DNA of 24,796 bases from a virus: IMG/VR virus record IMGVR_UViG_3300028025_004801, positions 1-24,796 of that record; one strand, given 5' to 3'. Shown piece after piece: positions 1-24,796 of this stretch. The translations under genes and the position numbers were made by a program. The notes under the pieces were generated by a model. It searched no databases, was not told the DNA's origin, and saw only the letters and a program-made list of their open reading frames with translations. Every line of letters begins with the position of its first letter. Position 1 is the first letter of the stretch.

Positions 1-130
1 GCTACCCATGATTTGGGCAAACCTCCACGGCGAGCATTGCAGTATCCCCAGGAATATCGGGTTTCAAAAACGAACCCGATTTGCACTCCGTCAGCGGACA
101 CCTTAAATGTTGCGCTGTCTTTATCTTTTG
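1..130. repeat. Left arm of a 130-bp inverted repeat (partner 4575-4704)
   Basis: Read directly: base i pairs with base 4705-i. The arms are identical over 124 bases, with one mismatch at 125/4580 and homology lost at 131/4574. The repeat may continue past the left edge. The arms enclose about 4.4 kb with both terminase genes and the methyltransferase. Confidence 0.95.
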
Positions 131-140
131 AGCGTTGCAT
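1..140 (-). CDS. Partial leftward gene, near-identical paralogue of the small gene at 4553-4816
   Basis: An ATG on the minus strand (bases 140-138) opens a frame that stays open to the left edge. It begins MQRSKDKDSATFKVSADG and continues in the same frame as the protein encoded at 4553-4816, matching it from that protein's KDSATF onward. Bases 1-124 are exactly the reverse complement of 4581-4704; with one mismatch at 125 the match extends to base 130, and beyond that the N-termini differ (MQRSKD against MKITTTPTKHKD). The frame therefore looks like a gene with its own 5' end, divergent from the small terminase with only 23 bases between the starts. No Shine-Dalgarno is visible. The function is unknown. 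A fold-back or repeat-end assembly artefact is the main alternative, because the copy lies exactly at the edge. Confidence 0.5.
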   Translation of the reverse strand, partial: MQRSKDKDSATFKVSADGVQIGFVFETRYSWGYCNARRGGLPKSWV

Positions 141-142
141 AG

Positions 143-178
143 TTTGACATCGTTGCACAAGCCGTGGGAATCACGGAA
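143..178 (+). promoter_or_regulatory. TTTGACA junction motif and start-codon hairpin of the small terminase
   Basis: TTTGACA (143-149) stands 14 bases before the GTG start at 164. CCGTG-GGAAT-CACGG (162-176) can fold into a 5-bp stem whose left arm contains the start codon. There is no Shine-Dalgarno. The motif recurs at many junctions in this window. Confidence 0.45.
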
Positions 179-820
179 TTAAGCAACGCCTTACGCATCG
201 ACAAGTCGGTCGTCTCCCGCCTCGTCAAGAAAGGCATGCCCACGACCAGCGTGGACGCCGCCCAGGCGTGGCGCGAATCGAACGCCCCGCCGCGCGCGAA
301 GCGTGGGCAACGCGGCACACCCCCACCCGCGCCGAAACTCTCAAAGGTCGCCGAACCTCCGAGAGTGTCAGAGCCTGCCGCACCTCTGCCAGTTCCTCCA
401 CCGCCGCCGGTCCACGACAGCGCACCCGAGCCGGACGACGAAGACAACACGCCGCGCCAATCCCTCCGCCGCGCCCGCCTTGCTGAGAAGGTCGGCTACA
501 ACGAACTCGTCATCTGCAAGCGCAACGGCGGATCGGTCGAAGACATCCGCAAGGCAAACCAAATCTACATCGCCAGCCGGAACAACCGCATCAAGGCCGA
601 AAAGGATTTCAAAGACTGGCAACGCCAGGAAGCCATCACCCTCTTCTACGACGAAGCGCGCGACATCACGAGCCGCCCGCACATCACCGCCAAGCAGCTC
701 CTCGAAGTCATGCCCAAGACCCTCGCCACCCGGCTGCACGGCCAACCGCAGAAAACCATCGAAGCCACCCTCGCCGAGTGGGCCGACAACCTCACGACCA
801 TCATACGAAAAGCCATATGA
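164..820 (+). CDS. Terminase small subunit (Nu1-like)
   Basis: This is probably the DNA-recognition subunit of the packaging motor, which binds the packaging site and hands DNA to the large subunit. The N-terminus (residues about 3-25, with SRLVKKGMP) looks like the winged helix-turn-helix seen in lambda gpNu1. A long Pro/Ala-rich linker (about residues 40-95) follows, then a helical charged segment (about 100-160) and a C-terminal region with VMPKTLATRLHG, which resembles Nu1-type proteins. It has 218 residues, somewhat longer than lambda Nu1 because of the linker. The GTG start is favoured because it includes the complete helix-turn-helix. The stop overlaps the next start (ATGA, 817-820), so translation is probably coupled. 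Position before the large terminase supports the call. Confidence 0.72.
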   Translation: MGITELSNALRIDKSVVSRLVKKGMPTTSVDAAQAWRESNAPPRAKRGQRGTPPPAPKLSKVAEPPRVSEPAAPLPVPPPPPVHDSAPEPDDEDNTPRQSLRRARLAEKVGYNELVICKRNGGSVEDIRKANQIYIASRNNRIKAEKDFKDWQRQEAITLFYDEARDITSRPHITAKQLLEVMPKTLATRLHGQPQKTIEATLAEWADNLTTIIRKAI

Positions 821-1338
821 CCATCGAACACCTCAAAACCTCCGACCTCATCCCCTACGCGCGCAACGCGAAAAAGCACGACGCCAGCCAAGTCGCCAAG
901 CTCGCCGGGAGCATCCGCGAGTTCGGCTTCACCAACCCCGTCCTCATCGACAAGGACAACGGCATCATCGCCGGTCACGGTCGCGTGCTCGCCGCTCAAT
1001 CCCTCGCCCTCGAGTCTGTCCCCTGCATCCGCCTCGGCCACCTCACCGACACGCAGCGCCGAGCCTACATCCTCGCCGACAACCGCCTCGCCGAAATCGG
1101 CGGTGGGTGGGATGAGGAAATGCTCAAGCTCGAGCTGGCGGATCTTCGTGAGCTTGATGTTGACTTCGACTGCCTCGGCTTTGATGCCGACATGATCGAG
1201 GAAAAGCTGAATCCGCCCGAGCCTGTCCCATCCATCGTTCCAGAAAGCAGCACGCAAGAAATCGATGTCGATTCTTTCAACATGGAACACCGCTGCCCCC
1301 GCTGCGGCTTTGAATTTGATTCCAAAAAGCCAGAATGA
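817..1338 (+). CDS. ParB/Srx-fold nuclease-like protein with C-terminal zinc ribbon
   Basis: The start is the ATG overlapping the upstream stop, giving 173 residues. The first 95 residues form a ParB-type domain: LIPYARNAKKHD, then IREFGFTNPVLID, then the GHGR nucleotide-binding box (in IIAGHGRVLAAQ), then AYILADNRLAE. The C-terminus carries CPRCGFEF, half of a zinc knuckle. In many phages this domain is fused to, or sits beside, a DNA methyltransferase; here the methyltransferase is a separate C5 enzyme whose start overlaps this stop (ATGA, 1335-1338). A role in guiding or assisting DNA modification is inferred from that arrangement. It is unlikely to be a partitioning protein, since no ParA or centromere-like repeats are present. 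Confidence 0.8.
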   Translation: MTIEHLKTSDLIPYARNAKKHDASQVAKLAGSIREFGFTNPVLIDKDNGIIAGHGRVLAAQSLALESVPCIRLGHLTDTQRRAYILADNRLAEIGGGWDEEMLKLELADLRELDVDFDCLGFDADMIEEKLNPPEPVPSIVPESSTQEIDVDSFNMEHRCPRCGFEFDSKKPE

Positions 1339-2378
1339 ACCCTCACGCTTGGCATCTCTCCGACCTCTCCTCCGTCCCGCAGAACGGCATCAAGGTCATG
1401 TCCACCTTTGCCTGCGGTGGCGGAAGCTCTATGGGCTACAAGCGCGCCGGTTGCCAGATCGTCGCTGCCAATGACATCGATCCCGAAATGGCATGGCACT
1501 ACAAGCGGAACCTCAACCCGCCGCAATACTACCTTTGCCCCATCCGCGACTTGCTCACGGCAGACTTGCCGCCAGAGCTTTTCGCATTGGACATCCTCGA
1601 CGGATCCCCGCCTTGCTCCACATTCAGCATGGCCGGAAGCCGAGAAAAAGCATGGGGAAAAAAGAAACACTTCCGCGAAGGCCAAGCCTCTCAAGTCCTC
1701 TCCGATTTATTCTTCGACTACCTCGATTTGGTTGAACGCTTAAAGCCCAAAGTCGCCATCGCTGAAAATGTGAAAGGCATGATCCTTGGCAATGCCAAAG
1801 GCTACACCAAGCTCGTCATGGATCGCTTCCGCGAAATCGGATACCGACCGCAACTTTTTCTTTTGAACGCCGCCGACTGCGGAGTGCCACAACGCAGGGA
1901 ACGAGTTTTTTTCTGCGCTCTACGGAATGACATTGCCAAGCCGCTTTTGAAACTTGCGCCCAAGCATCAATGGATTTCAGCAGGCGAGGCAACGAACGAT
2001 TTGCAGGTGCTGACAGAAGAAGAAAAAAAACAAACAAAGCCAACAAAAAGTGATTTACTTTTTTGGCCTAATACAAATCCAGGTGAAAGCCTTTCAGTTG
2101 AATGTATGCGCCAACGAGGGAAAGCATCATTTTTTAATAATTACCGATTGGATTCAAATTCCCCGTCCAATTCTTTGTCTGCAACAAGTTGGGTCATGAC
2201 TCACTGGGATGAATGCCGAACCCTCACCTTCCGCGAATGGAAACGCCTCGGTAGTTTCCCCGACGATTACGAAGCCAAGACCGACAAGATCGGCAAATAC
2301 ATGATCGGCATGAGCGTCCCGCCAAAGATGACAGAGCAAGTCGCCCGCGCTGTGATTGACCAGTGGCTCAAACAATGA
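1335..2378 (+). CDS. C5-cytosine DNA methyltransferase (Dcm family)
   Basis: It should transfer a methyl group from S-adenosylmethionine to C5 of cytosine, most likely protecting phage DNA from host restriction. The C5 motifs are in order: motif I FACGGGSSMGYKRAG (residues 25-39), motif IV with PPCS and catalytic Cys94, motif VI ENV (144-146), motif VIII QRRERVFF (186-193), motif IX LTFREWKRLGSFPDDY (297-312) and motif X IGMSVPP (324-330). It has 347 residues, typical of the family. The target-recognition region (about 220-290) is strongly AT-rich: 35% and 33% GC by hand count at 2041-2100 and 2101-2160, against 57% at 2221-2280. No restriction endonuclease gene is adjacent, so it is a solitary enzyme. 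Both ends overlap neighbours by ATGA. Confidence 0.95.
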   Translation: MNPHAWHLSDLSSVPQNGIKVMSTFACGGGSSMGYKRAGCQIVAANDIDPEMAWHYKRNLNPPQYYLCPIRDLLTADLPPELFALDILDGSPPCSTFSMAGSREKAWGKKKHFREGQASQVLSDLFFDYLDLVERLKPKVAIAENVKGMILGNAKGYTKLVMDRFREIGYRPQLFLLNAADCGVPQRRERVFFCALRNDIAKPLLKLAPKHQWISAGEATNDLQVLTEEEKKQTKPTKSDLLFWPNTNPGESLSVECMRQRGKASFFNNYRLDSNSPSNSLSATSWVMTHWDECRTLTFREWKRLGSFPDDYEAKTDKIGKYMIGMSVPPKMTEQVARAVIDQWLKQ

Positions 2379-4078
2379 CCCCCGCCGCTGAAGCCCTACG
2401 TGAACACCTCCGCTCGATCTACGCACCGATTGACAGGCGCACCGTCACCGAGTGGTGCGCTGACGAGGTGATCCTGAGCGAGCGGCAGACGCAGATGCCC
2501 GGAGCATTTTCGACACGCCTCACGCCCTACCTCCGCGAGCCGCTTGAGTGTTTCGGCGATGTCGATGTCTCCGACCTTGTGCTGGTATTTGGAACGCAGA
2601 CCGGCAAGACGACGATGGTGCAAGCAGGAACGGCCTGGCGTATCGTGAACAAGCCGCAGCCCGTCGTGTGGGTCATGCCCACCGAAGGCCTCGCCCGATC
2701 CTTCTCCGAGACGCGCTGGCTGCCGCTCTTCGACGACAGCGCCACGCTCGCCGCTCAGAAACCCGCAGACCGGCACCGATTCAAAAACCTCGAGCAGCAT
2801 TTTTCGCGGTGCTCGCTCGTTTTCGTCGGCAGCAATTCCCCGGCGAACCTCGCCAGCCGCCCCGCCGGACTCCTGCTGATGGACGAGGTGGACAAATTCG
2901 CCAGGGAGACCGATCAAGAAACCTCCGCGCTTTTCCTCGCAGAGAACCGCACCAAGTCATTCGTCGGCGCGCTTCGCGTTAAGACCAGCACGCCCACCAC
3001 GCCGGACGGCGCGATATGGCAGGAATACCAGAAAGGCACGCAGGAAAAATTCATGCTCGAGTGCCCGCACTGCCACGAGCGCATCGAGCTTTTGTGGGAA
3101 CAGGTGAAGTGGGACACCGACGCGAAAGTGGCCGGCAAGTGGAACATGGCCCGCGTCGAAGAATCCGCGCGCTACATTTGCCAACGCTGCCAAGGCGAGT
3201 GGAACGACGGCCAGAAAATCGAAGCCCTGCAAGACGGCAAGTGGCAGGCCACAAACCACAGCGCCCAGCGAGGCTTTCGCAGCTTCCACCTCAACTCCCT
3301 CTACGCGCCGTGGCGCTCCTGCACCTTCGGCGCGCTCGCCGTGAAATTCCTACGCGACAAAGACACGCTCAACGGCCTCCAAGATTTCACCAACAGCACG
3401 ATGGCCATGCCGTGGGAGCAGGTCGAGACCAGCATCGGCGACGCCAACATTCTCAGCCTGCGCGGCGACTACACGCGCGGCACCTGCCCGATCGAGCCAG
3501 CGCACATCGTCACCTGCGCCGACATCGGCCAAGATAAACAGCACTGGGTCACCGTTGCATTTGATACGACAGGCCAGAGCTTCGTCCTCGACTACGGAAC
3601 CACGCTCACCATCGAAGACCTCCTTGCCGACTCGCCCCGCCGCATTTATCGCACGCCCAGCGGGCAGGAAGTCCGCCCCGAGTGCGGCCTCATGGATTCC
3701 GGCTTCGCCACCTTCCGCGTTTACACCGCCTGCCAAGTCAGCGCCGGATTCTGGCACGCCGCCAAAGGCTCCGGCGCAACCTTCGGCAGCCGCATCGGGC
3801 GCACCGTCATCGACGACTTCCCCGGCGTCGTGCTCTACACCTTCGTGGACCACGCCATAAAGACGGAACTCTTCATCGACCGCATCCGCAACGGCAAGCC
3901 CCCGCTCGCCATCCCACGCGACACGACCGAAGACTTCCTTCGCGGCATGAGCGGCCAGCGCCTCGTTCCCCGCAAGACCGCCACCGGCCAAGAGTTCGTG
4001 TGGAAATCCGTGGCGCAAGATCACTACATGGACGCCGTAAAACTCTGCCATGTCGCCTGGCACATCTTGAAAAACTGA
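2375..4078 (+). CDS. Terminase large subunit (GpA-like ATPase/nuclease)
   Basis: This is the ATP-driven motor that cuts concatemeric DNA and packs it through the portal. With the ATG at 2375, which overlaps the methyltransferase stop, it has 567 residues; a GTG at 2363 is a weaker alternative start. A Walker A-like loop VFGTQTGKTT is at 71-80 and Walker B LLLMDEVDKF at 166-175, followed by a TSTPTT coupling motif near 204-209. A zinc-binding insertion has CPHC (230-233) and CQRC (269-272). The RNase H-like nuclease has candidate metal ligands D383 (CADIGQD), D441 (LMDSG) and D553 (YMDAVK). Length, order of domains and the zinc insertion match the lambda gpA family. Confidence 0.96.
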   Translation: MTPAAEALREHLRSIYAPIDRRTVTEWCADEVILSERQTQMPGAFSTRLTPYLREPLECFGDVDVSDLVLVFGTQTGKTTMVQAGTAWRIVNKPQPVVWVMPTEGLARSFSETRWLPLFDDSATLAAQKPADRHRFKNLEQHFSRCSLVFVGSNSPANLASRPAGLLLMDEVDKFARETDQETSALFLAENRTKSFVGALRVKTSTPTTPDGAIWQEYQKGTQEKFMLECPHCHERIELLWEQVKWDTDAKVAGKWNMARVEESARYICQRCQGEWNDGQKIEALQDGKWQATNHSAQRGFRSFHLNSLYAPWRSCTFGALAVKFLRDKDTLNGLQDFTNSTMAMPWEQVETSIGDANILSLRGDYTRGTCPIEPAHIVTCADIGQDKQHWVTVAFDTTGQSFVLDYGTTLTIEDLLADSPRRIYRTPSGQEVRPECGLMDSGFATFRVYTACQVSAGFWHAAKGSGATFGSRIGRTVIDDFPGVVLYTFVDHAIKTELFIDRIRNGKPPLAIPRDTTEDFLRGMSGQRLVPRKTATGQEFVWKSVAQDHYMDAVKLCHVAWHILKN

Positions 4079-4082
4079 CGCC

Positions 4083-4295
4083 GTGAAAAAATCCCAACTC
4101 TGGAAAATCTATGTGGCAAAAAATCCCAGCTTCGCGGGCGACGGGAACATCACGATGAGCGCACGCGGCCTGCGTAAACTCTTCGACCAAACATGGGACT
4201 TCGCCTACCACGAAGGCGAAGACGATCACGACCCCGCGCCGGTCACCGACTCAAGATCCGTGGACGACCTCCGCAAAATCTTCGGGATGTTCTGA
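4083..4295 (+). CDS. Small conserved phage protein after the large terminase
   Basis: It has 70 residues, starts at GTG four bases after the terminase stop, and has a strongly basic N-terminus (MKKSQLWKIYVAKNPSF) followed by an acidic C-terminal half (YHEGEDDHD). The stretch SARGLRKLFDQTWDFAYHEG resembles small proteins I associate with terminase neighbourhoods, but I cannot name a family or function. Its tight spacing makes it part of the terminase operon. Confidence 0.65.
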   Translation: MKKSQLWKIYVAKNPSFAGDGNITMSARGLRKLFDQTWDFAYHEGEDDHDPAPVTDSRSVDDLRKIFGMF

Positions 4296-4317
4296 CCAAT
4301 TCGGTGGAGTCACCGAT

Positions 4318-4365
4318 ATGATCCCCGAACTTTTCCCCGAACTTTTCCCCGAACCTTTTACCTGA
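4318..4365 (+). CDS. Candidate 15-residue leader peptide with a PELF repeat
   Basis: The frame reads MIPELFPELFPEPFT. GGAG (4305-4308) lies 9 bases before the ATG, one of very few Shine-Dalgarno-like sites in this window, next to a small dyad GGTG/CACC. The peptide is encoded by a 12-base tandem repeat (unit TTTTCCCCGAAC, 4322-4354). Its TGA overlaps the first arm of the hairpins at 4364-4404. A leader peptide that controls attenuation is an inference; chance is possible in so short a frame. Confidence 0.3.
   Translation: MIPELFPELFPEPFT
4322..4354. repeat. 12-bp tandem repeat, about 2.75 copies
   Basis: Units of TTTTCCCCGAAC at 4331-4342 and 4343-4354 follow a partial unit at 4322-4330. 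The length is a multiple of three, so the peptide frame at 4318 stays open through it. Confidence 0.9.
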
Positions 4366-4415
4366 ACCGCCCGCCGAGCTAGGTTTTAAGCGGTTCTACG
4401 GGCGCCTTGTTTTTT
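4364..4415 (+). terminator. Two mutually exclusive hairpins ending in a T-run (possible attenuator)
   Basis: Hairpin A pairs GAACCGC (4364-4370) with GCGGTTC (4390-4396). Hairpin B pairs CGCCCG (4368-4373) with CGGGCG (4399-4404), and is followed by CCTTG and six T (4410-4415), as in a terminator. The left arms overlap at 4368-4370, so only one can form. This would separate the terminase operon from the small genes that begin at 4553. Confidence 0.4.
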
Positions 4416-4552
4416 AAATTGCTGTCAACGAATATTTTTAAATCGGCTTAAAAAATATTTCCTTTCTCTTGAAAATAATTGTTTACAAAAATCAAGTTCG
4501 TGAGAAACTCATCTCAGGTCGAAGGCGCAACGCCGGAGACGAAAACCAAAAA

Positions 4553-4816
4553 ATGAAAATCACAACCACACCAACAAAACATAAAGACAGCGCAACATTT
4601 AAGGTGTCCGCTGACGGAGTGCAAATCGGGTTCGTTTTTGAAACCCGATATTCCTGGGGATACTGCAATGCTCGCCGTGGAGGTTTGCCCAAATCATGGG
4701 TAGCAACCGAAGCCAAAGACAAAGAAGACGCGATCGAAAAACTAATCACAGCTGATGCCGGATTGATTGAAATGATGAAATCTCTTCGGACAACAGGCGA
4801 ATGGTCTGCAAGATAA
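4553..4816 (+). CDS. Hypothetical small protein, paralogue of the gene at 1-140
   Basis: It has 87 residues. I chose the ATG at 4553, in the context AAAAAATGAAAATC that recurs in the next genes, over an in-frame TTG at 4469. The N-terminus is Thr/Lys-rich, followed by FKVSADGVQIGFVFETRYSWGY, which looks like beta-strands, and then a helical region (EAKDKEDAIEKLITADAGLIEMMKSL). The sequence from residue 8 to residue 50 is duplicated almost identically at the left edge in opposite orientation. The function is unknown; a small soluble accessory protein is all that can be said. Confidence 0.6.
   Translation: MKITTTPTKHKDSATFKVSADGVQIGFVFETRYSWGYCNARRGGLPKSWVATEAKDKEDAIEKLITADAGLIEMMKSLRTTGEWSAR
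4575..4704. repeat. Right arm of the 130-bp inverted repeat (partner 1-130)
   Basis: It lies wholly inside the gene at 4553-4816 and is the reverse complement of 1-130 with a single mismatch (4580). The surrounding bases are unrelated to those around the other arm. Confidence 0.95.
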
Positions 4817-4845
4817 ATCAAGAAAAACCCAACCCAACATTACAA

Positions 4846-5196
4846 ATGAAAATCCAAGACATCTACAACATCACACTCACAGCCGCAGACACCAAAGCCA
4901 GCGAGCAAATCCAAGTCGGCTTTTTGCTCGTCCGTAACATGGGCTACGGAAAGCAGGAAATCGCCAACGAAATCACCGACCTCCGTCAAGCAGTCCGCGT
5001 CATGCGCGCCGGAATGACTGACAGCGAGATTGATCGCCTCGATCAAATTCGCCTCGAGCGCACAGGCGTCGAATACGACGCCGAGCAGGGAACCATCGCC
5101 GAAGAATTCTCAGAAACCGTCGGCGACCTCATCGATGCTTTGAACTCCAGCGACTACACATGCACGATCACCGCCATCGAGGAAGCCTCCAAATGA
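4846..5196 (+). CDS. Hypothetical protein of the small-gene cluster
   Basis: It has 116 residues from the ATG at 4846, in the context TACAAATGAAAATCC after an A/C-rich leader; an in-frame ATG at 4801 would overlap the previous gene and add a tail of low similarity to neighbouring starts. The protein is acidic and mostly helical in appearance (GKQEIANEITDLRQAVRVM, then DSEIDRLDQIRLERTG, then GTIAEEFSETVGDLIDAL). It has no Cys cluster, signal or membrane segment that would point to a function. It overlaps the next gene by ATGA. Confidence 0.6.
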   Translation: MKIQDIYNITLTAADTKASEQIQVGFLLVRNMGYGKQEIANEITDLRQAVRVMRAGMTDSEIDRLDQIRLERTGVEYDAEQGTIAEEFSETVGDLIDALNSSDYTCTITAIEEASK

Positions 5197-5417
5197 AAAC
5201 CGAAACCATGAAAACCTTGATCCGAAAAGAACTGCGCGAAATGGAGATTTCAAATGGAGAAATTCTTGATCACAAAACTCAAATCCGTTTGTGCCGTTCA
5301 ATAGCGGGCGACAACTGCACAAAAATCAACTCGTTCCACTTAGCTCTGAATTTAATGACAACAGGAAATCATGTCATTCAAGGATCAGATTTGATTCTCA
5401 CAGATTCCTATTTGTAA
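5193..5417 (+). CDS. Hypothetical protein of the small-gene cluster
   Basis: It has 74 residues. The ATG at 5193 overlaps the upstream stop (ATGA), which decides the start; a second in-frame ATG is at 5208. The first 30 residues are charged (KTLIRKELREMEISNGEI) and the rest is mixed (FHLALNLMTTGNHVIQGSDL). The base composition is more AT-rich than that of the head and tail genes. No family was recognised. Confidence 0.55.
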   Translation: MKTETMKTLIRKELREMEISNGEILDHKTQIRLCRSIAGDNCTKINSFHLALNLMTTGNHVIQGSDLILTDSYL

Positions 5418-5436
5418 CCCCCAACCAACGACAAAA

Positions 5437-5598
5437 ATGAAAACCTCAGAAAAACAACTCTACAACGCCCTATCTTACCTTGTCATTTTCGGGAAGCAGT
5501 TGAAGAACACGCTCGAGGAACTGACCTTCGCCATCGAAAAATCCGAGAGCCTCCTCATCGCCCACAACCTCAAAACCACCACCCGCTTAAAAAAATGA
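5437..5598 (+). CDS. Hypothetical 53-residue protein of the small-gene cluster
   Basis: The frame starts at an ATG in the context CAAAAATGAAAACC and ends in ATGA shared with the next gene start at 5595. It reads MKTSEKQLYNALSYLVIFG and so on to a basic C-terminus (TTTRLKK). The middle (LKNTLEELTFAIEKSESLL) has heptad-like spacing and may be a short coiled coil. The overlap, the shared start context and the 19-base gap from the previous gene support it as a real gene. The function is unknown. Confidence 0.6.
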   Translation: MKTSEKQLYNALSYLVIFGKQLKNTLEELTFAIEKSESLLIAHNLKTTTRLKK

Positions 5599-5861
5599 AA
5601 ACCGAAAATCAAATTATGAAAAAAGACCTCCACGCATACCTAGTCATTGACTGCAACGGTGAGCTAATGGGAACCGGCCAAATCGAAGCAGACGCCATAG
5701 AAAGCGCGGCTAAAGCTCTTGAGCAAGAAAGCAGTGAAATTGAGGAAATAATTGAAAAATGTCAGAATGGATACCAAGGCGAAGAAAGCCTCTTTCTAAG
5801 CTCCCGAAAGGAATGGGAAGAGGTAGCTGGAATGACAGTTGAAGAATACCTTGGACAATGA
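5595..5861 (+). CDS. Hypothetical acidic protein of the small-gene cluster
   Basis: It has 88 residues and is very acidic, with many Glu in the second half (ESSEIEEIIEKCQNGYQGEE, then KEWEEVAGMTVEEYLGQ). The N-terminal part has LHAYLVIDCNGELMGTGQIEA, which looks like a beta-hairpin, followed by a helix (DAIESAAKALEQE). Strong acidity is shared by some phage DNA-mimic proteins, but nothing here is specific enough to claim that. It overlaps both neighbours by ATGA. Confidence 0.65.
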   Translation: MKTENQIMKKDLHAYLVIDCNGELMGTGQIEADAIESAAKALEQESSEIEEIIEKCQNGYQGEESLFLSSRKEWEEVAGMTVEEYLGQ

Positions 5862-6037
5862 GCAAAAAGCCCACCACCCACGGCGGCGCGCGCAAAGGAG
5901 CCGGGCGAAAGTCAGGCTCTGGAAAGGGCCGAACCTATGTTCCAAAGACCGTGGCGATGTCGGAAGAATCATGGGACAAGCTCGACCGCGCCCGAGGCGA
6001 CCAGTCACGCGGGAAATATATCGAGAGCAAACTCTGA
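5858..6037 (+). CDS. Small basic probable DNA-binding protein (GGARKGAGR motif, RHH-like)
   Basis: It has 59 residues starting at the ATG that overlaps the previous stop. The N-terminus has HGGARKGAGRKSG, a Gly/Arg/Lys motif resembling an AT-hook-like minor-groove binder, seen at the start of many small phage DNA-binding proteins. The second half (VAMSEESWDKLDRARGDQSRGKYIES) resembles the helix pair of a ribbon-helix-helix repressor. It is the last gene of the cluster and the 200 bases after it hold several inverted repeats, so it could regulate them; that is an inference. Confidence 0.62.
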   Translation: MSKKPTTHGGARKGAGRKSGSGKGRTYVPKTVAMSEESWDKLDRARGDQSRGKYIESKL

Positions 6038-6258
6038 GACAATTATTATGACTTATACCTCAATCGGCATAAGAAAAAGATATCTTCGTTGCCGTATATC
6101 TCATCGGTCTCGTTGAAAAAACAGGTCTGTATTTTCAACATGTTTTGACAGAAAAAGACATCAAAATTTCCGTCAAAAATATGTTTAGAAAAGACGGCGC
6201 AAACTCAAGCCATGCTTGAACTACTCGCCAGATTCTAATCTTTGACATGCCCGCCTTC
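6038..6258. other. AT-rich intergenic region with inverted repeats
   Basis: No convincing gene is present. A perfect dyad GTTGAAAA (6112-6119) / TTTTCAAC (6132-6139) surrounds a 12-base loop. CGGCA/TGCCG flanks an AGATATCT palindrome upstream, and CCGTC/GACGG follows later. TTTGACA occurs at 6144-6150 and 6241-6247. Neither has a good -10 box at normal spacing. Operators for the adjacent small DNA-binding protein are possible. Confidence 0.5.
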
Positions 6259-6420
6259 ATGCAGGCAGGCGGACATACGACCGGAGCGACATGCAACGGT
6301 GGGATGGGCGGTCATTCATGGCCCGAGACTCCCGAAAGCCCACGCTTGAAAAGGAAGCGCGCACCGTCCCTGCATTCCTCCCCCTCTGTGTCCTCTGTGC
6401 TCTCTGTGGTTAAATCCTAG
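6259..6420 (+). CDS. Doubtful 53-residue frame built partly from intergenic repeat
   Basis: An ATG 11 bases after TTTGACA (6241-6247) opens a frame reading MQAGGHTTGATCNGGMGG, ending at TAG 6418-6420. Its first bases lie in the hairpin CCGCCT/AGGCGG and its last 12 codons are a simple repeat. Protein-like features are few, so this may only be repeat sequence that happens to stay open. It otherwise belongs to the non-coding stretch 6038-6442. Confidence 0.2.
   Translation: MQAGGHTTGATCNGGMGGHSWPETPESPRLKRKRAPSLHSSPSVSSVLSVVKS
6382..6414. repeat. CTCTGTG nine-base repeat, intergenic type
   Basis: CTCTGTG occurs at 6384, 6393 and 6402, exactly nine bases apart, and is followed by GTTAAA. I have a recollection of CTCTGTG-type intergenic repeats in environmental bacterial genomes; that is memory, not a search. 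Confidence 0.7.
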
Positions 6421-6422
6421 TC

Positions 6423-6445
6423 TTTGACACGCCCCCTCGGGCGTG
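6423..6445 (+). promoter_or_regulatory. TTTGACA motif with hairpin over the GTG start
   Basis: TTTGACA (6423-6429) is 13 bases before the GTG at 6443. CACGCCC pairs with GGGCGTG around a 4-base loop, and the start codon is the last part of the right arm. Confidence 0.5.
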
Positions 6446-6718
6446 ACCGACCTCGACAAAATCTCCGGCGTAAAATCCTACCTCCGCCGCACCAAGAACA
6501 CCGCCGAACTCCAGGCACTCGCCGACGCCGCATTTCTCTCCGCGTCCGAGGAAGTCACGATCACATCCATCAGCGGCGACGGCACCGCCTCCAGCGGACA
6601 GGTCAGTTTTCCAAAATGGCTTTTGTTGCAAGCCATCGAAGAAATCCTCTCCGAAGGCCCGAACGGACGCCAACTTTTCAACATCGCTGACCGCTCCCGC
6701 TACGGCACCGCCATTTGA
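6443..6718 (+). CDS. Probable head-tail joining protein (gpW-like position)
   Basis: It has 91 residues from a GTG start. It lies directly before the portal gene, where lambda-like phages keep gpW, the small protein that caps the portal after packaging. The sequence has a helix (KNTAELQALADAAFLSAS), then EEVTITSISGDGTASSGQVSF, which looks like a beta-hairpin, then a helix (PKWLLLQAIEEILSE), the same overall order as gpW. It ends ADRSRYGTAI. The assignment rests on position and topology, since sequence similarity is weak by eye. Its stop codon is the TGA inside the next TTTGACA motif. Confidence 0.5.
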   Translation: MTDLDKISGVKSYLRRTKNTAELQALADAAFLSASEEVTITSISGDGTASSGQVSFPKWLLLQAIEEILSEGPNGRQLFNIADRSRYGTAI

Positions 6719-6740
6719 CACGCGCCCTCGGGCGTGTCCG
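6714..6740 (+). promoter_or_regulatory. TTTGACA motif with perfect hairpin over the portal start
   Basis: TTTGACA (6714-6720) is 13 bases before the GTG at 6734. GACACGC (6717-6723) pairs perfectly with GCGTGTC (6732-6738), so the start codon sits in the right arm. The stop of the preceding gene is the TGA at 6716-6718. Confidence 0.5.
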
Positions 6741-8221
6741 CGAAATCAAAAAAATCAAGTTGGGGTGGACCCCGCCCCGGAGCAGGCCGCCCCCGCAAGC
6801 TCGACGCTAAAGCCGCCGCCTTCGAAGCCGCCCAGCCCTCTCTAAATCGTGGCCTCATCTGGGTTCCGACGACCGACCCGAAGCGCGAACTCACGGCACA
6901 CAGCCGCCTTGAAATCCTAAAAGTCTCGCGCTGGCTCTACAACAACGCGCCACAAGCCACCTACATTGTCGAACACCTCGCCCAGCGCGCCATCGGCACC
7001 GGCATCGTCGTTCAGCCCAAAACCTCGAACACCGAGTGGAACAAGAAGGTCGATCAGTATTTCGAGGATCGCAACTGCGCCGAAGCCTGGGCATTCGACG
7101 CCGGCGCACAGGTAAATTTTTATACCGCGCAAAGTCTCATCCTTCGCCAGGTCGCTATCGACGGCGACTTCTTCGCGCAATTCCTCCAGACCAAAGAAGG
7201 CGCGGCCCGCGTCCGTTTCCTCGGCGGCGAGTCCATCGGCGGTGCCGGATCATTCGCCACCGATTCGCACGACGGCGTGATTCTCGACCGCTATGGCGCG
7301 CCCGTAGCCTACACGCTGAACAGTGAAGACGGCCTCCGCGTTCCCGCCGAAGACATCCTCCACTTCCGCCATATCCGCCGCCAAGGCCAGCCCCGTGGCG
7401 TCTCGTGGTTTCACTCCGCCGCCGCCAACCTTCGCGACATCAGCGAAATTAACGGATTTGTTAAGGGCGCGTATAAGGCCGGCGCTCAGATCGGCTACAT
7501 GGTGACATCCACTGAAGTCGCCAAGATCGGCTTGGGCGCTGGCATGAAGACGACCAGCAACGAAGTCGGCGACCTCACGACCAGCGACCTCCCGAACGGC
7601 ATCCTCCTCCCGCGCCTCAAGCCAGGCGAAAAGCTCGAAGCCTTCAAAAACGACATTCCCGGCCAGACCTACGAAGCCGTCATGCGCGCCCTCCGCTCGG
7701 ATGTCGCGTTCGCCATCGGCCTGCCACCCGAAGCCATGATGGTCAATGTCGGCCTCGCTGGCACCGAGCAACGCGCCGTTTTGGAAGTCACCCAAAACTT
7801 CCTCGAGCGCCTGCAACAGCAGGTCATCGATCAGTTTTGCAGGCCGTTTTACAAGTATTGGCTCTGGCATGAAATGCAGGCCGGTCGCCTCGAATACCCC
7901 GGCGATGATTGGTGGCGGCACGAATGGCTCGCCCCGCGCAAGATCACCGTGGACTCAGGCCGCGACGCCCGCGCCTACAGCGAGCAACTCGACAAAGGCC
8001 ACCTCAGCCCGACCCGCTACTACAACATGCTCGGCCTCCGCGCCACCGAGGAAGAGGACGATGTCATCGACACCTACCTCCGCCGCAAAGCCAAGTGCGA
8101 CGCCCTCGGCCTCGATGTTTCGCAGGTCTTTCCAAATTCCCTCCGCAACGGCATCGCCGCCCAACAACCCGCCGAGCCGGATGACGACGAGCAACCATCT
8201 CAACCACCCGCACAACCATGA
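6734..8221 (+). CDS. Portal protein (lambda gpB family)
   Basis: It forms the ring at one capsid vertex through which DNA is packed and ejected. It has 495 residues. Family-like segments include WLYNNAPQATYIVEHLAQRAIG (about 57-78), the SLILRQVAIDGDFFAQF region, the DILHFRHIRRQGQPRGVSW segment and the C-terminal GTEQRAVLEVTQNFLERLQQQVIDQFCRPF helix region. An unusual basic N-terminus, GGPRPGAGRPRK, resembles the motif in the small protein at 5858-6037. The C-terminal tail is Pro/Asp/Gln-rich. The GTG start is fixed by the conserved spacing after TTTGACA. Its end overlaps the protease start by ATGA. Confidence 0.93.
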   Translation: MSAKSKKSSWGGPRPGAGRPRKLDAKAAAFEAAQPSLNRGLIWVPTTDPKRELTAHSRLEILKVSRWLYNNAPQATYIVEHLAQRAIGTGIVVQPKTSNTEWNKKVDQYFEDRNCAEAWAFDAGAQVNFYTAQSLILRQVAIDGDFFAQFLQTKEGAARVRFLGGESIGGAGSFATDSHDGVILDRYGAPVAYTLNSEDGLRVPAEDILHFRHIRRQGQPRGVSWFHSAAANLRDISEINGFVKGAYKAGAQIGYMVTSTEVAKIGLGAGMKTTSNEVGDLTTSDLPNGILLPRLKPGEKLEAFKNDIPGQTYEAVMRALRSDVAFAIGLPPEAMMVNVGLAGTEQRAVLEVTQNFLERLQQQVIDQFCRPFYKYWLWHEMQAGRLEYPGDDWWRHEWLAPRKITVDSGRDARAYSEQLDKGHLSPTRYYNMLGLRATEEEDDVIDTYLRRKAKCDALGLDVSQVFPNSLRNGIAAQQPAEPDDDEQPSQPPAQP

Positions 8222-9327
8222 CCACACCCACCCCGAAATTCTATGCATTGGAAAAATCCGACAACGGCGAAGCAACGATCCATCTCTATGATGAGGTCGG
8301 TGCTTTCGGCTCAGGCTCAAAAGAATTCCTCGCCGACCTCGGCAAGCTCGAAGGCCAACACATCCATCTCCGGATTAACTCCCCTGGCGGAAGTGTTGTC
8401 GAAGGCACGGCAATCTACAACGCCCTTCGCCGCCACAAAGGAGGCCTGACCGTCCACATCGACGCGCTCGCCGCCTCGATGGCTTCGGTCATCGCCATGG
8501 CAGGCGCTCCCGTCTACATCGCCGACAACGCCCTCATGATGATCCACAACCCGTGGACCGTCAGCATGGGAGACAGCGACCAGCTCCGCCGCGAAGCCGC
8601 GCTCCTCGACAAACTCAAAGACTCCCTCCGCAACGCCTATGTGCGGAAAACAGGCATGGAGGCCGACCGCATCGCCGAGATGATGGACGAAGAAACCTGG
8701 CTTGACGCCGTCGAAGCCGTCGCCCTCGGATTCGCCGACGCGATCGAGGAAGGCGTCGCCGCCGCAGCCACCGCAACCCCCGCCCAACTCCGCGCCCGAT
8801 TTGACAAGTTCGCGCAGGGCATGACCCAGCAGCCCGAAACCCAAGAGCCCACCGCTCCCGAAGTCCTCGACACCGTCGTCAGCGAATCCGCTCCCGAAGT
8901 TATCGAAACTCCCGCCTCCGAAATCGTCGAAGAGGTCGCCGTTCCTGCCGATTCTGTCGAGCCAACACCCGAGCCAGAGCAACCCGCTCCCGCCGAACCA
9001 CAAGCTCGCGCCACCGCAGCCGACGCGATCCTCGCCAAATACAACGAAGTGATCGCCCGCGCCGAATCCGCCGAAGCTCACGCCAAAGCCGTTGAGTCCA
9101 AACTCGAACTCGTAAAAAGCGAACTCGCCACCAAGTGCGAAGACCTCGACCGCCTCGAGCGTTCCCTCGGCCTCTCGCCCGCCCGCGTCGTCCCCGCCGT
9201 CGACCAAGTGCAAGACTCCGGCTCGATTTACGACCAATGGAAAAGCGCCAGCGGAGCCGACAAAACCCGAATCTTCCGCGCCAACCGCAAAGCCCTCGAA
9301 GCCCACTCGAGACTGCACGGCGTTTGA
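8218..9327 (+). CDS. ClpP-type prohead protease with scaffold-like C-terminus
   Basis: This serine protease should mature the prohead. Residues 1-180 are ClpP/S14-like: INSPGGSV (53-60), catalytic Ser87 in LAASMAS, and His110 in MMIHNPW. From about 200 to 275 it is a Pro/Glu/Ala-rich linker, and from about 280 to 335 a coiled coil (AEAHAKAVESKLELVKSEL), as expected of an internal scaffold. It ends in SIYDQWKSASGADKTRIF and a basic helix. It has 369 residues, and no separate scaffold gene lies between it and the capsid gene, so fusion of protease and scaffold is likely, as in lambda C/Nu3. Its TGA lies inside the next TTTGACA motif. Confidence 0.9.
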   Translation: MTTPTPKFYALEKSDNGEATIHLYDEVGAFGSGSKEFLADLGKLEGQHIHLRINSPGGSVVEGTAIYNALRRHKGGLTVHIDALAASMASVIAMAGAPVYIADNALMMIHNPWTVSMGDSDQLRREAALLDKLKDSLRNAYVRKTGMEADRIAEMMDEETWLDAVEAVALGFADAIEEGVAAAATATPAQLRARFDKFAQGMTQQPETQEPTAPEVLDTVVSESAPEVIETPASEIVEEVAVPADSVEPTPEPEQPAPAEPQARATAADAILAKYNEVIARAESAEAHAKAVESKLELVKSELATKCEDLDRLERSLGLSPARVVPAVDQVQDSGSIYDQWKSASGADKTRIFRANRKALEAHSRLHGV

Positions 9328-9377
9328 CACCCCACCAATCCACGAAACCCAACCTCACCTAACCACCACCCACTAAT
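9323..9377 (+). promoter_or_regulatory. TTTGACAC + CGAAACCC bipartite element and A/C-rich capsid leader
   Basis: TTTGACAC (9323-9330), 12 bases, then CGAAACCC (9343-9350), then an A/C/T leader with only one G between 9331 and the ATG at 9378. There is no Shine-Dalgarno and no -10 box at 17 bases. The same pattern precedes the tail tube and the coiled-coil fibre. Confidence 0.55.
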
Positions 9378-10283
9378 ATGGCCACTACCATCAGCTCCGA
9401 ACTCAAACTGAATGTCGTTCTCGACAGCGCCCTCATCGCGCTCCGCGAGGCACTTCTCCCGATCAACTCCTTCTCGACCGTGTTCAACTCGGTCCCACTG
9501 CAAGGCACCGACAAAATCTCGGTTCCGTTTTTCCCTCTCGCCACTGACGCGACGAGCGACTTCAACGGCACCTACGCTTTCGGCGACACGAACGCGATCA
9601 ACAGCCGCGAGATCACGGTCAACAAGCGCAAGTATCAAGCGCTGTCCTTCACCTCGAGCGAACTCGCCCGCCAGCCTTATTTCAACCCCGAGCAGCTCGG
9701 ATTCTTGAAAGGCCGCAAACTCGCCGAGGACATCCTCCGCGACATCCTCTCGATCGTCACCCTCGCCAACTACGGCGCGGCGATCCACACCGGCGCGGCC
9801 TCCGCGTTCGACAGCGAGGACATGGTCAACATCAAAACCGCGCTCGACCAAGCCAAATGGAGCAAGTCCAGCCGCGTGATGATCCTCGACAACTCCTACG
9901 AGGGCGCACTCCTCAAGGACGCCGGCATCAAAAACGCCGCCGCAGTCGGCAGCGCCACCGCGATCCAAAACGGCCGCCTGCCACAGATCGCTGGCTTCGA
10001 TGTCATCGGCACCAACCTCATCCCCGGCAACAGCCAGAACCTCGTCGGCATGGTCGCACTCCCCGAGTCGATCTTGGTCGCCTTCTCGCCCATCCAGCCA
10101 TCCCCTGGCGTGTTGAACCACCTCACCAGCTACGAGACCGCCGTCGATCCAGAGACCGGCCTCACCATCGAATACCGCGCATGGGCCGACCCTGACACCG
10201 ACACCGAAAAACAAGTTCTCGAGGTCAACTACGGCTACGCCCTCGGCCACGCCGCCGCCCTCAAGCGCATCGTCTCGGCTTAA
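9378..10283 (+). CDS. Major capsid protein (HK97-fold type)
   Basis: This is the main shell protein, with 301 residues. It follows the protease and begins with a helical N-arm (ELKLNVVLDSALIALREALLPINSFST), then the spine- and P-domain-like segments (KISVPFFPLATDATSDF, NAINSREITVNKRKYQALSFTSSEL) and a C-terminal half with HTGAASAFDSEDMVNIKTALDQAKW, RVMILDNSYEGALLKDAGIK and the LPQIAGFDVIGTNLIPG segment, typical of phage capsid families. There is no obvious long cleaved pro-peptide. The codon use is strongly GC-biased like the head genes around it. The leader and the downstream terminator suggest a high-expression unit. Confidence 0.9.
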   Translation: MATTISSELKLNVVLDSALIALREALLPINSFSTVFNSVPLQGTDKISVPFFPLATDATSDFNGTYAFGDTNAINSREITVNKRKYQALSFTSSELARQPYFNPEQLGFLKGRKLAEDILRDILSIVTLANYGAAIHTGAASAFDSEDMVNIKTALDQAKWSKSSRVMILDNSYEGALLKDAGIKNAAAVGSATAIQNGRLPQIAGFDVIGTNLIPGNSQNLVGMVALPESILVAFSPIQPSPGVLNHLTSYETAVDPETGLTIEYRAWADPDTDTEKQVLEVNYGYALGHAAALKRIVSA

Positions 10284-10288
10284 TCCTG

Positions 10289-10528
10289 ATGCGCCTAGCA
10301 ATCACGCTCACTCGCACCGGCAACACTTGGAAGGTCGAAAGCCTTCCGAGTGTCCCGCTCGGCGAGCAGCTCGCCGCCTTCAAAGCCAAGCAAGTGGCCG
10401 GCGAGTTGACCGCAGACGAGACGCTTGTCGTCTCCCTCGGCGACACGCTCAAGCGCCACATCTGCAAAGCCAAGCCAGCTCCCGCCGTTGAGGTGGAAGC
10501 CGAAGAGTCGCCAAAGAAAAAGAAGTAA
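10289..10528 (+). CDS. Small head-associated hypothetical protein
   Basis: It has 79 residues starting five bases after the capsid stop. The N-terminus (MRLAITLTRTGNTWKVESLP) looks like beta-strands, the middle is helical (LGEQLAAFKAKQVAGEL), and the C-terminus is Glu/Lys-rich ending in a basic run of KKKK. It is cotranscribed with the capsid and closed by the terminator at 10565-10606, so a role in head decoration or completion is possible. No family was recognised. Confidence 0.6.
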   Translation: MRLAITLTRTGNTWKVESLPSVPLGEQLAAFKAKQVAGELTADETLVVSLGDTLKRHICKAKPAPAVEVEAEESPKKKK

Positions 10529-10564
10529 TTCCCGCAAAGCGCCCGCACCGCGCTCCTCGCCCGC

Positions 10565-10606
10565 AAAAGCCCTCGCCGTTCTCACTCCGGCGGGGGCTTT
10601 TCTTTT
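10565..10606 (+). terminator. Strong rho-independent terminator after the capsid unit
   Basis: AAAAGCCCTCGCC (10565-10577) pairs with GGCGGGGGCTTTT (10589-10601), 13 positions with one G-T pair, and runs into CTTTT. It follows the capsid and the small protein gene and lies directly before the next TTTGACA. Partial termination here would make capsid mRNA more abundant than that of the completion genes. Confidence 0.85.
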
Positions 10607-10630
10607 GACACGGCCCCAGTGTCGTGTCGC
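10604..10630 (+). promoter_or_regulatory. TTTGACA motif and hairpin before the head-completion gene
   Basis: TTTGACA (10604-10610) is 13 bases before the GTG at 10624. GACAC can pair with either of two GTGTC copies, one of which contains the start codon. It overlaps the terminator tail. Confidence 0.45.
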
Positions 10631-10944
10631 CCGCATCCCGCAACGCCCTCGCTCTCCGCTCTGCGCAACTGCGCCAAAGCGCCCACGGCACCGCGGTCAA
10701 GTTTCGCCAGGCTGAGATCGTCGTCTGCCTCGCTCCCGTCTCCATCGGCCTCGATCTCGAAACCGGCGGACTCCGGCAAGGCGGCGAGTTCTCGATCCGC
10801 TTTCTAGCCGCTGATCTGCAAAGCCCACCCCGCCGAGGCGAAGCCGTCACCTTCAGCGCCAAGACCTACTTCATCAGCCAAGTCAGCGAGACCCACGCCC
10901 CCGGCGAATACCTCGCCACCATGTCTCCAGGAGGTGCCGCGTGA
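10624..10944 (+). CDS. Probable head-tail attachment protein (gpFII-like position)
   Basis: It has 106 residues from a GTG start. In lambda-like phages the gene after the capsid group encodes gpFII, the adaptor that joins head and tail. The C-terminal part (PPRRGEAVTFSAKTYFISQVSETHAPGEYLATM) has the arrangement expected of such adaptors, with an R-x-G-D/E-x-V stretch, a K-T-Y strand and a closing strand. The first 35 residues are helix-rich (ALALRSAQLRQSAHG). The assignment is by position and pattern. The stop overlaps the next start (GTGA). Confidence 0.55.
   Translation: MSPASRNALALRSAQLRQSAHGTAVKFRQAEIVVCLAPVSIGLDLETGGLRQGGEFSIRFLAADLQSPPRRGEAVTFSAKTYFISQVSETHAPGEYLATMSPGGAA
10929..10935 (+). 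promoter_or_regulatory. Shine-Dalgarno AGGAGGT of the tail-completion gene
   Basis: A full AGGAGGT lies 5 bases before the GTG at 10941. It is one of the very few real Shine-Dalgarno sites in the window and fixes that start. Confidence 0.7.
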
Positions 10945-11348
10945 ACCTCCCCGTCGAAACCTCCCTCGCCGCATGGCTCCGCAGCCAGCCCGCCTTTGAC
11001 GGCATCCCGGTCCACACCGGCCAGAGCGCCGAGACGATCCCGCAGGACCAGAGCGTTCTCCTCGCCGGCTGCGAATCTACCGAAGCCGTCGCCCGTGGTT
11101 TCTACAAAGCCACCGCCTCGATCGTCCTCGTCACCCCCTCCGTCATCGAAGGCTCCCTCGAAGCGCACGCCGCGCTCGCCGAATCCCTCCGCTCCTCCCT
11201 GCTTTCCGCCACCGATCTCTCCGACGCCTTCGCGCCCGCGCTCACCCTCGCCGGAGCCGACCTCCGCTCGGTCGATGACACGCAATCCGATGGCCGGTGG
11301 GTCACTACCGCCGCTCTGACCCTGGCCTTCACCGCGTCCGGCATTTGA
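10941..11348 (+). CDS. Probable tail terminator/completion protein (gpU-like position)
   Basis: It has 135 residues from a GTG start set by AGGAGGT and by the GTGA overlap. The order head adaptor, this gene, tail tube matches lambda-type phages, where gpU-like proteins cap the tail. It begins MNLPVETSLAAWLRSQPAF, then GIPVHTGQSAETIPQDQSVLLAGC and later beta-rich segments such as ASIVLVTPSVIEGS and RWVTTAALTLAFTASGI, consistent with the alpha/beta fold of tail terminator proteins. The evidence is mainly positional. Its TGA lies inside the next TTTGACA motif. Confidence 0.6.
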   Translation: MNLPVETSLAAWLRSQPAFDGIPVHTGQSAETIPQDQSVLLAGCESTEAVARGFYKATASIVLVTPSVIEGSLEAHAALAESLRSSLLSATDLSDAFAPALTLAGADLRSVDDTQSDGRWVTTAALTLAFTASGI

Positions 11349-11397
11349 CACGCGACTCCCTTCCGAAACCCGCAACCAACCCAACTCCACCACCACC
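11344..11397 (+). promoter_or_regulatory. TTTGACAC + CGAAACCC element and A/C-rich tail-tube leader
   Basis: TTTGACAC (11344-11351), exactly 12 bases, then CGAAACCC (11364-11371). The leader ends in CACCACCACC directly before the ATG at 11398, with no Shine-Dalgarno. Confidence 0.55.
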
Positions 11398-11766
11398 ATG
11401 GCCGCAACTCTCTATCGCTCATCCGCAGTATCCACAGCCGAATACGGCACGCCCAATGTCACAGGGCTCATCGTCACTAGCTTCAGCGTCAATGAAACCG
11501 CATCGCTCTCCGAGGTCAAAGATGACCAAGGCTCGATTCTGGCCGTGGCGGTCGCCGAGCCAATCCAAGAAATCTCCATCGAAGGAATGCGCACCGGCAC
11601 CTTCGCCGCTTCGGTCGGCAGCGCGTTGACCATCACGATGCCCGCCTCCGTGGATCTCGGAGCGACGACCATCGTCACCGGCCTCACGAGCAACTTCGCC
11701 GCCGAGCAGTTCGAGACCGTCTCTCTGACCGCCCGCTCTTACCAGACCACGATGACGGCTTCCTAA
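11398..11766 (+). CDS. Major tail tube protein
   Basis: It has 122 residues and is likely the repeated subunit of the non-contractile tail tube. It is rich in Thr, Ser, Val and Ala and looks all-beta: TGLIVTSFSVNETASLSEVKD, GSILAVAVAEPIQEISIEGM, SALTITMPASVDLGATTIVTG. The alternation and the central P-x-x-E-I-S-I-E-G segment are typical of small tube proteins. Its place between the terminator-type protein and the assembly chaperones agrees. The special leader, and a strong hairpin 12 bases downstream, fit a high-expression gene. Confidence 0.7.
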   Translation: MAATLYRSSAVSTAEYGTPNVTGLIVTSFSVNETASLSEVKDDQGSILAVAVAEPIQEISIEGMRTGTFAASVGSALTITMPASVDLGATTIVTGLTSNFAAEQFETVSLTARSYQTTMTAS

Positions 11767-11777
11767 GCCAACCCGCA

Positions 11778-11812
11778 CCCAGCGCCCGGCGCGTGTGATT
11801 CACCGCGCTGGG
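11778..11812 (+). terminator. Hairpin after the tail tube gene
   Basis: CCCAGCGC (11778-11785) pairs perfectly with GCGCTGGG (11805-11812). No T-run follows, so it is either an inefficient terminator, a processing site or an RNA stabiliser. Confidence 0.5.
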
Positions 11813-11825
11813 CTCCCTACGACAA

Positions 11826-12230
11826 ATGACGACAAAACCTCTCGCTGTATTCAGCACCCGCGACCTCAAGCTCGCCACGATCCTGCTAACGCTCGGCTTC
11901 GAACCTGAGAACCCCGCCGCTCCCGCCACGCGCATTCGCCGCGATTCCGGCGACGAGACGACCGTCTTCCACTTCCTCGCCAATCACCCGACCTCCGGCC
12001 AGCAGGCCAACCAGGTCATGGAGTGGTTCCGCGACGCCGACATTTTCCTCGAGAAAAACCCCGAGCATCCCGTCGCCTACATCCTCGCCGCTCTCCGCAA
12101 CCGCGACACCCTCGTCTCGGTCGTCAAAGCCACCCCGCGCCAACTCGTCTTCGAGCGCAACGGGAAAATCGTCTCGATCTCCGAGAACGCCACCGAAGCC
12201 GACAAGAAGCGCTTCGCCAAATTTCTATGA
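11826..12230 (+). CDS. Tail-region protein before the assembly chaperone (DUF5659-like start)
   Basis: It has 134 residues. The first 30 residues (LAVFSTRDLKLATILLTLGFEPEN) have the F-x-T-x-D-L-x-L-A-x-x-L pattern I associate with DUF5659, small phage proteins of unknown role. The centre is helical (NQVMEWFRDADIFLEKNPEHPVAYILAALRNRDTLVSVVK). It overlaps the next gene by ATGA at 12227-12230. Position between tail tube and tape measure suggests a part in tail assembly. Confidence 0.55.
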   Translation: MTTKPLAVFSTRDLKLATILLTLGFEPENPAAPATRIRRDSGDETTVFHFLANHPTSGQQANQVMEWFRDADIFLEKNPEHPVAYILAALRNRDTLVSVVKATPRQLVFERNGKIVSISENATEADKKRFAKFL

Positions 12231-12643
12231 AAAAAAACAACGACAAATCCACCACGAACGAAACCCTCGAAACCGACGACGAAGTCCTGCGCGAGCAGGC
12301 CATGCGCGACGGCACGAAGCGCGTCGGCAAGTTCAAGCTCCGCCCCTGCGTCCCCGGCACCATCTCCATCATCCGCTCAAACCTCCTCGAGAAGCGCGAT
12401 GAGTTTTGGTTCGTCGCCGCCTTCGCATTCGTCCACACCGCGCCGATCGAGGACATCCTCGCCGTGGACAGCGACCCCGAGGAATTCAACCGCGCCGTCC
12501 GCCGCTGGCAGCTCGAGAACATCGCCGACCTCGACGATCAAAACGAACTCTCCAAGCTCGTCTCCGCCGCCTGGGATCGCGTGAACGCCGCCGAGACCAA
12601 GGCCAAGAACCCCTCCACCGGAAGCCCCACCTCGGGGGAGTAG
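12227..12643 (+). CDS. Tail assembly chaperone, G-type
   Basis: It has 138 residues and is expected to keep the tape measure protein soluble while the tail tube assembles. After a polar N-terminus (MKKNNDKSTTNETLETDD), the core is KLRPCVPGTISIIRSNLLEKRDEFWFVAAFAFVHTAPIEDIL, then EEFNRAVRRWQLENIADLDDQNELSKLV, resembling gpG-type proteins. The reading frame ends with GGG GAG TAG (12635-12643), and an overlapping -1 frame continues with a T-type domain. The start overlaps the upstream stop by ATGA. Confidence 0.7.
   Translation: MKKNNDKSTTNETLETDDEVLREQAMRDGTKRVGKFKLRPCVPGTISIIRSNLLEKRDEFWFVAAFAFVHTAPIEDILAVDSDPEEFNRAVRRWQLENIADLDDQNELSKLVSAAWDRVNAAETKAKNPSTGSPTSGE
12634..12640 (+). promoter_or_regulatory. 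Candidate -1 ribosomal frameshift site (GGGGGAG)
   Basis: The zero frame reads TCG GGG GAG TAG. A tRNA on GGG (12635-12637) can slip back to GGG (12634-12636) and continue GGA GTA GCA, avoiding the stop. It is not a perfect heptamer but is close to the lambda G-rich site (GGGAAAG). Confidence 0.55.
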
Positions 12644-12864
12644 CATCCCCCAACTGGCTCGCCTCTTATGTCTACCGATTGGCCAGCATCACCGGTTGGG
12701 GGTTCCAAGCCTGCATGTGGGAAGTCCCCTTTGCTGCCGGGCTCCAAATCCTGGACGCCGATTCATTCAGCCGCGGCGTGCCTCGCCTATATCTGCGCCG
12801 CAACCCGAACGCGGATTTTGACTCCCTCGCCGCAATAGAAAGCGCCTTCGCAAAAATCACATGA
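12637..12864 (+). CDS. T-type extension of the tail assembly chaperone, read by -1 frameshift
   Basis: The frame encodes about 75 residues starting GVASPNWLASYVYRL, with GWGFQACMWEVPFAAGLQILDAD and RGVPRLYLRRN. The W-x-x-P/V-F/L-A-x-x-L-Q pattern is typical of the C-terminal domain of long tail chaperones. Within this domain there is no plausible start: the first ATG is deep in the conserved part, and only weak TTG codons come earlier. A fusion through 12634-12640 would give about 212 residues. As in lambda G/GT, a small fraction of ribosomes would make the long form, which recruits the tape measure protein. The stop overlaps the next start (ATGA). Confidence 0.65.
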   Translation, partial: GVASPNWLASYVYRLASITGWGFQACMWEVPFAAGLQILDADSFSRGVPRLYLRRNPNADFDSLAAIESAFAKIT

Positions 12865-13682
12865 GCTCGGCATCCATAGAAATCGAAAGCACAGGTCTTG
12901 AAGACATGTTTCGCTTCTATGGTGAGGTGAAAGGAAAGTCTCTCCCTGACACGCTTCGCATCCATGCGCGCTTGCTGTGCGTGGAACTCGCTCGCCGGAC
13001 TCAGCCCTTTGGCACTGACGACAAAGTCGGCAAAGCGGCAGTTGCCAGAGACCTCTTGGGTGGCAAAAAGAGATATGGTCTCTTTGCGCCCATCACGGAC
13101 TTTCTAGCTGAGAACTCCGAGCCCTACGGCTCTGGCAACATTCGGCTTTTTGTAAAAAAAGACGGCACGGTTTACGGCACCGATAAAGCGCACTTCCGCC
13201 AATTTGCCACCCTCGGATCGATGCGGGCCATCCACAAAAAAGCCTATCAAAACGGCAGGATGTCATCAGCCGGGTCAGGCACCCGAGACATCGGAAGGTG
13301 GAAATTCATCGATAAGTATTTCGTCCCTGCCAGCACGCTCAATGAGTATGTCGCACTTCAGCAAGCCAAGGTGGGCCTTGCAAAATCCGGCTGGGCGGCC
13401 TGTGCCAAGAAGATCAAAAAGACAACAAGCGGAAGTGCCACACGCGGCATCCCTCGCTGGGTCACGCGTCAGCTCGGCGATTACGATTTCGGCATCGTCG
13501 AAGACAACGCGGACGACCTCAAGAACCCGCGAATCAAGCTCACCAACACAATCAAATATGCCGACAAGGCATGCCGTGAGTCTGAGCGCGATGTCGCCGT
13601 GGTTACCGTCGTTCAGAAAATGATCAAACAACTTGGCAACATGCTCCGCTACGAGCGCAAACAACTTCAGAAAGCTGCCTGA
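12861..13682 (+). CDS. Unknown tail-region protein between chaperone and tape measure
   Basis: It has 273 residues. No motif of a known enzyme is visible. It contains a segment LLCVELARRTQPFGTDDKVGKAAVARDLLG, then AHFRQFATLGSMRAIHKKAYQNGRM, and a basic C-terminal helix (MIKQLGNMLRYERKQLQKAA). Lambda has no gene here, so this is an extra gene in the tail module; some other siphophages carry a tail completion or minor tail protein at this position. The base composition is a little less GC-rich than the neighbours, consistent with later acquisition. It starts in an ATGA overlap and ends three bases before the tape measure gene. Confidence 0.6.
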   Translation: MSSASIEIESTGLEDMFRFYGEVKGKSLPDTLRIHARLLCVELARRTQPFGTDDKVGKAAVARDLLGGKKRYGLFAPITDFLAENSEPYGSGNIRLFVKKDGTVYGTDKAHFRQFATLGSMRAIHKKAYQNGRMSSAGSGTRDIGRWKFIDKYFVPASTLNEYVALQQAKVGLAKSGWAACAKKIKKTTSGSATRGIPRWVTRQLGDYDFGIVEDNADDLKNPRIKLTNTIKYADKACRESERDVAVVTVVQKMIKQLGNMLRYERKQLQKAA

Positions 13683-13685
13683 CCT

Positions 13686-15872
13686 ATGGCCGACGCAACA
13701 GTCACATTCGCCGCCAAAGACCTGAACCTCGGGTCCACTATCGACAAACTCAAAAAGGAACTCGGCGCCACGCAGGATGCCGCCAAAAACGCCTCCAAAG
13801 GCTTCGACCTCTCTTTCGGCAAGATCGGCGCCGCTGCCGCTGTCGCCGGCGCAGCCGTGAAGGTCGGCATGATGGCCGTCGAGGCCGCCACGGCCGGAGC
13901 TCGTGCGGTCGTGGATGGTTTCGGTCAAGCCATCGATCTCGGCGGCAAGCTCAACGATCTTTCCTCCCGCACTGGAGAATCTGCGGGGAATCTCCTCGTT
14001 CTCCAGCGCGCCTTTGAAAACACCGGCGTCAGTGGCGACAAGGTCGGCACCAGCATCAACAAACTTCAAAAGTTCATGGCGGAAGCCGCTGCCGGGGGCG
14101 CGGAGCAATCGGCCACAATGAGCGCCCTTGGGATTTCCATGAAGGACTTGGAAGGCAAGACCCCGACGGAGCAAATGCAGGTTTTCGCAAAGCAGATCGC
14201 CGGCATTTCCGATCCCGCCGAGCGCGCCCGCGCCGCAATGGAAGTTTTCGGAAAATCGGGCGGCGAGCTTTTACCCATGCTCAACAATTTCGCTGGCGAG
14301 ATCGATGGAGCCAAAGGCCAACTCGGCAGCTTGCCGGGCGTGATGGACCGCAGCGCCTCCGCCATGGATTCCCTCGGTGACAACTTTTCAGCCATCAAAA
14401 ACAAGACGATGGAATTCGCCGCCGGGTTCCTCGAGTCCGCCCTGCCCGCGCTGAATGCTTTCACGACTTCGCTGACCGGCGTCGATGCCGCTGGCTGGGG
14501 GCAGAAACTCATGAGCCAGGTGATGAGTGTTGCGGATTTCCTCATCGGTGCGTTTCAAGCCCCCATGCCAGCCATCGAGGCTCTCGGCGCAGCACTCATC
14601 GCTGGCGTCAAGACCGCTGGTAACAACTACCTCAACGCCCTCATCGATGCAGGCAAGTTCCTTTCCGCCTTTTTCTCCAGCGACCTACCGGGTATCATCT
14701 CGGGAGTCCTCGGCAATACGCTCATCAAGGCTTTTGTGGATTCTGCCAAGGCATTCATCGATGCCATCCGAGGCGTCATTACCGCTTTCGAGACCTGGCT
14801 AGGCTCCGCCATTTCGAATGTTGTGGATTTTTTCACGACCAAATTCTTGGGCGTCCTCAGCGCGGTGGCGCAGGATTTCCAATCCGCGATGTCCGACCCG
14901 ATTGGATTCGTGACCGGCAAGCTCGACAGCGCGCTCGCCGGGGTGATGAACAATGGCGGAAACACTTTTCAGACATCCTTTGAAAAAGCCGGTGGCTCCG
15001 CACTCGACAAGATCAGCGCCGGGCTCGGTGCGGTCTCCGACGAATATGGCGCGAAGATCGTGGACGGATCCATCCGCGCCAAAGATGAATTCGGCAAGCT
15101 CGTGGACAGCCTCGACAAGAGCGACAAGGACTTCTTCGGCGCGAAGGACTCCATGAGCGTGGCCTCCGAGAAATTGGCCACCGTCACCGAGTCCGGTAAG
15201 AAACTCCGCGAAGAGTTTGAGAAATCTGCCACATCGGCCGACGCCGCCAACAAGAGCACCTCTGGCGCGGTCACAGATGCCGAATCTATCGCAGGCTCTT
15301 TCGACAAAGTCGCAGGCTCCGCCGCGAAGGCCAAAGAAGAACTCTCCGAATCCGCCAAGCTCTTCAAAGCCATCGAAGAAGCCCGAGCCAAAGACGCCAC
15401 GGACCCCGGCGGCCGCGACACCAAGCGCGCCCAGGACGCCATCGGCAAAGGCAACTTCTCTGCCGCCGAGCGTGCTGCCAACCGCATCGCCGCCCGCGAA
15501 GAGCGCCAAGGCCGCCAAGCCGGAGAGAAACAAGCCGCCGAGGCCGAGGCCGCCAAGCCCTTAAGCCAGCGCATGGCCGAAGGCACCCAAACCCTCCGCG
15601 CCCGCTTCGCCAAATCCGACAAGCCTGCTGCCGACCAGCCCGCCACCGAAAAACCCAAATCCTTCCGCGAGCGCATAGCCGAAGGCACGCAATCCTTCCG
15701 CGACCGAATGGCCGGCAGTGATGCCGTGGACAAACCCGGCCAATCCGGCCAGACCGACACCGCCGCCCGAGGTGGTGACAAAGCCAAGTCCTCCCTCGAT
15801 ACCCTCGTCGGCGACATCAAAAAACTCCTCGAAAAAATCGAACCGCGCCTCCCCGTCGCCGCACTCGTATGA
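13686..15872 (+). CDS. Tape measure protein
   Basis: This elongated protein fills the tail tube and sets tail length. It has 728 residues, which at about 0.15 nm per residue predicts a tail near 110 nm. The N-terminal region has a long helix and an Ala/Gly-rich segment (IGAAAAVAGAAVKVGMMAVEAA, about 38-60), followed by LGGKLNDLSSRTGESAGNLLVLQRAFENTGV and AGISDPAERARAAMEVFGKSGGELLPML, both typical of tape measure proteins. Hydrophobic stretches lie around 275-350. The C-terminal quarter is very charged and holds an imperfect repeat: QRMAEGTQTLRARFA (about 627-641) and ERIAEGTQSFRDRMA (about 661-675). It overlaps the next gene by ATGA. Confidence 0.9.
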   Translation: MADATVTFAAKDLNLGSTIDKLKKELGATQDAAKNASKGFDLSFGKIGAAAAVAGAAVKVGMMAVEAATAGARAVVDGFGQAIDLGGKLNDLSSRTGESAGNLLVLQRAFENTGVSGDKVGTSINKLQKFMAEAAAGGAEQSATMSALGISMKDLEGKTPTEQMQVFAKQIAGISDPAERARAAMEVFGKSGGELLPMLNNFAGEIDGAKGQLGSLPGVMDRSASAMDSLGDNFSAIKNKTMEFAAGFLESALPALNAFTTSLTGVDAAGWGQKLMSQVMSVADFLIGAFQAPMPAIEALGAALIAGVKTAGNNYLNALIDAGKFLSAFFSSDLPGIISGVLGNTLIKAFVDSAKAFIDAIRGVITAFETWLGSAISNVVDFFTTKFLGVLSAVAQDFQSAMSDPIGFVTGKLDSALAGVMNNGGNTFQTSFEKAGGSALDKISAGLGAVSDEYGAKIVDGSIRAKDEFGKLVDSLDKSDKDFFGAKDSMSVASEKLATVTESGKKLREEFEKSATSADAANKSTSGAVTDAESIAGSFDKVAGSAAKAKEELSESAKLFKAIEEARAKDATDPGGRDTKRAQDAIGKGNFSAAERAANRIAAREERQGRQAGEKQAAEAEAAKPLSQRMAEGTQTLRARFAKSDKPAADQPATEKPKSFRERIAEGTQSFRDRMAGSDAVDKPGQSGQTDTAARGGDKAKSSLDTLVGDIKKLLEKIEPRLPVAALV

Positions 15873-16477
15873 CCATCTACTCTGCCAGACCTTTTCCTCT
15901 CCAAATCCGCGAGTCCATGACGACTCGGTTCTCGGGCTTGATCGAATATTCTGCGACTTTTCTTATCGATAAAGGAGCCAGTGCAGCATTCGCCGTCGGT
16001 GCGGTGATAGCCACCACCCTCGGCAGCGTTTCGATTTTCCCTGGAGTCAGATATGTGCGCAATAATGACAGTCCCTTTGACGAGGTAGAGCTAACCGCCT
16101 ACGGCAAAGGCTTCGCTCTTGGCACCCGCGTTGTCTTTGGCACCGAGGTCTTGGAGTTGTCTAAAACCTTCGAGCACATTGACGCAACGCAGAATCCTCC
16201 AGTCACGACCACCTGGACCGTTTACGAGACATGGCGCTGTGAGACGGCGACCAAGCACAATGTTTTAAGTAACGATTCGTCATCTTATTCCGACCCGTCG
16301 AATTCATTGGATAAACAAATGATTCGCCGGTGGATCATCGGTCAGGTCGCCCTATCTTCGGGTCGGGATAGTCTGAACATCGGCTGGAATACTGGCCGCC
16401 GCGATGTTCAGCGCACGAACTTCGGCGCCTGGGATGAGGTGGCCGTGATGAAAGGCTACATTCCGGAGGTCTCATGA
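15869..16477 (+). CDS. Minor tail protein, unknown
   Basis: It has 202 residues and starts in the ATGA overlap after the tape measure gene, where distal-tail proteins are expected. It looks beta-rich at first (SGLIEYSATFLIDKGASAAFAVGAVIATTLGSVSIFPGV), then has GKGFALGTRVVFGTEVLELSKTF and ends with NFGAWDEVAVMKGYIPEVS. No catalytic motif, signal or coiled coil was found. A tail tip or distal tail component is likely from position only. Confidence 0.6.
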   Translation: MTIYSARPFPLQIRESMTTRFSGLIEYSATFLIDKGASAAFAVGAVIATTLGSVSIFPGVRYVRNNDSPFDEVELTAYGKGFALGTRVVFGTEVLELSKTFEHIDATQNPPVTTTWTVYETWRCETATKHNVLSNDSSSYSDPSNSLDKQMIRRWIIGQVALSSGRDSLNIGWNTGRRDVQRTNFGAWDEVAVMKGYIPEVS

Positions 16478-16773
16478 ATTTCCCTGTCGATTTTGAGCAA
16501 AAAGCCCAAGCCTCGCGATCAGCGAGTGGCGGCGGGTATCCCGCGCAGATCCGCGCCGCCGACCTCATGGCGAACTTTGCTTATGCCGCTCTGGATGCCA
16601 AGAGCGTCGTGCAAGGTTCGCCGCAGCCCTTCTCGACCACGCAGGAAAATCGCGGCGGCACGAAGACCGTGCGAATGCTCACCTTCAACCCCCCGCCTCC
16701 GACCGACGGCAAAACCTATGTTTTCGCTTTCTCGGGTGGGGCGTTCAAGTGGCTGCCGACAGAGGAATGCTAA
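16474..16773 (+). CDS. Small tail protein, unknown
   Basis: It has 99 residues. It begins MNFPVDFEQKAQASRSASGGG and has a C-terminal half that seems beta-rich (TKTVRMLTFNPPPPTDGKTYVFAFSGGAFKWLPTEEC). The final FSGGAFKWLP segment resembles the short strands seen in tail-fibre and baseplate proteins. It overlaps the upstream gene by ATGA and the next short frame by TAATG. The function is unknown. Confidence 0.6.
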   Translation: MNFPVDFEQKAQASRSASGGGYPAQIRAADLMANFAYAALDAKSVVQGSPQPFSTTQENRGGTKTVRMLTFNPPPPTDGKTYVFAFSGGAFKWLPTEEC

Positions 16774-16868
16774 TGCAAACACGGAAACCTGAAACCGGAA
16801 ACCTGAGACCGGAAAACTGCCCCGCCTTTCAAGTTTCAAGTTTCACATTTCACCCTTTTCTCCCATGA
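16773..16868 (+). CDS. 31-residue bridging frame made of simple repeats
   Basis: The frame starts in TAATG at the upstream stop and ends in ATGA at the next start, reading MQTRKPETGNLRPENCPAF and on to FHPFLP. It is built from GAAACC-type repeats. It may simply carry ribosomes from one gene to the next, since no Shine-Dalgarno precedes the ATG at 16865. A stable protein product is doubtful. Confidence 0.3.
   Translation: MQTRKPETGNLRPENCPAFQVSSFTFHPFLP
16784..16844. repeat. GAAACCTGAAAC / GTTTCAAGTTTC imperfect inverted repeat
   Basis: GAAACCTGAAAC (16784-16795) pairs with GTTTCAAGTTTC (16833-16844), with one G-T pair. Direct repeats of CCTGAAACCGGAAA and CCTGAGACCGGAAA lie between. It resembles simple-sequence extragenic repeats. 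Confidence 0.7.
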
Positions 16869-17500
16869 CCCTCGGCCGCACATCCTCAGGAGCCATCAAG
16901 ATCAAATCCGACGGCGGCCTTCGCGCTGTGAATTGCGCGTGTTGTAACCCGTGTGGGTGCTATCAAATTTCGATTCCGCTCGAATTGCGTCCACTTTTTG
17001 AAAACGCGAACCTTTCAAACCTATCAGCATTCGGGGTTCCAGCGGCTTTCTTTGGATATTTAAAAGCTGAATTTATCGGAGGAATTGAAAACGATGTTTG
17101 GTATGCGGACTTTACATACAATTTGCCATACATTTTTCCAATATCTTACTTAGGCATGGGGATTTTTTACCAGAAATCAACAGGATGCTTGGGGATGGGT
17201 TCCGGCGCGCCTTCTCCTCACTACATCGAAGGTTATGGGCCGGGAGTCATTTATGACTACGATCCGGGCTTAGTGCCTGAAGCTACTCTTGCCGCCGGAG
17301 ATGGAAACTCATGTTTTACTTTAGGATATCTGGGATCGTCCGTCGGGTGCTCTGAGCCTGAATTTCAGCCAAATCCTCAAGCTGATACATTTACAATAAA
17401 TGGATCGGGGTCATTTCCGTTTTGGTATTATTCTACTGATACGAGTGTTGATTCCTGCGCGGGAACACCGTTCCCTCCGTTAAACATAGTTTTGACATGA
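16865..17500 (+). CDS. Cys-rich minor tail protein, unknown
   Basis: It has 211 residues. The N-terminus has IKIKSDGGLRAVNCACCNPCGC, a dense Cys cluster that may bind metal or form disulfides. The remainder is rich in Gly, Tyr, Pro and Phe (YFPISYLGMGIFYQK-like stretches, PSPHYIEGYGPGVIYDYDPG) and looks extracellular or structural. The middle is clearly AT-rich (35% GC at 17041-17100 and 37% at 17101-17160 by hand count), unlike the flanking genes, which suggests recent acquisition. I associate this kind of Cys-rich protein with phages of Verrucomicrobiota, but cannot confirm it. Confidence 0.65.
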   Translation: MTLGRTSSGAIKIKSDGGLRAVNCACCNPCGCYQISIPLELRPLFENANLSNLSAFGVPAAFFGYLKAEFIGGIENDVWYADFTYNLPYIFPISYLGMGIFYQKSTGCLGMGSGAPSPHYIEGYGPGVIYDYDPGLVPEATLAAGDGNSCFTLGYLGSSVGCSEPEFQPNPQADTFTINGSGSFPFWYYSTDTSVDSCAGTPFPPLNIVLT

Positions 17501-17763
17501 CAATAACTCGCCGCGCCCAACAACTCGCCCGCTTCGGCAACGCCGCGCATCGCTTCGCTCGCGCAGGCTTTGCGACCACCCCGCCCGAAATCCTCGCCGA
17601 GCGCGAAGCCACCTGTCGGTCGTGCCCCGAATGGGACGCCGCCGCACTGAACGGCACGGGCCGCTGTCGCAAGTGCGGATGCAGCACTTGGGCAAAACTC
17701 CGCATGGCGACCGAGCGATGCCCGCTCGGTAAGTGGGAGGCCGTCTCCGAACCGCTCCAGTAA
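17497..17763 (+). CDS. Small Cys-rich, probably zinc-binding tail-region protein
   Basis: It has 88 residues. After a basic helix (RRAQQLARFGNAAHRFARAG) come C-x2-C (CRSC), C-x2-C-x-C (CRKCGC) and a final CPLGKW. The pattern A-T-C-x-x-C-P-x-W then G-x-C-x-x-C-G-C then K-L-x-M-A-T-x-x-C-P-x-G-K-W is one I know from small proteins in phage tail regions with no defined role. The Cys residues probably hold one or two zinc ions. The ATG overlaps the upstream stop, and TTTGACA ends within that ATG. Confidence 0.7.
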   Translation: MTITRRAQQLARFGNAAHRFARAGFATTPPEILAEREATCRSCPEWDAAALNGTGRCRKCGCSTWAKLRMATERCPLGKWEAVSEPLQ

Positions 17764-17811
17764 ACGCTCGGAAGCGTTCCCGATTTGACAGTCCGCCGCT
17801 CCTCGAGCGGC
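17763..17811 (+). promoter_or_regulatory. Two hairpins and TTTGACA before the large fibre gene
   Basis: AACGCT-CGGA-AGCGTT (17763-17778) lies on the stop of the previous gene. TTTGACA is at 17784-17790. GCCGCTC pairs with GAGCGGC (17795-17801 / 17805-17811) around CTC and ends directly before the ATG at 17812. Confidence 0.45.
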
Positions 17812-19716
17812 ATGAAACTTTTCCTAGACTCCAAAGCCCGGCGATTCATCAAATCGGCCGCGAGCAATGTCGCGCTCCAGACGCTCGTGCTCAAGCGCCG
17901 CGACCAAGTTCCCATTGAAGTCATCTTCGTGGAGAACGGCGTGGCCGTCTCGCCCGTCGCAGGCACGCAGACCACCGTCGCGCTCAAGACCTCTTTTTCT
18001 GACTCCAACTTTCTCGCTCTGGCGGCCCCCGGCCAAACCATCCTCGATCTGAATACATTGCCGGTCGAGGCCGCCTTCTCCTCCGATCCTGCCAGCATCA
18101 GCGCCTATCTCGAAATCCGCTGGTCAGCTCCGAGCCAGGCATTGCGCACCGCCACGCTCCAAGTCGAAGTTCAAAACTCCGTCATCCTCGGCGACGAGCA
18201 GACCCCCGCCGCGCTCCCCGACGGCAAAGCCACGCAATCCGAAGCCGAAGCCGGTCTCTCGAACGAAAAATGGATGACGCCGCTCCGAACGGCGCAAGCG
18301 ATCACCGCTCTCGCCGATGCCACATTCTACGGCACCACCGCGCCTGATCCGGCACAATTCACTCGATGGGTCCACACCGACCTCGGGCGACTCTTCACAT
18401 GGTTCGAAGGCGCATGGGTCGAGTTCACCCATTCCACCGCAGCCTCCTCCACATCGACCGTCACTTGGACCGATGTCCTCGGCAAGCCCGCTACCTTCGC
18501 GCCATCCACACACACGCACACGATCGCGCAAGTTGACGGCCTGCAAGCCGCCCTTGACGCCGCAGGCACAGGAGGCGGCACATCTGGCCCCACTGCGTGG
18601 GCTGACATCACTGGAAAGCCGACCACCTTCGCGCCGACCACGCACACGCACGCCATCAGCGACACGACCGGCCTTCAGACTTCTCTCGATGGCAAGCAAC
18701 CCTCTGGGAATTATTCGCTAAACGGCCACACGCACACCACCGCGAATGTCACCGGCCTTGACGCCGCCCTCGCCGGCAAAGTCTCCGGCTCCGGCGTAGC
18801 CTCGATCTCCGTCGTCCAAAGCCTCCCTGCCACCCTCGTCCCCACCACTTTCTACATAGTCATCCCCAGCGGTGCCACCACCGCATCGGCTGTGCAGCTC
18901 GGCAGCGTCTCGCTTTTCACCGGAGATGGAGGCGGAGACGATGGCGGCGGAGGCGGAGGCGGTGGAGACCCCGAACCACCATCCTGGGCTCCGACTACCC
19001 TTGCCAATCTCGCCCTCTGGCTCGATGCCACCTCGGGCCTCTACGATGCCACGACCGGAGGAGCCGCCGTCTCAGCCAATGGCGCGTATGTCGCCCGCTG
19101 GGAAGACCGATCGGGCAACGCCCGTCACTTCTCGCAGGCCACCGTCAACAGCCGCCCGACCCTCGCCACCGCCGGGCTCAATAGCAAAGCCACGATCTTC
19201 TTCGACGGCACCGACGATTTTCTTGATGCGACCTACTCACGCCCCTACGCCGCGAAAACCCTCTTTCTCGTCGTCCGCGTGGACTTGGCAAAAGCACAGA
19301 TCGGTATTTTTGCGGAGTCCCAAGCCGCCGCCAGCGACCAATCCCTTTACCTCCCGTCCGTGGCAGGCACCACCTCGATCGGGTCCACCACAGACGGCAG
19401 TGCCACCCGCCGATCTGCCTCCGCCTACACGCTCGCAACCTACTACATCGCCACCTTTACGCACTCCGGCACCACGATTGCAAATTACCTCAACGGCGTC
19501 GCCGCCGTAGCGGAGGGCGATACCTTCCCCGGCGGCACCTACAATGTCGCCCGAGCCCGCCTCGGCGGCCGAATCAACAGCAACGGCACCAATGTCTCAG
19601 GCGTTAACCTGCAAGGCTCCATCGGCGAAGTCATCGCCTACGACCGCCTACTCACCACCACTGAGCGCGACACCGTCCACGCCTACCTCTCCACGAAATG
19701 GGGGATCGCGCTATGA
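17812..19716 (+). CDS. Tail fibre with THTH repeats and C-terminal lectin-like (LamG) domain
   Basis: It has 634 residues and is a likely receptor-binding protein. The N-terminal 230 residues are a docking region. Three T-H-T-H repeats followed by GLQ/GLD-A/T-L-D segments (about 231, 278 and 306) are typical of fibre shafts in which histidines of three chains bind a metal. A Gly/Asp-rich linker (about 371-392) leads to a concanavalin-like domain (about 395-634): LALWLDATSGLYD, WEDRSGNARHFSQAT, FFDGTDDFLDA, and the closing GSIGEVIAYDRLLTTTERD. Laminin_G_3-type domains bind sugars. The ATG at 17812, after the hairpin, is preferred to an in-frame TTG at 17785. It overlaps the next gene by ATGA. 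Confidence 0.85.
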   Translation: MKLFLDSKARRFIKSAASNVALQTLVLKRRDQVPIEVIFVENGVAVSPVAGTQTTVALKTSFSDSNFLALAAPGQTILDLNTLPVEAAFSSDPASISAYLEIRWSAPSQALRTATLQVEVQNSVILGDEQTPAALPDGKATQSEAEAGLSNEKWMTPLRTAQAITALADATFYGTTAPDPAQFTRWVHTDLGRLFTWFEGAWVEFTHSTAASSTSTVTWTDVLGKPATFAPSTHTHTIAQVDGLQAALDAAGTGGGTSGPTAWADITGKPTTFAPTTHTHAISDTTGLQTSLDGKQPSGNYSLNGHTHTTANVTGLDAALAGKVSGSGVASISVVQSLPATLVPTTFYIVIPSGATTASAVQLGSVSLFTGDGGGDDGGGGGGGGDPEPPSWAPTTLANLALWLDATSGLYDATTGGAAVSANGAYVARWEDRSGNARHFSQATVNSRPTLATAGLNSKATIFFDGTDDFLDATYSRPYAAKTLFLVVRVDLAKAQIGIFAESQAAASDQSLYLPSVAGTTSIGSTTDGSATRRSASAYTLATYYIATFTHSGTTIANYLNGVAAVAEGDTFPGGTYNVARARLGGRINSNGTNVSGVNLQGSIGEVIAYDRLLTTTERDTVHAYLSTKWGIAL

Positions 19717-19952
19717 GCCGCTTCTTCCGCGCTACCTCTGACACCTACGAAGCCATCCGCTCGGCGATGGACGATGCCAGCGGATTCCCAAATTCCAGCG
19801 CCTCCACATGGTTCGCTCCTGCCTCGGAAGCCCCGCGTGATGCGGAAGGCCACTGCCTCATCGCCGCCATCCCGCCCATCGCCTCGCATTTCGCCGTCGC
19901 CGGAGCCGAGGAAATCACCGCCGAGGATTACGCCGCCGCGCTCCTGCCATGA
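19713..19952 (+). CDS. Small fibre-associated protein, unknown
   Basis: It has 79 residues and starts in the ATGA overlap after the fibre gene. The pattern Y-E-A-I-R-x-x-M-D, then G-F-P-N, then P-A-S-E-A-P-R-D-A-E-G-H-C-L-I-A resembles small proteins that lie near phage fibre genes. A role in fibre assembly or attachment is possible from context. It overlaps the next gene by ATGA. Confidence 0.65.
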   Translation: MSRFFRATSDTYEAIRSAMDDASGFPNSSASTWFAPASEAPRDAEGHCLIAAIPPIASHFAVAGAEEITAEDYAAALLP

Positions 19953-20572
19953 TCATCTTTCCACAAAACCCCACGCTCAATCAGGAATACGAAGCGCCCG
20001 ACGGCCGCCTGTGGCGCTTCAATGGCTTCGCGTGGGTCGGCTTCTCCCCTCCTCTCACAGCCGACAAGATCACCGACTTCGCCTCGGCAGTTGTCGCCAC
20101 CGCGCCAAGCCTCGACATCACCACCACCGTCCGCATCGGCGACGGCACTACGACCACCTTCCCGATCGACGGCCTTGTCAGCAGCGACCCCGAGCATGTC
20201 CTCGTGGTCTTGAACGGCGTCACGCAGACCCCCACCACCGACTACACGGTCAGCGAAGCCAGCGGCACGATCACCTTTGACGAACCGCCTGCCGCCGGAA
20301 TGCAAATTTCCTGCACTGCCCTCGGCCTGCGCACCGTCCAGCCGCCAATCGACCCGACTCTCTACCTCTTCGCCTTCGACATCAGCGCCAACGGCCTCAC
20401 GACCTACAGCGGCCGCCTACTCAACGCCAACCGACCTGCCGCGCCAGCACTCCCAGAGACCGCCACCACTTGGACCGTCAAGCGATCCACCCTCAACGCC
20501 GCAGGCCAAATCCTCGCCACCGCCTCCGCCACCGGATCGTGGGCCAACCGGGAGACCCTCGTCTACGCATGA
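19949..20572 (+). CDS. Tail fibre protein with shared C-terminal domain
   Basis: It has 207 residues. The N-terminus has NPTLNQEYEAPDGRLWRFNG, a docking pattern of fibre proteins. Residues about 68-122 have TFPIDGLVSSDPEHVLVVLNG, then TPTTDYTV and GTITFDEPPAAGMQI, a common fibre beta-domain. Residues 138-207 (FAFDISANGLTTYSGRLL, then TTWTVKRSTLNAAG and ATGSWANRETL) closely match residues 58-125 of the protein at 21834-22211. The shared domain suggests exchangeable parts. It overlaps both neighbours by ATGA. Confidence 0.75.
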   Translation: MIIFPQNPTLNQEYEAPDGRLWRFNGFAWVGFSPPLTADKITDFASAVVATAPSLDITTTVRIGDGTTTTFPIDGLVSSDPEHVLVVLNGVTQTPTTDYTVSEASGTITFDEPPAAGMQISCTALGLRTVQPPIDPTLYLFAFDISANGLTTYSGRLLNANRPAAPALPETATTWTVKRSTLNAAGQILATASATGSWANRETLVYA

Positions 20573-20796
20573 CAACGATTACCGAATCCAACATCACGCA
20601 GACGCTCGATCTCTCTTCGTTCGAACTCACCCTCCCGCCGAGCGTCGTCGAATACCCGAGCCGCTCGAGCTTCCCGAGCATCGGGAAACCCGACCGCCTC
20701 TACCTGGCCCTCGACGAAGGCATGCCCTACCGCTGGTCGCCCACCGCGAGCGCCTACAGGTCGTTAATCGAAACCATCGACGGCGGCAATTTTTGA
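20569..20796 (+). CDS. Small fibre-module protein ending in TIDGGNF
   Basis: It has 75 residues. It contains SFPSIGKPDRLYLALDEGMPYRWS, the pattern in which a phage protein ends a shaft or beta-helix (F-P-x-x-G, then Y-x-x-x-D-x-x-x-x-Y-R-W). The last residues TIDGGNF match TIDGGSY at the end of the next gene. The start overlaps the upstream stop; the TGA lies in the next TTTGACA motif. Confidence 0.65.
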   Translation: MTTITESNITQTLDLSSFELTLPPSVVEYPSRSSFPSIGKPDRLYLALDEGMPYRWSPTASAYRSLIETIDGGNF

Positions 20797-20839
20797 CACT
20801 CACCCACCCACGAACACCAACACCTAACCCATCACCACT
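20792..20839 (+). promoter_or_regulatory. TTTGACAC + CGAACACC element and A/C-rich fibre leader
   Basis: TTTGACAC (20792-20799), 11 bases, then CGAACACC (20811-20818) and a leader with one G before the ATG at 20840. It is the third member of the bipartite class, with one base less spacing. Confidence 0.5.
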
Positions 20840-21751
20840 ATGCCACAAGTCATCAAACTAAAACGCGGTTCTGGAATTCCCGTTTCCTTGCAGAACGGGG
20901 AAGCCGGTTTCGACACCTTAAACAAGGCCCTCTACATCGGCACAGCCGAGGGGGTCTACGACCTCGCGGGCGTCAATTACGCGAAGAAAACCTTCGTCAA
21001 CGACGCGGTCCAAGCCGAAGCCGACCTGCGGAGCTCAGCGGATTCGACGCTCACCTCGAACCTCAATGCGGAAATCTCCCGCGCTCAAGGTGCCGAAAGC
21101 GATCTCGCTGACGACATCTCCGCTGAGACATCCGCCCGCCAATCCGCGATCAGCTCCGAGCAGTCCGCTCGCGAAGCAGCCGACCTCGTTCTCGACGGAA
21201 AAATCTCGACCGAGAAAGGCCGCATCGACGCAATTCTTTCTGCATCAAGCGCTGATGCCGATAATTTCAAAGAAATCGTCGACCTCATCAACAGCGTCGA
21301 TCTCACGAACGACAACGCCCTGGCAGCCGCCATCCTCTCTATCAACGACGACATCGCCGCTGAAGAGACCGCACGCATCGCTGGCGACTCCGGTCTTCAG
21401 ACCTCGATCAATGGCGTCTCGAGCAACCTCAGCGCGCTGACCACACGAGTCACCGCAGCGGAAGCAGATATCGTTTCCGAGGAATCCGCTCGCATCGCCG
21501 CAGTCTCCGCCGAGGCCGCTTCCCGCGCTTCGGATGTGTCCGGCCTCGAGTCCGACATCGCCGCCGTCCAGAGCAATCTGGATTCGGAAAGCTCGACCCG
21601 TTCGACAGCCGATACCTCGTTGTCCAACCGCATCACCACCCTCGAAAACGCCAGCGCGGACAGCCGCCTGGACGCAGTCGAGGCCGATGTGGCCGACCAC
21701 GAGACCCGCATCACTGCTCTCGAGACCACCATCGACGGCGGCAGCTACTAG
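20840..21751 (+). CDS. Coiled-coil tail fibre protein
   Basis: It has 303 residues. Residues 3-44 (IKLKRGSGIPVSLQNGEAGFDTLNKALYIGTAEGVYDLAG) form a docking-like unit with L-x-x-G-E, a D-x-x-x-x-x-L-Y-I-G segment and a final V-Y-x-L-A-G. From about 50 to 295 the chain is an almost continuous Ala/Ser/Glu/Asp heptad coiled coil (AEISRAQGAESDLADDI, SAETSARQSAISSEQSAREAAD, EEETARIAGDSGLQTSI-like repeats), expected to form a three-chain shaft. It ends TIDGGSY. The bipartite leader and the hairpin downstream set it apart as its own unit. Confidence 0.8.
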   Translation: MPQVIKLKRGSGIPVSLQNGEAGFDTLNKALYIGTAEGVYDLAGVNYAKKTFVNDAVQAEADLRSSADSTLTSNLNAEISRAQGAESDLADDISAETSARQSAISSEQSAREAADLVLDGKISTEKGRIDAILSASSADADNFKEIVDLINSVDLTNDNALAAAILSINDDIAAEETARIAGDSGLQTSINGVSSNLSALTTRVTAAEADIVSEESARIAAVSAEAASRASDVSGLESDIAAVQSNLDSESSTRSTADTSLSNRITTLENASADSRLDAVEADVADHETRITALETTIDGGSY

Positions 21752-21763
21752 TAACTAACCCAA

Positions 21764-21802
21764 CCCCGGCGGGGCGCTCAAATAGCGCTCCGCCACGCGG
21801 GG
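21764..21802 (+). terminator. Long GC-rich hairpin after the coiled-coil fibre
   Basis: GGCGGGGCGCT (21768-21778) pairs with AGCGCTCCGCC (21784-21794), 11 positions with one G-T pair, loop CAAAT. CCCC (21764-21767) can pair with the GGGG at 21799-21802. No T-run follows. Confidence 0.6.
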
Positions 21803-21833
21803 GGTCTAACTCCGCGAAATCAAAATCCGCCAC

Positions 21834-22211
21834 ATGGCAAACACACAAATAGTTCCCAAACTCTCGACGGTCGCGGGCAAAATCCCAACCCCCGATCAGC
21901 TCTCATCAGGAGCGATTTCGATCAACCACACAGATCGGAAGATTTACGCCAAGCACCCGAACGGCACCGTCTACAAACTCGCAGGCGCCAAAGACGCACC
22001 CGATCGCGTCTGGGCCTTCGACATCTCAAGCGACGGCACCACCACTTTTCTGGGATACCTCCTTTACTCAGAATTCCCGAACACCGGCAGCGTCTACGAC
22101 AGCGCCAACTGGGAAATCTCCCGCACCAATTTCAACGCGGCAGGCACCACCAGCACCGAATCCAGCGCCACCGGCGCGTGGTCGAACAAAACCTCCCTCC
22201 AATTTTCTTAA
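21834..22211 (+). CDS. Small fibre protein with shared N- and C-terminal modules
   Basis: It has 125 residues. Residues 9-51 (PTPDQLSSGAISINHTDRKIYAK, then GTVYKLAG) resemble the docking unit of the 20840 protein. Residues 58-125 (WAFDISSDGTTTFLGYLL, then NWEISRTNFNAAG and ATGAWSNKTSL) match the C-terminal domain of the 19949 protein. It has no coiled-coil shaft, so it joins docking and C-terminal modules directly. The ATG is preceded by GCCAC, without a Shine-Dalgarno. Confidence 0.72.
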   Translation: MANTQIVPKLSTVAGKIPTPDQLSSGAISINHTDRKIYAKHPNGTVYKLAGAKDAPDRVWAFDISSDGTTTFLGYLLYSEFPNTGSVYDSANWEISRTNFNAAGTTSTESSATGAWSNKTSLQFS

Positions 22212-22229
22212 CCCAAAAATCCAAACACC

Positions 22230-22511
22230 ATGAACGCTACCAACCCAATCGAAATCGACGGCAAACAATACCCGAAATATTCGCTTAACTTGGCCATCAC
22301 AGGCAAATACAACGGCGATGGATCTTCAGACGCCAATGTCGCCATGCGTCTCGTCCCGACCCGCATCGAAGACGGCGAAGTCATCCCCGCAGACGAAGCA
22401 GCCATCGGCATTGCGCTCGGATCACTGGCAGGAAGCGACGAAGCCACCCAGCAAGCGGTTGGCGCGATCCAAGCCGCCTTGCAAACCTACATCCAAGCAA
22501 AAGGACTCTAA
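22230..22511 (+). CDS. Small hypothetical tail-region protein
   Basis: It has 93 residues. The N-terminus begins MNATNPIEIDGKQYPKYSLNLAITGKYNGDG, then VAMRLVPTRIEDGEVIPADEAAIGIALGSLAGSDEATQQAVGAIQAALQTYI. The second half looks like one long helix; the first half looks beta. Such proteins lie between fibre genes in some phages, but I know no function. The leader is A/C-rich. Confidence 0.55.
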   Translation: MNATNPIEIDGKQYPKYSLNLAITGKYNGDGSSDANVAMRLVPTRIEDGEVIPADEAAIGIALGSLAGSDEATQQAVGAIQAALQTYIQAKGL

Positions 22512-22514
22512 GCC

Positions 22515-24245
22515 ATGGCCCTCATACTATCTGCCGCCACAGGCAACTTTAACGAAACCGCAACTTGGGTCGGTGGAGTTGTGCCTACGGTTGGCGACGA
22601 AGCTCGCGCCTCGACGGGTCACACGATCACCATCACTGCTAATGTCACTTGTGATGAAGTTTCCAATGCAGGAACAGGCATTTACACACTAAATAGTGGC
22701 GTAACGCTCACTGCTAATGTCACTAACAAATCGACAACCGTAACGCGCAACTGCCTGCAATTTACAGCAGTCTCGCCAGCGGTTGGTTCGATTGTAGGAA
22801 ATTGCACGGGCGGGACGGCGGTTTCCGCCATCGCGGCAAATAACACATCTTCGGGAACGCTCACCATAACCGGCAATGTAACCAGTGGTAGCGCGAGTAG
22901 TTCAAACGGCGCAACTAATTCCGGCTCCGGCACGATCACCATTACCGGCAATGTTACCGCTGGAAGTGGCGCAAACGGAGTCCATAATGGAAGCACCGGC
23001 ACGGTCACCATTACCGGCAATGTTACCGCGAGCAGCACAGCCTCTGTGCACGGCGCAAACAACAACTTAACCGGCACGCTAAACATCATCGGAAATGCGA
23101 CCGGCGCGGGTGGGTCGGCGGGGCATGGCGCAAATAATTCCAGCACCGGAACGCTGAATATCACGGGCAATGCTACTGGCGGGAGTGTGTCAGGTTCGAG
23201 TGGCGCAAATAATGCTGCTGCGGGCGTTATTACTATTATCGGCAAAGCCACTGGCGGCGTTTCTGGACCGGGCGCTTTAAACGCGTCGACCGGTTCCATC
23301 ACCGCGACTCGCGCTGTGGGCAATGGCTATGGGCCGGGTTCGACCGGACTTGCCGCAGCCGTTGGAGTTGCAAACTCCGCGCTTGGAGTTGTGAGCGTCG
23401 AAGAGCTTGAGTATGGGACGCTCGGAATGTCGCCCACCAGCGGAACAGGCATCCGGTTGAAAAAAGCCAACACCAATGTCGCCGTCTTTAATTTCTGCGA
23501 CACAGCAAGCGCGAAAACCCTCATCGACGCCACGGCGAACGCCGCCATGCCAGCCGCAAACCATGTCCGCAGCGGATTAAGCTACGCAGGAGGAGCGGCC
23601 ACAGGCACGCTGGCAGTGCCGCTGCCAAGTCAAGTTGCGGTGGGAGTCGCCACAGACAACACGGTCGGCACAGCCTTTGTCACTGGATCAGACATCGCTA
23701 TCGCCGTGTGGGGAGCAGCAACACGCACCATTACCGGCGGGATGGTTGACACGGCCACAACGCTGACCAACTCGCCAGATGTTCCAACCGAGGCTGAAAT
23801 CGCCAGCGCAGTCTGGGGAGCCGCAACCAAAGAAATCACTGGAGGCACCGTCACCACGCTCACCAACGCACCCACCGTGCCGACGGTCGTCCAAATTCGC
23901 CAAGAGATGGACAGCAATTCCACTAAATTGGCCAATCTGGACACAACGGTGTCATCGAGACTCGCGCCAAGCGGCACGCTGGCCACGGTGACCACCCTCA
24001 CCAACGCGCCGACCGTCCCAAGTGCAACCGATATTGCCACACAGGTTCGCACCGAACTTGCCACCGAGCTGGCCCGAGTCGATGCCGCCGTGAGCACCCG
24101 CCTTGCCGGTTCTGCCTACACCGCGCCAGCGAACAGCGATGTAGCCGCGATAAAGGTTAAGACAGATGCTTTGAACACCGAGCGCCTCGCCAATGTGGCC
24201 ACCACGGCCATCGTCGGAAATCTCATCGCCCAGGCGAACAGCTAA
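22515..24245 (+). CDS. Fibre/adhesin with 25-residue beta-helix repeats
   Basis: It has 576 residues. The N-terminus (MALILSAATGNFNETATWVGG, then GDEARASTGHTITIT) is a common start of parallel beta-helix proteins. Residues about 95-260 hold six repeats of the type G-T-x-T-I-T-G-N-V-T, whose GGC/GGA codons lie at 22872, 22947, 23016, 23091, 23166 and 23241, a period of 75 bases with one 69. From about 260 there is a domain with GVVSVEELEYGTLGM, then two AVWGAAT-x-x-I-T-G-G repeats (about 396 and 434), and a C-terminal coiled region with TTLTNAPTVP repeats and ELARVDAAVSTRLAG. It likely binds a host surface. Confidence 0.75.
   Translation: MALILSAATGNFNETATWVGGVVPTVGDEARASTGHTITITANVTCDEVSNAGTGIYTLNSGVTLTANVTNKSTTVTRNCLQFTAVSPAVGSIVGNCTGGTAVSAIAANNTSSGTLTITGNVTSGSASSSNGATNSGSGTITITGNVTAGSGANGVHNGSTGTVTITGNVTASSTASVHGANNNLTGTLNIIGNATGAGGSAGHGANNSSTGTLNITGNATGGSVSGSSGANNAAAGVITIIGKATGGVSGPGALNASTGSITATRAVGNGYGPGSTGLAAAVGVANSALGVVSVEELEYGTLGMSPTSGTGIRLKKANTNVAVFNFCDTASAKTLIDATANAAMPAANHVRSGLSYAGGAATGTLAVPLPSQVAVGVATDNTVGTAFVTGSDIAIAVWGAATRTITGGMVDTATTLTNSPDVPTEAEIASAVWGAATKEITGGTVTTLTNAPTVPTVVQIRQEMDSNSTKLANLDTTVSSRLAPSGTLATVTTLTNAPTVPSATDIATQVRTELATELARVDAAVSTRLAGSAYTAPANSDVAAIKVKTDALNTERLANVATTAIVGNLIAQANS
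22865..23265 (+). repeat. In-frame tandem repeat of 75 bases (six units)
   Basis: The core ACCGGCAATGTTACC recurs with spacing 75, 69, 75, 75 and 75. Two neighbouring units at 22938-22957 and 23007-23026 share 20 identical bases, so slippage or unequal recombination could change their number. Confidence 0.85.
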
Positions 24246-24514
24246 TGACCGAGGAACTCCTCTCCCTCACGACTCACGCCAGCGGTCAAAGCGACCGCTG
24301 GCTGTTTGTCGCCCTCCTCATCATCGGCCTTGCTGCAATCGGGATTTTGTTCCGGTATTTCACCGGTCGCCTCGACAGCCTCCAAGACCGGATGGACACG
24401 CAGACCGCCGAGTTTGTCGCGCACCTCAAAACGGCGAATGCCGAAATGCTCTCCGTCATCGCCAGCGCCAAGGCCGTCATCGAGCGCGTCGAGCGGAAAC
24501 TGGAAAAGCCCTGA
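24245..24514 (+). CDS. Membrane protein with one TM helix and coiled coil (lysis region)
   Basis: It has 89 residues. One hydrophobic helix (WLFVALLIIGLAAIGILFRYF, about 19-39) is followed by a heptad coiled coil (LDSLQDRMDTQTAEFVAHL and on to IASAKAVIERVERKLEKP). The short N-terminus has no clear charge pattern for a cleaved signal. It fits a holin, antiholin or inner-membrane spanin. The start overlaps the fibre stop (TAATG). Confidence 0.55.
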   Translation: MTEELLSLTTHASGQSDRWLFVALLIIGLAAIGILFRYFTGRLDSLQDRMDTQTAEFVAHLKTANAEMLSVIASAKAVIERVERKLEKP

Positions 24515-24517
24515 GCC

Positions 24518-24538
24518 TTTGACACCTCCGCAAAGACG
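24518..24538 (+). promoter_or_regulatory. TTTGACA motif before the holin-like gene
   Basis: TTTGACA (24518-24524) is 14 bases before the ATG at 24539, the same spacing as for the small terminase. There is no Shine-Dalgarno. Confidence 0.4.
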
Positions 24539-24712
24539 ATGAAAGCAATCTTCTACATTCTCGACAGAGCGGCTGAGTCGTCTTCCTGGAGGGGTGCAAT
24601 TTTGATGGCCACTGCGCTGGGCCTGCGTCTTGAACCCGAGCTTCAGAACCAAATCGTGGCAGCCGGTCTCGGCCTCGTGGGATTGATTAACCTCCTGCGA
24701 AAAGAAAAATGA
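24539..24712 (+). CDS. Small holin-like protein
   Basis: It has 57 residues. The order is a short N-terminal helix (MKAIFYILDRAAESSSWRG), a hydrophobic stretch (AILMATALGL), a polar turn with E-P-E-L-Q-N-Q, and a hydrophobic helix (VAAGLGLVGLINLL) ending in basic RKEK. The pattern resembles small phage holin families that place two short helices in the inner membrane. It follows a TM/coiled-coil gene and precedes a lipoprotein, so it belongs to the lysis group; the endolysin should lie to the right. The end overlaps the next gene by ATGA. Confidence 0.6.
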   Translation: MKAIFYILDRAAESSSWRGAILMATALGLRLEPELQNQIVAAGLGLVGLINLLRKEK

Positions 24713-24796
24713 ATCCTCCGCGAGTCGCGGCGACCATGGTGATGCTCGGCTGGATCTTTTTGGCGATCTCCTTCCTCAGCTCCTGCGTGGCCGTTC
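24709..24796 (+). CDS. Lipoprotein, 5' part only (possible outer-membrane spanin)
   Basis: The frame starts at the ATGA overlap and runs off the right edge after 29 residues. It has a signal peptide (VAATMVMLGWIFLAISF) and a lipobox LSSC, which fits cleavage and lipid attachment at Cys26. The location after a holin-like gene suggests an o-spanin, but only the N-terminus is present. Confidence 0.55.
   Translation, partial: MNPPRVAATMVMLGWIFLAISFLSSCVAV

Follow-up and report, generated by a model that had tools for sequence, protein, structure and literature searches.

The slippery heptamer of the lambda G/GT tail assembly chaperone gene is G_GGA_AAG. In lambda, both G and GT attach to the tape measure protein, the tail shaft subunit is recognised by T, and the molar ratio is 30:1 (PMC5009743). 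Frameshifting reached 6% and 7% in two phage chaperone genes assayed in other work (PMC3711429). In actinophages, roughly a thousand motifs of the 'fivetwo' type are all reported to be the G-rich heptamer GGGGGAA (PMC10885494), and the PRFect authors proposed G:U pairing, which lets all positions of GGGGGAA pair (PMC10885494). The annotation of corynephage phi16 includes a putative GGGGGAA site (PMC5506516), and we found GGGGGAA in phase in the overlap of the joined chaperone gene of Arthrobacter phage Andrew, the phase being computed by hand from the coordinates.

In this study, we analysed a stretch of DNA of 24,796 bases (the window), a single virus contig that carries the structural region of a tailed phage. 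We propose, with a probability of roughly 0.92, that it holds a two-frame tail assembly chaperone gene expressed via programmed -1 ribosomal frameshifting. Two overlapping frames, the second shifted by -1, lie upstream of the tape measure gene with one ORF between. The features of the region are as follows.

1335-2378, C-5 cytosine DNA methylase ORF, overlapping the terminase ORF
2363-4078, terminase large subunit ORF
from 6734, portal
from 8218, Clp-type head protease
from 9378, major head protein
12227-12643, + strand, G-type ORF of 138 aa, its ATG overlapping the stop of the preceding ORF (ATGA)
12640-12864, + strand, T-type domain in the -1 frame, 74 aa from the Val after the putative slip, plus TGA
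12861-13682, + strand, 273-aa ORF between T and the tape measure gene, its ATG overlapping the T stop (ATGA)
13686-15872, + strand, tape measure protein, the expected G/GT partner, matching PHROG tape-measure families (best named one 1.3e-15)

Small ORFs lie between the major head protein and the G-type ORF; the two nearest to G, at 11398 and 11826, were tested and had no assigned family, and the 273-aa ORF at 12861-13682 had no family match either. A 14-nt tandem repeat, AAACCGGAAACCTG, was present in three copies at 16777-16819, between the ORFs 16474-16773 and 16865-17500. The locus resembles lambda G/GT in the -1 direction, the site at the 3' end of G, the short G with a long GT and the position upstream of the tape measure gene, whereas its heptamer is GGGGGAG and the 273-aa ORF separates T from the tape measure gene. 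It shares with the actinophage GGGGGAA sites the G_GGG_GAR geometry, the same P-site re-pairing and a Glu-to-GGA step with a second-position G.U, but the last base is A there and G here. The elements around the predicted slip site are listed below.

12620-12624, + strand, purine-rich stretch GGAAG, some 10 nt before the heptamer, a possible internal Shine-Dalgarno-like stimulator
12634-12640, + strand, variant slippery heptamer GGGGGAG, read as G_GGG_GAG in the G frame and GGG_GGA in the -1 frame
12641-12643, + strand, G-frame stop TAG, adjoining the heptamer
12644-12646, + strand, remainder, after TAG, of TAG CAT, the 6 nt that separate the heptamer from the stem
12647-12657, + strand, 5' stem arm CCCCCAACTGG
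12692-12702, + strand, 3' stem arm CCGGTTGGGGG, after a 34-nt loop

The last codons of the G frame are TCG GGG GAG TAG, and the -1 frame reads GGG GGA GTA GCA TCC CCC AAC TGG across the site, staying open from the slip for 74 further residues to the TGA at 12862-12864. GGGGGAG occurs a single time on the + strand of the window; it has the XXX of the tandem-slippage pattern X_XXY_YYZ but lacks the YYY. The predicted products are G (138 aa, 15.6 kDa) and GT (212 aa, 23.7 kDa). As far as 120 nt beyond the G stop, the T frame of the window has only three start codons, TTG at -235 and at +38 and ATG at +74, counted from that stop, and no start codon before +29 was kept across the T frame of the relatives, in a comparison that omitted 4 loci as too short. 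The preliminary description had ended the G-type frame at 12643, left the T-type frame with no usable start and seen in GGGGGAG, just before the stop, room for slippage on GGG. These points agree with the TAG at 12641-12643 that ends the ORF 12227-12643, with the three starts above, none conserved before +29, and with the G_GGG_GAG phase confirmed at 12634-12640. It had also named residue 137 of the fusion as the one for a peptide to span, which needs a small correction: G has 138 residues, and Gly137 is the last residue common to both slip models considered below.

We scanned viral contigs for relatives and obtained 55 loci with G and, for T, the best 80 of 82 relatives; removal of duplicates left 70 distinct windows with both frames. 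In 70/70 of these, T lay in the -1 frame relative to G, and the heptamer was directly followed by the stop. An ATGA start candidate for G was found in 69/70, and the other, L017, reaches the contig end. We grouped the windows into three sets according to their heptamer: A, the window plus 14 more, with GGGGGAG TAG (15); B, with GGGAAAG TAG (26); and C, with GGGAAAC TAA (29). The identity of G to that of the window was 89-100% in A, 67-78% in B and 33-47% in C, and the heptamer sorted with it without exception over the 70 windows. To call the heptamer invariant within a clade would be circular, because the clades are named by it; the sorting by G identity and a tree built without the heptamer are independent of the naming. 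In this tree, which also left out the stem columns and used C as the outgroup, A (support 0.835) and B (0.927) formed separate clades. The 273-aa ORF lay downstream of T in 13/15 A, 25/26 B and 21/29 C representative loci, and contig ends may account for some of the misses.

We then considered a wider set of 329 loci, for which one scan kept the best 80 of 166 relatives. Without the 33 loci that had no T match at E <= 1e-6 and the 9 too near a contig end, 287 loci remained, which represent 102 distinct windows. The site alignment in relatives that the preliminary description had suggested was thus run, and the heptamer was flush against the G stop in 101/102 windows, 86 of them with a strict XXXYYYZ. 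The tally was GGGAAAC 54, GGGAAAG 27, GGGGGAG 15, AAAAAAC 5 and one gapped contig (L305), and the 54 GGGAAAC were followed by TAA (50), TGA (2) or TAG (2). Outside the GGGGGAG windows, GGGAAAG, GGGAAAC or AAAAAAC stood at the homologous place in 86/87, which bears out the view of the preliminary description that the heptamer of the window is a non-standard variant. The slip-site residues were spelled by one of two search patterns in one wider scan and by one of six in the T scan, the genome-contig scan and another wider scan; another wider scan required TAG at the stop position plus the 5' stem arm. Counts by stop and heptamer are therefore no fair census, because the patterns favoured the site, TAG and the stem arm. 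The contig L305 has no sequence between the stem arms and loses the frame at this point, as though assembly or replication had jumped over the hairpin; GGGAAAC TAA is still present. The sole relative from genome contigs, a contig (L137) of a Verrucomicrobia MAG, carries GGGAAAG TAG, and the host of the phage may perhaps be a Verrucomicrobia-like bacterium.

The heptamer of clade B, the sister of the window's clade, is the GGGAAAG of lambda, and its presence at the homologous place means that GGGGGAG looks derived. A GGGAAAG ancestor for A and B would take fewer base changes than a GGGGGAG ancestor, and the intermediates GGGGAAG and GGGAGAG were absent from the 102 windows. The phage lineage seems to have given up the common slip sequence in favour of an unusual, G-rich heptamer, and in contrast to the actinophages with GGGGGAA, it appears to descend from the canonical GGGAAAG. 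AAAAAAC TAG was found at the same site as GGGAAAG or GGGAAAC in five more distant relatives (L242, L246, L274, L297 and L298), indicating that the heptamer changed at least twice in this family. We consider it somewhat probable that the lineage replaced GGGAAAG by GGGGGAG, that the new site works via a second-position G.U or via a P-site-only slip, and that it was kept throughout the sampled clade. The second-position G.U was possibly aided by a wobble gain in the step from GAG to GGA, and the switch was perhaps tuned to a feature of the host tRNA-Glu or tRNA-Gly.

Three alignments (A1, A2 and A3) took in 33, 49 and 41 of the 70 distinct windows, hand-picked for diversity. To assess selection on the two frames, we counted variable columns in each clade. 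The T region varied at T-frame positions 1, 2 and 3 in 13, 7 and 33 columns in A, 30, 22 and 57 in B and 16, 11 and 47 in C (each of 71), a pattern of protein-coding selection on the T frame in all three clades. The codon-aligned G frame of clade B varied in 32, 24 and 66 of 69 columns at positions 1, 2 and 3. Before the site, 1/71 aligned G codons was invariant in this clade, and the heptamer and stop were identical in 26/26. In clade A, the Gly and Glu codons were GGG and GAG in 15/15 though free to vary synonymously, which is moderate evidence alone because 27/70 preceding codons were invariant too. The T frame is open for at least 103 nt upstream of the G stop in every member of A, and in one clade B member, L044, it opens only 10 nt before the stop, so entry there lies within the stretch that holds the heptamer. 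Over the shared 103 nt, all 15 clade A windows had three in-phase XXX triplets, at 31, 16 and 7 nt before the stop, and those at 31 and 16 nt are CCC. With Watson-Crick or G.U pairs allowed and simple wobble assumed, the final 103 nt of G offered just one in-phase position at which the two tRNAs could both re-pair, GGGGGAG (15/15 A). Because the two CCC sites occur in 15/15, P-site slippage elsewhere is compatible with the sequence alone.

An 11-bp inverted repeat starts 6 nt after the heptamer, and RNAalifold, run on 33 windows, predicted exactly this 11-bp helix. The results showed that 98.0% of the stem cells were paired and that the stem covariation score was 0.219, compared with 0.120 in shuffles (0/500 reach 0.219) and at most 0.093 in slid versions. 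Two of the five covariation measures were not above shuffles, and related sequences inflate such scores: stem pairs changed on both sides (2) showed no excess (377/500 shuffles as high), nor did further pair types in the stem (5; 500/500 as high). The closing pair over the 70 windows was CG in 13 and GC in 2 of A; CG in 19, GC in 4, CA in 2 and GU in 1 of B; and GC in all 29 of C. In A and B, the switch between C-G and G-C combines a swap of the Ser codons TCC and AGC on one side with a change of a third-position base on the other, and protein sequence therefore does not explain it. On the tree, the closing-pair state took 8 parsimony changes, with the two less usual states counted. Windows with at least one non-pair in the stem numbered 9/26 in B, 0/15 in A and 0/29 in C. 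The fold energy of the window was ordinary against dinucleotide shuffles (z -0.35), and that against synonymous codon shuffles was modest (mean z -1.5 in A, -1.2 in B and -1.3 in C). A conserved protein motif explains part of the arm conservation. By its alignment signal this is a covarying stem at stimulator distance, which the earlier reader did not report. For a pseudoknot of the 34-nt loop with downstream sequence, we found no conserved 6-bp pairing, the weakest pair of the best candidate being kept in 51% of the 70 windows.

We also searched upstream of the heptamer with the SD-like pattern of Sharma and colleagues (PMC4066793) as a strict criterion, the 6-17 nt gap being counted by our own reading. 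It was present in 8/15 A, 10/26 B and 27/29 C, against a background at other G-frame places of 0.11 in A, 0.13 in B and 0.04 in C, and the window itself had no match. This is suggestive of an upstream SD-like element acting as a stimulator in part of the relatives. The signals of bacterial IS and dnaX, as described in PMC4066793, resemble those of the window's family in the heptamer, the short-spaced stem and the partial upstream SD-like stretch; they differ in lying in different genes, and the strict SD-like pattern, found in just over half of clade A, is absent from the window.

From these features, we infer that ribosomes slip at the heptamer, give the two products in some ratio and do so by tandem rather than P-site-only slippage, and that the products serve tail assembly. 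Most ribosomes would halt at the TAG at 12641 and yield G of 138 aa, and a minority, held by the stem 6 nt downstream, would slip back one base. In a tandem slip, the Gly-tRNA on GGG and the Glu-tRNA on GAG would re-pair on GGG and GGA, and the slipped ribosomes would read to 12864 and yield GT of 212 aa. The junction would be TSGEVASPNW, with Glu at residue 138, and the peptide NPSTGSPTSGEVASPNWLASYVYR would mark a slip after GAG is decoded. Under simple pairing rules, the P-site step from GGG to GGG leaves pairing unchanged, and the A-site step from GAG to GGA keeps the pairs at positions 1 and 3 with a G.U at position 2. A thermodynamic study of dnaX found a change of the A-site wobble pair from G.S to A.S favourable and reportedly never altered second positions (PMC6787027). 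Because that wobble change was favourable, GAG, compared with GAA, may partly compensate, its wobble gain offsetting the loss at position 2 if the host tRNA-Glu is modified alike. By analogy with lambda, G would coat the tape measure protein and the T part of GT would recruit the tail tube subunit. The lambda G/GT-type mechanism that the preliminary description had put forward appears well supported by the -1 relation in every distinct window, the conserved site and the covarying stem.

The tandem slip has one less probable competitor, in which only the Gly-tRNA moves from GGG to GGG with the A site empty and GGA is then read as Gly, giving the junction TSGGVASPNW, Gly at residue 138 and the peptide NPSTGSPTSGGVASPNWLASYVYR. 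Its pairing is unchanged, whereas the Glu-tRNA on GGA needs a second-position G.U. The heptamers that the relatives retain nevertheless let both tRNAs re-pair in the -1 frame, and the two CCC sites of clade A (15/15) would serve a P-site-only slip as well, while the stop-flush site is the homologue of the canonical heptamers. In addition, the second codon had already been decoded when the dnaX variant A4G slipped, and the other route supplied only about 5% of its frameshift peptide (PMC6787027); the G:U argument of the PRFect authors for GGGGGAA (PMC10885494) applies to every position. We therefore regard a P-site-only slip as unlikely and prefer the tandem slip.

Explanations in which no ribosome changes frame were rejected as the main one. 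If T were a separate protein made by reinitiation or an internal start, the ATG at +74, found in all 15 A and 26 B windows, or the TTG at +38 of three A windows could serve; a start at +74 would, however, remove about 27 conserved T residues, that codon is CTC in 21, TTG in 6 and CTT in 2 of the 29 C windows, and the conserved heptamer and stem would be left unexplained. The T frame of L044 also opens too close to the G stop to suit it, at only 10 nt, and no sigma-70-like promoter, the one type sought, was found in 12000-13700. A separate T is very improbable on this evidence. About as improbable is transcriptional slippage, in which one G is added to the G run and the frames are joined in the mRNA: the window has a five-G run, as do all 15 clade A windows, but the longest run at the site is only three in 12/26 B and 25/29 C, the covarying stem is kept at ribosomal spacing, and five G is short next to the A runs over 7 and T runs over 8 cited in PMC3711429. 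A one-base sequencing error can yield two adjacent frames in one contig, so an indel or a broken gene with T as the remnant of a single-frame gene was weighed too; with the same frame relation in 70/70 distinct windows and coding selection on T in three clades, it is the least credible of all. Programmed -1 frameshifting of the ribosome thus stands as our reading.

We searched for homologues of the two domains by sequence and fold. No sequence homology of G or T to lambda G or T was detected; neither had a significant match to a known chaperone family in Pfam or PHROGs, and G had none among PDB sequences. Among 50,697 phage records, Andrew included, no named relative was found at E up to 1 for G and up to 5 for T. 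The predicted models were moderate for G (pLDDT 71.5) and poor for T (56.0), and Foldseek with the G model against the PDB gave none at E <= 0.001 (best 4.4). Because homology to lambda G and T is not demonstrable by sequence, nor by fold for G, the labels 'G-type' and 'T-type' were assigned from location, size, relative frame and signal, and with no homology found, the probable role in tail assembly follows from position, frame relation and signal. A single-frame protein of 206 aa, gp18 of Verrucomicrobia phage P8625 (L138:3708-4328), adjoins the tape measure gene and looks by eye only like G-linker-T; kinship is not claimed, because hhalign probabilities were below 1%.

The mechanism and its location have long been known, and only the heptamer switch is unusual. 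GGGGGAG as a phage slippery site was not found in the open-access papers searched, the main survey (Xu and others 2004) being outside that search, and we do not claim it as unreported. Our results extend the conserved tail-chaperone frameshift to a family of environmental phages that none of the protein libraries searched recognised, and annotation that seeks only XXXYYYZ would miss GT in clade A. The family offers matched natural sites, GGGAAAG, GGGAAAC and GGGGGAG, before one homologous stem. Because the dnaX variants reported in PMC6787027 all kept second codon positions unchanged on shifting, this set would allow the cost of an A-site second-position G.U to be measured. If true, the heptamer switch would be a natural experiment on a slip class outside the published dnaX free-energy data.
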